A DNA stretch of 64,000 nt from Halolamina sp. CBA1230. GTDB lineage: Archaea; Halobacteriota; Halobacteria; Halobacteriales; Haloferacaceae. The position numbers were made by a program, and so were the translations under genes. Of this stretch, positions 1-64,000 are shown piece by piece; the first letter of the stretch is position 1; every line of letters begins with the position of its first letter. The DNA lies in NCBI RefSeq assembly GCF_002025255.2, contig NZ_CP054587.1, positions 682,001 to 746,000 on the forward strand. The letters run 5' to 3'. A model generated the notes under the pieces. The model worked only from the letters and a program-made list of their open reading frames with translations. It had not been told where the DNA came from and did no database searches.

Positions 1-217
1 GCAGCGCGACGTACGTGGCGACCGTGACCGCCGGGATGGCGTTCAGTCCGAGCAGGCGCGGCCCGCGCGTGAGCGAGACGCTGCCGTCGAGGCCGACGTG
101 CCAGCCGACGATCATCCGCTCGGGGAGCGCGGGCGCGACGACGACGCCCGCGCCGAGGGTCGCGATCGCCAGCGCCAGCGAGGTGAGTTCCGGGACGGCG
201 CGGCGGAGGGAGATCAC
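1..217 (-). CDS. DUF1648-type membrane protein, N-terminal part only
   Basis: The reading frame starts with GTG at 217 and runs off the left edge after about 72 codons. An N-terminal hydrophobic segment is followed by PERMIVGWHVGLDGSV, which resembles the short DUF1648 signature (a Pro, then His/Trp, then a Gly) of SdpI-like membrane proteins. It then continues into a second hydrophobic stretch. The start overlaps the stop of the CPBP protease gene in a GTGA arrangement, so the two are probably translated as one operon. The role is unknown; SdpI-type relatives act in immunity or signalling at the membrane in Bacillus, but nothing here proves that. The rest of the gene lies outside the window. 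Confidence 0.6.
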   Translation of the reverse strand, partial: MISLRRAVPELTSLALAIATLGAGVVVAPALPERMIVGWHVGLDGSVSLTRGPRLLGLNAIPAVTVATYVAL

Positions 218-1110
218 GACTCGCTCACCCCCGGCGCGCCGACGGTGGAACGGCGTTCCGGTCCATCACCCGTCCACGACGGCGTCTGTGCTGCCGCCGC
301 CGAGAGCGTCCCTGGCCCGTACCGGACCGTCAGTCCCAGCGCCAGCAGGCCGAACGCGCCGACCAGCAGCACGGTGAACGGCACCGGGAGCGCCGACGGG
401 CCACCGACGACCTGCACCGGGACGCTCACGCTGGCGTTGACGGTCCCGTGCAGCAGGATCGCCGCGGGGACACAGCCTCGCGAGCCGTTGTACAGCCACG
501 TGAACACGACCGAAGCGACGACGACGAACGCCGCGTAGCCCGCGGGCGCCATCTGATACACGCCGAAAGCGAACAGCGGCGCGTGCCAGAGCGCCCAGAC
601 GGCCCCGACGACGACGCTGGCGGTCAGCGCGCTGTAACGGGTCTGCAGGTGCGGCAGCGCGAACCCACGCCAGCCGAACTCCTCCTGCCCACCGCCGAGC
701 AGCGTGGCGAACACCACGTTGATCGCGAACGTCAGGAGTGCGGGGACGAGCGTGCCGTCTTCGAAGCCGACCATCACGACCGAAACGACGGCGAGCGCGA
801 GGCCGACGCCGATGGGGATCGCCAGCGCGGCGACGTACCACCGCGCGGGGCGGCGCCAGTCGAGCGTCGACGCCAGCCACGCCCGCACGGACTCGCCTCG
901 GAGGTGGGTGACGACCGCCGCTGCCGCCAGCGGGCCGAACGCGCCGGGGATAGCCGCGATCCGGGCCATCGGCCCGTCGACGCTGGACAGAACCGGTATC
1001 CAGACACTCCACGAGAGCGCCAGGGTCAGTACGAAGTACGCTGCGACCGGGTGTCGATCGACCACGTTCGAGGGGACCATCCGTACCGACGGTTGGGAGG
1101 GAACCACCAT
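214..1110 (-). CDS. CPBP family intramembrane metalloprotease
   Basis: Polytopic membrane protein of 298 residues with about eight hydrophobic segments. It shows the hallmarks of the CPBP (CAAX protease / bacteriocin-processing) family: EEFGWRG in the middle, then WALWHAP, then a late LLHGTVNAS. These give the Glu-Glu-x3-Arg, His and His/Asn positions expected at the metal site. Family members cleave prenylated or bacteriocin-like substrates within the membrane; the archaeal substrate is unknown. The ATG at 1110 is the first after a TATA-like CCTAAAG near 1150; an ATG at 1080 (MVPSNVV) is an alternative. It overlaps the downstream DUF1648-type gene by four bases and is divergent from the winged-helix regulator at 1186. 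Confidence 0.85.
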   Translation of the reverse strand: MVVPSQPSVRMVPSNVVDRHPVAAYFVLTLALSWSVWIPVLSSVDGPMARIAAIPGAFGPLAAAAVVTHLRGESVRAWLASTLDWRRPARWYVAALAIPIGVGLALAVVSVVMVGFEDGTLVPALLTFAINVVFATLLGGGQEEFGWRGFALPHLQTRYSALTASVVVGAVWALWHAPLFAFGVYQMAPAGYAAFVVVASVVFTWLYNGSRGCVPAAILLHGTVNASVSVPVQVVGGPSALPVPFTVLLVGAFGLLALGLTVRYGPGTLSAAAAQTPSWTGDGPERRSTVGAPGVSES

Positions 1111-1151
1111 AGCGGGGGAGCCACGACTTCACGCGCTGAAGCGTCCGGTAG

Positions 1152-1165
1152 CTCTTTAGGTACTT
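1152..1165. promoter_or_regulatory. Divergent TATA-like element
   Basis: TCTTTAGGTACTTT lies about 28 bases before the GTG at 1186 on the plus strand and about 45 bases before the ATG at 1110 on the minus strand. On either strand it reads as a TATA-like core (TTTAGG or CCTAAAG), so it may serve both divergent genes. This is positional inference only. Confidence 0.35.
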
Positions 1166-1185
1166 TTGCCGACAAGCCCCCCACA

Positions 1186-1527
1186 GTGAGTGAGGACGAG
1201 ATCGAGGCCGTCGCGGGGCTGCTCGAGGACGAGACAGCCCGGCGTATCCTCACTCGGACGAGTCGAGAACCCATGTCTGCAAGCGAACTCGAACGGCGGT
1301 GTGACGCGTCGGGACCGACGATCTACCGGCGGCTCGAACGGCTCCGGGAGCACGACCTGATCGAGGAACGGACCCGCCCCGATCTCGACGGCGGCCACCA
1401 CACGCAGGTGTACGAACCGAACCTCCGGCGCGTGACCGTCGAACTCGTCGACGGCGAACTCCGGCTGGAGATCGACCGCCGGGAGGAGATGGCCGACCGG
1501 TTCACGCGGCTGATCGAGGGGATCTGA
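1186..1527 (+). CDS. Winged-helix (ArsR-like) transcriptional regulator
   Basis: Protein of 113 residues. Residues about 5-70 form a winged helix: a helix starting IEAVAGLLEDE, the recognition part SASELERRCDASGPTIYRRLERL, and a charged wing with DGGHHTQVYEP. It resembles haloarchaeal HTH_20/ArsR-type DNA-binding proteins; no metal-binding Cys pair is evident. The GTG start at 1186 fits a leaderless transcript from the TATA-like element at 1155. The next gene, a small membrane protein, starts one base after the stop, so the two are co-transcribed and the regulator may control or sense through that partner. The frame is open far upstream (from 448), but that part is the antisense shadow of the protease gene. 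Confidence 0.8.
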   Translation: MSEDEIEAVAGLLEDETARRILTRTSREPMSASELERRCDASGPTIYRRLERLREHDLIEERTRPDLDGGHHTQVYEPNLRRVTVELVDGELRLEIDRREEMADRFTRLIEGI

Positions 1528-1528
1528 G

Positions 1529-1831
1529 ATGCTCGAACCACTCCAGGTCGACGGGACGACCACCGCGCTGCTGCAGGGCTACGAGATGGTCGGCGCGGCG
1601 CTGGGACTGTTCATCGCCTACCTCGCCTACCGCGGCTACCGACGCAACGACAGCCGGCCGATGCTGTATCTGGCGATCGGGTTCGGGATCATCCTCGGGC
1701 TGCCGATCCCCGTGGTCGCGATCTCGCTGCTGTTCCCGTCGATCCCCGGCCCGGCCGTGCAGGCGATCATCCAGACCGTCGAGATCGGGGGGCTCTGCTG
1801 CATCATCTACGCGCTCCGGATGGAGCCGTGA
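1529..1831 (+). CDS. Small three-helix membrane protein, regulator-linked
   Basis: Protein of 100 residues with three hydrophobic segments (about 17-36, 45-68 and 76-95) separated by short charged loops such as RGYRRNDSR. No catalytic motif is visible. It begins one base after the stop of the winged-helix gene and is surely in the same transcript. Pairs of an ArsR-like regulator and a tiny membrane protein of this build recur in haloarchaea, but the function of the membrane partner is not established. Sensing or anchoring of the regulator is only a guess. Confidence 0.75.
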   Translation: MLEPLQVDGTTTALLQGYEMVGAALGLFIAYLAYRGYRRNDSRPMLYLAIGFGIILGLPIPVVAISLLFPSIPGPAVQAIIQTVEIGGLCCIIYALRMEP

Positions 1832-1974
1832 CACGCCACCGACAGTCGTCGCGCTCTCACTAACGGGGTCGATGGTCACGAAGGCCGCTGGTCCAGTCGC
1901 GACGATTCGGCACCGAGGTCGTTCCAGCTCTGTCGGCCCACAGCTCATTTGTCCCCCCTCCGTCACCAGTGACT

Positions 1975-2433
1975 ATGCACCGACGACGGCTCGCCGTCGG
2001 ACTGACGACGCTCGCTGGCGTGGCCGCCGTCGCCGTCGGCGTCTGGCTCCCGTGGATCGTCATCAATCCGGAGTATCCGGCACGCTTCCCCCGACTCTAC
2101 GTCTCCGGGATGGGGTACCGAATCGAGGGATTCGACTGGTGGATCCTCGGTCTCGTGGCGTTAGGCGTCGGGATCGGTGTCGCTTTCTCTGGGCGTCGTG
2201 ATCGTGTCGCCAGCGTGGCGAGGGGCGTGACCGGTCTCGTCGTCGTCCTGTTGACGCTGCTCTGGGCCGGCGACCGGGGTGGACTCGACTGTCTGTACGT
2301 CCCTGTTGTGGATTTGGCATTCGGAGCTTCCTGTCGGTATGCCCACGGCCCCGGGGTCTTCGTGACGGCGTTCGGCGGTGTCCTGCTGATACTCGCGGGC
2401 GGCTACCAGTTCGTGACAGCCACGGGTGAGTAG
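1975..2433 (+). CDS. Hypothetical four-helix membrane protein
   Basis: Protein of 152 residues with four predicted hydrophobic segments: about 7-30, 51-72, 82-100 and 127-148. A soluble, Tyr- and Pro-rich loop (PEYPARFPRLYVSGMGYRI) lies after the first helix. The ATG at 1975 is preferred over an in-frame GTG at 1969 because it gives a natural positively charged N-terminus (MHRRRLAVG). Two Cys residues in the loop between helices three and four (LDCLYV and SCRYAHG) could form a disulfide. I do not recognise the family. It stands alone between the regulator pair and a convergent dehydrogenase gene. Confidence 0.7.
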   Translation: MHRRRLAVGLTTLAGVAAVAVGVWLPWIVINPEYPARFPRLYVSGMGYRIEGFDWWILGLVALGVGIGVAFSGRRDRVASVARGVTGLVVVLLTLLWAGDRGGLDCLYVPVVDLAFGASCRYAHGPGVFVTAFGGVLLILAGGYQFVTATGE

Positions 2434-2607
2434 CTCCCCAGGCCGACGACGCCCCGCCGGAACCGAAGCGCGGCGTCGAGTTTCCGTGTCGATCCATCGG
2501 AGGGGTTTTGTGTCGATAGCCGAGTTGTACAGACGGACGGCACGGCCAGCAGCCCCTTTCGCCCCGCGTGCTCTGCACGTCGGGGTAGGCTGACTGCCCT
2601 AAACCGT

Positions 2608-2627
2608 CCGCTCAACACTCTGAGCGG
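2608..2627. terminator. Hairpin between convergent genes
   Basis: CCGCTCA and TGAGCGG form a 7-bp perfect stem with a 6-base loop in the 280-base gap between the convergent genes ending at 2433 and 2714. The rest of the gap shows no coding signal. A shared termination or processing site is plausible, but archaeal termination depends mainly on T-tracts and none adjoins it. Confidence 0.3.
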
Positions 2628-2713
2628 CAGCTATCCTGACAGGGCCCTCCCCGACTACTCGTCGACCGTGACCGATAGGTGAAAACTCAGCTCCGCTCGC
2701 AGGCAGCGTCTCG

Positions 2714-3505
2714 CTAGAGATTGCTCGCGCCCGCGCCGCCCTCGATGGGCAGCGCGACGCCGTTGATGTAGGAGGATTTCGGCGAGGAGAGGAACGCCAC
2801 GGCGTCGCCGAGCTCCATCGGGTCGCCGATGCGCTCCAGCGGGATGCCCTCGCCCCAGTCGGCCAGCCCCTCCTCGTAGTCCGCGTAGTCACCGCGGTCG
2901 ACGGCCTGCTCCACCAGCTCCTCGATCCGGGAGGTCTCGTGGGGGCCGGGCAGCACCGCGTTCGAGCGCACCTCCGGGCCGAGCTCCTGGGAGAGCGTCT
3001 TCTCGAGGCCGATCACGGCCATCCGGACGGAGTTCGAGAGCACCAGCGAGTCGATCGCCTCCTTCACCGAGCGGGAGGTGATGAACGTCATCGTCCCGTG
3101 GTCGGACTCCTTCAGGTGGGGCGCCGCCTCGCGGACGGTGCGGACCGCGCTCATCACCAGCAGGTCGAACGCCTCGTACCAGTCCTCGTCGTCGGTGTCC
3201 ATGAACGCGCCGCTGGGCGGGCCGCCGGCGCTCGTCACCAGCGTGTCGAGGCCGCCGAACTCCTCGACGGTGCGCTCGACGAGCTGTTCGATGTCCTCCT
3301 TCTCGGTCAGGTCGCCCTGGACGCCGATCACCTCGCCGTCGCCGGCGGCGTCGACCTCCGCGACGGCTTCGGCGAGTTGCTCCTCGTCGCGGCCGTTGAT
3401 CACCACGTTCGCGCCCTCGCGGGCCAGCGCCGTCGCCGACGCCTTCCCGAGGCCGCTGCTCGATGCCGTCACCAGCGCGCTCGTGTCGTCGAGTTCGAGA
3501 TCCAT
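2714..3505 (-). CDS. Short-chain dehydrogenase/reductase, atypical active site
   Basis: Protein of 263 residues with a Rossmann fold typical of FabG-like SDRs: TASSSGLG at 13-20, a basic NGRD after beta-2, NAG-like TSAGG at 91-95, and the C-terminal YINGVALPIEGG. The usual catalytic Tyr-x3-Lys is replaced. Ser144 is in place, but the position 13 residues on is Ser157 and the next key position is Arg161 (SNSVR). The first Gly of the nucleotide motif is also Ala14. A subgroup of FabG-like SDRs with an imperfect cofactor motif and tetrad is known, so this is probably a genuine variant and not decay. The in-frame extension upstream to 3589 is rejected; ATG 3505 begins MDLELDD. Substrate unknown. 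Confidence 0.88.
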   Translation of the reverse strand: MDLELDDTSALVTASSSGLGKASATALAREGANVVINGRDEEQLAEAVAEVDAAGDGEVIGVQGDLTEKEDIEQLVERTVEEFGGLDTLVTSAGGPPSGAFMDTDDEDWYEAFDLLVMSAVRTVREAAPHLKESDHGTMTFITSRSVKEAIDSLVLSNSVRMAVIGLEKTLSQELGPEVRSNAVLPGPHETSRIEELVEQAVDRGDYADYEEGLADWGEGIPLERIGDPMELGDAVAFLSSPKSSYINGVALPIEGGAGASNL

Positions 3506-3580
3506 ACGGGAGTCTGTGCCCGGGGAGAACTTAAACCCGACTCGCTCCGGAGACGCCTGGGGGGTTCTCCGATCGAAGTT

Positions 3581-3596
3581 TTTCGGCAAGCCTAAA
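3581..3596. promoter_or_regulatory. TTTCGG-N4-CCTAAA palindrome in divergent promoter
   Basis: TTTCGGCAAGCCTAAA differs by one arm base from the perfect TTTAGG-N4-CCTAAA palindrome at 12300. It sits between divergent genes, 25 bases before the ATG at 3621 and 76 before the ATG at 3505. The CCTAAA arm also lies where a TATA element for the plus-strand gene would be. An operator overlapping the core promoter is possible. Confidence 0.35.
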
Positions 3597-3620
3597 ACGT
3601 CCCGTCACCTCCGAGGAGTC

Positions 3621-4322
3621 ATGAGCGACTACACGCTCGCGGACGTGAGCGTCGTGATGGGGAGCTACAACGAGGAAGAGGCGATCGGGCCGGTGCTCGA
3701 TGAGATCGACGAGGCCACCGACGGGGAGGCGGAAGTGGTGGTCGTCGACGGCTCCAGCGACGGCACCGCCGACATCGCGCGGGACCACGGCGCGACCGTG
3801 ATCGAGCAGGAGCCCCAGGGGTACGGGTACGCGGTGTGTAAGGCGCTGGTGTCGGCGACCAACCCCATGCGGATCACCACCGACTGTGACGGGACGTACC
3901 CGATGGAGCGCATCCCGGATTTCCTCGAACTGGTGAACGAGGGGTACGACGTGGTCAGCGGCGACCGCCTCTACCACGGCGCGGAGACGATGCCGACGAT
4001 GAACCGCTTCGGCAACTACGCCTTCGCGGGGCTGTCGAGCGTGCTCTCGGGGGAGTATCTTCACGACGTGACGACGGGGATGCGCGCCTACCGCGAGGAC
4101 GTGATCGAGGAGATCACCTGGACCGAGAACACCGGCCTGTCGGCGGAGCTGCTGATCCGGCCGACGATGCGGGGGTACGAGATCCGCGAGGAGCCGATCG
4201 CCTACGACGAGCGGCTGGGCGAGACGAAGCTGGACCCGTTCTCGGGCGGCGCGGAGATCGCAGGGTCGATCCTCCGGGTGTGCGCCCAGGAGCGCAAGCG
4301 GCAGTTGTCGAGTCTGTTCTAG
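3621..4322 (+). CDS. GT2 family glycosyltransferase (dolichol-P-sugar synthase type)
   Basis: Protein of 233 residues, all within one GT-A fold. The N-terminus (SVVMGSYNEEEAIGPVLDEI), VVVDGSSDGT and the metal-binding TTDCDGTYP match polyprenyl-phosphate glycosyltransferases of family GT2 (Dpm1, DolP-Glc synthase, AglD/AglJ-like). Such enzymes move a sugar from a nucleotide donor to dolichol phosphate on the inner membrane face, often for N-glycosylation. There is no C-terminal membrane domain, so this is the short type. The start is set by ATG 3621, with a purine-rich GAGGAG eight bases upstream and a TATA-like CCTAAA 27 bases upstream. A T-rich tail (TTCGTTTCTTCG) after the stop may terminate transcription. 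Confidence 0.85.
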   Translation: MSDYTLADVSVVMGSYNEEEAIGPVLDEIDEATDGEAEVVVVDGSSDGTADIARDHGATVIEQEPQGYGYAVCKALVSATNPMRITTDCDGTYPMERIPDFLELVNEGYDVVSGDRLYHGAETMPTMNRFGNYAFAGLSSVLSGEYLHDVTTGMRAYREDVIEEITWTENTGLSAELLIRPTMRGYEIREEPIAYDERLGETKLDPFSGGAEIAGSILRVCAQERKRQLSSLF

Positions 4323-4416
4323 GGGGTTTCGGGGTTCTCGTTCGTTTCTTCGTTGGTCGGTGTGGGGAGCATTTGCACGACAACCGCGACCGCCGACAGG
4401 ACCGCGGAGTGAGCTA

Positions 4417-4668
4417 GACCACTTGTGACCGCAACCGCGCCGCACAGGCCTCAACCCTCCCCAGCCGATTCACTCGTTCGCTGCGCTCACTCGCTCATCC
4501 CTCGCGCTGGCTCGCGGACGGAGCCGCGAGCGCTTCGCGCCGACAGCCACGGCGGTGCGGTCGCGGTGGACGCCTCGCGCTCGCCAACGTGGCGAGCGCG
4601 GGGGGAGGGGTGGGGACTCCATTCCAGCGCCGGACCCCGTGTCCGGCGCGTGGCGGTCACAAGTGGTC
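4417..4668. mobile_element. 252-bp inverted-repeat element (MITE-like), non-coding
   Basis: GACCACTTGTGACCGC at 4417-4432 recurs as its exact reverse complement at 4653-4668, so a 252-bp segment has perfect 16-bp terminal inverted repeats; weaker similarity continues inward. The interior is full of smaller palindromes: CGCGCTCGCCA/TGGCGAGCGCG around 4575-4600, and CGCCGGAC/GTCCGGCG at 4630-4650. It encodes no convincing protein. This fits a non-autonomous miniature element, but no clear target-site duplication is seen at the edges and a structured RNA is the alternative. It occupies half of the 504-base gap 4323-4826; nothing else is recognisable there. Confidence 0.5.
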
Positions 4669-4826
4669 ATGCTCCGAGACGCTTTGCGGTTGCTGTCCCA
4701 GTTGCTAACGGTCGAGATGCTGTTGCTGTCGCGGTCGCTGTCCGAGTGGCCTAAATTCGGGATAGTCGCGGTAGCCTCCGAACGTACGTTAGCCCCGACA
4801 CAAAACAGCCGTAACCCCGACGAACC

Positions 4827-7028
4827 CTACGCCGAAACCGCTTCGACCGTCGTGTTCGCGAACTGCTCGGGCGGCGACGGCCCCAGCCCCGCGGGCACGC
4901 AGCGATCCGGCACCGGACAGCGCTCCCGGGTCGCCGACAGCGCGCGCACCTCGTCGCCCGACGTATCGATCGGGAACACGAGCTGGTAGCTGAACCCCGT
5001 GCTCGGGCCGGTGGAGACGAACACCGTGACCGTGAGCTCGTCGCGGTTCTCCACGTCGAAGCTCCCCGCGCTCCGGACCCCCTCGCCGGCGAGGCGGGCG
5101 CTGGTCTCGTTGACCGTCAGCGTCAGCCGGAGCGCCCCCTCGCTGGCGTTCGCCGCGGCGTAGGTCTGCCCACCGTCGCCGCCCGCGCGGATCGACACCG
5201 ACTCGGCACCCTCGGGGACGCCGACCGCGGCGTCCAGCCGGACCGACTCGCCGGAGACGCGCTCGACCGGGCGGAGTTCCGCGGTCACCTCTTCGCCGTC
5301 GACGGGGTTCCACGCGCCGCGCATCACGTACCGCCGGAGCTCGTGATCCGGGTTCGCGGCGGCGACGTCGAGTTCGTCGTAGTCACCCAGCGCGTACAGC
5401 GACGGCCCGTCGAAGTCGGGATCGTTCCGAACCGCCTGGAACGGGTGGTTCAGCCACGGGCCGTACACCGGCGTGAGGAACGTCAGCGTCTTCTCGTCGG
5501 TCTGGTTCCCGCCGATGGCGGCGTTCCCCATCGAGAGCCCGCCTTCCTCCTCGAACGGTTCGTAGGCGGCCGCGAGCTCCTCGCTGATACCCGCGTTGTG
5601 CTCCAGCGGGCGTTCCGCGACGTCCGCCGCGACGGGGGCGGCGACGGCCGCCGCGACGATCACGACGGCGAGCGCGACCCGACTGGCCGATAGCGCGTCG
5701 GGGAGTCGCGGCGCAGTGAAACCGCCCAGTCGGTCGGCAGCCCACACCACGGCGACCGCGCCGAACACCGCCGTCGGGACGAGCACGTCGTAGTGGTAGT
5801 ACGGGCCGAGGCTGTGGATCAGCCCGTCGTCCTGCACGGTGAGCGCGCCGAGGATGTTGAAGTTCCCCCAGAACGCGACGTTGCCCGCCGCGATGGAGAC
5901 GAACATCCCCGCGACGACCGCGCGACGGCCCACGAGCGCGGCCGACGCGCGCTGGCTCGCGTCCCGGACGCGGCCGAGAACGGCCGAGCCAGCCGTCGCG
6001 ACGACGCCCGCAGCGGCGAGCGCGCTGCCGAGGATCCCCATCGCCACCCACTCAGTGAACAGTTTGGAAAGCACGCGGCGGTTCGACTCGATTCCGAGTT
6101 CGAGCGTGTAGTTCTCCTCGTGGCCGAGGATCTCGCGGTGGCCGAACCCGGGGCCGTCCTCCGGCGCGAACGCCTGGTACGGGAACACGAACGGCTCACC
6201 CGTGACGAGGACGTTGTACCCCAGCGCGACCGCGACGCCGACCATCCCGAGCCCCGCGGTCAGGAGTCGGCGGACGAACAGGTCGCGCTGTCGGTCGGTC
6301 ACCTCCTCGAACGGCGTTCGCCACGCGCCCGAACGGAGGAGCGTGACGACCGCGTGGAGGATGAAGGGCGACGCGAACAGCACGGCGGTGTACGGCCGCG
6401 CGAAGAAGGCGGTCGCGATCGCCGCGCCGGCGACCGCCGCCAGCCGCCGGCTCCCGGTCCGCTCGCCGCGGAGGTACGCGACCGCGAAGCAGAGTTCGAA
6501 CGCCGCCGTCGCCGCGTAGGGGAGGTACACCCCGGAGTGGACCAGGAACAGCGGCGACGCGAGTACGAGCACGCCCGCGACGGCGCCGACCCGCCAGTCG
6601 TACAGTTCGCGGGCCAGCGCGGCCGTGCCGGCGACGACTGTCGCCGAGATGCCGGCGAGCGCGATCGGGTAGCCGCCGAGAACGCGGCCCAGCGCGAACA
6701 CCGCCGCGGGAACGGGCTGGTACTTCGAATAGAGCCCCTGCTCGCTCACGACGAAGAACCACGGGTGGAACGGCCCCTCGACCGGCGGCTGGAGGAACAG
6801 TTTCCCCGAGAGGAGCATCTCGGCCTGCTGGAGGTAGACGCCCTCGTCGTGATTGATCGAGTGGTACGGGAACACGCGGGTGGCGACGAGGAACGAAATC
6901 ACGGCGGCGACGAGCGCGAGCAGGAGGATCGCGATCCGACCCCGGTCGAGACGGTCACGAGCGGCGTCGACGCCGGCGCGAACCGTCCCCGTGGCGGCGC
7001 GTGAGTCGGTGGAGGGCTGCCCGGTCAT
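4827..7028 (-). CDS. GT39/ArnT-like membrane glycosyltransferase
   Basis: Protein of 733 residues. After a soluble N-terminus, a membrane helix (about 32-50) leads into NHDEGVYLQQAE, whose Asp61-Glu62 corresponds to the conserved acidic pair in the first external loop of GT-C enzymes of the PMT/ArnT/GT39 type. About ten more hydrophobic segments follow up to about residue 470. A soluble domain of some 250 residues at the C-terminus probably faces outside. Such enzymes transfer a sugar from a polyprenyl-phosphate donor to protein or lipid outside the membrane. It is the last gene of the minus-strand operon and its ATG directly follows the stop of the ABC ATPase gene. The acceptor is unknown, and the link with iron uptake is unusual. 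Confidence 0.8.
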   Translation of the reverse strand: MTGQPSTDSRAATGTVRAGVDAARDRLDRGRIAILLLALVAAVISFLVATRVFPYHSINHDEGVYLQQAEMLLSGKLFLQPPVEGPFHPWFFVVSEQGLYSKYQPVPAAVFALGRVLGGYPIALAGISATVVAGTAALARELYDWRVGAVAGVLVLASPLFLVHSGVYLPYAATAAFELCFAVAYLRGERTGSRRLAAVAGAAIATAFFARPYTAVLFASPFILHAVVTLLRSGAWRTPFEEVTDRQRDLFVRRLLTAGLGMVGVAVALGYNVLVTGEPFVFPYQAFAPEDGPGFGHREILGHEENYTLELGIESNRRVLSKLFTEWVAMGILGSALAAAGVVATAGSAVLGRVRDASQRASAALVGRRAVVAGMFVSIAAGNVAFWGNFNILGALTVQDDGLIHSLGPYYHYDVLVPTAVFGAVAVVWAADRLGGFTAPRLPDALSASRVALAVVIVAAAVAAPVAADVAERPLEHNAGISEELAAAYEPFEEEGGLSMGNAAIGGNQTDEKTLTFLTPVYGPWLNHPFQAVRNDPDFDGPSLYALGDYDELDVAAANPDHELRRYVMRGAWNPVDGEEVTAELRPVERVSGESVRLDAAVGVPEGAESVSIRAGGDGGQTYAAANASEGALRLTLTVNETSARLAGEGVRSAGSFDVENRDELTVTVFVSTGPSTGFSYQLVFPIDTSGDEVRALSATRERCPVPDRCVPAGLGPSPPEQFANTTVEAVSA

Positions 7029-8270
7029 CTACGCGGCGGGGTACCAGGCGAGGGTGTGGTCGGCGACGAGGCGGACGCTCACGCGCTCGCCCACGTCAAC
7101 CTCCTCGGCGTGGTTGTGCAGACAGCGCACCACGGGGCCGTCGTCGAGTTGGACGTGGTAGACGAAGGAGGGCCCGGTGTACTGGCGGCGGACGACTTCC
7201 CCGTCAGCGGCCGGGGGCGACTGGCGGCCCCCGTCGCCGTCGGCCACGGCCGTGCCGCCGTCGGCGCTCGGCCTGACAGCTTCTGTCTCGGCGGAGATGG
7301 GGCCGGCCTCGCCGTCGACGGGCGAGAGTCGGAGGTCGTCGGGGCGGACCAGCACGTCCACCTCGGCGCCGACGTACTCGTCGGTCACCCCCTCCAGCAG
7401 GTCGCGGCCGTAGGAGCCGATCACCGTGTCGACGGAGCTGTCGGTGATCTTTCCGGGGACGAAGCTCGCCTGCCCGAGGAACGAGGCGACGAAGCGGGAC
7501 TCGGGATGCTCGAACAGCGACTCGGGGCTGCCGACCTGCTCGATCCGGCCCTCGGACATCACCGCCACGCGGTCGGAGATCGACAGCGCCTCCTCCTGGT
7601 CGTGGGTGACGGAGACGGCGGTGACGCCGGCCTCGTTCAGAATTCGGGTCACCTCCTCGCGCATCTCGACGCGCAGGGCCACGTCGAGGTTCGAGAACGG
7701 CTCGTCGAGCAGCAGTACGTCGGGTTCGGGCGCGAGCGAACGGGCGAGCGCGACCCGCTGGCGCTGGCCGCCGGAGAGATCCGTCGGCGAGCGGTCGCCG
7801 TAGCCGTCGAGCCCGACGAGATCGAGCAGGTCCTCGACGCGCTGCTGTGCGGCGTCGCCCTCGGGATCGTCGAGGCCGAACGCGACGTTCTCCGCCACCG
7901 AGAGGTGGGGGAACAGCGCGAACTCCTGGAACACCATCCCAACGTCGCGCTCCTCCGGCGGCACCTCACGACCGTCCCCGGCGACGGTCTCGCCGCCGAC
8001 ACGGACGGTCCCCTCGGTCGGCGATTCGAGGCCGGCGATGGTCCGCAGCGTCGTTGTCTTCCCACAGCCCGAGGGGCCGAGTAGGGTGAGTAGCTCTCCC
8101 TCCCGCACCGCGAGATCGACGCCGTCGACCGCCGTCTCGCCGGCGAACTCCTTGGCGACGTTCGAGAGTTCGAGCACCGTGTCGGCGTCGTCGTCGACCG
8201 CCGCGTCCGCCTGCTCGGCCGCCCGCTTCGCCGCTCGCTCGTCGGTCGTGGGTGTGTATTCGTTGCTCAT
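7029..8270 (-). CDS. Iron(III)-type ABC transporter ATP-binding protein
   Basis: Protein of 413 residues. The nucleotide-binding domain (about 30-270) contains Walker A GPSGCGKTT at 65-73, the signature LSGGQRQRVALARSL, Walker B VLLLDEPFSNLD and the switch His in SVTHDQEEAL. A C-terminal TOBE-like beta domain follows (about 285-410), including VRPDDLRLSPVDGEAG and QYTGPSFVYHVQLDDG. This layout is that of FbpC/PotA-type importers. A low-complexity acidic linker lies near residues 330-350. ATG 8270 overlaps the stop of the permease gene as ATGA, showing tight coupling. With its partners it would energise uptake of ferric iron or another small ion; the substrate is inferred from family resemblance only. 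Confidence 0.92.
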   Translation of the reverse strand: MSNEYTPTTDERAAKRAAEQADAAVDDDADTVLELSNVAKEFAGETAVDGVDLAVREGELLTLLGPSGCGKTTTLRTIAGLESPTEGTVRVGGETVAGDGREVPPEERDVGMVFQEFALFPHLSVAENVAFGLDDPEGDAAQQRVEDLLDLVGLDGYGDRSPTDLSGGQRQRVALARSLAPEPDVLLLDEPFSNLDVALRVEMREEVTRILNEAGVTAVSVTHDQEEALSISDRVAVMSEGRIEQVGSPESLFEHPESRFVASFLGQASFVPGKITDSSVDTVIGSYGRDLLEGVTDEYVGAEVDVLVRPDDLRLSPVDGEAGPISAETEAVRPSADGGTAVADGDGGRQSPPAADGEVVRRQYTGPSFVYHVQLDDGPVVRCLHNHAEEVDVGERVSVRLVADHTLAWYPAA

Positions 8271-9934
8271 TTATCGCGTCCCTGAACGAGGAGGGGGATC
8301 ATCGAGAGCCCGGACACCACCACCAGCACCAGCGCCGGCAGCGCCGCCCGGCCGTAGTAGCCGCCCTCCTGAACTCGCCAAATGTACGTTACCAGTGTTG
8401 TAAACCCTGTCGGGTGGAGGATCAGCGTCGTGTCCAACTCCTTCATCGTCGTGAGGAACACGAGCGCCGCGCCCGCGAGCACGCCCGGCGCGATCAGCGG
8501 CAGCGTCACCCGCCGGAACACTCGCCGCGGGGGTTCGCCCAGCACGCGCGCGGCCCCCAGCAGCGAGGGATCGACGCCAAGCACCGACGACCGCGTCGCG
8601 CCGACCGCCTGCGGCAGGAACCGCACGACGTAGGCGAACACGAGCAGCGGGAGCGACTGGTACACCGTCCGGGCAGCCGCCGGGCCGAACCACTCCGCCA
8701 ACTGATTGCTGCTGAAAAAGACCAGCGAGAGCGCGAGCACGACCCCCGGCATCGCGTAGCCGAGATACGTCGCCCGCTCGGTCAGCCACGCGAACGTCGC
8801 CCGGGAGCGCCCCGAGTAGTACGCGACGGGGATCGCCAGCGCCAGCGTCGCGCCCGCCGCCAGCGCGGCGACGTAGACGGAGTTGAGCGCGAACCCCCAC
8901 TCGAACACGCGGCCGCCGATATCGTACTCCAGCGCCTCGGCGCGGAGGAACCACATCGTCAGCACACCCACCGGGAGCGCGAGCGTGAACGTCGACACCA
9001 GCGCGGGCAGCAGCATCGCCACCCAGCGCAGGCGCCCCAGCGAGATCATCGCCGTCGACGACGCTGCCGCGCCGTAGCCGGAGTCCTCGCCGCTGCCGAT
9101 CCGGGACTCCAACGCGACCACGACGGCGGTGACGGTCAACAGCTGGAGGGAGAGCAGCGTCGCGTTGTTGCGGCCGTCACCGAAGCTGCCGAGTTCGACG
9201 TATATCATGCGTGTGAACACGTCGTACTGCATGATCTGTGGCGTCCCGAAGTCCGAGAGCGCGTACAGCGCGACCAGCAGCGCGCCCGCGGTCACGGCGG
9301 GCAGGATCTGTGGCAGGATCACCCGCCGGAACGCCGAGAGATAGCCGACGTTGAGCGTGCGTGCGGCCTCCAGTTGCGTCTCGTCGAAGGAGAGCAGCGC
9401 GGCGCGGGCGGTAAGGAACACGTACGGGTAGACAAAGAGCGTGATCACCAGCGCGGTGCCGCCCAGCCCGTACACCTCCGGGATCCCGATCCCCCACGGT
9501 TCGAGCGCGTCGGCGAGCGCACCCTCGGGACCGAACGCCGAGACGTACGCGAACGCGCCGACGTAGCTGGGGATCACCAGCGGGAGCGCGATGGCGACGG
9601 TCCAGAACCGCCGGAACGGCAGGTCGGTCTGCACCGTCAGCACCGCCAGCGGCACGCCCAGCAGCACCGACGCGACCGTGACGACGGCGACGAGCGCGAG
9701 GCTGTTGAGGAACACGTCGGTCGAGGTGTCCAACAGCGCTCGCGCCTCGGCGAGGGGCACCTCGCTGGCACGCAGCAACAGCCAGAGCAGCGGCGACAGC
9801 ACCGCGGCTGCGATGGCTCCCGAGAGCAGGACCAGCGGCGTCGAGACGCCGTCCTCGTCCAGCCCCAGGAACCGACGCGCGATCAGCCGGCGGAGCCCCC
9901 CCGACTCACGAGTGGTGTCGCCGACGGTGCCCAT
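8267..9934 (-). CDS. Iron(III)-type ABC transporter permease (fused double permease)
   Basis: Protein of 555 residues with about twelve membrane helices in two homologous halves, as in FbpB-type permeases where both transmembrane domains are fused in one chain. Each half has an EAA-like loop that docks to the ATPase: EAARTLNVGYLSAFRRVILPQILPA in parts around residue 205, and GAARVLGEPPRRVFRRVTLP near 460. It starts at ATG 9934, overlapping the TAA of the binding-protein gene by one base, and ends in an ATGA overlap with the ATPase gene. The substrate is probably ferric iron, by similarity of the whole cassette. Confidence 0.92.
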   Translation of the reverse strand: MGTVGDTTRESGGLRRLIARRFLGLDEDGVSTPLVLLSGAIAAAVLSPLLWLLLRASEVPLAEARALLDTSTDVFLNSLALVAVVTVASVLLGVPLAVLTVQTDLPFRRFWTVAIALPLVIPSYVGAFAYVSAFGPEGALADALEPWGIGIPEVYGLGGTALVITLFVYPYVFLTARAALLSFDETQLEAARTLNVGYLSAFRRVILPQILPAVTAGALLVALYALSDFGTPQIMQYDVFTRMIYVELGSFGDGRNNATLLSLQLLTVTAVVVALESRIGSGEDSGYGAAASSTAMISLGRLRWVAMLLPALVSTFTLALPVGVLTMWFLRAEALEYDIGGRVFEWGFALNSVYVAALAAGATLALAIPVAYYSGRSRATFAWLTERATYLGYAMPGVVLALSLVFFSSNQLAEWFGPAAARTVYQSLPLLVFAYVVRFLPQAVGATRSSVLGVDPSLLGAARVLGEPPRRVFRRVTLPLIAPGVLAGAALVFLTTMKELDTTLILHPTGFTTLVTYIWRVQEGGYYGRAALPALVLVVVSGLSMIPLLVQGRDK

Positions 9935-11130
9935 TACAGGACGCCGACCTCACGCATGAGTTCGACCGTCGGCCCGATCTCGGAGAGCTTCGACAGGTCG
10001 AACTCGGGCGGGTTGAGCTCGTCGATACGCGGGAGGTCGCCCACCGGCGGCACGCCGGGGATCATCGGGTAGGCGTACGCCCGAGTGGCGAAGTACTCCT
10101 GGGCCTCCGCCGAGAGCAGGTGGTGGACGAAGTTCCGTGCCAGCTCCTGCTGCGGGCTCGGCTCCAGCACCGCGGCGCCGGCGACGTTGATCAGCGCGCC
10201 CGCGTCGCCGCTGGTGAACGCCAGATCGAGCGGCGCGTTGGGGCGTGCGGCCTGCACGCGGAGCGCGTAGTAGTGGTTCGCGAAGCCGGCCTGGAGTTCG
10301 CCGTCCGCGACCGCGTTGGAGACGAAGAACTCGTTGGCGTACTCGGTGATGCCGGCGTCGACCATCTCCTGGAGCCACTGCCGGGTGGCCTCCTCGCCCT
10401 CGGTGATCCGCATCGCGGTGATGAACGCCTGGAACGCGCCGTAGGTGGGCGCCCAGCCCATGTTCTCCGCGACGCCGGATCCGGGCAGGTCCATCACGTC
10501 GTTCGGGATGTCGCTCTCGTCGAGCGCGTTCGTGTTGTACGGGATGGCGCGGGCACGGCCCGCGGTGCCGACCCACTCACCGTTCGGATGGAACTCCTGA
10601 GGCACTGGGTCGGTGATCTCGTCGGGGAGTTCGAGGGTGAGATCCTCGGCCGCGACGGCCGCGAGCGAGCCGGCGTCGACCGACCAGAACACGTCCGCGG
10701 GCGTCGCCGACCCCTCGGTGATGATCGTGTTCGCGGCGTCGGCGGTGCCGGAGAGCCGCGGGGACGCCGAGAAGTCGGGGTAGATGTTCTCCAGCTTGTT
10801 GATCAGGTCACGGTAGAGCCCACCCTCGCCGCCGCCGAGGTAGATGGTGAGCTCACCCTCGAGATCCGGCAGCTCCTCGATCCGGGTGCCGCCGATCTCG
10901 TCGCGGCCCTGCGCGAGTACGCCGGAGCCGCGGAACTCCTCGAACTCGGCGGAGCCGATGTTGTCGCCGCCACCGCCGCCCGGCGCGTCGGTCCCGGTGC
11001 CGTCGGCCGGCGTTTCCTCGGTTTCGGTGGTGTCGTCGCCGCCACCACAGCCGGCGATTCCGACGAGCCCGGCGCTCGCCAGCGTTCCGAGCAGTCGGCG
11101 GCGGCGCTTGGAGGTCGGCTCCTCAGTCAT
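9934..11130 (-). CDS. Iron(III)-type ABC transporter substrate-binding lipoprotein
   Basis: Protein of 398 residues. The N-terminus has a multi-arginine stretch (SKRRRRLLGTL), a hydrophobic segment and the lipobox GIAGC, consistent with Tat-type export and lipid anchoring as is common in haloarchaea. A Thr/Glu/Gly-rich spacer follows the Cys. The mature part looks like the FbpA/FutA class: LTIYLGGGEGGLYRDLINKLE near the start, ADVFWSVDAGSL, IPYNTNAL, and NHYYALRVQ, where a Tyr pair matches the usual ferric-ion ligands. ATG 11130 is chosen over an upstream in-frame codon; it overlaps the end of the GT75-like gene by eight bases, so both are in one transcript. Confidence 0.9.
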   Translation of the reverse strand: MTEEPTSKRRRRLLGTLASAGLVGIAGCGGGDDTTETEETPADGTGTDAPGGGGGDNIGSAEFEEFRGSGVLAQGRDEIGGTRIEELPDLEGELTIYLGGGEGGLYRDLINKLENIYPDFSASPRLSGTADAANTIITEGSATPADVFWSVDAGSLAAVAAEDLTLELPDEITDPVPQEFHPNGEWVGTAGRARAIPYNTNALDESDIPNDVMDLPGSGVAENMGWAPTYGAFQAFITAMRITEGEEATRQWLQEMVDAGITEYANEFFVSNAVADGELQAGFANHYYALRVQAARPNAPLDLAFTSGDAGALINVAGAAVLEPSPQQELARNFVHHLLSAEAQEYFATRAYAYPMIPGVPPVGDLPRIDELNPPEFDLSKLSEIGPTVELMREVGVL

Positions 11131-12286
11131 CGGCGGGCACCTCCACACGGTCCGCAGCGGGCGGTTCGAGCGCGTCGAGACAGTCGATCCAGTCGTTCAT
11201 GTACGTACCACAGTAGTTCAGGAACTCGCCGTTGTTCCACTCGTCGAACTCGCCGGCCATCAGCGCGTCGGCCATCGACGCGAACGCCTCGCGGTAGGAG
11301 CTCGCGCCGACGGCGGCGTTGTCGATCACTTCCCAGACGTGTTCGTTGAGTTCGAGCCCCGCGACCTCGTTCTGCAGGTCGTCGAACGTCGACCGCGGCG
11401 CCTTGTTGTGCTCACACAGCGGGCCGCCGTTGTACACCTGCTTGTCCAGCACGTCGCAGGCGCGCTTGAGGAACAGCCCCGACCAGATGTCGTCGAACCG
11501 ACCCACGTCCCAGCGGTTGTCGTCCATCGGGAGCTGGTAGAACGCCGGGATCACCTCGCGGCGGAACGCGAGGTTCATCGAGCAGACCGTGAGGTACTGC
11601 CCCTCGGCGGCGACGAAGTCCTCGCCGAAGTCGTCGGCGCTGGTCCGGGTCTGGGCCTGCCCCTGCAGGTCGCCGTCCATCAGGATCCGCACCGCGTCGA
11701 GGTCCGGCACGTTGGTCCAGAGCCCCTGGGAAGCGACGACGTCGTCGACGTGTTCGGTGTCGCGCTCGAGCTCCTCGTCCATCGCCGCGTAGGGGTAGCC
11801 ACGCGGGTAGAGGTCGCCGTCGGCGTCGTCGAGCACGTTCACCCACGACTCGTCGGAGGCGCGGGACTCGATCTCGCCCTCGTAGGCGAGGTTCCGCATG
11901 TGCGTGCCGAAGAAGTCCTCGTCCGCGTGGGGCAGCGTGTCGTCGTCGATGAACACGCCGTAGTCGAAGCGCTCGTTGGCCCACATGTACAGCAGGCCGA
12001 ACGAGGTCTGTGCGTGGCTGGCATCGGGAATGAGGTGTGAGTAGTCGCTCACGCCCTGCTCGGCGAACCACTCCTCTCGGGCGGTGCCGTCGAACACGGC
12101 GCCGTCGACGTCGAGCTCGTCGAGCATCGCCGCCATCTCGTCGGTGTCACAGAACTCCTCCGTGACCAGCACGACGAACAGGCGGTCGGTGTCGAACCCG
12201 TGCTCGCGGGCGTTCGCGACGTACTCCTCCATACACTCGTACTCCCGTATCGTGGGGACGATCACGCAGATGTCCTGCTCACTCAT
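11123..12286 (-). CDS. Reversibly glycosylated polypeptide / GT75-like protein
   Basis: Protein of 387 residues resembling the plant RGP / UDP-arabinopyranose mutase family (GT75), annotated in archaea as alpha-1,4-glucan-protein synthase. Evidence is the N-terminal ICVIVPTIREYECMEEY, the FIDDDTLPH motif with Asp114-116 (the DDD nucleotide-sugar site), and the conserved VCSMNLAFRREVIPAFYQLPM and RFDDIWSGLFLK region. RGP proteins bind nucleotide sugars, self-glycosylate at an Arg, and some interconvert UDP-arabinose ring forms. It is soluble, with no signal. It is the first gene of the operon that continues into the iron-type ABC transporter and the GT39-like enzyme. An iron-box-like palindrome lies 14 bases before its ATG. 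The activity and sugar are not known. Confidence 0.8.
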   Translation of the reverse strand: MSEQDICVIVPTIREYECMEEYVANAREHGFDTDRLFVVLVTEEFCDTDEMAAMLDELDVDGAVFDGTAREEWFAEQGVSDYSHLIPDASHAQTSFGLLYMWANERFDYGVFIDDDTLPHADEDFFGTHMRNLAYEGEIESRASDESWVNVLDDADGDLYPRGYPYAAMDEELERDTEHVDDVVASQGLWTNVPDLDAVRILMDGDLQGQAQTRTSADDFGEDFVAAEGQYLTVCSMNLAFRREVIPAFYQLPMDDNRWDVGRFDDIWSGLFLKRACDVLDKQVYNGGPLCEHNKAPRSTFDDLQNEVAGLELNEHVWEVIDNAAVGASSYREAFASMADALMAGEFDEWNNGEFLNYCGTYMNDWIDCLDALEPPAADRVEVPADD

Positions 12287-12299
12287 TGGGCGTCGATTG

Positions 12300-12315
12300 T
12301 TTAGGGACTCCTAAA
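12300..12315. promoter_or_regulatory. TTTAGG-N4-CCTAAA operator-like palindrome
   Basis: TTTAGGGACTCCTAAA is a perfect 6-bp inverted repeat with a 4-base spacer, 14 bases before the ATG of the GT75/iron-transporter operon. One arm sits at the expected TATA position for a leaderless transcript. The half-site TTAGG/CCTAA recalls DtxR/IdeR iron boxes, although those classic sites have a longer spacer. Repression by an iron- or manganese-dependent regulator is an inference. Confidence 0.5.
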
Positions 12316-12402
12316 ACAGTACCGATTTTTCGGGCGGCCAAAAACGGTCGCCCCGCCAACCAGTCGGCTTCAGAGCCGGGCGTCGACGGCGTTGGAGTCG
12401 CC

Positions 12403-14010
12403 TCAGAGCCGGGCGTCGATCGCGTCCGCAGCCTTGAGCGACAGCGCGGCGATGGTGAGCGTGGGGTTCATCGCGCCGCCGGTGACGAACACGGAACTGC
12501 CGGCGATGGAGAGGTTCGCGAGGTCGTGCGTGCGGAGGTCCGGGTCGACGACGCTCGACTCGGGGTCGGTGCCCATCCGGGTCGTCCCCATGTGGTGGTA
12601 CGCGGGGCCCGTCGAGTCCGGGCCGACGACCCACTCGATGTCCGCACCCATCTCCGAAAGCACCGAGCGCTGGATCTCGTTCGCCCGCTCGATCGTCCGG
12701 CGCGTGCGGTCGTCGAGCGACCAGACCACCTCGGGCACGGGGTTGCCGTGGTCGTCGGTGCGCGAGCGGTCGAGCGTGATGCGGTTCTCCGCACGCGGGA
12801 ACTGCTCCACGAGTGCGCCCATCGCGACGTGGTTGCCGTACCCCGCCCGGATCTCCTCGAGCAGGTCGTCACCGAAGCTATCGGCGTCCATCGCGATGTC
12901 CGACGGCGCGGGGCCGGCGTAGTTGAGACACTCGAGTTTGATCGCCCCCCGGCTGTCGTCCTCGCGGTCGTAGAACTGGTGGCTCTCGGTGGTGTTGAAG
13001 CCGACGTGCTTCTGGCGGGTGCGCTCGTCCAGCCGGCCGCCGACGCCCGCGAACAGGTGGTCCATGAAGTACCGACCCACGGCTCCGGAGCTGTTGGCCA
13101 GCCCGTCGGGGTACTGCTCGCTCTCGGAGAGCAGCAGCAGGCGCGGCGTCTCCACGCCGCCGGCGGCGAGCACGAACTCGTCGGCTGCCTGCCGGTACGT
13201 CTCGCCTTCGGGCGTGACGTACACCGCGGCGGTCACGCGTTCGCCCGACCCATCGTGTTCGAGTTTCTGGACCGGCACCTCGTCGATCACGCGGGCGCCC
13301 TCCTCCTGGGCGCTGTCGACGTGCCGGAGCGCGTGGTACTTCGCGCCCGAGGGACAGACCGGCCGGCAGGTGCCGTACCCCACGCAGGCGCTCTCCCCGT
13401 CCGTGGGCTCGGAGTTCCGGGCGTTCGGGACGGAGTGGGTGGTGATCTCCAGCGCCTCGCAGGCTTCCGCGAACAGCGAGTCGCTGTACGACGGCGGGAA
13501 CGCGGGCAGTGGGTGGGGCTGATCCCGCGGCGGCGCGAAGGGGTTGTCCGAGGCGCCCGCGACCGCGAGCGCCTCCTCGGCGGCCGCGTAGTAGGGACGG
13601 AGATCCGCGTAGTCGATCGGCCAGTCCTCGGCGACGTCCAGCTCCGAGTCGAGACGGAAATCCTGCTCGTGGAGGCGCATCACCATCCCCTGCCAGTGGA
13701 GCGTCGAGCCGCCGACGCCCTTCACCCGGGCGGCGTTGAGCGGGTAGTACCGGCCGCCGCTGGAGGTGTACGCGTCCCGCGGGCCGCCCATCCCCCAGAT
13801 CGGCGTGTCGTCGCCGGGACGGAGGTGGTTCTCCATGCGCTCCTCGCGCTTCTCGGGGTCGAACCGCGGGCCGGCCTCGAGCACGACCACTTCGTGCCCC
13901 GCCGCGGCGAGGCGGTCGGCCACGAGCGCGCCTGCCGGGCCCGCGCCGACGATGCAGACGTCGGCGTTCTCGGTCGGTGTTCGGTCCGTCGACGACTGCG
14001 TCCCGCTCAT
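12403..14010 (-). CDS. GMC-type FAD oxidoreductase (gluconate 2-dehydrogenase large-subunit type)
   Basis: Protein of 535 residues. The N-terminus has the FAD dinucleotide fold VCIVGAGPAGALVADRLAA and VVVLEAGP. GVGGSTLHWQGMVMRL and a Cys-containing segment (CVGYGTCRPVCPSGAKYHALRH) follow. The C-terminus carries HHMGTTRMG and the second flavin-contact region FVTGGAMNPTLTIAALSLKAADAI. This is the GMC (glucose-methanol-choline) fold as in membrane-bound sugar/alcohol dehydrogenases. ATG 14010 overlaps the stop of the subunit-3 gene as ATGA, so the two form a complex and operon. The longer open frame to 14514 is a shadow. Substrate, and the electron acceptor in the membrane, are unknown; no cytochrome subunit is adjacent. 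Confidence 0.88.
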   Translation of the reverse strand: MSGTQSSTDRTPTENADVCIVGAGPAGALVADRLAAAGHEVVVLEAGPRFDPEKREERMENHLRPGDDTPIWGMGGPRDAYTSSGGRYYPLNAARVKGVGGSTLHWQGMVMRLHEQDFRLDSELDVAEDWPIDYADLRPYYAAAEEALAVAGASDNPFAPPRDQPHPLPAFPPSYSDSLFAEACEALEITTHSVPNARNSEPTDGESACVGYGTCRPVCPSGAKYHALRHVDSAQEEGARVIDEVPVQKLEHDGSGERVTAAVYVTPEGETYRQAADEFVLAAGGVETPRLLLLSESEQYPDGLANSSGAVGRYFMDHLFAGVGGRLDERTRQKHVGFNTTESHQFYDREDDSRGAIKLECLNYAGPAPSDIAMDADSFGDDLLEEIRAGYGNHVAMGALVEQFPRAENRITLDRSRTDDHGNPVPEVVWSLDDRTRRTIERANEIQRSVLSEMGADIEWVVGPDSTGPAYHHMGTTRMGTDPESSVVDPDLRTHDLANLSIAGSSVFVTGGAMNPTLTIAALSLKAADAIDARL

Positions 14011-14603
14011 TCTGGCCCCCGCTGATCCCCGCGGTTGTCCGTCACTGCGGGGCCCTGCTGGTAGCTCGCGGTCCCCCCCGGATACCCCGGCGGATTCTCG
14101 AGCCCGGCCAGCGACGCACCCGTCGGCGACGCGTAGAGGCCGAACAGCAGATCGTTCACGAGGTAGTAGCGCACGCGCTGGTCGTCGTCGCCGCCCGGGT
14201 CGGGATCCGCCACGTCGACGGCCATGTAGGAGAGCAGCTCCTCCCGCGTTCCCGGGCCGAGGTCGGCGTATCGCTCGCTCTCGAGGTTCTCGGCGTACTC
14301 GTTCAGCGTCCGGATCGCGTCGAGCATCCCGCGCCCGTGCTCGGGACGCTCGCGGACGCGGGGTCGAACCCACTCCGCGACGAACTCGCCGACGTTCTCC
14401 ACCTCGCTCGGGTAGAGCACGGTCGCCAGCGCGACCAGCGTCTCGAGGTCGTCCTCGGCCAGTTCCGGATCGGTGTCGTCGCGGTCGCTCGGCGTCGCCG
14501 CCGCCTCGCCCCACGAATCGGCGTCCGGTGCGGAACAGCCGGCGGTGCTGCCCATTCCTACCGCCGACAGCGCCGCCAGCGCGTCCCGTCGAGTCAGCCG
14601 CAT
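14007..14603 (-). CDS. Gluconate 2-dehydrogenase subunit 3 family Tat protein
   Basis: Protein of 198 residues. The N-terminus TRRDALAALSAVGMGSTAGC combines a twin-arginine motif, a hydrophobic core and a lipobox Cys. The mature domain (about 50-170) is a helical module of the gluconate 2-dehydrogenase gamma-subunit (subunit 3) type, with LVALATVLYPSEVENVGEFV and YYLVNDLLFGLYASPTG. In bacterial enzymes this subunit carries the Tat signal that exports the signal-less flavoprotein piggyback, which suits the signal-less GMC gene immediately downstream. A TTTAGG element about 25 bases before ATG 14603 is the probable promoter core. Confidence 0.85.
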   Translation of the reverse strand: MRLTRRDALAALSAVGMGSTAGCSAPDADSWGEAAATPSDRDDTDPELAEDDLETLVALATVLYPSEVENVGEFVAEWVRPRVRERPEHGRGMLDAIRTLNEYAENLESERYADLGPGTREELLSYMAVDVADPDPGGDDDQRVRYYLVNDLLFGLYASPTGASLAGLENPPGYPGGTASYQQGPAVTDNRGDQRGPE

Positions 14604-14614
14604 CTATCGCGAGG

Positions 14615-14630
14615 ATTTGGCCAGCCTAAA
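14615..14630 (-). promoter_or_regulatory. Promoter core with partial TTTAGG-type palindrome
   Basis: On the minus strand TTTAGGCTGGCCAAAT starts about 27 bases before ATG 14603. TTTAGG sits where the TATA box should be, and the second arm matches the perfect palindrome at 12300 in only four of six positions. It may be a weak copy of the same operator, or just a TATA variant. Confidence 0.3.
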
Positions 14631-14647
14631 GAAGAGCGTTGTGGTCG

Positions 14648-15805
14648 CTACCGGAGTCGTTCGGAGGCGATCTCGGCGCCCTCGACGAGCGCTTCGAGTT
14701 TGGGCCACGCGATGTCGGGGTGGACCATCCCGAGGCCGGCCTGCGTGCCGAACCCGCAGTCCGGCGCGGCGACGATCTCGGTGTCGTCGTCGACGACGGT
14801 CGCGACGCGCTCGATCCGGTCGGCGATCGTCTCCGGGTGGTCGATGATGTTCGTCTTCACGTCGACGACGCCCGGGATCAGCGTCCAGTCGTCGGGGAGC
14901 GGATGCTCGGCGAACGCGCGGTACTCGTGCTGGTGGCGAGGGTTGGCCTGTTCGACGCTCAGCCCGGAGATGTCGGCCTCGTACAGCGTAGGCAGCATGT
15001 CGACGAGGTCGGTGTCGAGATGGTGGGGCCCCTCGTAGCTCCCCCAGCAGGTGTGGAGGCGGACCTGCTCCTCGGGGATGCCCGAGAGCGCCTCGTTGAG
15101 CGCCTCGACGTGGAGTTCCACGACCTCGCGGAACTCCTCGACGCTGTCGTCGGCGAACAGGTGGCTGTGGCCCGTCGCCAGCAGGTCGGGCGCGTCGATC
15201 TGGATGGTCGCGCCGGTGTCCGCGAAGATCTCGTACTCCTCAGCCATCGCGTCGGCGAGGTCGAACACGTACTCCGCGTGGTCGTCGTAGTGCTCGTCGA
15301 CGTGGGTCGCCGCGACGACGCTGGGCGAGGCGGTGGTGAAGAACGTGTCCTCGATGTCGACGCCCGTGCCCTCGAGTGCCTCGCGGAACGCGTCGATCTC
15401 CTGTTCGATCTCGTCGTGGCCGTCGTAGCGGATCTCGCCGGTGACCGCGGGCTGTTTCGCGAGGTCGATCACGTCGGTCTCGAACGTGTCCTCGGCGACC
15501 GCCGGGAACTCCTCCAGATCGGCCCACAGCTCCTGCTCGCGCTTGCCGCCGATGTTGGTGAGGCGCTCGCCGACGTAGTAGTTGAACGAGACGCGGGGCT
15601 GCTCGCCGTTGTTGATCTCGTCGATCCCCGTCTCCAACTGGCGGTCGACGATCGCGTCGGTCGCCTCGCGGCTCACGCGATCCCACTCCGCGGGGTCGAC
15701 GTCGCCGCCCGCCTCGCGGGTCCGCAGCAGGTCGAGCAGCTCGGGGGGTCGCGGGAGGCTGCCGATGTGTGTCGTCTGGATGCGGTCGCCGTCGTGAGTC
15801 GACAT
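14648..15805 (-). CDS. Cobalamin-independent methionine synthase (MetE C-terminal type)
   Basis: Protein of 385 residues, about the length of the catalytic C-terminal barrel of MetE, as in archaeal core methionine synthases. It opens with TTHIGSLPRPPELLDLL. It has the zinc/homocysteine site HTCWGSYEGPHH (His and Cys), a further Cys in APDCGFGTQAG, and DLVDMLPTLYEADISGLSVEQANPRH. Archaeal short forms usually take the methyl group from a carrier other than methyl-tetrahydrofolate triglutamate; the donor here is unknown. ATG 15805 is preferred to an upstream in-frame codon because a TTATAT box lies about 24 bases before it. The gene is monocistronic and divergent from the MFS gene at 15910. Confidence 0.85.
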   Translation of the reverse strand: MSTHDGDRIQTTHIGSLPRPPELLDLLRTREAGGDVDPAEWDRVSREATDAIVDRQLETGIDEINNGEQPRVSFNYYVGERLTNIGGKREQELWADLEEFPAVAEDTFETDVIDLAKQPAVTGEIRYDGHDEIEQEIDAFREALEGTGVDIEDTFFTTASPSVVAATHVDEHYDDHAEYVFDLADAMAEEYEIFADTGATIQIDAPDLLATGHSHLFADDSVEEFREVVELHVEALNEALSGIPEEQVRLHTCWGSYEGPHHLDTDLVDMLPTLYEADISGLSVEQANPRHQHEYRAFAEHPLPDDWTLIPGVVDVKTNIIDHPETIADRIERVATVVDDDTEIVAAPDCGFGTQAGLGMVHPDIAWPKLEALVEGAEIASERLR

Positions 15806-15909
15806 GCCTGGTAATACTCTCTCTTGCAAATATAACTGATGGTTCTCCGAAGGCCGACAGTCCGGCCGGAAACCGTCCTTTCAAGCCGGTCCGCGCCGGC
15901 GGGAGCCAC

Positions 15910-17166
15910 ATGGACGGAAACGACCGGCGGATCGTGGGGTTGGCCGGGACGGCCCACGCGCTGGTCCACACGTACGAACTCTCGGTGCCGATCCTGGTTG
16001 GGATCTGGCTCACCCAGTTCGCGACGACGGCCGCCGAGCTCGGGATCGTCGTCGCGGTCGGGATGGCGCTGTTCGGTATCGGCGCGCTACCGGGCGGGGT
16101 GCTGGCGGATCGCTACGGCTCGAAGAAGCTGATCGCGCTCTGTCTGGTGGGGATGGGCGGCTCGTTCCTCGTGCTCTCGGTCGCGCCGGGCGCGGCGGCG
16201 GACTCGATCGGTTCGCTGCCCGCGATCTCGACCAGTCCGGCGGTGATCGCCATCGCGGTCGCGCTGGTGCTGTGGGGCGCGGCGGCCAGCGTCTACCACC
16301 CGGCTGGGCTGGCGCTGATCAGCAAGGGCGTCTCGGAACGCGGCCGCGGGTTCGCGCTCCACGGGATGGCCGGCAACATCGGCATCGCCGCCGGCCCGCT
16401 GGCGACCACGATCATGCTCGCGTTCGTTCCGTGGGAGACGGTCGCGGCGGTGCTCGCGGTGCCGGCGTTCGTCGCCGCCGCAGCCACGCTGTTCGTCGAC
16501 GTGGACGAGTCGAGCCAGGACGAGGCCGGGAGCGACGAGGACGACACACCCGACTCGATCGCCGAATTCCTCGACGTCTCCGCGATGGTCGTCAAGAGTG
16601 CGTTCGCGTTCGTGTTCGTCGTCGTGATGATGAACGGGCTGTACTACCGCGGCGTGCTCACGTTCCTGCCCGAACTGCTCGCGGGGCTGGAGACGTTCCA
16701 ACCGATCGAGATCGCCGGCGAACCGCAGGAGCCCGCGAACTACGTCTACTCCGGGCTGCTCGCGGTGGGGATCGCCGGCCAGTACGTCGGCGGTCGGCTG
16801 ACCGACTACCTCTCGCCCGGGAAGGGGATCGCGTACGCCTTCGGCGCGCTCGCGGTGCTCGCGGTCGTGTTCCTCCCGCTGGCGTCGATGGGCGCGGCGC
16901 CGCTGCTGCTGGTCAGCGCGGTGCTCGGGTTCGCGCTGTTCATCGTCCAGCCGATCTACCAGGCCGCCGTCGCTGAGTACACCCCCGAGGCCGCACGCGG
17001 GCTCTCCTACGGCTACACCTACCTCGGCAACTTCGGCGTCGGCGCGCTCGGCGCGGGGCTGGCGGGCGCGATCCTGACGTACTCGAACCAGACGGTGCTG
17101 TTCCTCACCTTCGCGCTGCTGGCGGGGGTCGCCAGCGCCGTCGGCGTGCTGCTGATCCGGCGGTAG
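15910..17166 (+). CDS. MFS transporter
   Basis: Protein of 418 residues with about twelve membrane helices. The MFS signature between helices two and three is seen as GGVLADRYGSKKLIAL, with a counterpart GGRLTDYLSPGKGIAYAF in the second half. An acidic cytoplasmic linker (DVDESSQDEAGSDEDDTP) separates the halves. The first helices contain the unusual GTAHALVHTYELSVPILV, seen in MFS members of the fosmidomycin-resistance-like group (YfcJ/Fsr), so drug efflux is possible but not shown. ATG 15910 follows a GC-rich leader; an in-frame upstream extension is discarded because it overlaps the promoter of the divergent metE-like gene. Confidence 0.85.
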   Translation: MDGNDRRIVGLAGTAHALVHTYELSVPILVGIWLTQFATTAAELGIVVAVGMALFGIGALPGGVLADRYGSKKLIALCLVGMGGSFLVLSVAPGAAADSIGSLPAISTSPAVIAIAVALVLWGAAASVYHPAGLALISKGVSERGRGFALHGMAGNIGIAAGPLATTIMLAFVPWETVAAVLAVPAFVAAAATLFVDVDESSQDEAGSDEDDTPDSIAEFLDVSAMVVKSAFAFVFVVVMMNGLYYRGVLTFLPELLAGLETFQPIEIAGEPQEPANYVYSGLLAVGIAGQYVGGRLTDYLSPGKGIAYAFGALAVLAVVFLPLASMGAAPLLLVSAVLGFALFIVQPIYQAAVAEYTPEAARGLSYGYTYLGNFGVGALGAGLAGAILTYSNQTVLFLTFALLAGVASAVGVLLIRR

Positions 17167-17243
17167 TCGGCGGCGGAACGCTCGTTCCGCCGGGTGGCGG
17201 GAGCGATGGTTCCGGGTGGTGATTCGTGCTCGCCGAAAGCGGC

Positions 17244-17390
17244 TCAGGAGGGCGACTCGGTGGTGAGTTTGCTGACCGTCACGACGTATCGCCCCCCACA
17301 ATCGCACTTGAGGAGTCTGTTATCGTTCGACTCGCCGGAGTGGTTGATCGTTCCCCCGCAGTCGTCACACTCGATCGCTACCCTGGTCAT
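17244..17390 (-). CDS. Small zinc-ribbon protein (48 aa)
   Basis: Protein of 48 residues with Cys8-x2-Cys11 (ECDDCGG) and Cys29-x-Cys31 (LKCDCGG), spaced like the two knuckles of a zinc ribbon. A TATA-like TTTATTA lies around 17417-17424, about 30 bases before ATG 17390, which supports this short form over the longer open frame beginning at 17534. Small one- or two-knuckle zinc proteins are abundant in haloarchaea and mostly uncharacterised. It is isolated, convergent with the MFS gene. Confidence 0.65.
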   Translation of the reverse strand: MTRVAIECDDCGGTINHSGESNDNRLLKCDCGGRYVVTVSKLTTESPS

Positions 17391-17606
17391 GTTGGATAGA
17401 CAATACGATGGGCGAGGTAATAAACCCAACAGTAGAGTTGTCACGAGGCAGCAACTTCCGTGCGCGAACTGAATCGCGCTCACTCCGCGTCGACGACTAT
17501 GACGCTCTCCCCCGGACGCGAACACCGCGTCCACGACGCGCTGGACCGCGTTCGCCTCCCCGCGAATCTCACCAGATCACCGCCTCGACGCCGCTCCGCC
17601 GGGGTT

Positions 17607-17846
17607 ATGTTCGCCGACCGCGAGAAGGAGGGTGTGCAGACGACCGACAACGGCGTGTTCGGCAGGCTCCCCGAGCGCTACGCCCACGCGTACCTGGTGG
17701 TGGCCTTCTTCGTTCTCCCGGCAGTGGCAGTGGTGCTGAGCGGCGGCGGGGTCGATCGTCCGCCCGGCCCGATCGCGACGGCGCTGCTGATCGCGATCGT
17801 CGTCCACCACAGCCTGTTCCTCGTCGCGTCGGTGCTGCTGGATTAG
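17607..17846 (+). CDS. Small two-helix membrane protein
   Basis: Protein of 79 residues from ATG 17607, with two hydrophobic segments (about 26-43 and 54-76) and a conserved-looking IVVHHSLFLVASVLLD tail. The frame is open upstream to about 17460, but that part is rich in Arg/Pro codons and does not look coding. The stop TAG overlaps the stop of the convergent zinc-ribbon gene by three bases. I do not recognise the family. Confidence 0.5.
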   Translation: MFADREKEGVQTTDNGVFGRLPERYAHAYLVVAFFVLPAVAVVLSGGGVDRPPGPIATALLIAIVVHHSLFLVASVLLD

Positions 17847-18280
17847 GCGCCCAGCGGCGGCTCCCGGCCATCGGCGACGACGTAGGCGTCGTACACCGCG
17901 TACAGCCAGACTGCAGGGTAGAGCACGATCCCGACCAGCGCCAGCACCGAGAGCATCGCGACGAAACTGGCGACGACGATCACCGCCCCCTTCCCGGGCT
18001 CGCGGTTGTAGAACTGTCCCAACCCCGGGAGGATCGCGGAGTACACCGCAGCGACGAACGGGTTCTCGCCGTTCGTGAGGACGTCGATCAGGTCGTCGGC
18101 CGAGCTGTTCGGCGGCGACTGCTGGCGCACGCCACAGTTCGGACAGATCTCGGCGTTCTCGCTGATGGTCGTGCCACAGTCACGGCAGTACACCTGCCCC
18201 TCTCCGGGCGTCGATCCGTCGTCGCCGTCGCCGGTCGTCGGGTCGTCGGTGGAGGACTCCTCGCGGGGATCGTCGCTCAT
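17843..18280 (-). CDS. Zinc-ribbon membrane protein with TM2-like domain
   Basis: Protein of 145 residues. After an acidic, disordered start, a zinc ribbon is formed by Cys32-x2-Cys35 and Cys46-x2-Cys49 (YCRDCG and ICPNCG). Two or three hydrophobic helices follow, with AILPGLGQFYNREPGKGAVIV between them. This resembles the TM2/DUF5683-type module (a G-x-GQFY turn followed by a Gly/Lys-rich loop). Such proteins are common in archaea, with no defined function. ATG 18280 is preferred to the longer open frame. The gene is divergent from the MATE transporter at 18399. Confidence 0.75.
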   Translation of the reverse strand: MSDDPREESSTDDPTTGDGDDGSTPGEGQVYCRDCGTTISENAEICPNCGVRQQSPPNSSADDLIDVLTNGENPFVAAVYSAILPGLGQFYNREPGKGAVIVVASFVAMLSVLALVGIVLYPAVWLYAVYDAYVVADGREPPLGA

Positions 18281-18398
18281 ACCCGGTACTGTGAGCCGAG
18301 GGCGCGTAGCTCTTGTGGCGCGCGATATCGGGCCGAGTAGGGGCGACGTTGTCGGGATTGGTAAGCCTCTTCGCGGTTCGGGATGAACTCCGAGACGA

Positions 18399-19856
18399 GT
18401 GTCCCGCACCGCAGACGTCCTCCGACTCCCGATCCTCTACATCGGGCTCGCGCTCGCCCGGGTCGGCCTGATCGACCGCCAGCGCGCGGTCGAGACCGCC
18501 GACCTCGCGTGGCCGCGCATCGTCACGGGCGTCGCCCGGATGTCGAAGAACGCGGCCGACGTGGCGATGGTGGGCGCGGTGCTCGGCGCCGACGCGATCG
18601 CGGGCGTCGGCGTCGCCGGCCCGTTCTGGGGGCTCGCGTTCGCCATCGGCGGCGGCGTCGCGGGCGGGACGATCGCGCTGGTCTCCCAGCGCTACGGCGC
18701 GGAAGCCTACGACAAGCTCGGGCTGGCGGTCCGCTCCAGCACGCTCCTGGTGATCGTGGTTTCGCTGCCCGTGACGCTAACGTTCTGGCTGATCCCCGAG
18801 CAGTTGGTCCGGCTGATCAACAGCGATCCGACGCAGATCGACTACGCCGCGCGCTACCTGCAGGTCGTCGGGCTGGGCATCCCCTTCGCGGGGCTGAACC
18901 TCGTCGGCAGCCGCGTGCTCGTCGGCGCCGACGACGCCTACACCGCGATGCAGGTCCGGGCCGGCGGCGCGATCGTCAACATCGCGCTGAACGCGGTGTT
19001 CATCGTCGTCCTCGGCTGGGGCGTCGAGGGCGCGGCGCTGGGGACCGTGCTCTCGAACATCTTCGCCGTGAGCGCGTTCGCGGTCGGCCTCTCGCGGGGC
19101 GGCGCGCCCGGGTTCGGGAGCTTCCCCGTCGAGATCGACCCCGTCGGGACGTACGCCGACGGCGAGACGCTGCGGGATCTCGTGCGGATCGGCACCCCCG
19201 TCGGCGCGCGCAACCTCGTCTGGACCGCCGCGGAGTTCCCGATGCTGTTCTTCCTCGGGGGGTACCGCGACGGCACGCTCGCGGCGTTCGTCGTCGCCCG
19301 CCGCATCTGGGGGATCATGAACACGCCCGGCTGGGGGTTCGGCCTCGCGGCCTCCAGCCTCTCCGGGCAGGCGCTCGGCCAGGGGAAGGAGGCGCTCGCG
19401 GAGGCGTACGGCCGGGACATCATCCGGTTCTCGACCGCGACGTACGCCATCTCGGCGGTGCTGACCGCGATCTTCGCCCGCCCGCTGGTGAACGTCTTCA
19501 TCAACAGCGACTCCCCGCCAGCGACGGAGCCGATCGCGGTGGGGCTGCTGTACGCGGCCTGTGTCGCGATGCTGTTCCGCGGGATCTCCGGCGCCTCGAT
19601 CGGCCCGCTCGACGCCAGCGGCGACACCCGCGTGCCGTTCCTGAGCCAGTTCCTCGGGATGTTCTGCTGTTCGATCCCGCTGGTGTACCTCGGCTCCGTG
19701 ACCGCGCTGAGCATCTGGGCGGTGTACCTCGCCTTCCTCGCGGAGACGGTCGTCCCCGCGGCGATCAACTACTGGCGGTTCGACAGCGGGGAGTGGAAGG
19801 CGATCAGCCGCGACATCCGGCCCGAACAGGAGGATCCGACGGCCGCGGTGGACTAA
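18399..19856 (+). CDS. MATE family efflux transporter
   Basis: Protein of 485 residues with about twelve helices in two six-helix halves, matching the MatE/NorM fold. Typical segments are VARMSKNAADVAMVGAVLGADAIAGVGVA near the start, GGGVAGGTIALVSQRYGAEAYDKLG, and in the second half PGWGFGLAASSLSGQALGQGKEALAEAYG. MATE proteins export cationic drugs or metabolites using a Na+ or H+ gradient. The GTG at 18399 is the start; the overlapping ATG at 18383 is in a different frame. It is followed after 42 bases by the lipase-maturation-factor gene, which may be in the same transcript. Confidence 0.88.
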   Translation: MSRTADVLRLPILYIGLALARVGLIDRQRAVETADLAWPRIVTGVARMSKNAADVAMVGAVLGADAIAGVGVAGPFWGLAFAIGGGVAGGTIALVSQRYGAEAYDKLGLAVRSSTLLVIVVSLPVTLTFWLIPEQLVRLINSDPTQIDYAARYLQVVGLGIPFAGLNLVGSRVLVGADDAYTAMQVRAGGAIVNIALNAVFIVVLGWGVEGAALGTVLSNIFAVSAFAVGLSRGGAPGFGSFPVEIDPVGTYADGETLRDLVRIGTPVGARNLVWTAAEFPMLFFLGGYRDGTLAAFVVARRIWGIMNTPGWGFGLAASSLSGQALGQGKEALAEAYGRDIIRFSTATYAISAVLTAIFARPLVNVFINSDSPPATEPIAVGLLYAACVAMLFRGISGASIGPLDASGDTRVPFLSQFLGMFCCSIPLVYLGSVTALSIWAVYLAFLAETVVPAAINYWRFDSGEWKAISRDIRPEQEDPTAAVD

Positions 19857-19898
19857 CCGCCGTCAGCGGTTTCCCACTGAGGGTCGAACCCTGCCCCC

Positions 19899-21440
19899 GT
19901 GCTGGCGCTCGAGATTGCACTGCCCGACTTCCTCCAAACGCTCCTCTCGCCGTGGGGGGACCACAGCTACTGGGCCGCGCGCTGGCTGCTCGGCCGCGGC
20001 CTCGCATTCGTCTACCTGATCGCCTTTGTCGTCGCCGCCAGACAGTTCCGCCCGCTCGCGGGCGAGAACGGCCTGCTCCCGCTCTCTGACGCGACGGAGT
20101 ACTGGTCGTTTCGGGAGAAACCGAGCATCTTCCACTGGTTCGACTCGGACCGCGCCATCGGGATCGCCGCGTGGACCGGCGTCGGCCTCTCGGCACTCGC
20201 GCTGTTGGGGCTGCCCTCGTTGCTCGGGACGATCCCGAGAACCCTCGTCTGGCTCACGCTCTGGGGGCTCTACCAGTCCTTCGTCAACCTCGGGCAGGAT
20301 TTCTACGGGTTCGGCTGGGAGTCGATGCTGCTGGAGGCGGGCTTCCTCGCGGTCTTCCTCGGCGGCGGGGGGATGGCGGCGCCGGCGGTCGTGATCTGGC
20401 TGTTCCGCTGGCTCCTCTTCCGCAACATGCTCGGCGCGGGCCTGATCAAGATCCGTGGCGACGACTGCTGGCGCGACCTGACGGCGATGGAGTACCACTA
20501 CGAGACCCAGCCGATGCCCAACCCCCTCTCGTGGTTCGCCCACCACCTGCCGCGGTGGATGCACAAAGCCGCCGTTCTGACCAACCACGTCGTCGAACTG
20601 CTGATCCCGTTCCTCTACTTCGCCCCCCAGCCGTTCGCGGCGATCGCCGGACTGGTCACGATCGGTTTCCAGCTCTGGCTGATGCTCACGGGGAACTTCT
20701 CGTGGCTGAACCTCCTCACGGCCGTGCTGGCGTTCTCGACGTTCACCGACGCGCAGGCGCGGGCCGTCCTCGACGGCGTGGTCGGCGGCGCGCTCACGGT
20801 TCCGGCAGGCGCGCCCATGCCCGGCTGGCACCTCGTACTCGTCGCCCTGCTTTCGGGGCTGGTGCTCCTGCTCTCCGTCCGGCCGACCGCGAACATGCTC
20901 TCCTCGGATCAGGTCATGAACACGGGGTACGACCCGCTACATCTGGTCAACAGCTACGGCGCGTTCGGTTCGATCACGAAGGATCGCCTCGAACTCGTGA
21001 TCGAGGGGACGAACGAGGCGGGCCCGGACGCCGACTGGAAAGCCTACGAGTTCTACGGCAAGCCGGACGACCCGAGCGAGCGCCCGCCGCAGGTCGCGCC
21101 GTACCACCACAGACTCGGCTGGCATCTCTGGTTCGCCGCGATGACCTCGGTTCGCCAACACCCGTGGGTGATCCATCTCGTCGCGAAACTGCTGCGCGGC
21201 GACGAGGGAACACTGTCGCTCGTCGAGTCGTCGCCGTTCCCCGACGACGACCCGCCGGAGCGGGTCAAGGTCGTTCACTACCGCTACCGGTTCACCACAC
21301 CCGAGGAGCGTGCGGAGACGGGCGACTGGTGGGAACGCGAGCGGCTGGGCGAGTACTACGGCCCAGTCTCGCTGGACGACTTCGAACTGCGGCACACCCT
21401 CCGACGGCGCGGATGGGCGGCGGACCGTGAGAACGCTTAA
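19899..21440 (+). CDS. Lipase maturation factor (LMF) family membrane protein
   Basis: Protein of 513 residues. The N-terminal two thirds has about eight membrane helices. The family signatures are FVNLGQDFYGFGWESMLLEAGFLA, then MLGAGLIKIRGDDCWRDLTAMEYHYETQPMPNPLSWFAHHLP (in parts, about residues 170-215), then a late soluble part with YEFYGKPDDPSERPPQVAPYHHRLGWHLWFAA. Animal LMF1 acts in the endoplasmic reticulum to mature lipoprotein lipase. Prokaryotic relatives exist but have no known substrate. The start is GTG 19899, 42 bases after the MATE gene. A role in folding or redox maturation of exported hydrolases is possible but not shown. Confidence 0.85.
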   Translation: MLALEIALPDFLQTLLSPWGDHSYWAARWLLGRGLAFVYLIAFVVAARQFRPLAGENGLLPLSDATEYWSFREKPSIFHWFDSDRAIGIAAWTGVGLSALALLGLPSLLGTIPRTLVWLTLWGLYQSFVNLGQDFYGFGWESMLLEAGFLAVFLGGGGMAAPAVVIWLFRWLLFRNMLGAGLIKIRGDDCWRDLTAMEYHYETQPMPNPLSWFAHHLPRWMHKAAVLTNHVVELLIPFLYFAPQPFAAIAGLVTIGFQLWLMLTGNFSWLNLLTAVLAFSTFTDAQARAVLDGVVGGALTVPAGAPMPGWHLVLVALLSGLVLLLSVRPTANMLSSDQVMNTGYDPLHLVNSYGAFGSITKDRLELVIEGTNEAGPDADWKAYEFYGKPDDPSERPPQVAPYHHRLGWHLWFAAMTSVRQHPWVIHLVAKLLRGDEGTLSLVESSPFPDDDPPERVKVVHYRYRFTTPEERAETGDWWERERLGEYYGPVSLDDFELRHTLRRRGWAADRENA

Positions 21441-21464
21441 CTCCGAGCCACCCTCCGCGCCGGT

Positions 21465-23024
21465 ATGTCCGAACTCCTATTGCGCGGCGGCACCGTCCAC
21501 ACGCTCGACGACGACCGACGGGTCGCCGAGGCGGTGCTGTTCCGCGACGGGGCGGTCGCCACGGTCGGCGACACGGGAACGGTCGAGGCCGCCGCGACCG
21601 ACGCCGAACGGATCGACCTCGACGGCCGAACGGTGCTCCCGGGGTTCAACGACGCCCACACGCACGTCTTCTCGGTCGGGATCGGCCTGCTCGAAACCGA
21701 CCTCTCGACGGCCGACGACCGCGAGGAAGCGCTCGACCTGCTCGCGGAGAACGCCGAGTCCACCCCCGCAGGCGAGTGGGTGCTCGGCTTCCAGTACGAC
21801 GAGAGCACCTGGCCCGCGGGCGGGCGCGACTACCTCACGAAGGCCGAACTCGATTCGGTCTCGGAGGATCACCCGATCGTCGCGGTTCGCGTCGACGGCC
21901 ACTCCGCGACGCTCAACGGCCGAGCACTCGAGGAAGTCGACTTCTCCGGCGTCGAGCACGACGTACGAACCGAGAACGGCGAGCCGACGGGCCGGGTCGT
22001 CGAGGACGCCACCGGCCGCGTCCGGGCGGCCTCCTACCCCGGCGTGCCGAAGGCGCGCGACGCACTCGACGCCGCGATCGACCACTACCACGAACTCGGC
22101 GTCACGTCGATCCAGACCGTCGCGGGCCTCACGCGGGTGCGCGACCACGGCTACGTCCAGCAGGAGGCGCTGTTCGCCCACTGGCGCGACGATGACCTCG
22201 ATCTACGGACGACGTTCTACGTCCCGCAGTGGCAGGCCGAATCGCTCTCGGATCTCGAGTTCGCCTCGGGATTCGGCGACGACTGGCTCCGCCTCGGCGG
22301 ACTGAAAACGTTCTCGGACGGGTCGATCGGTTCCGAGACCGCCAAAACCCACCGTGAGTACGCCGGCGGCGGCCGCGGCGAGATGGTGAACGACCGCGAA
22401 CAGCTCCGGGAGTGGTTCGCCCGCGCCGCGCGCACGAACCAGCAGATCGCGACCCACGCCATCGGCGGCGAGGCCATCGACGTCGTGATCGACGAGTACG
22501 AGCGCGCGCTGGCTGAGTACGACGACGACTTCGACCCGCGCCTCCGGATCGAACACGTCGAGCTCGCGACCGACGAGGCGATCGAGCGCATGGCCGACGC
22601 CGACGTCGTGGCGTCGATGCAGCCCAACTTCCTCCAGTGGAACGGCGACGACGGCCTCTACGAGAACCGCCTCGGGAGCGACGTTCGGTCCGAGAACAAC
22701 CGCTACCGCGACGTGCTCGACGCCGGCGTGTCGCTGGCCTTTGGCAGCGACAAGATGCCGCCCGGCCCGCTGTACGGGATGAGCTTCGCCGTCGACTCCC
22801 CCTACGAGAGCCAACGCCTCACGGTCGACGAGGCGCTGGCGGCGTACACCCGCGGCGCGGCGTACGCGGAGTTCCAGGAAGGGGAGAAGGGCGTCCTCGA
22901 ACCGGGCCGCTTCGGCGACGCGGTCGTGCTCGACGCTGACCCCTACGAGAACCCGGAATCGTTCGACGAGATCGACGTCGAACTCACGGTGCTCGACGGC
23001 GACGTGGTGTACGACGGGCGATGA
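21465..23024 (+). CDS. Amidohydrolase family protein (YtcJ-like)
   Basis: Protein of 519 residues with the amidohydrolase composite: an N-terminal beta-sandwich, a barrel with metal ligands in GFNDAHTHVFSVG (His-x-His), HAIGG, RIEHVEL and the late Asp in FGSDKMPPGPL, and a C-terminal return to the sandwich (YTRGAAYAEFQEGEKGVLEPG). This is the YtcJ/AtzF-like group that hydrolyses amides or cyclic ureides; the substrate is unknown. It starts 24 bases after the LMF gene and ends in an ATGA overlap with the cyclase-family gene, so it may act in sequence with that hydrolase, for example on a formamide-type intermediate. Confidence 0.88.
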   Translation: MSELLLRGGTVHTLDDDRRVAEAVLFRDGAVATVGDTGTVEAAATDAERIDLDGRTVLPGFNDAHTHVFSVGIGLLETDLSTADDREEALDLLAENAESTPAGEWVLGFQYDESTWPAGGRDYLTKAELDSVSEDHPIVAVRVDGHSATLNGRALEEVDFSGVEHDVRTENGEPTGRVVEDATGRVRAASYPGVPKARDALDAAIDHYHELGVTSIQTVAGLTRVRDHGYVQQEALFAHWRDDDLDLRTTFYVPQWQAESLSDLEFASGFGDDWLRLGGLKTFSDGSIGSETAKTHREYAGGGRGEMVNDREQLREWFARAARTNQQIATHAIGGEAIDVVIDEYERALAEYDDDFDPRLRIEHVELATDEAIERMADADVVASMQPNFLQWNGDDGLYENRLGSDVRSENNRYRDVLDAGVSLAFGSDKMPPGPLYGMSFAVDSPYESQRLTVDEALAAYTRGAAYAEFQEGEKGVLEPGRFGDAVVLDADPYENPESFDEIDVELTVLDGDVVYDGR

Positions 23025-23689
23025 CGATGCAGGATCTCACCCACCCCATCGAGTCGGGGATGCCCGTCTACCCCGGCGACCCCGCGGTCAGCGTCGCGGC
23101 CGCCGACACGTTCGCGGCCGACGGCTGCCGGGTGAGCGAACTGGCCTGCGGCAGCCACGCCGGCACGCACGTCGACGCCCCCGCTCACACTGAGGAACAC
23201 GGCGACACGCTCGATTCCTACCCCGTCTCGGCGTTCGTCCGCGACGCCGTCGTCGTCGACTGCACCGACCTCGGCGCCCGGGAGCCGATCCCCGCCGAGC
23301 GCGTGCCGGGTTCCGAGACCGCCCCGAGAGCGGACTGCACAGTGTTCCGGACCGACTGGGATCGCCACTGGGGGCGCGACCGCTACCGCAACCACCCGTA
23401 CCTCTCTGTCGCCGCCGCGGAGCGCTGTGCGGAACGGGGGCTCGCGGTCGGTATCGACGCGTTCAGCCCCGATCCGACGCCGCCCGCGGAGGGGGAGATG
23501 GAGCTCGGCGACCGCGCCCCGTTCGGTGCCCACCACGCGCTGCTCGGCGCGGGCGTGCTCGTGTTCGAGAACCTGACGAACCTCGAGGCGTTACCTGAAC
23601 GCTTCGAACTCCGGGCCCAGCCGATCGCGCTGGGCGGCGACGGCGCCCCCGTCCGGGCGGTGGCCGTCGCCGGAGAAGAGCGAGGGTAG
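23021..23689 (+). CDS. Cyclase family protein (arylformamidase-like hydrolase)
   Basis: Protein of 222 residues with the metal-binding motif SHAGTHVDAPAH (His-x-Gly-Thr-His-x-Asp-x-Pro-x-His) that defines the cyclase / kynurenine formamidase family. Other landmarks are DLTHPIESGMPVYPGDP at the start and FENLTNLEALP near the end. Members hydrolyse N-formylkynurenine, isatin or cyclic imides. ATG 23021 overlaps the stop of the amidohydrolase gene; a second ATG lies two codons later. Co-occurrence with an amidohydrolase suggests a short degradative route, but no kynurenine pathway genes are visible here. Confidence 0.88.
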   Translation: MTMQDLTHPIESGMPVYPGDPAVSVAAADTFAADGCRVSELACGSHAGTHVDAPAHTEEHGDTLDSYPVSAFVRDAVVVDCTDLGAREPIPAERVPGSETAPRADCTVFRTDWDRHWGRDRYRNHPYLSVAAAERCAERGLAVGIDAFSPDPTPPAEGEMELGDRAPFGAHHALLGAGVLVFENLTNLEALPERFELRAQPIALGGDGAPVRAVAVAGEERG

Positions 23690-23742
23690 CACGGGACGAA
23701 ACCGAGCGAAAGCGGTTTTGCCGTCGCCGTCGACCATCGAGC

Positions 23743-24576
23743 ATGGACCGACGCGAGTACCTCGCTGCGCTCGGGACGGCGTCGACGGTCGCCGTCGCGG
23801 GCTGTTCCTCCGGCGGGGGGTCGTCGGGCGGCGACGCGCCGTTCGAACACCCCGGCACGATCGACGAGACGATGGTCGCCAACGGCGACTACCCCGACGA
23901 CGACGATCCGGCCGACGGGCTCCCCCCGGAGTTCCAGAACCCGCCCGAATCACCCGGGGTCGACCCCGACGCGCTGGAGACGATCTCGGTCAACGACGAG
24001 ACGGTGCAGCTGCTCCCGATCGAGGACGCGCGGGCGTGGTTCCTGCGTTCGGAGGCTCGGTTCGTCGACGCGCGGGGGCTCGACCAGTACACGCGATCGC
24101 ACCTCTACGGCAGCGTGCTCTCGCCCGCACAGCAGGGCTCGACCGGCGGCGGCATCGAGGGCTGGCCGACCGACGGGCGGATCGTCGCCTACTGTGGCTG
24201 CCCGCACCACCTCTCCTCGCTCCGCGCTGCTGGCCTCCAGAAGGCCGGCTACGAGAGCGTGTACGTCATCGACGAGGGGTTCCGCGAGTGGTCCGACCAG
24301 GGCTACCCGATGGCCGGGACGGCGTTCGGCGAGGGCGACGACGCGGAGCTCTCGGAGTGGCGCATCGACGGCGAGATCGCCGCCGACTACGCCGGCGAGT
24401 ACGCGTGGGCGACGGTCGGCCGACAGTACGAGGCCGCGCCGATCGGCGACGACGGGCGCTTCTCGCTCCACCTGTACTTCGCGGGCGTCGACGCCGACAC
24501 CGACGTGCGCGTCTCGACGCCGGCGTTCACCCGCACGCGGCCGCTGGGCGAGGTCGGCGAGGGGCCACTCCGCTGA
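23743..24576 (+). CDS. Tat-exported rhodanese-domain lipoprotein
   Basis: Protein of 277 residues. The N-terminus MDRREYLAALGTASTVAVAGC carries a twin-arginine motif and lipobox, followed by a Gly/Ser spacer. Residues about 85-195 form a rhodanese fold (RFVDARGLDQYTRSHLYGSVL, IVAYCGCPHHLSSLRAAGL, GYESVYVIDEGFREWSDQGYPM) with the active-site Cys in YCGCPHH. Asp after Val in VDARG is typical. The last 80 residues add a beta-rich domain of unknown type. It is predicted to act outside the membrane in sulfur transfer or thiol chemistry; the acceptor is unknown. It is a single gene with its own short leader. Confidence 0.85.
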   Translation: MDRREYLAALGTASTVAVAGCSSGGGSSGGDAPFEHPGTIDETMVANGDYPDDDDPADGLPPEFQNPPESPGVDPDALETISVNDETVQLLPIEDARAWFLRSEARFVDARGLDQYTRSHLYGSVLSPAQQGSTGGGIEGWPTDGRIVAYCGCPHHLSSLRAAGLQKAGYESVYVIDEGFREWSDQGYPMAGTAFGEGDDAELSEWRIDGEIAADYAGEYAWATVGRQYEAAPIGDDGRFSLHLYFAGVDADTDVRVSTPAFTRTRPLGEVGEGPLR

Positions 24577-24632
24577 GGGCGGCAGAATCGACGCAGAACG
24601 CGACTCCGCTGTTTTCGAACGCTTCTGACTGT

Positions 24633-25865
24633 CTAGCTGGCGGCTTCCGTGGGCTGACCCGCCCCGTCGGACTCGCCGGGCTGGCGGCCCTCGGCCGTCC
24701 CGATCGCCCGGAGGAGGCTCCCGGTGAACAGCACGATGCTGGCGACGATAAACGCCGTGCTCAGCGGCGACGCCGTGTCGACGAACAGCCAGTACACCGG
24801 CGCCGCGATCGAGGGGCCCGCCACGAGCACGACCACCTTCGCCAGCAGCGGCCCACAGCAGCCACACGTACACGAGCCGACGATGGAGGCCGAGCCGGCC
24901 GCCCCGAACACGCCCGCCCGCTCCGACTCGCGCCAACTGCGGGCGACAAGTGCGGCGTTGAGCCCGACCAGGACGCTCAGCAGTCCGCCGACGAGTAGCT
25001 GTCCGGGCGACAGCGCGAGGAAGAAGGGGATGTGTGGGAACGACAGTTCGAGAGTGGGCCACGCGACCAGCTGGTACACCACCGGGAGGACGACGATCTC
25101 GGTCCGGTGGGGGACGCCCTCCTCGGGGAACACCGAGAGGTAGCCCGACAGCGTGAGGAAGAAGAGCAGCGTCAGCCCCGCGACGCCGGCGCCGAACCGC
25201 CGCGCGACCGTGTCCCGGAGCGTCTCCCGCAGCACGCCGCCGACCTCCCGCCAGAGCACGTAGCCGACCGCGAGCGGCGTCGCGAGCACGATCGCGTAGC
25301 CCAAGGGGTGGTGGGCGCCGGCGTACCCCGGGATCAGCTGGGGGTAGAGGATCCACAGCGCGAGCAAGATTCCGAGGAACGTGTACCGGGGGCGGCCGGG
25401 CCAGCGGAGCCAGCCGACGACGAAGCTGCCGAGCAGGATCGCGATCCCCAGTCCGGCCCGTATCACTTCGTACCACGAGCGCGGGAACGGCATCGAGCTC
25501 GCGTCGTACAGCAGGTCCGGGCTGAGCACGTCCAGCAAGACGACGCCGATCACCGTCGCGAGCAGCCCTCCGAACGCGACCCCGAGCGCGCGCGTCGCCG
25601 TCACGCGCCCGGATCGCTTGCCGAGCACGCCGGCAGCGACGACGGCGAGGCCGACGAACGCGATGCCGGCGCCGTGGATCGGCCGGAGGCCGGGCGACCC
25701 CGCGAGGCTGTGGGCGGCTGCGCGGGACGGAACGACGAGCGCACACACGACCGCCACGAGGAGCGTGAGCGCTCTGATCCGACGGGGTGTCGATCGCTCC
25801 CGGCGCGGGACGGGGAGTTTCACGTTGCCGGTCGTAACGGCTACGGCGGCTTTTAGCTTCCCCAT
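24633..25865 (-). CDS. Polytopic membrane protein with CTCGCC motif
   Basis: Protein of 410 residues with about ten hydrophobic helices. A basic N-terminal tail and a first helix ending AAAHSLAGSPG could be a signal or anchor. A striking SCTCGCCGPLLAKVVV sits at about residues 332-347, between two helices; its four Cys could bind copper, another soft metal or an Fe-S cluster. His-containing loops (HGAG, YAGAHHPLGY, FPHIPFF) may add ligands. I cannot assign the family. A TATA-like GTTAGTAC lies about 24 bases before ATG 25865, and a palindrome at 25905-25930 sits just upstream, next to a divergent HTH regulator gene. This suggests regulated expression, perhaps by metal. Confidence 0.75.
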   Translation of the reverse strand: MGKLKAAVAVTTGNVKLPVPRRERSTPRRIRALTLLVAVVCALVVPSRAAAHSLAGSPGLRPIHGAGIAFVGLAVVAAGVLGKRSGRVTATRALGVAFGGLLATVIGVVLLDVLSPDLLYDASSMPFPRSWYEVIRAGLGIAILLGSFVVGWLRWPGRPRYTFLGILLALWILYPQLIPGYAGAHHPLGYAIVLATPLAVGYVLWREVGGVLRETLRDTVARRFGAGVAGLTLLFFLTLSGYLSVFPEEGVPHRTEIVVLPVVYQLVAWPTLELSFPHIPFFLALSPGQLLVGGLLSVLVGLNAALVARSWRESERAGVFGAAGSASIVGSCTCGCCGPLLAKVVVLVAGPSIAAPVYWLFVDTASPLSTAFIVASIVLFTGSLLRAIGTAEGRQPGESDGAGQPTEAAS

Positions 25866-25904
25866 CGGCCCGGAGGTTCGACGGGCGTACTAACACGGGT
25901 ATCC

Positions 25905-25930
25905 GGTAACACCTGTGTCACCGGGTTACC
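25905..25930. promoter_or_regulatory. GGTAAC/GTTACC palindrome between divergent genes
   Basis: GGTAAC at 25905-25910 and GTTACC at 25925-25930 form an inverted repeat around CACCTGTGTCACC. It lies just upstream of the likely minus-strand TATA (25885-25893) and about 15 bases before the plus-strand CTTAAG box at 25946. It is a candidate operator for the adjacent HTH protein. Confidence 0.35.
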
Positions 25931-25976
25931 TCACGGTCAAGAACGGCTTAAGGGTCGCGCGCGCATACGGGCATTC

Positions 25977-26069
25977 GTGCGCGAGAACACTCCCCGATCG
26001 ACCGGAACCGACGTCCCGCCGGCGTGCGGGCGCCCGGCCACGACCACCCGCGGCGTGGGGCGACAGTGA
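25977..26069 (+). CDS. Possible 30-residue leader peptide
   Basis: A GTG at 25977 lies about 30 bases after a CTTAAG box and opens a 30-codon frame, rich in Thr, Pro and Arg, that ends at TGA 26067-26069. That stop overlaps the GTG start of the HTH gene as GTGA. The arrangement would suit a leaderless transcript whose first short frame couples translation to the regulator. There is no protein-level evidence, and chance is possible in GC-rich DNA. Confidence 0.3.
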   Translation: MRENTPRSTGTDVPPACGRPATTTRGVGRQ

Positions 26070-26362
26070 GCGACGTCGCCACGGAGGCCGAGATGGCCGA
26101 CCTCCCCCCCAGCGCGAAGCTGGTTCATCTCGTCCTCCAGGAGAACGACCGGATGACCCAGAGCCAAGTGACCGAGGAGACCCAGCTCGCGGGCCGCACC
26201 GTCCGTGACGCCCTCGGCCGGCTCGAGGACGCGGGGCTGGTCACCGAAGAGATCTGTCTGAAGGACGCCCGCAAGCGAGTGTACACGGCGAACAGCCCCG
26301 AGTCGGGCGAGGTCGACCATCCGGAAGCCGAAACGCCCGAAGGCGCGGCGACGGGCGACTGA
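26066..26362 (+). CDS. Winged-helix (MarR/TrmB-like) transcriptional regulator
   Basis: Protein of 98 residues. Residues about 10-75 form a winged helix with LPPSAKLVHLVLQENDRMTQSQVTEETQLAGRTVRDALGRLEDAGLVTEE (seen in consecutive parts); the C-terminal tail is acidic and disordered. GTG 26066 starts VSDVATEAEMADLPP. ATG 26093 (MADLPP) is an alternative that keeps the whole domain. There is no ligand domain, so it may respond through a partner. It faces the CTCGCC membrane-protein gene across a region with a palindromic operator candidate. Confidence 0.8.
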   Translation: MSDVATEAEMADLPPSAKLVHLVLQENDRMTQSQVTEETQLAGRTVRDALGRLEDAGLVTEEICLKDARKRVYTANSPESGEVDHPEAETPEGAATGD

Positions 26363-26537
26363 CGCCCTGATCGACGGCGCCTCACCACCGGCGAAAGCCG
26401 CGAACTGAACCGACGGACGGAACGACCGCAGAGCCGTTTCTCTGACCTGGCCGGCGATCAGATTTACAAGCCGACCGCTCTTCCGTCCCCGTGCAGGCAG
26501 TACTGCGCGACGAACCGACTACTGACAGGTATCCACA

Positions 26538-26933
26538 ATGGACTACAGCGAGTTCATCGGCGAAGTACAACATCGAATCGGGGCGGGAGAGATGGGAACG
26601 GCCGTCCGGAACACGCGGGCGGTGCTGACGACGCTCGGCGAGCGCCTCCAGGCCGACGAGGCCGAGGATCTCGCCAGCCCGCTCCCGGGGGAGGTCAGCT
26701 ACTACCTCCTGGACGCCAACTCGGGCCAGGGGTTCGACCACGCGGTGTTCCTCGAACGCGTCGCGGAGCGTGCCGGCGTCGACGAGGGGGAGGCGAAGAT
26801 CCGTGCGCAGGCCATCGTCGCGCTGGTCGGCGACGTCGTGCCCGGCGGCGAGATCGACGACGTCGAGGACGGCCTGCCCGACGACTACGCGCCGCTGTTC
26901 GAGTTCGTCGACGCCGAGGAGACGCCCTGGTAG
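26538..26933 (+). CDS. DUF2267 domain protein
   Basis: Protein of 131 residues, all helical and acidic, starting MDYSEFIGEVQHRIGAG. The pattern VRNTRAVLTTLGERLQADEAEDLASPLPGEVSYYL followed by FLERVAERAGVDEGEAKIRAQAIVALVGDVVPGGEIDDVEDGLPDDYAPLFE matches DUF2267 (parts quoted in order). The family is widespread in bacteria and haloarchaea; no function is established, though it often accompanies stress genes. ATG 26538 is the only sensible start. The 175-base region before it holds TTTACAAG near 26462 and no other clear feature. Confidence 0.85.
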   Translation: MDYSEFIGEVQHRIGAGEMGTAVRNTRAVLTTLGERLQADEAEDLASPLPGEVSYYLLDANSGQGFDHAVFLERVAERAGVDEGEAKIRAQAIVALVGDVVPGGEIDDVEDGLPDDYAPLFEFVDAEETPW

Positions 26934-26940
26934 CGCCCGA

Positions 26941-27267
26941 TCAGTCCTGCTCGCGTTCTTCGAGGATGTGGTCGACGATCTCGTCGGCGTGATCGGCCAG
27001 TACACGGACGGCGGCGTCGTGGAACTCCCGGCCCGTCACGTCACGGACGCCGTGCTCGCGGCGCAGCGCGCTCTCGACTTCGAACTCGGCGTCCTCGAGC
27101 AGCTCGAGCGTCTCCGGCCGGACGTAGATGCTCTTGGCGCTGGTGGCGTCGAACTCGAAGGCGGGGCCGCCGTTCTCGGCCTCCGTTTCGTCGCCCTGTT
27201 CGTCGGGTTCGTCGTCGGCCCCGTCGTCGGCGTCCGAAAGGCCGGCGAAGCGGTTGTCGTCAGGCAT
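26941..27267 (-). CDS. Small acidic partner protein of ParA
   Basis: Protein of 108 residues. The first 45 are very acidic and probably disordered (DADDGADDEPDEQGDE). The rest is compact: FEFDATSAKSIYVRPETLELLEDAEFEVESALRREHGVRDVTGREFHDAAVRVLADHADEIVDHILEE in consecutive parts. SIYVRPETLELLEDAE followed by a helix pair is compatible with a ribbon-helix-helix-like or ParB-substitute DNA-binding partner. It overlaps the end of the parA-like gene by eight bases, so the two are translationally coupled. No classical ParB is nearby. The adaptor role is inferred from this pairing. Confidence 0.7.
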   Translation of the reverse strand: MPDDNRFAGLSDADDGADDEPDEQGDETEAENGGPAFEFDATSAKSIYVRPETLELLEDAEFEVESALRREHGVRDVTGREFHDAAVRVLADHADEIVDHILEEREQD

Positions 27268-28072
27268 CGTCCTCCACGATCGCGGCGAGTTGGTCGAGTC
27301 TGTCGAGCATGTCGTTGTCTGAGTCGTACTCCCGGAGCGTCTCTCCGTCACGCCACGCGCGGCTGAACGCGATGCGGTGACGGAGCCCCGGACCCGGGGA
27401 GTCGGGGTCGTCGAACTCGTCGGACCGGCAGAACTCGGGCAGGTACTCGGCGAACGGCGAGTCCTCCAGGTCCTCGATGATGCGTCGCTCCTCGTTGTTG
27501 CCCGAGAGGTCGTTGGGCACGATCGCGAGCAGTTCCAGATCCACCTCGTTACGGATCGGGACGATCTGCTGGTCCCACATGCGCTCGAAGCCGCTGACGC
27601 TTGGTTCGCTCATCAGCAGCGGGACGATCACGCTGCCGGCGCCGATCAGCGCGGCGTCGGACAGCGGCCCGAGGCTGGGCGGGGAGTCGACGACGACGTA
27701 GTCGTACTCCGCCTCGAGCAGCGGTTCGACGATCCGCCGGCGCACCCAGAGCATCCCGAACGTGGAGTTGCGTACCCGGTCCTCGATCTCGTCGAGATCC
27801 ACGTGGGCCGGGAACACGTCGAACCCGTCGCGCTCGACGACCACCTCGCTCGCGTCGACGGGGTCGTCGTCCGTCAGCACGTCGCCGACGTGGGGGCTGC
27901 CGCGCTCGTACTCGTCTTTGAGGCCGACTCCCTCGGTGGCGTTGCCCTGCTGGTCGAGATCGACCAGCAACACGTCGTTCCCCCGGACCGCCAGCGCGTC
28001 CGCGAGGTTGATCGCGATGGTGGTTTTCCCCACGCCGCCCTTCTGGAGCGAGACGGCGACGGCACGCCCCAT
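27260..28072 (-). CDS. ParA-family partition ATPase
   Basis: Protein of 270 residues. It begins MGRAVAVSLQKGGVGKTTIAINLADAL, a deviant Walker A (KGGVGKTT) as in ParA/Soj. Next come VLLVDLDQQGNATEGVG (switch I region), DYVVVDSPPSLGPLSDAALIGAGSVIVPL (Walker B and switch II) and SGNNEERRIIEDL near the end. Such ATPases position plasmids, chromosomes or protein assemblies. There is no DNA-binding extension at the N-terminus; the longer open frame upstream to 28258 contains the promoter region and is rejected. It is coupled to the small acidic partner gene. Palindromes upstream (28192-28250) could be a centromere-like or operator site. Confidence 0.9.
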   Translation of the reverse strand: MGRAVAVSLQKGGVGKTTIAINLADALAVRGNDVLLVDLDQQGNATEGVGLKDEYERGSPHVGDVLTDDDPVDASEVVVERDGFDVFPAHVDLDEIEDRVRNSTFGMLWVRRRIVEPLLEAEYDYVVVDSPPSLGPLSDAALIGAGSVIVPLLMSEPSVSGFERMWDQQIVPIRNEVDLELLAIVPNDLSGNNEERRIIEDLEDSPFAEYLPEFCRSDEFDDPDSPGPGLRHRIAFSRAWRDGETLREYDSDNDMLDRLDQLAAIVEDDA

Positions 28073-28461
28073 CAGGCCGCCACCCCGCGGGTCGGGCTGA
28101 ACGCCCACGCGGCAGCGTGCTCGCCCGCCCGCACGATCGCTGCGTCCCGAAGCATACGTCCGAGGGTCCGGCGCGGAGTACTTAAGATTTCTCACGATGC
28201 GTGAACCGCCAATACACTGAACACATTTCAGAGATCTAGAGATTTCTAGAATTTTCAAACGTCGTCACTCCCACCCCGTTCCGTTCGTTTTCGCCCGATA
28301 CCGTCGAAAACACGGGATAGAAGCGTTCTTCGGCCGAAAAAGCTGATAGCTCGAGATATCGAATGAACAGGCGCTGGAGCATCTTACACGCGTGAAAACC
28401 GCCGTGTCGTCCGTATCCTGTGCTTTTTACCGGCTCCGATGCTCGCTCCGTTCAGACTGGG
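28073..28461. other. Non-coding, AT-richer divergent region with short palindromes
   Basis: This 389-base gap between parA and the exchanger gene is AT-richer than its surroundings. It contains CTTAAG at 28181 (probable TATA for the minus strand), TCACG-ATG-CGTGA at 28192-28204, two TCTAGA palindromes four bases apart at 28235-28250, and a degenerate copy of the dispersed CGATATCG-type motif around 28337-28364. No gene is seen. It could hold a partition site or operators for the ParA pair and the promoter of the exchanger gene. Confidence 0.45.
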
Positions 28462-29808
28462 ATGAACACGAGAAAGCTCGGAGTGCTCGTCGCCGCAACG
28501 ATACTCACCGTGCCGTGGCTCGGCGGGTGGTTGACCGGGTTGGCCGGCGGGCTGGGGGCGCTCCAGACCGTCGCCGTCGCCGGTGTTGGGATCCTCGGCG
28601 CCTCCTTTTTGCTGACGTGGGGCGCCGAGACCGCAGAACAGGACGTGCCGCGGGCGTTCGCCATCGCCGTGCTCGCGGTGCTGGCCGTCGCGCCGGAGTA
28701 CGCCGTCGACGCGCTGTACGCCTGGCAGGCAGGGGTGAACGCCGGCACCCCCGCCGGCGCCGAGGCCGGCAACCTCGCGGTCGCGAACATGACTGGCGCG
28801 AACCGGATCCTCATCGGGATCGGCTGGGCCGGCATCGCGCTGTACACCGTGTTCCGGTCGGGCGCCGACCAGGACTCGGCCGTGAAGGATCGGGGCGGGT
28901 TCCTCCGGAACGCCGTCTCGCTCGATCGGGACATCAGCCTCGAAATCTCGTTCCTGCTGGCCGCGACGCTGTGGGCGTTCCTCGTCCCGGTGGGTGTGGG
29001 CCCGCTGAGTAAGGGGATCGACATCATCGACATGGCGGTTCTCGTCGGGCTGTACGTCCTCTACATCGGGGTCGTCCTCCGGGGTGAGCCCGAGGAGCAC
29101 GTGGAACACGTCGGCGTCCCCGCGATGCTGGGGCGTATCCCCAACCCCTACCGGGCGCTGACGGTGATCACGCTGTTCGCGTTCTCCGGGCTGATCATCT
29201 TCACCGCGGTGGAGCCGTTCGCCCACAGCCTCGAACTGCTTGGCGAGGACATCGGTGTTCCCTCCTTCTTCATGATCCAGTGGATCGCGCCGCTGGCCTC
29301 GGAGTCGCCGGAACTCATCGTCGTCGTCGTGCTGGTCCGGAAGGCCCGCTCGACGGCGGGGTTCAACGCACTGATCTCTTCGAAGTTGAACCAGTGGACG
29401 CTGCTGATCGGGACGCTCGTGATCGTCCACTCGATCGCGCTCGGGCAGTACGGCGCGCTCAGCTTCGAACCCAAGCAGGCCGCGGAGATCTGGATCACCG
29501 CGGCGCAGTCGCTGTTCGCGCTCGCGCTCATCATCAACTTCGAGATCGACGTGCGGGAGGCGGTCGTCCTGTTCCTGCTGTTCATCTCGCAGGTGGTACT
29601 CGAGTTCCTCGCGCTACGGGAGATCATCCAGCTCCCGGTTTCGGAGATCCAGCTGCTGCATCTGTTCACCGCGACGTACATCCTCCTCGCACTGGGGCTG
29701 CTGGCCGCCCGCCGCGAGGCAGTGGTCCAGCTCGTGCACGACACCCGCGGGATCATCAGCAGCGCCGTCCACGGCGAGCCTGAACAGAACCCCGTGGCGG
29801 ACGACTGA
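28462..29808 (+). CDS. Sodium/calcium exchanger (CaCA) family protein
   Basis: Protein of 448 residues with about eleven membrane helices. The two alpha repeats that form the ion site are visible as VAPEYAVDALYAWQAG ... NLAVANMTGANRILIGIGW and, inverted, APLASESPELIVVVVLVRKARSTAGFNALISSKLNQWTLLIG (parts). The acidic residue of each repeat is in APEY and SESPE. The layout is of the Na+/Ca2+ or H+/Ca2+ antiporters, but the repeats differ from the classic GSSxPE form, so the ion is uncertain. The start ATG 28462 follows a CTTTTTACC stretch. A second, more canonical exchanger begins at 63017. Confidence 0.85.
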   Translation: MNTRKLGVLVAATILTVPWLGGWLTGLAGGLGALQTVAVAGVGILGASFLLTWGAETAEQDVPRAFAIAVLAVLAVAPEYAVDALYAWQAGVNAGTPAGAEAGNLAVANMTGANRILIGIGWAGIALYTVFRSGADQDSAVKDRGGFLRNAVSLDRDISLEISFLLAATLWAFLVPVGVGPLSKGIDIIDMAVLVGLYVLYIGVVLRGEPEEHVEHVGVPAMLGRIPNPYRALTVITLFAFSGLIIFTAVEPFAHSLELLGEDIGVPSFFMIQWIAPLASESPELIVVVVLVRKARSTAGFNALISSKLNQWTLLIGTLVIVHSIALGQYGALSFEPKQAAEIWITAAQSLFALALIINFEIDVREAVVLFLLFISQVVLEFLALREIIQLPVSEIQLLHLFTATYILLALGLLAARREAVVQLVHDTRGIISSAVHGEPEQNPVADD

Positions 29809-29840
29809 TCCGCCCGGCACGCTGCCAGCCGGGCGGGGCA

Positions 29841-29905
29841 ACTGATCGGCGCGGTGACGGACTGCCGCGCCGGACGACTGATCGGCGCGGCGTCGGTCTG
29901 CCGCG
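29841..29905 (+). repeat. Imperfect 29-bp direct repeat, period 36
   Basis: ACTGATCGGCGCGG, three to four variable bases and CTGCCGCG occur at 29841-29869 and again at 29877-29905. The pair fills most of the 166-base gap between the exchanger gene and the S9 peptidase gene. It probably arose by local duplication; no function is evident. Confidence 0.6.
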
Positions 29906-29974
29906 ACGAACCACTGAAGCCGACAGAACGGCCGCTGGGCGTACGTTTTTGGCGCCGCCACACACAGCGGGGCC

Positions 29975-32032
29975 ATGGAGAAACTCACCCCCGAACGGTT
30001 CTACGACTTCTCGATCGCCTCCGGCGCCGCCGTCTCCCCGGACGGCGAGCGCGTGGCGTTCCTGGTCAGCGAGTTCGACGCCGAGGCGGACGACCGGCAC
30101 ACGTCGCTGTTCGTCGCGCCGACCGACGGCTCCACCGAACCGTACCGGCTCACCCGCGCCTCCAGCGCCTCTTCGCCGCAGTGGTCCCCCGACGGCGACC
30201 GCCTCGCGTTCGTCGCGGCCCGCGAGACCGACTCGGGCATCGCCGTCGAGAACGGCGTCGAAGTCGAGGAAGAGGACGAAGAGGAGGAGAACGAACCGGT
30301 CGGCGAGGGGCCCAAACCCCAGGTCTGGTCGTTCGACATGGCCCGCGGCGGCGACGCCCGCCAGCTCACCGACCGCGACTACGGCGTCGCGGAGTTCGAC
30401 TGGGCGCCCGACGGCCAGCGACTCGTGATCGCCGCTCGCGACCCGACTGAGGAGGACGAGGAGTACCTCCAGCAACGGAACGAGGACGGTCCCATCGAGA
30501 TCGACCGCCTCCAGCACAAAGGCGACGGCGCAGGCTGGATGGACGAAGTGACGTCGTACCTGTTCGTCGTCGACATCGAGAGCCGCGAGACGGTGCGGCT
30601 GGACAACGCCTACGACGACGAGGAGAAGGGGGACCGTCGCGGCCTCCAGCCCGCGTGGTCGCCCGACGGCGACCGGATCGCGTTCGTCGCCCAGCACGAG
30701 GAAGACCCCGACGACACCCACGTCCGGAACGTCTACACGATCCGCCCGGACGGCACGGGGTACGAGCAGCTGACCGACGCCGGGATGCGCGTCCAGCAGC
30801 CGCGCTGGTCCCCCGACGGGAGCCGGATCGCCCTCGGCGGCGGCGACCCGTACAACTGGTACAAGCCGACCGAAGCGTACGTGCTCGATGTCGAGAGCGG
30901 CGAGATCCGCTCAGTCTCGGCCTCCCTCGACCGCACGATCGCGTTCGGCGGCAACCCCCACTGGCTCGACGACGACACGCTCGTCGGCCTGTTCGGCGAC
31001 AAGGGGAACACGCGGATGATCCGCCTCGACGCCGAGGCGGACGACCCCGAGCGCGCCTTCGTCGCGCAGGGACGCAGTCGTTCGGTCTCGGGGCTCTCCG
31101 TCGCCGACGACGGCAGCACGCTCGCGTTCCGGATGGACGACCCCGAGGAGGGCGCCGACATCTACGCGATGGGTCGTGAAGGGCTGAATGCGGAGAAAGG
31201 CGCCGAAGCCGACGAGGCGGGGCTCGCACGCGTCAGCGAGGTCAACACCGATCTGATTGACGAGCACCACGACTGCGTCAGGCTCTCGTGGGAGAACTCC
31301 GACGGCGTGACCATCCACGGGCTGGCGTACCTCCCGCCAGAGTTCGATCCCGAGGATCCCGAACCGCACCCCGTCGTCTCCTCGGTCCACGGCGGGCCGA
31401 TGTCGTACGACTCGCCAGCCTTCGGCTTCGATCAGTTGTTCTGGACGAGCAACGACTACATAGTCCTGCGGACCAACTACCGTGGTTCGACCTCCTACGG
31501 CCAAGAGTTCGCCGAGCGCCTGCGTGGCACCCGGGGCGATCTGGAGGTCGACGACGTGGTCAGCGGCGTCGAACACCTCGTCGAGGAGGGGTGGGCCGAC
31601 GAGGACCGCCTCTACCTCACGGGGTTCTCCTACGGCGGCGTCACCACCGCCGCGACGGTCACGAAATCCGACGTCTTCGCCGCCGCGGCCGCCGAGCACG
31701 GCATCTACGACTTCTACGCCACGTTCGGCACCGACGACAACCACCTGTGGCACGAGGACGAGTTCGGCCTGCCGTGGGAGAACGTCGAGACGTACCGCGA
31801 GATCTCCTCGATCACCGACGTGGGCGGCGTCGACACACCGCTGCTGATCACCGCGGGCGAGAACGACTGGCGCTGCCCGCCGACGCAAGCCGAACAGCTG
31901 TTCGTCTCGGTGCGCAAGCAGGGCGTCGACTCGCGGCTGGTGATCTACCCCGACGAACACCACAACATCGGCGACCCCGACCGCGCGATCCACCGGCTGG
32001 AGGAGCTGTCGGCCTGGTTCGCGGATCACTGA
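29975..32032 (+). CDS. S9 family serine peptidase (acylaminoacyl-peptidase type)
   Basis: Protein of 685 residues. An N-terminal beta-propeller (about 1-420) contains several PD40-type repeats: PQWSPDGDRLAFV, PAWSPDGDRIAFV, PRWSPDGSRIALG. The alpha/beta-hydrolase domain follows, with the nucleophile elbow TGFSYGGV (Ser near 552), Asp in AGENDWRCPP and His in DEHHNIG. Another marker is NYRGSTSYGQEF. An acidic insert (VEVEEEDEEEENE) in the propeller is typical of halophiles. No signal peptide is seen, so it acts in the cytoplasm on short peptides. It is monocistronic. A second S9 peptidase lies at 48039-50045. Confidence 0.92.
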   Translation: MEKLTPERFYDFSIASGAAVSPDGERVAFLVSEFDAEADDRHTSLFVAPTDGSTEPYRLTRASSASSPQWSPDGDRLAFVAARETDSGIAVENGVEVEEEDEEEENEPVGEGPKPQVWSFDMARGGDARQLTDRDYGVAEFDWAPDGQRLVIAARDPTEEDEEYLQQRNEDGPIEIDRLQHKGDGAGWMDEVTSYLFVVDIESRETVRLDNAYDDEEKGDRRGLQPAWSPDGDRIAFVAQHEEDPDDTHVRNVYTIRPDGTGYEQLTDAGMRVQQPRWSPDGSRIALGGGDPYNWYKPTEAYVLDVESGEIRSVSASLDRTIAFGGNPHWLDDDTLVGLFGDKGNTRMIRLDAEADDPERAFVAQGRSRSVSGLSVADDGSTLAFRMDDPEEGADIYAMGREGLNAEKGAEADEAGLARVSEVNTDLIDEHHDCVRLSWENSDGVTIHGLAYLPPEFDPEDPEPHPVVSSVHGGPMSYDSPAFGFDQLFWTSNDYIVLRTNYRGSTSYGQEFAERLRGTRGDLEVDDVVSGVEHLVEEGWADEDRLYLTGFSYGGVTTAATVTKSDVFAAAAAEHGIYDFYATFGTDDNHLWHEDEFGLPWENVETYREISSITDVGGVDTPLLITAGENDWRCPPTQAEQLFVSVRKQGVDSRLVIYPDEHHNIGDPDRAIHRLEELSAWFADH

Positions 32033-32076
32033 GCCGCGAGGCCCGCGGTTCGGTGATCGCTATCCCGGACCGTCGA

Positions 32077-32102
32077 GAATCGATATCTCAATATATGGTT
32101 TA
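32077..32102 (+). repeat. Dispersed CGATATC-type 26-bp motif, copy 1
   Basis: The stretch contains TCGATATC, then TATA, then TTTA at the same spacing as in the better copies at 56725-56750 and 59843-59868, with 18 of 26 positions matching the 56725 copy. It lies between the S9 peptidase gene and the convergent esterase gene. Its role is unknown. Confidence 0.4.
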
Positions 32103-32136
32103 CTCGTTCGAGGACACGCGAAACGGGCAGATTTCG

Positions 32137-33063
32137 TCACGCACGCAGCGCCGAACGCAGATCCCGTCCCAGATCCTCGGCCACCCGCTCGGCGGCGTCG
32201 ATCTCCATCGTCGCGAACCCGTGGACCTGCGCGGGGTAGTTCTCGTAGCGCACGTCGACGCCGTCGGCGAGCAGCTGCTCGGCGTACCCCTTGCCGGCGT
32301 CCCGGAGCGGATCGAACCCCGCCGTGATCACCGTCGCGGGTGCGACCTCCGAGAGGTCGTCAGCCCGCGCGGGGTCGGCGTAGGGGTTGCGCCGGTGGAT
32401 CTCGCTGCCGTAGTAGCACTCGTCGAAGAAGCGTAGATCTGCCTCGTCGAGCACGATCCCCGCGTTCTGCTGCACCGACTCCTGGCTCTCCTCGACGCTG
32501 GTCGCGGGGTAGAGCAGCGCCTGGTGGGCCAGTTCGGGCCCGTCCCGCTCGGCGGCCATCAGTGCGACGACGGCGGCGAGGTTCGCGCCCGCGCTGTCGC
32601 CCGCAACAGCGAGTTCGTCCACGCCACCGAGGCGATCGGGGTTGGCGGCTGCCCACACCGTCGCTGCGTAGGCGTCCTCGACGGCCGCGGGAAACGGGTG
32701 TTCCGGCGCGAGCCGATAGGCGACCGAGAGCACCGCACAGCCGCTCTCGCGGGTCAACCGCCGGCAGAGCACGTCGTGGGTCTCCAGCCCGCCGATCACG
32801 AACCCGCCGCCGTGGAAGAACACGACCGTCGGGACCTCGCCAGCGTTCCGGGGTCGATAGCGCCGGACGCGGAGGTCGCCGGCGGGTCCAGGGATCGTGA
32901 GATCGGTCACGTCGCCGACTGCCGGAGGGTTCCGGGTCCCGTACTTGCCCGCGAGACGGGCGACGGGCCGGAGCAGTTTCAGCCCCAGTCGACTGTGGGG
33001 GAGCGAGAACCGCCGCCCGTCGAGTGCCGCCTTCGCCTGCGGGTCGATCTCGGCTGCCTGCAC
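32137..33063 (-). CDS. HSL-family (GDXG) alpha/beta hydrolase, esterase/lipase
   Basis: Protein of 308 residues with the hormone-sensitive-lipase motifs: oxyanion-hole HGGGFVIG, the nucleophile motif GDSAGAN, Asp in FDPLRDAG and His in QVHGFATM. The cap is at the N-terminus (LPHSRLGLKLLRPVARLAGKY). The start is set to GTG 33063 because a GATATA box on the minus strand is centred 28 bases upstream, fitting a leaderless mRNA; the longer open frame to 33498 runs through the neighbouring gene. It is divergent from the ribbon-helix-helix gene at 33140. Such enzymes hydrolyse short acyl esters; the physiological substrate is unknown. Confidence 0.88.
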   Translation of the reverse strand: MQAAEIDPQAKAALDGRRFSLPHSRLGLKLLRPVARLAGKYGTRNPPAVGDVTDLTIPGPAGDLRVRRYRPRNAGEVPTVVFFHGGGFVIGGLETHDVLCRRLTRESGCAVLSVAYRLAPEHPFPAAVEDAYAATVWAAANPDRLGGVDELAVAGDSAGANLAAVVALMAAERDGPELAHQALLYPATSVEESQESVQQNAGIVLDEADLRFFDECYYGSEIHRRNPYADPARADDLSEVAPATVITAGFDPLRDAGKGYAEQLLADGVDVRYENYPAQVHGFATMEIDAAERVAEDLGRDLRSALRA

Positions 33064-33139
33064 GACCTGGCTTTCACTCGGTGGCGGGATATAGCCATCG
33101 AGCGGAAAATACACACCGCTCCAGCGTAGAGGGTGGGAT

Positions 33140-33385
33140 ATGGCACAGATCGAAGTCGATCTCCCCGACCGCATCACCGGCGAACTCGACCGCCTCGTCG
33201 AGTCCGGCGAGTTCCTGAACCGCGAACGCGCCGTCGAGGACCTGCTCCAGCGCGGCGTCTCCGCGTACGACATCGAGGAAGAGCCCGCCGAAGAGCTCGA
33301 CAGCGACCTGTTCACCCAGACCGTCGAGGACCAGCAGGATCCCGCGATGCAGGAGGGGAGTAACGAGGACGAACCGACGTTCTGA
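33140..33385 (+). CDS. Small ribbon-helix-helix (CopG-like) protein
   Basis: Protein of 81 residues. Residues 1-40 (AQIEVDLPDRITGELDRL, SGEFLNRERAVEDLLQRGV) have the beta strand plus two helices of a ribbon-helix-helix DNA-binding unit. The rest is an acidic disordered tail ending EDEPTF. It may act as a transcription factor or as an antitoxin-like protein, but no toxin gene is adjacent. ATG 33140 lies 77 bases from the divergent esterase start, so it could autoregulate or control that gene. A strong hairpin follows 33 bases after the stop. Confidence 0.75.
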   Translation: MAQIEVDLPDRITGELDRLVESGEFLNRERAVEDLLQRGVSAYDIEEEPAEELDSDLFTQTVEDQQDPAMQEGSNEDEPTF

Positions 33386-33418
33386 CCGCTTCCACCGCTA
33401 TCCGTGTTCTTCGAAACC

Positions 33419-33447
33419 CGTGGTCGACGCCCACAGTGTCGACCACG
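33419..33447 (+). terminator. 10-bp perfect hairpin after ribbon-helix-helix gene
   Basis: CGTGGTCGAC and GTCGACCACG pair perfectly over 10 bp around a 9-base loop, 33 bases downstream of the stop at 33385. It may end or stabilise the transcript. No T-tract follows, so termination is not certain. Confidence 0.4.
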
Positions 33448-33647
33448 AGGATGCATCCCGATCCACGCCTCCGAGAGCGCGCCGAGTCCCCCCGACACGC
33501 ACCACGCCGATCACTGCGCACGTTCCTGCGAACTCGAGCCCGAACGGGCCCGACATCCGCGTCTCGGTACTGGAACGGGACACACCTCAGTGTGGGGCCT
33601 AACCACTTTGGGCAGCGTACAGTCGCAACTAGCGGAACAGAAAGCAA

Positions 33648-33764
33648 GTAAGGAGGACCACGCCCGATGTGGGACGGGCGTTGGTGAAATCACGCCGACC
33701 GTTGGGATGTGGGGTGGGGGGGATGCCGGAATGCGTCGGCGTAACGGTCAGGTGTCCTCCTTAC
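33648..33764. ncRNA. Candidate structured RNA or miniature element (117 nt)
   Basis: GTAAGGAGGAC at 33648-33658 and its exact complement at 33754-33764 form an 11-bp terminal stem. Inside are a 7-bp hairpin (ACGCCCG/CGGGCGT, 33660-33681) and an 8-bp pairing (ACGCCGAC/GTCGGCGT) with a G-rich loop. Neither strand codes for protein. The nested layout suits a folded RNA, but a miniature inverted-repeat element would look similar. It does not match RNase P RNA, SRP RNA or tRNA by eye. The strand is undetermined. The surrounding gap 33386-33855 holds two other hairpins and nothing else I can support. Confidence 0.4.
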
Positions 33765-33803
33765 CGCATCCGGGGAGACGGGAGTGTCCACCATTTGGCT
33801 GGC

Positions 33804-33851
33804 GGCTATACTGACTGAATCGGAGGCAGGGGCGATACTATCAGTATAGCC
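33804..33851. terminator. 11-bp hairpin at 3' end of Bat-type gene
   Basis: GGCTATACTGA at 33804-33814 pairs perfectly with TCAGTATAGCC at 33841-33851 across a 26-base loop. It lies four bases beyond the minus-strand stop at 33856, so it probably marks transcript end or processing for that gene, or both strands. Confidence 0.45.
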
Positions 33852-33855
33852 CCGG

Positions 33856-36030
33856 TCAGTCGTCGGCCCCGTCGATGGGAGGGTCGGCGTCCTGTTCGAA
33901 CAGCACCGTACAGAGTTTGCGCTGTGCCTCCCGGAGGTGGTGGCTGAACGTCGGCTGGGAGATCCCCATCGCGTCGGCGATCTCGGTGCCGGTGTGTTTG
34001 CGCGGTCGGTCGAAGAAGCCGCTGAAGTACGCCGTCCGTATCGCCTCGATCTGGCGGTCCGTCAGCGCCTCAGCCGCGGACGCCCGCTGCTGGGCGGCCG
34101 ACGACTCGGACCGGTGGTGGGTGCGCTGTGCGACCAGCGACGCGCCGGGGTGGCGATCCCGGAACAGTTCGACGAACTCCCGGACGGCGGCGTCGCTTCC
34201 CAGCTCCGCTACCACCACCGCCTCGTCGTCGCCGGCACGGAGCTCGTGGGGCCGGGCGCCGTGCTCGACCATGGTTCGCTCGGGGCTGTCCGCCGTCAGT
34301 CCCATCCGGAACAGACAGACCGGATCGCCGTCGGCCTCGTACTCCGAGACCAGCCCGAACTCCCCGAGGGGGAGCCGTTCGGCGGCCCCGGACACCCCGT
34401 CGGCGGTGGCGCCGCGGACGGAGAGGAACCGACGCACGCCGCCGTCGGAGCGGAACACGAAGTTCTCGGCGACCAGCGAGCAGTCCAGATCGCGGGCGAG
34501 CTCGACGAACGGCATCTCGGTGTCGCCCACGTCGAACTCGAGCCGGATCACCTCCTGACCCACGAGCGCCTTCTTGCTCTCGGCGGCGTTGATGGCGTAG
34601 GCGATCGTGTCCGCGAGCTCGTCCAGCACTGCCTGCTCCAGGTCGCCGAACACGCCGGTCTGGTCGGCATAGACGTTGAGAACGCCGTACATCGCGTCCT
34701 CGTACACGAGCGGGATCGACGCCATCGCGTGGTACCCCCGGTCCAGCGCCGCGCGCTGCCAGCCATCGAACTCGCCGTCGTCGAGCACGTCGTTGACGAC
34801 CTGTGGCTCCCGTTGCTCCGCGGCGCGCTCGACCGGTGATCCCGTCCCCGCGAGCGCCGCGATCCCGCGGTCGACTTCGTCGACGGGGTCGTGCTCCCCG
34901 CCCGCCAGCTCGCGGACGGAGATATCGCCGGTCGAGTGGTCGTGTTCGGCGATCCACGCCAGCCCGTAGGGGCCGGCGTCGGCCAACTGCTCGCAGACGA
35001 CCGTCTCGATCTCCTGCCGGGTCGACGCCCGCACGAGCGCCCGCGAGATGCTGCGGATGATGTCGTTGATCCGGTTGAGTCGTTCGAGCGTGCGGTTCTG
35101 CTCCTCGAGCAGGCGCTCGCGCTCCTCGCGTTCGCGTTCGCGCTCGACGCGGTCGAGCGCGGCCTCGACGTTGCCCGCGACCGTCCCGACGAAGTCGAAG
35201 TCGGCCGAGCTGATCCCCCCGGACGCCGTCTCCCCGACGACGAGCACGCCGTGTCTGGCCATCGGGAACAGCGCCAGCTCGGAGAGCGGGTCGGGAGCCG
35301 CCTCGCCGTCGATCGTCGTGGGGTCGCCGCCCTCGGCGAACGCGCGCCAGCCCGCGCCGCCGTCGCTGGAGAGCAGCGCGTCCAGATCCAGCAGCTCGTC
35401 GGCGTCGGCCGTCCCCCCGGTGGTGCGGAGCGCGGCCGCCTCGTCGTCGTACAGCGCGACCGCCATCACGGGCAGGCCGAGCCGCTCCTGGGCGGCGGTC
35501 ACGACGCGCTCGCTGACGGCCGTGGGCGACTCGGCGTCCATCAGCTCCCGCGTCAGCCTGTTGAGCGCCTCCAGTTGCTCGTGGCGGTGGGTGCGTTCAC
35601 GCTCCTGGCGGTTCCGCTCGACGGCGTGGTGGATCGAGCGCACGAGCAGGTCGCTACTCACCTCGTTTTTCACGAGGTAGTCCTGGGCGCCCCGTTTGAT
35701 CGCCTCGATCCCCACGCGCTCGTCCTGGAGCCCGGTGAGCACGATCACCGGAACCAGCTCGGCGACGTCGATGATCGACGTGAGCGTCTCCAGCCCGCTG
35801 CTGTCGGGGAGCCCCAGGTCGAGCAGCACCACGTCGACGTCGCTCTCGTCGAGGCGGTCGGCGCCGTCCTCCAGCGTGGTCTCGTTGTGGATCCGCAAGC
35901 CGGACGACGCCCCGAGGTCGACGCGTTCGAGCAGCGTCTCGGCGTCGCGGAGCATCTCCTCGATCAGCCGCGCGTCGCCGGGGTTGTCCTCGATCAGGAG
36001 TAGCTCTAACGCCTCGCTCGACACGGTCAC
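33856..36030 (-). CDS. Receiver-GAF-GAF-HTH_10 regulator (Bat type)
   Basis: Protein of 724 residues. An N-terminal receiver domain (about 5-130) has the phosphoacceptor Asp in VVLLDLGLPDSSGLE and Lys in QDYLVKNEV. One GAF-like domain (about 160-300), a coiled coil rich in Arg/Glu (about 300-340) and a second GAF (about 350-495) follow. Next comes the BAT-associated GAF/HTH region, ending with the HTH_10 domain LTDRQIEAIRTAYFSGFFDRPRKHTGTEIADAMGISQPTFSHHLREAQRKL (parts). Such proteins are haloarchaeal transcription regulators related to Bat, the bacterioopsin activator. GTG 36030 overlaps the stop of the upstream response-regulator gene as GTGA; a second GTG two codons later is possible. The signal is unknown. 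Confidence 0.87.
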   Translation of the reverse strand: MTVSSEALELLLIEDNPGDARLIEEMLRDAETLLERVDLGASSGLRIHNETTLEDGADRLDESDVDVVLLDLGLPDSSGLETLTSIIDVAELVPVIVLTGLQDERVGIEAIKRGAQDYLVKNEVSSDLLVRSIHHAVERNRQERERTHRHEQLEALNRLTRELMDAESPTAVSERVVTAAQERLGLPVMAVALYDDEAAALRTTGGTADADELLDLDALLSSDGGAGWRAFAEGGDPTTIDGEAAPDPLSELALFPMARHGVLVVGETASGGISSADFDFVGTVAGNVEAALDRVEREREREERERLLEEQNRTLERLNRINDIIRSISRALVRASTRQEIETVVCEQLADAGPYGLAWIAEHDHSTGDISVRELAGGEHDPVDEVDRGIAALAGTGSPVERAAEQREPQVVNDVLDDGEFDGWQRAALDRGYHAMASIPLVYEDAMYGVLNVYADQTGVFGDLEQAVLDELADTIAYAINAAESKKALVGQEVIRLEFDVGDTEMPFVELARDLDCSLVAENFVFRSDGGVRRFLSVRGATADGVSGAAERLPLGEFGLVSEYEADGDPVCLFRMGLTADSPERTMVEHGARPHELRAGDDEAVVVAELGSDAAVREFVELFRDRHPGASLVAQRTHHRSESSAAQQRASAAEALTDRQIEAIRTAYFSGFFDRPRKHTGTEIADAMGISQPTFSHHLREAQRKLCTVLFEQDADPPIDGADD

Positions 36031-36464
36031 CCCCCCTCCGACGGCAGCTGTGCGGTCGAGAGCCAGAACGACTCGAACCGACGGATCGTCTCGATGAACT
36101 CCTCGGGCGCGACGGGCTTGGTGAGGTAGGCGTTCGCCGAGAGCTCGTAGGATCGGGCGACGTCCTCGTCGGTGTCGGAGCTGGTCAGCACGATCACCGG
36201 CGGCGTCGGCAGCGACGGGTCCTCCTGGATCGCTTCGAGCACCTCCTCCCCGCCCTTTCGGGGGAGGTTGAGATCGAGCAGGATCACGTCCGGCGTGGCC
36301 GTCCCGGCGTACTCGTCCGTCCCCGAGAGGAACGAGAGCGCCTCGACGCCGTCGTTGACGACGTGGAGCTGGATGTCGGTCCCCGCCTCGTCGAGCGCCT
36401 CCTCGGTGAGACGGACGTCCCCGGGGTTGTCCTCGACCAGCAGCACGTCCGGCGTCTCGGTCAT
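36027..36464 (-). CDS. Stand-alone response regulator receiver protein (Rcp1-like)
   Basis: Protein of 145 residues consisting of one CheY-like receiver: acidic pocket VEDNPGD, phosphoacceptor in ILLDLNLPRKGG, Thr/Ser in VLTSSDTDEDV and Lys in AYLTKPV. RLTEEAL and the loop FLSGTDEYAGTATPD are typical of Rcp1-type single-domain regulators that work with phytochrome-like or other sensor kinases. There is no output domain. It is coupled by a GTGA overlap to the receiver-GAF-HTH_10 gene, suggesting phosphotransfer or joint response. No histidine kinase is adjacent. The 187 bases upstream carry no clear feature besides a GC-rich leader. Confidence 0.9.
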   Translation of the reverse strand: MTETPDVLLVEDNPGDVRLTEEALDEAGTDIQLHVVNDGVEALSFLSGTDEYAGTATPDVILLDLNLPRKGGEEVLEAIQEDPSLPTPPVIVLTSSDTDEDVARSYELSANAYLTKPVAPEEFIETIRRFESFWLSTAQLPSEGG

Positions 36465-36651
36465 CGTCCACCCGGGAACGTGCTCACGTTCCGATCCGTC
36501 GAGAGCGTCCGCTGTCGACGGGCCGTCTGCCGACGCATCTGGTCCCGTCCCTCCTCGGGACCGACGAGTTCCCCCATTCTCAGCGGGCGTAAGTGTTCCT
36601 CCCGTAAACTTCTGTCCCCGCCGAACGTTGTCACCCGGAAAACCGACAGTG

Positions 36652-39072
36652 TCAATCGTTCGCGGACTCCTCGAACAGCGTTCCGAACACCGACCGCTCG
36701 GCCGCGCGTAAGTGTTGGGAGAACGTGGGCGGCGAGATATCGAGCAGTTCGGCCACCCCCTCACCGGAGGTCCCGCGGGGCCACTCGAAGTAGCCGGCGT
36801 GGTAGGCGGTCCGCAGCACCTCCACGCGTCGGTCCGTGAGCTCCTCGAGCGCGACGTCGTCGTCCGACAGCGCCTTCGGCTGGGTCGTGGAGACTTCCTG
36901 TTTGGAGACCAGCGTCGCGTCGCCGTACTGCTCGCGGACGGTGTCGAGCAGTTCGTGCACGTCGACGTCGTGGGGGAGCTGCATGCGGACGTGCAGGTCG
37001 CCGTCCGTGACGGTCGCCTCGACGAACCGCCCGCCGGCCGCGCCGATCGCCGAGAGCAGCGGCGGCGACGCGAGCAACGCCTCGAAGGAGGCGCCGCGTT
37101 CGGACTCCCGCACGTCGAGCAGTTCCACCCAGCTGGGGTGGTGGTCGACCAGCGCCCCGACGAGATCGATCCCGTCGCAGTCGCCCGTTCCGAACACGAT
37201 GTACTCGCCACCCTCCCGGGGGACGACGGCGTCGATGCGGAGCTCGTACCCCGACGGGGGTTCGGCATCGAGCTCGTCGAGCGCGTCCGAGACGCGGAAC
37301 TCGAGATCGACTACGGCGTCGGCCAGCAGCACCTGCCGACGGTCGATCGCCGCGATGGCGTGGCCCACGATCTTCCCGAGCAGCCCCACCACGTCGTACT
37401 CCTCGCCAGTGAACGCGTCGAGACGGTCGGTGTAGACGTTCAACACGCCGTAGACGGTCCCCTCGTGGGCGATCGGGATCGCGGCCGAGGACCGATACCC
37501 GTGCCTGTCGACGCTGTCCTGCCACGGCCCGTACTCGGGGTCCGTCGCGACGTTGTGCACCGTCTGGACCTCGCCGGTTCGGAACGCCCAGCCGGTCGGC
37601 CCTTCGGCCTCCGAATCGTCGGGATCGACCGAGATCGTCACATCGTCGGAGTAGTTCTCGACGCCCGCCTCGGCGCGTGATTCGACGGTCTGGCTCCCGG
37701 GGTCCGCCTCGCCGATCCACGCGAACATGTAGGAGTCCGTCGCCGCGATCGCCTCGCAGGTCCGGCGCTCGATCTCGGCCCGCGTCGGCTGGGAGACCGC
37801 CACGTCCGCGACCGTCTGGACGACGCGGTTGAGTTCGTCGAGCGCGGCGAGCCGTTCGACGTAGCGTCGCCGCTCGAGCTCGGCGCCGATCCACACTGCG
37901 AGGTGTTCCACGAACGCGACCTGCCAGTCGGTGAACGGGTCGTTCCGTGGGTCGGTGTCGTAGAAGCAGAACGTCCCCGTCACGTCGCCGTCGACGGTCA
38001 CGGGCGCGCCGAGGTAGCACCGCGTCCCCAGTTCGACGTTGCCCGTGCGCTCGGCGAGCTCGGGCGCCTCGAGGCGGAGATCGTCGACCGCCAGCGTCTC
38101 TCCCGACTCGACCACGCGCTCGCAGTTGGTGGCCTCGAGCGGGACGGTGTCACCCTGACTCACGCCGGCGTCGGAGGGGACGATCACGGTGTCGAAGCGG
38201 TACTCGTCGCCGTCGATCCGGGAGACCGTGGCGAAGTCCGTGCCGACGGCTTCGCGGACGACGTCGAGCAGCGCCTCGGTTTTCTCGTCGAGATCGCGGT
38301 CCGCGTCGGTGATGATCTCGGTCGCGCGCCGGAGTGCCCGTTCCCGGCGTTTGCGCTCGGTCACGTCGCGGATCACGCCGGTGAACCGCTGCTCCCCGGT
38401 GGTCGTGTGAGCCGCCAGCGAGACGCTGAGGTCAACCCGCTCGCCGTCCTTCCGGACGCCGGGGAACTCGATGCCGCGCCACTCCATCGTGCGCTCGCCG
38501 GTGTCGAGGTATCGGTCGACGGCGGCCTGGTGGCGCTGCTCCTGCTCGTCAGGCATCAACAGGCCGATCGACTCGCCGACCAGCTCCGAGGGCGCGTAGC
38601 CGAACACGTCCATCGTGGCGCTGTTCGCCCGGCGGATGGTGCTGTCGGCGTCGATAGTCACCACCGCGTCGGTGACGGTCTCCGCGACCGTCCACTGTGG
38701 CTCCGGAGTGAACTCCCGATCGTCAGCGATCTCGCGGGCACAGACGGTGACGCCGTCGTCGCCGGGGTAGATCCGCATCGCGAACCGCTCCCCGGCCGCC
38801 GTCAGCGACTGTTCGACTCTGACCGGCTGCTCCCGCTCGATCGCCTCGAGACAGCGGTCCTGGAACCCCGCGCCCGCAAGCTCGGGCAGGACGACCCAGA
38901 TCGACCGGCCGATAACGTTCCTGTCCTCAAGATCGAACGCCGCGGCCGTCGCGTCGTCGACGTACGTGAACTGCCAGTCCGGGTCGAGCGCGAAAACCGC
39001 GTCGGTGATCCGACCGTGGACAACTGTCGGCGGTCCGGTGTCGTTTCCCCCGTCACCCCCCCGAGAATCCAT
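36652..39072 (-). CDS. PAS-PAS-GAF-GAF-HTH_10 regulator (Bat type)
   Basis: Protein of 806 residues. Two PAS domains (about 15-115 and 125-250; the second with GYAPSELVGESIGLLMPDE and FTGVIRDVTERK) are followed by a GAF domain with LGAPVTVDGDVTGTFCFYD, a second GAF with AIPIAHEGTVYGVLNVYTDR, and the BAT-associated region. The C-terminal HTH_10 reads LTDRRVEVLRTAYHAGYFEWPRGTSGEGVAELLDISPPTFSQHLRAAER (parts). It is a one-component sensor-transcription regulator, probably of redox, light or small molecules. ATG 39072 is supported by a TACTTTAC box about 30 bases upstream; the open frame to 39252 is rejected. It shares its upstream region with divergent katG, a plausible target. Confidence 0.88.
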   Translation of the reverse strand: MDSRGGDGGNDTGPPTVVHGRITDAVFALDPDWQFTYVDDATAAAFDLEDRNVIGRSIWVVLPELAGAGFQDRCLEAIEREQPVRVEQSLTAAGERFAMRIYPGDDGVTVCAREIADDREFTPEPQWTVAETVTDAVVTIDADSTIRRANSATMDVFGYAPSELVGESIGLLMPDEQEQRHQAAVDRYLDTGERTMEWRGIEFPGVRKDGERVDLSVSLAAHTTTGEQRFTGVIRDVTERKRRERALRRATEIITDADRDLDEKTEALLDVVREAVGTDFATVSRIDGDEYRFDTVIVPSDAGVSQGDTVPLEATNCERVVESGETLAVDDLRLEAPELAERTGNVELGTRCYLGAPVTVDGDVTGTFCFYDTDPRNDPFTDWQVAFVEHLAVWIGAELERRRYVERLAALDELNRVVQTVADVAVSQPTRAEIERRTCEAIAATDSYMFAWIGEADPGSQTVESRAEAGVENYSDDVTISVDPDDSEAEGPTGWAFRTGEVQTVHNVATDPEYGPWQDSVDRHGYRSSAAIPIAHEGTVYGVLNVYTDRLDAFTGEEYDVVGLLGKIVGHAIAAIDRRQVLLADAVVDLEFRVSDALDELDAEPPSGYELRIDAVVPREGGEYIVFGTGDCDGIDLVGALVDHHPSWVELLDVRESERGASFEALLASPPLLSAIGAAGGRFVEATVTDGDLHVRMQLPHDVDVHELLDTVREQYGDATLVSKQEVSTTQPKALSDDDVALEELTDRRVEVLRTAYHAGYFEWPRGTSGEGVAELLDISPPTFSQHLRAAERSVFGTLFEESAND

Positions 39073-39260
39073 CGTAGCGGAACACGACGGGTCGGCGTAA
39101 AGTATCTTCCGGAGGGGACGATCACGCGCCACGAACGGCCACGAAACGTGGTTGCAACCAGTGTGAACGCGACGAGGTCGACCGCGTTTCGAGCCGCATT
39201 GGCGAACCGACGTGGTGCGATCGGCAACAGACGCATGGTTCGTCAGCAACATAGTTTCTC

Positions 39261-39280
39261 GAAAGTGGAATTCTACTTTC
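39261..39280. promoter_or_regulatory. 20-bp near-perfect palindrome upstream of katG
   Basis: GAAAGT, GGAATTCT and ACTTTC form a 20-bp palindrome with one mismatched pair. A second small hairpin (GGGAA/TTCCC) follows at 39285-39301. Both lie in an AT-rich island 65-105 bases before katG and 190 bases from the divergent Bat-type gene. They are candidate operators for oxidative-stress control. A TATA-like CTTAATAC near 39331-39338 precedes ATG 39365 by about 30 bases. Confidence 0.45.
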
Positions 39281-39361
39281 TATTGGGAAGATATTATTCC
39301 CGTTATCCGAACACCGCCCCCGAGTTGGACAACCTTAATACACGTTAGCAGCATGCTGTAG

Positions 39362-41524
<2,163 letters not shown>

Positions 41525-41588
41525 CGAACTCCCGCCGCTCTGCGGTTCTCTCTCCCTCTTTTCGACGACCCAGTAGCCGTGCCGCTGA

Positions 41589-42806
41589 CTACGCTCGCCG
41601 GCCGGCCATCCGGACCGCGCCCGCACCAACCAACGCCGCCACGCCCGCGACCAGGAACGCCGGCTCGTAGGTGCCCAGCCGGTCGTACGTCGCCCCCGCC
41701 GCGACGGGCGCGATCAGCCCGGCGACGGCAAAGGCCATCGACGCCAGCCCGAACACGGCGTTGATCTGCTCGTGGCCGAACAGTTCGGCGATCAGCGGCG
41801 AGAGCAGGGCGCCGTTGCCGCCGTACGCCACGCCGAAGGCGATCGCGAACGCGACGACCCCCGCCGGCGACGACGCGAGCGCCAGCCAGAGCGTCGCCAG
41901 CCCCATCACGGCCGAGCAGGCGACGAACACCCGGACCCGGCCGACCGTGTCGGCGGCGTGGCCGACGGCGACGCGGCCGAGCGCGCTGGTCAGTCCCACG
42001 AGCGCCAGCGCCCACACCCCAACACTGGCCGGGAGGCCGACCCCCTCCGCGTAGAGGACGAGGTGGCCGAGCACCGCGTACAGCGAGCCGTAGATCAGCA
42101 CCCAGCCGAGCCAGAGGAAGCCGAACGCCGGCGTGCGGGCGATCGAGCGCACGGCCGCGAACTGCTCGCGGAGCGGCCGTCGGTTCGGCGTCGGTAGCGC
42201 GCCGGCGAACTCCCCGGGCGGCGGGTCGACGCCCGCGGAGCCGGGGTCGTCGCGGACGAGCAGCGTCGCGAGCAGGAGGAACGCGCCGGCGACCGCCGCC
42301 AGCACGACCAGCACGTCGCGCCAGCCGAGTTCGGCGATCAGCCACGCTGCCGAGGGGACGACGACGAACATCCCGATCCCCAGCCCGGCCGAGGAGAGCC
42401 CGCCAGCGAGGCCGAGCCGTCGGTCGAACCACCGCGTGACGGTGGCGTAGGCGACGACGTACACGATGCTCAGTCCGACGCCCGTCACGACGCCGTAGGT
42501 CAGGATCAGCACCGCGAGGCTCTCCGCCCGGCTCGCCGCCGCCAGCCCGCCCGCGGTCAGGAGCGCGCCGACGGCGAGCATCCGACGGGTGCCGTAGCGG
42601 TCGATCAGCACGCCCAGGCCGCTGGCGCCGACGTAGATGGCGACCGTCTGGACGCCGAACGCGAGCGAACTCGGCCCGCGCGCGCCGCCGAACGCGTCGA
42701 CGATCCGTTCGAGGAACACGCCGAAGGAGTAGCTCAGACCGAAGACGACGAACGTGCCGAGAAACGAGGCCGCGACGACTGCCCAGCCGTAGTAGGGGCG
42801 GCGCAT
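41589..42806 (-). CDS. MFS transporter (oxalate/formate-monocarboxylate type)
   Basis: Protein of 405 residues with twelve membrane helices. The start RRPYYGWAVVAASFLGTFVVFGLSYSFGVFLE is typical of the monocarboxylate / oxalate-formate antiporter-like MFS group. The loop motif GVLIDRYGTRRMLAVGALLTAGG is present, and TRWFDRRLGLAGGLSSAGLGIGMFVVVP follows. The second half contains GRVAVGHAADTVGRVRVFVAC. These carriers move carboxylates; the substrate cannot be told from the sequence. It stands alone, convergent with katG. Confidence 0.87.
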   Translation of the reverse strand: MRRPYYGWAVVAASFLGTFVVFGLSYSFGVFLERIVDAFGGARGPSSLAFGVQTVAIYVGASGLGVLIDRYGTRRMLAVGALLTAGGLAAASRAESLAVLILTYGVVTGVGLSIVYVVAYATVTRWFDRRLGLAGGLSSAGLGIGMFVVVPSAAWLIAELGWRDVLVVLAAVAGAFLLLATLLVRDDPGSAGVDPPPGEFAGALPTPNRRPLREQFAAVRSIARTPAFGFLWLGWVLIYGSLYAVLGHLVLYAEGVGLPASVGVWALALVGLTSALGRVAVGHAADTVGRVRVFVACSAVMGLATLWLALASSPAGVVAFAIAFGVAYGGNGALLSPLIAELFGHEQINAVFGLASMAFAVAGLIAPVAAGATYDRLGTYEPAFLVAGVAALVGAGAVRMAGRRA

Positions 42807-42874
42807 CGGTAGCGAGCTATCCCGCCGAAAAGAAAACGGTTCGGGGCCGAGCCGCCCCGGGAACCAGCGGGCCG

Positions 42875-52492: not shown

Positions 52493-52681
52493 GTCGGACG
52501 TGGTCGCGTCTTCGCCCTTGAACCCTGGTCCGATCACTCAAGTACGATGATGGAACCACTCCCCCGCGTGACCTGAGAACGACCGCGTGGGAGACGGGGC
52601 GGGAGCGCGAGACACCCCACGCGATCCGCGGCCTCGCCTGTCAGCCAAACGCTTACCTTCGGTGCCGCCGCGTTCCGAGGC

Positions 52682-52747
52682 ATGACGAGCAACGCCGTCG
52701 GGGCGAGTCGGGGCGTCCCGGACCGAACCGAACAGAGGGGGTGCTGA
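52682..52747 (+). CDS. Possible 21-residue leader peptide before DUF2391 gene
   Basis: ATG 52682 lies about 30 bases after a TATA-like GCTTACC and opens a 21-codon frame ending at TGA 52745-52747, six bases before the ATG of the membrane protein gene in another frame. It may be a translated leader that couples translation. With no similarity or expression data this is tentative. Confidence 0.25.
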   Translation: MTSNAVGASRGVPDRTEQRGC

Positions 52748-52752
52748 GCCGG

Positions 52753-53325
52753 ATGGCTGCCGAGGAGATGGACGAGGAGCCGGACGTCGACGACCTGCTC
52801 GACGAACTCGAGGCGCTCGAACTGGCGGTCGCCGACGAGGATCAGGATACCCAGTCCCGAGTGCGCGAGAGCATCCGGATGGCCAGGCGTATCGACGACC
52901 CCGAGCCGGTGTTCGGCCGCGTCATCAAGGGGTTCGACCGTCACGACGCCGCCGAGGCACTGGTCGGGAGCGTGGTGTTCGGGATCCCAATGGCGATCGA
53001 GGGCGGGACGCTCGAAGCGGGGGAGTATCTCGCGACCCACCCGATCTACTTCGTGGGGACGCTACTCGCGGGCGTCGGGATCGTGGCCGGCCTGCTGTAC
53101 GTGGCCGAGATCCAGGACGTCCGGGTGGTCGACCCGATCCTCGGCGTGATCCCGCGCCGTCCGCTCGGCCTGCTCACCATCGCCGCGCTGACCGCGTTCT
53201 CGATGATGACCGCGTGGGGTCGCGTCGACTGGACCGACCCCTGGGTCGCGCTCTGTCAGACGACAGTCTGTTTCGTCGGCATGTCGATCGGAGGCGCGCT
53301 CGGGGATATCCTCCCCGGGAGCTGA
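52753..53325 (+). CDS. DUF2391 family integral membrane protein
   Basis: Protein of 190 residues. An acidic helical N-terminus (DEEPDVDDLLDELEALELAVADEDQ) is followed by VFGRVIKGFDRHDAAEALVGSVVFGIPMAIEGGTLEAGEYLATHPIYFVGTLLAG (parts) and four or five membrane helices. This matches the DUF2391/TIGR02587 family of putative integral membrane proteins, whose function is unknown. ATG 52753 is preferred; a GTG at 52741 adds four residues. It may be preceded by a short leader frame. Confidence 0.8.
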   Translation: MAAEEMDEEPDVDDLLDELEALELAVADEDQDTQSRVRESIRMARRIDDPEPVFGRVIKGFDRHDAAEALVGSVVFGIPMAIEGGTLEAGEYLATHPIYFVGTLLAGVGIVAGLLYVAEIQDVRVVDPILGVIPRRPLGLLTIAALTAFSMMTAWGRVDWTDPWVALCQTTVCFVGMSIGGALGDILPGS

Positions 53326-53422
53326 GGCAGCCGGTATCCACACTCTACTCACCACTGACTGCGTATCAATTCCCTTATCAAACGGCCACGAGGCTTATAC
53401 GTATCTCGTGAAACGGGTTCGT

Positions 53423-54037
53423 ATGAAGCTATCGCGTCGAGCAGTGGGAACGTTGACAGTCGCAGGGCTCGCCGGGCTGGCGGGCTGTAGCGGATCGACC
53501 AGCTTCAGCGCCGAGTACGCGACGACCGACACTGGGGATACGGGGTACGAACAGACCGGCCAGCGCGAGCCGACGATGACTCGGACGTTCGCCGGACAGG
53601 AAGTGAACGTGACCAACACGGTGACCGAGTACCGAAAGGAGGTCCAGCTCTCGCTGCTGGGCGGGAGTTCCGACGTTGGCGTGTTCGCAGCGTTCACCTC
53701 CCCGCAGGTCGAAGTGGCCGGACAGTCGTTCAACCCGATCTCGGACATGGACGCCAAAGAGATCGCCGAGCAGTTCCAGAACCGGTTCGACACGATGGAC
53801 GGGCTCGGAGAGGAGAGCACTGAACAGGTCGACATACTCGGCTCCGCCCGAACGGTCACGAAGTTCTCGGCGACCGTCACCGTCGACGGGAACCAGGTAC
53901 CGGTGTTTCTCCTGATCGCGAACTTCAACCACGAGTCCGACGTCGTCGTCCCGATGGGGATCTTCCCGCAGGAACGGCAGGACGAGGAGGGGCCGAACAT
54001 CCGCCAACTGATGGCGAACCTAACCCACCCCGCCTGA
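53423..54037 (+). CDS. Haloarchaeal lipoprotein (DUF6517-like)
   Basis: Protein of 204 residues. The N-terminus KLSRRAVGTLTVAGLAGLAGC is a Tat-type signal with lipobox, so the mature protein is anchored outside. The rest is a compact beta-rich domain, with FSAEYATTD, NTVTEYRKEVQL, VGVFAAFTSPQVEVAGQSFNPI, and ILGSARTVTKFSATVTVDGNQVPVFLLIANFNHESDVVVPMG (parts). This looks like the DUF6517 family of haloarchaeal surface lipoproteins; function unknown. A GCTTATAC box at 53393-53400 lies about 27 bases before ATG 53423, fitting a leaderless transcript. Confidence 0.8.
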   Translation: MKLSRRAVGTLTVAGLAGLAGCSGSTSFSAEYATTDTGDTGYEQTGQREPTMTRTFAGQEVNVTNTVTEYRKEVQLSLLGGSSDVGVFAAFTSPQVEVAGQSFNPISDMDAKEIAEQFQNRFDTMDGLGEESTEQVDILGSARTVTKFSATVTVDGNQVPVFLLIANFNHESDVVVPMGIFPQERQDEEGPNIRQLMANLTHPA

Positions 54038-54098
54038 ACCGGCGATCGGGGGCTGTTCTGCGATAAGCTTTATCGGCCGTCGGGTCCCACGCTGGGGC

Positions 54099-54278
54099 AT
54101 GGTCGAAGCGTTCGTCCGTCTACTGTGTCCGGAGTGTAACAAGGAATGGGAGTCGAACCCGACGGATCTCCCCGGAACCGACGAGAACCTCAGCTGCCCC
54201 GACTGCCACGCGACCCGCCGCCTCGCGCAGTTCATGCGCACCGACCGCGACCTCGAAGTCGTCCAGCAGTTCGAGTAA
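54099..54278 (+). CDS. Small zinc-finger protein (59 aa)
   Basis: Protein of 59 residues with Cys10-x2-Cys13 (LLCPECNKEW) and Cys33-x2-Cys36 (LSCPDCHATR), a two-knuckle zinc ribbon, followed by a helix RRLAQFMRTDRDLEVVQQFE. Such mini zinc fingers are numerous in haloarchaea and some affect stress adaptation or biofilm formation. The gene has its own TATA-like CTTTATCG about 30 bases before ATG 54099 and is convergent with purD. The specific role is unknown. Confidence 0.8.
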   Translation: MVEAFVRLLCPECNKEWESNPTDLPGTDENLSCPDCHATRRLAQFMRTDRDLEVVQQFE

Positions 54279-54299
54279 CGCCGCGCCGTTCTCCCGCCG

Positions 54300-55607
54300 T
54301 CAGTCCCGGAGCGACGCCATGTGCTCGACTCGGGACTGTACCAGTTCTTCGGTACCGACGTCCTCGCGCACGCGAAGTCCATCACCTGCCGCATCCAGGG
54401 CGTCGGCCGCGATCGCCTCCGCCGTCGGGATGTCGTCGGCGACGCCCACGACCGCGAACGACCGCGAGGTCGTGGTGAACAGTCCGTCCTCGCGCGCGTC
54501 GACCGAGGCGTAGAACAGCAACGCGTCGCCGTCGCCCGCCTCGGCGGCCGCCTCGACGGTCGACTCGTCGACCTCGATCTCGGCACCGGAGTCAGGGTCG
54601 GTCGGGTAGCCCGCCGGTACGGCGTACTTGCAGACGGTCGCGCGGTTCTCGAAGCGCGGCTCCGGGAGCCGGTCGCCGTCCCGTGCAGCCGTGATCACGT
54701 CGAGCAGCGGCGTCTCCATCACGGGGAGCGTGTTCATCGCCTCGGGGTCGCCGAATCGGGCGTTGAACTCCACCACCTTCGGCCCCGCGGCGGTCAGCAT
54801 GAACTGCCCGTACAACACGCCCGTGTACTCGGGGAGCGCGTCGACGGTCGCTTCGAGCACGTCGACGGCGTCGTGGTACTCCGCCTGTGTCATGAACGGG
54901 AGTGCCGGGCCCGCGTCGCTGTAACTCCCCATCCCGCCGGTGTTCGGCCCCTCGTCACCCTCGTAGGCGCGCTTGTGGTCCTGGACGGCGGGCGTCGGCC
55001 GGACCTCGCCGTCGTGGACGAACGCCTGGACGGTGAACTCCTCGCCGACGAGTCGCTCCTCGATCACCCACTCGTCGTGGTCGCTCCCTCGGACGTAGTC
55101 GGCCGCCTCGACGTGGCTGACCTGCTCGCCGGTGACACGGACGCCTTTGCCCCCAGTGAGACCGGTCGGTTTGACCGCCACGTCCTCCCCCACGGACTCG
55201 ACGTAGTCGGCCGCCGCGTCGGCGTCGTCGAACGTCTCGAACTCGGGAGTGCCCGGGATGTCGTTTTCGGCCATGAACTCCCGCTGGTACGCTTTGTCCG
55301 TCTCGATCCGGGCCGCCTCGGCGGTCGGGCCGAACGTGAACACGCCCGCGTCGGCCAGCGTGTCGGCGACGCCCGCCGCCAGCGCCGACTCCGGACCGAC
55401 CACGGCTGCGTCAGCACCGACCTCCCGAGCGTACGCGACGACGGCGTCGGTGTCCGTCTCCTCGGCCGTCTCGATCCCGGTCGCGAGCGCCGTGATCCCG
55501 GGGTTTCGGTTGCTCGCCAGCGCGTACACCTCGGCGTCGGGCGCCAGCGCGCGCACGATCGCGTGCTCGCGGCCACCCCCGCCGATCACCAGCACGGTCT
55601 CGGACAT
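54300..55607 (-). CDS. purD: Phosphoribosylamine-glycine ligase (GAR synthetase)
   Basis: Protein of 435 residues, normal for PurD. It joins 5-phosphoribosylamine and glycine with ATP in purine synthesis. Domains in order are the N domain (VLVIGGGGREHAIVRAL), an ATP-grasp core with KPTGLTGGKGVRVTGE and VIEERLVGEEFTVQAFVHDG, the acidic ADP/Mg site VVEFNARFGDPEAMNTLPV, and the C domain. ATG 55607 sits 12 bases inside a short AT-poor leader. The gene is single here, and other purine genes are not in the window. Confidence 0.95.
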   Translation of the reverse strand: MSETVLVIGGGGREHAIVRALAPDAEVYALASNRNPGITALATGIETAEETDTDAVVAYAREVGADAAVVGPESALAAGVADTLADAGVFTFGPTAEAARIETDKAYQREFMAENDIPGTPEFETFDDADAAADYVESVGEDVAVKPTGLTGGKGVRVTGEQVSHVEAADYVRGSDHDEWVIEERLVGEEFTVQAFVHDGEVRPTPAVQDHKRAYEGDEGPNTGGMGSYSDAGPALPFMTQAEYHDAVDVLEATVDALPEYTGVLYGQFMLTAAGPKVVEFNARFGDPEAMNTLPVMETPLLDVITAARDGDRLPEPRFENRATVCKYAVPAGYPTDPDSGAEIEVDESTVEAAAEAGDGDALLFYASVDAREDGLFTTTSRSFAVVGVADDIPTAEAIAADALDAAGDGLRVREDVGTEELVQSRVEHMASLRD

Positions 55608-55680
55608 GCCCGGAGAGTATGATCACGGGAGTGTAAACGTTGCCCTACGATCGTTACGAGAAGTACACGAACGTGAACAC

Positions 55681-56616
55681 TCAGAGGATGCGCTTGCCGA
55701 ACGCGCTGGCCGCGAGTTCGACCGCGAGTTCGGCAGTCTCGTTGTGTTGATCGAGCGTGGGGTTGACTTCGACCAGCTCCATCGAGCGCATCCCGCCGTC
55801 CTCCGCGACCTGCTCCATCGCGTGGTGGGCCTCGCGGTAGTCGACGCCGCCCCGGACCGGCGTCCCGACGCCTGGCGCGATCGTCGGGTCGAGCCAGTCC
55901 AGATCCAGGCTGACGTGGTAGCCGTCGGTGCCGTCGCCGGCGACTGCGCGCGCCTTCTCGACCACGTCGTCCAGTCCGTGTTCGTCGATATCCGACATCG
56001 TGAACGCGCTGATCTCGCTGTTCCGCAGAATCTCGCGTTCCGGATCGTCGAGCGACCGGAGGCCGACGATCGCGACGTTCGCCGGCGAGAGTGACGGCGC
56101 GTTCGCCCAGTCGACGCCGACCCACTCCTTCACACCCAACAGCGCCGCCAGCGGCATCCCGTGGACGTTCCCCGACGGCGACGTCGTCGGCGTGTTCAGG
56201 TCGCCGTGGGCGTCGAACCAGATGGCGCCGATCTCGGCGTCCGCAGCCGATCCCGAGATCGTCCCGATCGCGATCGAGTGATCCCCGCCCAGCACGAGCG
56301 GCGTGTGGCCGTCCGCGAGCGACTCCTGCACCTCGTTGGACAACCGGGAGCAGACCTCCTCCGTCTCACGGAGGAAGCGAGCTTTCCCCTCGGTGGGTGT
56401 GCGGTACTCCGCGTCCCGTTCCTCCGCGCGTGGCACGAGCAGATCCCCGGCGTCCTCGCTGTCCACGTCGGCCTCGGAGAGTCCCTGGCTCAGCCCGCCG
56501 TAGCGGATGGCCGAGGGGCCCATATCCACGCCCCGCCGGTCCTGTCCGTAGTCCGTCGGCGCGCCGATGATCCGTACCGAGCGACGATCCTCCTCGACGG
56601 GTTCGTTTTCAGACAT
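55681..56616 (-). CDS. rocF: Arginase (ureohydrolase family)
   Basis: Protein of 311 residues with all manganese-site motifs of ureohydrolases: GGDHSIAIG, WFDAHGDLNTP, SLDLDWLDPTIAPGVGTPV and late Glu in LVEVNPTLD. DAHGDLNTPTTSPSGNVHGMPLAALLG is the arginase-type substrate loop (agmatinases differ here), so arginine is the likely substrate, giving ornithine and urea. Formimidoglutamase is a less likely alternative. ATG 56616 (MSENEPVEE) is chosen over a longer frame. The upstream region is shared with the divergent AbgB-type gene at 56818. Confidence 0.88.
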   Translation of the reverse strand: MSENEPVEEDRRSVRIIGAPTDYGQDRRGVDMGPSAIRYGGLSQGLSEADVDSEDAGDLLVPRAEERDAEYRTPTEGKARFLRETEEVCSRLSNEVQESLADGHTPLVLGGDHSIAIGTISGSAADAEIGAIWFDAHGDLNTPTTSPSGNVHGMPLAALLGVKEWVGVDWANAPSLSPANVAIVGLRSLDDPEREILRNSEISAFTMSDIDEHGLDDVVEKARAVAGDGTDGYHVSLDLDWLDPTIAPGVGTPVRGGVDYREAHHAMEQVAEDGGMRSMELVEVNPTLDQHNETAELAVELAASAFGKRIL

Positions 56617-56724
56617 GGACGTCGGTTCGGCGCCCGAGAGGTTAGCTTCCCGGGGTTCGAGGAGACGAACGATCAAGGCAGTCGGGGAACAGGGGCCGCT
56701 CCCGAACCTGGACTGGCCCGGGTA

Positions 56725-56750
56725 CGTTCGATATCGCGGTATACGATTTA
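56725..56750 (+). repeat. Dispersed CGATATC-type 26-bp motif, copy 2
   Basis: CGTTCGATATCGCG, one base, TATAC, two bases, TTTA. The reverse complement of the copy at 59843-59868 has the same order with only a few changes. It is located between the divergent arginase and AbgB-type genes. It contains a GATATC palindrome. Confidence 0.55.
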
Positions 56751-56817
56751 TTTGATCCGCAGCCGTCACGCGCGTCGCGGGCGAGGAGTTAAGCCCACGC
56801 CACCCCGCGCTCGGGGC

Positions 56818-58227
56818 GTGAAACGACGCCTGTTCGACGACGTCGACGATCTATCCGAGCGGATGGACGAGCTCGCGGTCGATCTCTGGGAACACCCGGA
56901 GCTGGGTCTCCACGAGGAGCGAGCGAGCCGGCTGCTCCGGGGGGCACTCGCCGAGGCCGGGTTCGAGATCGAGGCCGGCGTCGGCGACATGCCGACGGCT
57001 TTCGTCGCCAGCTACGAGTCAGGCGACGGGCCGTCGATCGGCGTTCTCGGGGAGTACGACGCGCTTCCGGGGCTCTCACAGGCAGTCAGCGCGGAGCGAG
57101 AGCCGATCGACGCCGGTGGGCCAGGACACGGCTGCGGGCACAACCTGTTCGGAACGGCAGGCGTCGGCGCCGCGATCGCGGTCGCCCGGGCGCTTGATCG
57201 CGGCGATGCAGCGGGGGAACTCCGGTTCTACGGCTGCCCGGCCGAGGAGACGCTGGTCGGGAAGACGTTCATGGCTCGCGACGGCGTCTTCGACGATCTC
57301 GCTGCCGCCGTCACGTGGCACCCCAGCGACCACACCGCACCCCAGCGGGGGAGTTCGCTCGCGCTCGACTCGCTGTCGTTCACCTTCGAGGGGGAGAGCG
57401 CCCACGCCGCAGCGTCGCCCGAATCCGGCCGAAGCGCGCTTGACGCCGTCCAACTGCTCAACACGGGCGTGGAGTACATGCGCGAGCACGTTCCCGAGGC
57501 AGTGCGGGTCCACTACAACGTCCAGGAGGGCGGCGACGCGCCGAACGTCGTCCCCGCGGAGGCGTCGGTCTGGTACTTCGTTCGCGCACCGACACGCGAG
57601 GGGGTCGAACGCGTGACCGCCTGGCTGCGGGAGATCGCCGACGGCGCGGCGACGATGAGTCGAACGACCGTTAGCGAACGCTACTACACGGGAGTCCACC
57701 GACTCGTCTCCAACTCGGTCGTCGCCGACACGTTCCGGGAGAACATGGCCGAAATCGGGCCGATCGAGTTCGACGAAGCGGAGCACGAACTCGCCGCCAG
57801 CCTCCAAGAGACGTTCCCGGAAGGCGCGATCGACGACCGACTGTCGGAGTTCGAACCGCCACACGACGAGGCTGCCGCCGGTACCGCACTGTACGGTGAA
57901 CCGATGGACGCCTTCGACGAGGGTGATCCGGGTGGCGGCTCGACCGACGTCGGCGAAGTGAGCCAGATCACTCCCACCGCACAGTTCCGTGCGACGACCT
58001 GGGCGCTGGGGACGCCGGCGCACTCCTGGCAGGCCGTGGTGGCGAACGGCGACTTCGGCCGGACTGCACTCCCCTCCGTCGCGAAACTGCTTGCCGGGTC
58101 GACGCTGGATCTGCTGACCGACGAAGACCGACTCGCCGCCGCACGCGAGGAGTTCGAACGCGAGGTGGGCGAGTACGAGAACCCACTCCCCGCCGAGACG
58201 GAGCCGCCGTTCGAACTCACGCAGTGA
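56818..58227 (+). CDS. M20-family amidohydrolase (AbgB-like)
   Basis: Protein of 469 residues. Motifs in order are VDLWEHPELGLHEERASRLL, IGVLGEYDALPGLSQ, GHGCGHNLFGTAGVGAAIA (metal His/Cys), FYGCPAEETLVGKTFM (Glu pair) and HAAASPESGRSALDAVQLL (dimerisation domain). This is the M20D/p-aminobenzoyl-glutamate hydrolase subunit B pattern, so it hydrolyses an amide of glutamate or another amino acid. The start GTG 56818 is supported by a GTTAAG box about 28 bases upstream; the much longer open frame from 56161 overlaps arginase and is rejected. It stands alone. Confidence 0.87.
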   Translation: MKRRLFDDVDDLSERMDELAVDLWEHPELGLHEERASRLLRGALAEAGFEIEAGVGDMPTAFVASYESGDGPSIGVLGEYDALPGLSQAVSAEREPIDAGGPGHGCGHNLFGTAGVGAAIAVARALDRGDAAGELRFYGCPAEETLVGKTFMARDGVFDDLAAAVTWHPSDHTAPQRGSSLALDSLSFTFEGESAHAAASPESGRSALDAVQLLNTGVEYMREHVPEAVRVHYNVQEGGDAPNVVPAEASVWYFVRAPTREGVERVTAWLREIADGAATMSRTTVSERYYTGVHRLVSNSVVADTFRENMAEIGPIEFDEAEHELAASLQETFPEGAIDDRLSEFEPPHDEAAAGTALYGEPMDAFDEGDPGGGSTDVGEVSQITPTAQFRATTWALGTPAHSWQAVVANGDFGRTALPSVAKLLAGSTLDLLTDEDRLAAAREEFEREVGEYENPLPAETEPPFELTQ

Positions 58228-58268
58228 TCGACGTGTCCGGTACCACCGTTCGACTATCGAAAGATCGA

Positions 58269-58305
58269 CGAATACGGGATCGAATACAGATTATCGGTGT
58301 ATTCG
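58269..58305. promoter_or_regulatory. CGAATAC repeats upstream of DUF5805/recombinase operon
   Basis: CGAATAC occurs at 58269-58275 and 58281-58287 and in reverse as GTATTCG at 58299-58305. The direct plus inverted arrangement, 100-135 bases before the operon, looks like clustered binding sites. Confidence 0.35.
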
Positions 58306-58342
58306 GGACCGCCTATCGGCAGTAGTTCGGTCCCTCTCTAGA

Positions 58343-58360
58343 GGATTAGTGCCCTAATCC
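58343..58360. promoter_or_regulatory. GGATTAG-N4-CTAATCC palindrome before DUF5805 gene
   Basis: A perfect 7-bp inverted repeat with a 4-base spacer lies 45-62 bases before ATG 58405 and just before an alternative ATG at 58378. It is in the position of a promoter-overlapping operator. Autoregulation by the DNA-binding protein encoded next is a simple guess. Confidence 0.45.
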
Positions 58361-58404
58361 CTGTTTCCGGTACGTTGATGTGCCAGGCGAGAGAGCCTCG
58401 TTCC

Positions 58405-58803
58405 ATGGCCGCAGACGCCGACAGCGAGACGGTCCAGGTCAAGACGCGGGTGCCCGCCCACCAGCGCGAGGCGTGGCGCGAGGCCGCCGACGAACTCGGA
58501 ATGAGTCAGAGCGAGTTCGTCCGGACGATGGTGCAGGCGGGCCGGAGCGGCTTCGAGACCGACGACGACGGCGGGGAAGCGAGTACCCCCGAGGACCCCG
58601 GTTCTCCGGGCTCGAACCCCAGGGGTGACGCCCTCGAAACGCGTGTCCGCGAGACACTGACCGAGGAGGCGCCAGTCGGGTGGGACGAACTCGTCGACGC
58701 GGTGCTGGGCGACTTCGAGGACCGGCTCGATCGGATCATCCAGGAGTCGGAGGAGATCCGCTACAGCGGTCGCGATGGGGGGTACGTGCTCGATGGCGAG
58801 TAG
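58405..58803 (+). CDS. DUF5805 protein with ribbon-helix-helix-like N-terminus
   Basis: Protein of 132 residues. Residues about 8-48 (VQVKTRVPAHQREAWREAADELGMSQSEFVRTMVQAG) have the strand-helix-helix pattern of a ribbon-helix-helix DNA-binding unit. An acidic linker and a C-terminal helical part (VGWDELVDAVLGDFEDRLDRIIQESEEIRYSGRDGGYVLD) follow. This is the haloarchaeal DUF5805 type. The gene overlaps the start of the tyrosine recombinase gene by 11 bases, so the two are co-translated and may work together, for instance as a recombination-directionality or repressor protein. An ATG at 58378 would add nine residues. Confidence 0.8.
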   Translation: MAADADSETVQVKTRVPAHQREAWREAADELGMSQSEFVRTMVQAGRSGFETDDDGGEASTPEDPGSPGSNPRGDALETRVRETLTEEAPVGWDELVDAVLGDFEDRLDRIIQESEEIRYSGRDGGYVLDGE

Positions 58804-59824
58804 GCGCCCCGCCGCCGAGGTCGCGGATCCGGTCGACTACTACCTCGAAGATATGGAGATGCACGGCCGAGCCGAACGGACTCGTGACGCCTACGAACGC
58901 GTGCTTCGGGGGTTCGCCGAGTTCCTCGACGGCCGGTCGACCGACCCCGGCGCCGCAGGGCATAGAGACTGTCTGGCGTGGGTCCACTCGCTGCGGGCGG
59001 ATCTCTCACCCAGCACCGTCGCCACTTACGCCACGACGGTCAACCGCTTCTACGACTACATGACCCGGGTCGGCGCGTTCGACGAGAACCCCATGGCGCT
59101 GGTGATGGAGGAGATGGACGAGTCCATCGAGAAAGACCCCGAACGACGTGACGTCGACGTGGCGACGATGGGACGCTTCCTCGGTCGGATCACCCACCCG
59201 CTTCACCACGCAGTGGTGCTGACACTGCTGAAAACCGGGATGCGCGTCGGCGAACTCTGCAACCTCGACTGCCGGGATCTTCGACTCTCGAACCCAGGAC
59301 TCTCGGAGTACGGTCTCGACGGACGGCCACAGCTCGACGGCCGCGGCGACGCGATATACGTCGACAGCGAGCCAGCACGCGGGGGGGAGTACAACGGGGA
59401 GGTCCGCGAGGAGTCGAACAAGCGCAAACGCTCGACGGTGGTCCCCGTCGACGACGAACTCCGGCGTGGGCTCCGCCGCTGGCTGGCGATCCGTCCCGAC
59501 TCGCTCTCGCCGGCCGAACCGCTGTTCGTTTCGACCGCCGACGACTGGGGTGAACGGCTCACCGCACGGGCGATCCGGCACTACGTCCGTGAGTACGCCG
59601 AGGAGATGGGCTGGTACGAAGCCGGCGCGGGTGCCGGCGAGAACGTCACGCCCCACTACTTCCGGCACTTCTTCACCACGCACCTCCGGGACCGGACCGG
59701 CGATCGAGGTGTCGTGAAGTACCTCCGGGGCGACGTCGCTAGCGACGTCATCGACACGTACACCCACAACTGGGGGGACCAGGTACGCGAGACGTACCTC
59801 TCGAACATCTATCGGTTCGACTGA
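58793..59824 (+). CDS. XerC/D-like tyrosine recombinase
   Basis: Protein of 343 residues. The N-terminal SAM-like core-binding domain (about 10-105) includes SPSTVATYATTVNRFYDYM. The catalytic domain has Arg151 in KTGMRVGELCNLD, His288-x2-Arg291 in PHYFRHFFTTHL, and Tyr323 in DVIDTYTHNW, giving a complete active site. An insertion with PQLDGRGDAIYV and NKRKRSTVVPV lies between the first Arg and the His box. No attachment-site duplication or phage gene is nearby, so it may be a resident recombinase (chromosome dimer resolution or a relative) and not an integrase of an element. It overlaps the DUF5805 gene, which suggests a functional pair. Confidence 0.88.
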   Translation: MASRRPAAEVADPVDYYLEDMEMHGRAERTRDAYERVLRGFAEFLDGRSTDPGAAGHRDCLAWVHSLRADLSPSTVATYATTVNRFYDYMTRVGAFDENPMALVMEEMDESIEKDPERRDVDVATMGRFLGRITHPLHHAVVLTLLKTGMRVGELCNLDCRDLRLSNPGLSEYGLDGRPQLDGRGDAIYVDSEPARGGEYNGEVREESNKRKRSTVVPVDDELRRGLRRWLAIRPDSLSPAEPLFVSTADDWGERLTARAIRHYVREYAEEMGWYEAGAGAGENVTPHYFRHFFTTHLRDRTGDRGVVKYLRGDVASDVIDTYTHNWGDQVRETYLSNIYRFD

Positions 59825-59842
59825 CGACGGGTAGGAGTCACG

Positions 59843-59868
59843 TAAACTGTATAGCGCGATATCGAACG
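59843..59868 (-). repeat. Dispersed CGATATC-type 26-bp motif, copy 3
   Basis: Read on the minus strand this is CGTTCGATATCGCG, one base, TATAC, two bases, TTTA, matching the 56725-56750 copy at all but three positions. It lies in the 86-base gap between the recombinase and PQQ-propeller genes. Confidence 0.55.
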
Positions 59869-59910
59869 CGGTGGGAGAAGATTCAACTTCGCCCCGCCAC
59901 GAGAGCGGCC

Positions 59911-61080
59911 GTGCCCTCCCGCAGAGCGTTCCTCGCGTCCGCGAGCGCGAGTATCGGCCTCGCCGGCTGTCTCTCCCGTGGTCTCCCGAGCGGCGAACTC
60001 GACAGCGTCGACGGCGGGTGGCGGATGGACGGTCACGATACCTCCCACTCGCGCCGCGTCGAAGCCGGGCCCAGCGACCCCACGACGGTCTGGGGGCGAG
60101 AGCTGGACGGCGTGCGGGCTGCCGGAACGCCCGCGCTCGTCGACGAACGGCTGTACGTTCCTGCGGACGCCGTAACGCCGGAGTCACGGTCGTTCAATCG
60201 GCTCTACTCGCTGGGTGCCCGGGCCGGCGAGACGTACTGGTGGGCACCGCTCCGGATCGACCTCAACGGCCCGCCAGCAGTCCTCGGCGACAGAATCCTC
60301 GTGAGCGGGAAGCGGTCGCTCGAACGCGGCCGGGTGCTCTGCTTCGGATCGCGCGTCGGCGAGGAGGAGTGGCTGTACGACGTCGACGCCCGCCTGACCG
60401 CCCCACCGACCGTCGAGGACGGCGTCGCCTACGTCCCGGACTGGAGCGGCGAGGTCCACGCGCTGTGGGTCGCCGATGGGTCGGTACTGTGGTCCCGTCG
60501 GGTCGAAGATACGGTCGACCAGGGGAACACGACGTTCACGACGCCGGCCGCAGTCGACGGCGACACCTTGTACGTCGGCTCGAACTCCGGAGCGACGGGT
60601 ATCGTCGCGATGGAGACCGACGACGGCGAGGTGCAGTGGCGCGCCGAGACCAATCCCGTGACAGGCGGGCCGGTAGTGTACGACGACCTGCTGCTGATCC
60701 AGAGCTACGGGCTCGTCGTCGCGTACGGCACCGACGGCGAGCGACGCTGGGGGTTCAATCTGGTCGACAGCGGGCACCAGCCGATGGCCGTCGACGACGA
60801 GCACGTCTACGCCGCCGGCCGCGAGACGCTCTACGCGATCACCCACGACGGCGAGCGATCGTGGACCTACGAGCAGTCGGAAGGCAGGATCGGCACCCCC
60901 ACGGTCGCCGGCGACAGCGTCCTCCTCCGCGGCGAGGATCGACTCACCGCGCTCTCGGCGGCGACCGGGGAGGAACAGTGGTCCAGGACTCCCGAGGGGC
61001 TGGGTGAGGTCGTCGCGACTCCGGACGCGCTGTTCGTCACCGGGGATGCCGGCCGACTACTGGCGCTGGGGGAGGAATGA
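59911..61080 (+). CDS. Tat lipoprotein with PQQ-like beta-propeller
   Basis: Protein of 389 residues. The N-terminus PSRRAFLASASASIGLAGC is a twin-arginine signal with lipobox. The mature chain is a repeat protein of about seven blades, each ending in a W-motif typical of PQQ/quinoprotein propellers: EEEWLYDVDARLTAPP, GSVLWSRRVED, GEVQWRAETN, GERRWGFNL, GERSWTYEQ and GEEQWSRTPE. The catalytic residues of true PQQ dehydrogenases are not evident, so a binding or scaffolding role outside the membrane (as for BamB) is likely. The GTG at 59911 is the start codon. It follows the recombinase gene but probably has its own promoter. Confidence 0.85.
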   Translation: MPSRRAFLASASASIGLAGCLSRGLPSGELDSVDGGWRMDGHDTSHSRRVEAGPSDPTTVWGRELDGVRAAGTPALVDERLYVPADAVTPESRSFNRLYSLGARAGETYWWAPLRIDLNGPPAVLGDRILVSGKRSLERGRVLCFGSRVGEEEWLYDVDARLTAPPTVEDGVAYVPDWSGEVHALWVADGSVLWSRRVEDTVDQGNTTFTTPAAVDGDTLYVGSNSGATGIVAMETDDGEVQWRAETNPVTGGPVVYDDLLLIQSYGLVVAYGTDGERRWGFNLVDSGHQPMAVDDEHVYAAGRETLYAITHDGERSWTYEQSEGRIGTPTVAGDSVLLRGEDRLTALSAATGEEQWSRTPEGLGEVVATPDALFVTGDAGRLLALGEE

Positions 61081-61096
61081 GCGGTCGCAGGGGTAC

Positions 61097-61723
61097 TCAG
61101 GCGATATCCCGGGAGGTGTCGATGTTGACGCTCTCGTCCAGCCGCAGTTTGATCGGCTCCGAGAGCGCCTTCCCGCCGCGGAACTTGGGGACGACGAGGC
61201 GGTTCTCCACTTCGGCGTTGGTGACGGTCGTCTGGAGGTCGAACACCACGTCCGCGACGTGAGCGGTCAGGTCGCGGTTGTTCGGCACGTCGACGCCGTC
61301 CATCCCGTGGAGGATCGCGACCCCGCCGGTGTTGACCATCACCGTCTGGAGCTCGTTGAGGAAGCGCCGGTAGCGACTGCGGTCGTAGCGCTCCAGCGCG
61401 TCGACGACGTCGACGATCAGCGTCGCCTCCTCGGGCAGCGTGCCGATCAGGCGGTTAGCTCTGTCCAGCGGGGCGTCGCCGCCCACGTCACGGATGGTCG
61501 GGTCGCCAGTCCGAGTGTTAGTTCGGTCGATCGCGTCACCCACGGCCTGATCGGAGCGGACGGTCGTGAGATACAGCGTCTGCCGTTCGGCCGTGAGCTC
61601 GTAGAGGAACAGCTCCGACTGGCTAGCGGGCTCGGCGGAGAGCAGGACGATCGAGCCCGCGGGGATCCCGCCCTCGATCTCCCGGTCGAGGACAGTGATG
61701 CCGGTCGGAAGCCGCTGCGCCAT
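61097..61723 (-). CDS. RecA/RAD55-fold protein with degenerate P-loop
   Basis: Protein of 208 residues with the RadA/KaiC-like core layout: PTGITVLDREIEGGIPAGSIVLLSAEP at the start, QTLYLTTVRSDQAVGDAIDR, and ATLIVDVVDALERYDRSRYRRFLNELQTVMVNTGGVAILHG (Walker B region and core). At the P-loop, however, the expected Gly-x4-Gly-Lys-Thr is SAEPASQSELF, with no Lys, so ATP hydrolysis is doubtful. Similar RAD55-like proteins in haloarchaea are thought to be regulators or partners of signalling proteins. It may bind nucleotide without turnover or act structurally. It lies 53 bases downstream of the MinD-like gene on the same strand, probably in one transcript. Confidence 0.8.
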   Translation of the reverse strand: MAQRLPTGITVLDREIEGGIPAGSIVLLSAEPASQSELFLYELTAERQTLYLTTVRSDQAVGDAIDRTNTRTGDPTIRDVGGDAPLDRANRLIGTLPEEATLIVDVVDALERYDRSRYRRFLNELQTVMVNTGGVAILHGMDGVDVPNNRDLTAHVADVVFDLQTTVTNAEVENRLVVPKFRGGKALSEPIKLRLDESVNIDTSRDIA

Positions 61724-61776
61724 GGATCACGGTACACGTTTGTGCGCCAAAAGCGTTCCGTGCAGCTGTCAGCCGC

Positions 61777-62373
61777 TCACAACGACTCGATGTCGAGAAG
61801 TGCTGTCGCGGCCGCCTCGTACCGCTCGCGGACTCGCCGGTCGTCGAGAGGTCGGTCGGCGACGTCCGGGACGGTAGCCAGCAGCGGGCAGCCCAGCAAG
61901 TCGGCCGCGTTCGGTGGGCGGGCGGCGGTCCGGGTCAACACGGCGCCGACGACGGGCGTCCCGACCGCGCGGGCCATCGACGCCGTCTTGGCTGCGTCCC
62001 GCAACGCTGGCGCGCAGGCAGTGCTCACCAGCACGACGCCGTCGGCGATCTGTAACGGCGTCGCGGCGTCGACGCCAGCGCCGGCCGGCGTGTCGACGAG
62101 CGTGTGGCTGTCGGTCTCTCGTGTTTGGAGCCGTCCGAGCCGTCGGTCGACAGATGGGGTGTCCTCTCCCGAGACTGGGAGCACGCGACAGGCGTGCTCC
62201 GGACAGTCGTGTGGGCCATCGACGTCGATGGCGGGAACGCCCGCGAGCGCGTGCAGGTTCGGCATGTCGCGGTCGGCGTCGACGACCAGCGGGCGGTCGG
62301 GGAGCGCGGCGGCGAGGCCGAGCGCGGTCGTGGTCTTCCCCACCCCTCCCTTGCCGCCGGCGATTGCGAGCAT
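61777..62373 (-). CDS. MinD/ParA-like P-loop ATPase
   Basis: Protein of 198 residues, shorter than typical MinD. It begins LAIAGGKGGVGKTTTALGLAAALPDRPLVVDADRDMPNLHALAG with the deviant Walker A (quoted in parts). It then has HTLVDTPAGAGVDAATPLQIADGVVLVSTACAPALRDAAKTASMARAVG as the switch II and Walker B zone. No C-terminal amphipathic membrane-targeting helix is obvious. It is related to the many haloarchaeal MinD homologues that position protein assemblies. A neighbouring RecA-fold gene without a working P-loop is probably cotranscribed. The cargo or partner is not known. Confidence 0.85.
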   Translation of the reverse strand: MLAIAGGKGGVGKTTTALGLAAALPDRPLVVDADRDMPNLHALAGVPAIDVDGPHDCPEHACRVLPVSGEDTPSVDRRLGRLQTRETDSHTLVDTPAGAGVDAATPLQIADGVVLVSTACAPALRDAAKTASMARAVGTPVVGAVLTRTAARPPNAADLLGCPLLATVPDVADRPLDDRRVRERYEAAATALLDIESL

Positions 62374-62443
62374 AGGGCTCCCTGGTCCCGGCTTCCGACA
62401 AAAACTCTCGGTCGTCTGATCGAACGCCTCCGTAGTACGTTGG

Positions 62444-62492
62444 TGTCAGTCCTGACAGACTGCGACTCTCCGTGTCGCAGTCAGTCCTGACA
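62444..62492. terminator. Hairpin and duplicated palindrome at the end of the YlbF gene
   Basis: GACTGCGAC (62458-62466) and GTCGCAGTC (62474-62482) form a 9-bp stem with a 7-base loop that includes the minus-strand stop. The flanks carry GTCAGTCCTGACA twice (62445-62457 and 62480-62492). The symmetric layout suggests a terminator or processing site between the YlbF and MinD-like genes. Confidence 0.45.
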
Positions 62493-62852
62493 ACAGCCGC
62501 CGGCTTCGCCGCCGAAGTCGACGACGAGTTCCGAGGAGATCGCGTCGTTCACCGCGTCGAGGCGGGCCTGAAACGCCTCCTGGGCCTCGAGATACTCGGC
62601 CATCTCCGGCAGCGAGTGGAGTTCGTGCTGGGCCTGCCGCACGTCGTCGACCAGCTCCTGATCCGCCTCGCCGGTCTGGCGGGCAGTGGTGAGCTCGGCG
62701 CGGAGCGACTCGAACTCGGCGATGCGCTGCTGGGCCTCCTCGCTCTCCTCGACGGCCCGTTTCGCTTCCTCGAAGCGCTGGTACTCGTCGGTGGCGGCGA
62801 TGCGCTCGCCGAGTTCGGCCCCGAGGTCCTCGACGGTCTTGGCGACGCTCAT
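62481..62852 (-). CDS. YlbF/YmcA family protein
   Basis: Protein of 123 residues, almost all helical: VEDLGAELGERIAATDEYQRFEEAKRAVEESEEAQQRIAEFESLRAELTTARQTGEADQELVDDVRQAQHELHSLPEMAEYLEAQEAFQARLDAVNDAISSEL in consecutive parts, as in YlbF/YmcA (com_ylbF). In Bacillus these form a complex that affects RNase Y and development and has been reported to bind Fe-S clusters. The C-terminal GGCCQD supplies a Cys pair here that might bind a metal or cluster. A CCTAAAC element about 25 bases before ATG 62852 is the likely promoter core. The archaeal role is unknown. Confidence 0.82.
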   Translation of the reverse strand: MSVAKTVEDLGAELGERIAATDEYQRFEEAKRAVEESEEAQQRIAEFESLRAELTTARQTGEADQELVDDVRQAQHELHSLPEMAEYLEAQEAFQARLDAVNDAISSELVVDFGGEAGGCCQD

Positions 62853-62885
62853 ACGTCGGGGTTGGAGATTGGTGGGTTTAGGGCT

Positions 62886-62955
62886 ACCGACCGCGGTTGA
62901 CCGTCACCGCGGCCCGATCCACCGACCGCGGTTGATCGGTACCGCGGCCCGATCG
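62886..62955 (+). repeat. Tandem pair of 35-bp repeats
   Basis: ACCGACCGCGGTTGA at 62886 and 62921 begins two head-to-tail 35-bp units that share ACCGCGGCCCGATC and differ at only a few bases. They lie between the divergent YlbF and exchanger genes. The CCGCGG cores make each unit weakly palindromic. Confidence 0.65.
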
Positions 62956-63016
62956 ATCAACCGGACGACGACGCTCGCCCGGAGCCGTTTTGGGTCGCCC
63001 GTTTGAACCCCCGCCC

Positions 63017-64000
63017 ATGTCGGTACTGCTGGCGACCGTCGTTACCCTCGTGGCGACGGGGGTCGTCTGGAAGGGGTCGGAGATGCTGGAGGAGGCCAGC
63101 CACCGCCTCTCGGGGCACTACGGGCTGCCGCCGGTGATCCAGGGGTCGGTGGTCGCCGCGGTGGGGTCGAGCTTCCCCGAGCTCTCGATCGCCGTGCTGT
63201 CGGTCGTGCTCCACGAGTCGTTCGATCTGGGTGTCGGCGCCGTCGTCGGCTCCGCAGTGTTCAACATTCTCGTCATCCCCGGCGCGGCCGCGCTACTGTC
63301 CGACGAGGAACTGAACGCCAGCCGCGACGTGGTGTACAAGGAGGCGCTGTTCTACATGCTCTCCGTCGCCGCGCTGCTGCTCGTGTTCTCGCTCGGGGTG
63401 ATCTACTACCCCGCCGGGGGCGATCGGCTGGCGGCGAACGTCCCCCCGTGGCTCGGGATGGTGCTCATCGGGCTCTACGGGCTCTACGTGTTCATCCAGT
63501 ACGCGGACACGGTGGAGTACGTGCCCGAAACGCCCGCCGAGTCGATCGACGTGGCCAAGCAGTGGGGGACGCTCCTGCTCAGCCTCGCACTCGTGCTCGT
63601 CTCCGTCGAGGGGTTCGTCTACGGTGCGGACGTGTTCGCCGCCACGCTGGGCGTCCCGGAGGCGGTCTGGGGGCTGACCGTCGTCGCCGCCGCGACGTCG
63701 CTGCCGGACACGCTGGTCTCGGTTCGTGCGGCTCGCGAGGGCCGGGGCGTGACCAGCCTCGGGAACGTGCTCGGCAGCAACGTGTTCGACCTGCTGGTCG
63801 CCGTGCCCGCGGGGATCGTGCTCGCCGGCGGCGCCGTGGTGAACTACGGCGTCGCGGTGCCGATGATGACGTTCCTCGTCGTCGCGACAGTCGGGCTGTT
63901 CACCGCGCTCCGGACGGATCTCCAGCTCAGCGACCGCGAGGCGTCGCTGCTGCTCGTCGCCTACGCGGTGTTCCTCTGCTGGATGCTGCTCGAAACCGTC
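63017..64000 (+). CDS. Sodium/calcium exchanger (CaCA) family protein, C-terminus cut by window end
   Basis: 328 codons are seen, from ATG 63017 to the window edge, with no stop. Alpha repeat 1 is VIQGSVVAAVGSSFPELSIAVLSVVLHESFDLGVGAVVGSAVFNILVI and repeat 2 is VWGLTVVAAATSLPDTLVSVRAAREGRGVTSLGNVLGSNVFDLLVAVP (quoted in parts). Repeat 1 keeps the classic GSSxPE core, and repeat 2 has TSLPD with Asp. About ten membrane helices are visible. It likely exchanges Na+ or H+ for Ca2+. It is closer to YrbG-type exchangers than the protein at 28462-29808. The ATG follows a 164-base gap with a tandem repeat. Confidence 0.88.
   Translation, partial: MSVLLATVVTLVATGVVWKGSEMLEEASHRLSGHYGLPPVIQGSVVAAVGSSFPELSIAVLSVVLHESFDLGVGAVVGSAVFNILVIPGAAALLSDEELNASRDVVYKEALFYMLSVAALLLVFSLGVIYYPAGGDRLAANVPPWLGMVLIGLYGLYVFIQYADTVEYVPETPAESIDVAKQWGTLLLSLALVLVSVEGFVYGADVFAATLGVPEAVWGLTVVAAATSLPDTLVSVRAAREGRGVTSLGNVLGSNVFDLLVAVPAGIVLAGGAVVNYGVAVPMMTFLVVATVGLFTALRTDLQLSDREASLLLVAYAVFLCWMLLETV

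Follow-up and report, generated by a model that had tools for sequence, protein, structure and literature searches.

The window analysed here, a 64,000-nucleotide stretch of the Halolamina sp. CBA1230 genome (contig NZ_CP054587.1, positions 682,001 to 746,000), contains five minus-strand genes (4827-12286) that overlap or abut at every junction. In the direction of transcription they encode a homologue of GT75 (RGP-type) NDP-pyranose mutases (11123-12286), an FbpA-like ferric-binding lipoprotein (9934-11130), a fused permease (8267-9934), an ABC transporter ATPase with a TOBE domain (7029-8270), and a GT-C fold membrane glycosyltransferase with a C-terminal DUF7846 (4827-7028). The mutase and binding-protein genes overlap by 8 bases, the binding-protein and permease genes share a TAATG (9932-9936), the permease and ATPase genes share an ATGA (8267-8270), and the ATPase stop codon (7029-7031) adjoins the start of the GT-C gene (7028) with no gap. 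A five-gene operon with these junctions had been proposed by a sequence-only reading of this DNA, and all of them are present on the minus strand as claimed. No description of this operon was recognised in the literature searched, which did not extend to the principal papers on iron regulons of haloarchaea (Leyn and Rodionov, 2015; Schmid, 2011; Martinez-Pastor, 2017), and the available part of PMC3600143 contains nothing on it.

Three further genes flank the operon. A plus-strand, convergent neighbour (3621-4322) encodes a GT2 dolichyl-phosphate hexose transferase, which scores 395 bits against the NCBIfam model NF041391 (curated cut-off 375). Upstream of the mutase gene, and on the same strand, lie genes for a GMC-family oxidoreductase (12403-14010; Pfam GMC_oxred_N and GMC_oxred_C) and a gluconate 2-dehydrogenase subunit 3-like protein (14007-14603; PF13618, 29 bits with a cut-off of 23.4), the latter with a leader that by eye is both twin-arginine and lipobox-like; these two genes were not found in all related loci. 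Palindromes that resemble iron boxes (consensus TTAGGN4CCTAA) precede the mutase gene (exact; 12301-12314, minus strand, 14 bases 5' of the ATG), the hexose transferase gene (one mismatch; 3582-3595, plus strand, 25 bases 5' of the ATG) and the subunit 3 gene (one mismatch; 14616-14629, minus strand, 12 bases 5' of the ATG).

The assignment of the first gene is based on family, residues and predicted fold. Its product scores 58.3 bits against RGP (PF03214; cut-off 23.8), and D114-116, R162 and H293, which correspond to the DDD motif, the auto-glycosylated Arg and the Mn-coordinating His of the reference enzyme MtdL (D109-111, R159 and H287), are invariant in 81/81 homologues, while the nucleotide- or sugar-contact positions Q229, R289 and H292 of MtdL are replaced. 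The closest Foldseek match to the structural model (pLDDT 80.7 overall but below 50 at residues 158-169, 192-214 and 296-304) is MtdL (query TM 0.75-0.78), followed by rice UAM2 (0.63), a ranking expected of a GT75 fold. These properties suggest that the enzyme would convert an NDP-hexopyranose to an NDP-hexofuranose. In overall fold and in the positions of the DDD motif, arginine and Mn-histidine it resembles MtdL and plant UAM/RGP proteins, but those enzymes have roles in antibiotic or plant cell-wall synthesis (PMC9937993), whereas this one is encoded in an iron-uptake operon. An RGP-family match is also present in the Haloferax volcanii genome, which served as a control.

The three central genes have the features of an FbpABC-type importer. 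The binding protein (Pfam SBP_bac_8) is nearest to ferric-binding proteins of the PDB (best E 2.8e-54), and among the matches listed nearly all are iron-binding proteins. Residues Y97, Y230, H286, Y287 and Y288 are invariant in 79/79 homologues, and we take the tyrosine pair Y287/Y288 to correspond to the Fe ligands of ferric-binding relatives. The permease contains two BPD_transp_1 stretches in one protein and the ATPase combines ABC_tran with TOBE_2, as in the FbpABC, FutABC and HitABC importers, so family and ligands point to a role in import of Fe(III). Unlike those systems, the genes described here stand in a conserved order with GT75 and GT-C genes, and a dolichyl-phosphate hexose transferase gene is found under the same kind of box.

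The last gene had been read as a GT39/ArnT-like enzyme. As a family name this does not stand, since Pfam at E<=0.01 gives DUF7846 alone (264 bits), with no PMT-type family model, and NCBIfam gives only a sub-cut-off match to the LA_3751 family; a GT-C fold, the type that ArnT also has, is nonetheless predicted. The structural model (pLDDT 84.8) matches OST (Z 24.8), PMT (Z 23.5), AglB (Z 23.3) and ArnT (Z 21.1) at Z 20-25 over about 370-450 residues, and the mycobacterial AftD and AftA at Z 17.1 and 16.4, with nearly all of these matches stopping by about model residue 590 and barely covering the C-terminal DUF7846. The protein thus shares a predicted fold with the prenyl-phosphate-sugar GT-C enzymes (AglB/OST, PMT, ArnT, Aft/Emb) but differs from them in having DUF7846 as its only sequence family. 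D61 and E62, candidates for the acidic residues of the first outer loop, are kept in 77/79 of these proteins and may by analogy have a catalytic role.

By its family model, the hexose transferase is predicted to resemble in activity HVO_1613 and AepG, haloarchaeal GT2 enzymes that, in the part of PMC9943897 available, load sugar onto dolichyl phosphate. AepG is described there as having two C-terminal membrane spans and a gene in an aglB cluster, whereas no segment of the window enzyme is strongly hydrophobic (Kyte-Doolittle maximum 0.82) and its gene lies with those for iron uptake.

Comparative analysis showed that the five genes of the operon form the core of a larger module, and that this module is conserved throughout the Halobacteriales. 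The mutase gene is followed on the same strand by the binding-protein gene in 146 of 149 distinct loci, an arrangement beyond chance, with a GT-C gene downstream of the pair, again on the same strand, in 145; the complete five-gene order is found in 71 of the 149. A gene order unique to this genome, which had been set beforehand as an outcome that would count against the proposal, is therefore not what was observed. Among 195 genomes, the mutase is present in 137, the GT-C protein in 138 and the hexose transferase in 139, with all three common to 137, leaving one additional genome for the GT-C protein and two for the hexose transferase, the phyletic pattern of which matches that of the mutase. 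A binding-protein match exists in 137/137 of the mutase-bearing genomes. In addition, nine genomes that lack the mutase keep the binding protein, permease and ATPase together, so uptake is not strictly dependent on the sugar genes.

The distribution of the palindrome follows the organisation of these genes. It lies 5' of the mutase gene in 147/149 distinct loci and 5' of the hexose transferase gene in 114/116; of hexose transferase genes located away from the operon, 15/16 have it. The binding-protein gene has its own box in 131/146 loci, the permease gene has one in 45/46 loci when displaced and 0/85 when internal, and the subunit 3 gene has one in 62/65 distinct loci as a unit head and 8/30 when it follows another module gene. 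Internal genes have none (ATPase, 0/72; GMC, 0/73; GT-C, 0/140), nor do two mutase paralogues outside the module. The box is, on this pattern, a mark of the heads of predicted transcription units. Because in relatives the binding-protein gene usually carries its own box and the permease gene heads its own unit in 46 loci, transcripts are probably split at these points there, although the units seem to be under one kind of control; a transcript divided between the ABC and glycosyltransferase genes, the other outcome set beforehand to count against the proposal, thus applies in part.

A chance origin of the box can be ruled out, as 517 exact copies were found in 3.10 Mb and 0 or 1 for each of nine control patterns (the reversed box and eight palindromes of the same composition). 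With one mismatch allowed, this genome contains 19 boxes per strand versus 31 for the reversed control, and it is therefore conserved position alone that supports the two one-mismatch boxes of the window. Six exact boxes are present in this genome, and genes for a FecCD siderophore permease and for a Peripla_BP_2 binding protein have an exact box on their 5' side. At L217, the longest reading of the binding-protein gene takes in the box, which precedes the gene only with a later start. Other exact boxes lie 5' of a thioredoxin-reductase-like gene (L211), with a DUF7260 gene on one side and on the other an ORF that falls in no family (L213), and beyond the 3' end of a ferritin-like gene and 5' of an IS6 transposase gene (L214), none of the three being counted for iron and the last two not being obviously linked to it; boxes with no gene assigned to them (L218, L219 and the third box of L217) were likewise left out of the iron tally.

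The arms of the palindrome (TTAGG/CCTAA) resemble, as we take it, the DtxR type, and a conserved palindrome at unit heads that is common to iron-uptake genes is what a DtxR-type regulon would present. PF01325 has seven matches in this genome, five of them over the cut-off. A regulatory signal before iron-uptake genes is likewise a feature of the haloarchaeal DtxR-family iron regulon (the 'ferR regulon signal' that the available part of PMC11349517 credits to Leyn and Rodionov), but in the module described here glycosylation genes, too, stand behind this box. In the available part of PMC11218638, repression of siderophore genes in Haloferax mediterranei extends to an iron(III) binding-protein gene, E6P09_12005. 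Less favourably, among the changes of at least 10-fold in Table 1 of the low-iron proteome of H. volcanii, judged by the names given rather than by gene number, there is no glycosyltransferase and no FbpA-like protein in the portion of the source available (PMC11349517).

Together, these observations make it fairly probable, in our judgement, that the locus is an iron-starvation module in which uptake of ferric iron is coupled to the building of an extracellular glycan. In iron-replete cells, a repressor of the DtxR/SirR/TroR type, loaded with metal, would occupy the TTAGGN4CCTAA box that heads each unit, and when iron is scarce the units would be derepressed together. The FbpABC-type proteins would then bring in Fe(III) while the GT75 enzyme supplied NDP-hexofuranose, the GT2 enzyme would place a hexose on dolichyl phosphate, and the GT-C enzyme would pass this hexose to an acceptor outside the membrane. 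The extracellular glycan would thus be dolichol-linked and would possibly contain furanose, and the subunit 3/GMC oxidoreductase may oxidise sugar outside the cell. Among three ideas offered by the sequence-only reading, remodelling of surface glycans at low iron is the best supported, in that the same palindrome heads predicted glycosylation and transporter units and also accompanies the hexose transferase elsewhere; this pattern suggests that haloarchaeal cells may change their surface sugar when iron is short. Another of these ideas, that the transporter imports sugar-chelated iron, is possible.

The third idea, a substrate other than iron (e.g. thiamine, a phosphonate or a sugar), seems very improbable. 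The binding protein does have weak similarity to NCBIfam models of proteins that bind 2-aminoethylphosphonate (32.4 bits) and thiamine (31.4 bits), but these scores are far under the respective cut-offs (392.75 and 93.4 bits), its closest solved relatives are ferric-binding FbpA proteins, its tyrosines are invariant, and the box is common to siderophore-transport genes. It is also unlikely, though less so, that glycan and transport genes share control without sharing a task, the glycan genes answering low iron in some other way (e.g. envelope or biofilm adaptation) within one vertically inherited iron-regulated island. The retention of the box in 10/10 cases where the hexose transferase gene is on the same contig but at a distance of over 40 kb would fit such an arrangement, as would the persistence of the transporter without the mutase; however, the mutase, binding-protein and GT-C genes stay next to one another where other module genes have been shuffled around them, and no mutase genome lacks a binding-protein match.

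Alternatively, the sugar genes could act on the transport machinery alone, with the GT-C enzyme glycosylating the binding lipoprotein or that of subunit 3 so as to stabilise it or keep it at the surface, and with no free or general glycan being made. In 47 of 160 loci the permease and ATPase genes have moved while the binding-protein and GT-C genes have stayed together, and the mutase is not seen without a binding-protein gene in the genome, yet 24/79 binding proteins lack any N-X-S/T sequon, there is no evident fixed site for glycosylation, and nine genomes run the transporter without the mutase, leading us to regard this explanation as quite unlikely. O-glycosylation of a Thr-rich linker was also considered and is unsupported, as the linker that follows the lipobox, with a median of 22 residues, is short and has a Ser+Thr content of 18%.

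Returning to a module that joins iron import to glycan assembly, the glycan is probably there to serve uptake: every genome seen to have the mutase also has a related binding-protein gene somewhere, whereas the transporter was seen without the mutase. A more specific proposal, which we consider doubtful, is that a dedicated furanose-containing surface glycan, built on dolichol chiefly at low iron and perhaps oxidised to an acid outside the cell, captures Fe(III) at the envelope and hands it to the FbpA-type lipoprotein; if true, this would constitute glycan-based iron acquisition alongside siderophores. If the coupling of import to glycan assembly is correct, furanose-forming GT75 enzymes and a dolichyl-phosphate hexose transferase would gain a part in the iron physiology of archaea, and, if the hexose transferase of the window is the orthologue of the haloarchaeal enzyme in the available part of PMC9943897, the module would give that enzyme a task. 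The same reading predicts that much of an archaeal order makes an extracellular glycan under iron control.

The operon in the window was found as the sequence-only reading had described it, with five minus-strand genes and the same four junctions, and the window itself lies at C1:682001-746000 (C1, contig) of a genome of 3,465,332 bases. Pfam matches along the operon are RGP, solute-binding families, two BPD_transp_1 stretches, ABC_tran with TOBE_2, and DUF7846, and every part of the wider module is assignable to a known family. Among named relatives, those nearest to the first protein, the mutase, come from Halolamina (90-92% identity).

A search of the order, sampled as 195 genomes from 66 genera, placed the mutase in 137 genomes and 45 genera, and a phylum-wide search of 294 genomes gave a match in 40, all within the same order. 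Gene order was read in 160 loci (80 places in 78 genomes, plus 80 loci kept from 246 relatives) and is counted over the 149 that have distinct mutase DNA. Conserved co-location of the glycosyltransferase-like and transporter genes in haloarchaeal genomes, proposed as a check by the earlier reading, is borne out by these loci: in 146 of 149 the mutase is followed by the binding-protein gene in the same orientation, 145 have the GT-C gene downstream on that strand, and 71 reproduce all five genes in the order seen in the window. The three exceptions to the mutase-binding protein order are L092, L094 and L165. The mutases at L092:8748-9893 and L094:6257-7411 are solitary second copies (61% and 59% identical to that of the window) lacking both a box and an adjoining binding-protein gene, and each of the two genomes has a module copy as well; the boxed mutase of L165 has no binding-protein match in the next 2.2 kb. 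The commonest arrangement (47/160 loci) is mutase, binding protein and GT-C gene, then hexose transferase, GMC oxidoreductase and subunit 3 on the opposite strand, followed by the permease, so mutase, binding protein and GT-C gene remain joined where the permease is displaced. Subunit 3 or GMC was detected in 108 of the 160 loci. In 20 of the 160 (L036, L037, L038, L059, L067, L121 and others) subunit 3 sits between the GT-C gene and the hexose transferase with GMC undetected in the region, so subunit 3 may be paired with a different partner. Apparently interrupted or two-piece mutase or GT-C genes, reflecting sequencing error or decay, occur in genomes G058, G118 and G176 and at loci L069 and L110.

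The palindromic box of the operon, TTAGGNNNNCCTAA, occupies positions 12301-12314, 14 bases 5' of the mutase ATG. Boxes were counted over the 149 distinct loci with at most one mismatch in the 150 bases upstream of each gene (300 bases for the hexose transferase and permease), excluding genes too close to a locus end. A box precedes the mutase in 147/149 loci, the binding protein in 131/146 and the hexose transferase in 114/116. Subunit 3 has one in 62 of 65 cases as a unit head versus 8 of 30 when it follows another module gene, and the permease in 45 of 46 versus 0 of 85. No box was found upstream of the internal ATPase (0/72), GMC (0/73) or GT-C (0/140) genes. In the window, no separate box stands before the binding-protein gene, which overlaps the mutase, and the hexose transferase and subunit 3 are each preceded by a one-mismatch box. 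Across the 3.10 Mb of the 160 loci there are 517 exact boxes, 444 near module-gene starts and 73 elsewhere, versus one occurrence of the reversed pattern and zero to one for each of eight control palindromes of the same composition. Random 315-base windows from these loci, module included, contained an exact box in 192 of 4000 cases and a one-mismatch box in 49 of 4000.

The exact box occurs six times in the window's genome, including the operon copy. The others are directly 5' of a FecCD siderophore-type permease (L212), 5' of a Peripla_BP_2 binding protein (L215), at L211:2476-2489 (G000:C1:52475) six bases 5' of a thioredoxin-reductase-like oxidoreductase gene (305 residues), adjoining a DUF7260 gene (L213), and, at L214, in the interval separating an IS6 transposase from the 3' end of a ferritin-like gene. 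Boxes with one mismatch stand beside two more Peripla_BP_2 genes (L216, and L217 only with a later start); the genome-wide count of one-mismatch boxes shows no excess over the reversed control. The genome has seven DtxR-family matches, five above cut-off.

The genes also share a common distribution among the 195 genomes. The GT-C gene (E<=1e-60) is present in 138, the 137 mutase genomes plus G133 (77% complete). These 138, together with G152, make up the 139 genomes with a hexose transferase (E<=1e-70). Four single genomes (G092, G006, G040, G031) lack mutase, GT-C gene and hexose transferase inside genera that otherwise have the set. Sixteen hexose transferases not adjoining a mutase were fetched, and a box lies within 300 bases in 10/10 on the contig of the mutase (>40 kb off), 4/5 on other contigs, and at the one decayed locus, in G152. 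A binding-protein match (E<=1e-35) was obtained in 177 genomes, including all 137 with a mutase, and nine mutase-less genomes have a close one (E<1e-99) adjoined by permease and ATPase in 9/9; every genome with a mutase thus also had a binding-protein gene, but the transporter occurs without a mutase. No GT-C match was found near the transporter in these nine (0/9), and at least one exact box was present somewhere in 8/9 of the regions. Two of the nine, L225 and L226, are apparently decaying module copies with an intact transporter; what is left of the mutase in L226 spans 51 residues, and L225 keeps the hexose transferase and fragments of GMC. A gene headed by a box also lies upstream of the binding protein in mutase-less genomes, directly at L228:7537-8805 and L227:7738-9003 and further up at L221:12373-13800. 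Two of these three proteins were read; both look secreted, have by eye a common 'HAxHAxxY/HPHxEYW'-like motif and gave no match in a Pfam search. It is possible that this gene is a replacement partner for iron capture.

The best PDB relatives of the binding protein are ferric-binding proteins, and its Y97, Y230, H286, Y287 and Y288 are invariant in 79/79 sequences. A fixed glycosylation site is not evident on it, the N-X-S/T sequon being absent in 24/79. For the mutase, the residues matching those given for the NDP-pyranose mutase MtdL in PMC9937993 (D109-111, R159, D195, S228, R257, D260 and H287) are D114-116, R162, D195, S236, R263, D266 and H293, all invariant in 81/81; MtdL Q229, R289 and H292 are replaced by Met, Lys and Arg. 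MtdL is also the best structural match of the mutase model (pLDDT 80.7, low near R162 and D195), and the base-selecting positions are mixed, the plant-type Pro11 (position assigned by eye) occurring together with the MtdL-type Ser90. A distant GT75-like protein (G049:C2:1525556-1526296; 31% identity over residues 83-343), picked up by both the order-wide and the phylum-wide search, is encoded by a genome carrying the module as well. The last gene encodes a GT-C fold (model pLDDT 84.8; Z about 20-25 to OST, AglB, PMT and ArnT), and the hexose transferase scores above the NF041391 cut-off. Subunit 3, with the GMC oxidoreductase following it, matches PF13618 and has a leader that by eye is twin-arginine and lipobox-like.

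A ferric importer and a dolichol-sugar pathway under one type of iron box were not found together in the literature searched, which lay outside the central regulon papers, and Table 1 of an H. volcanii low-iron proteome study (PMC11349517) does not name these functions among the strongest changes. Conserved linkage, boxes at unit heads, a common phyletic pattern, FbpA-type tyrosines and a GT75 plus GT-C architecture are established for this module. In the mechanism we propose, the boxes would keep the genes off under iron-replete conditions, the GT75 enzyme would be the source of a furanose, and the hexose transferase would charge dolichyl phosphate for use by the GT-C enzyme. The glycan product would be extracellular and aid uptake.
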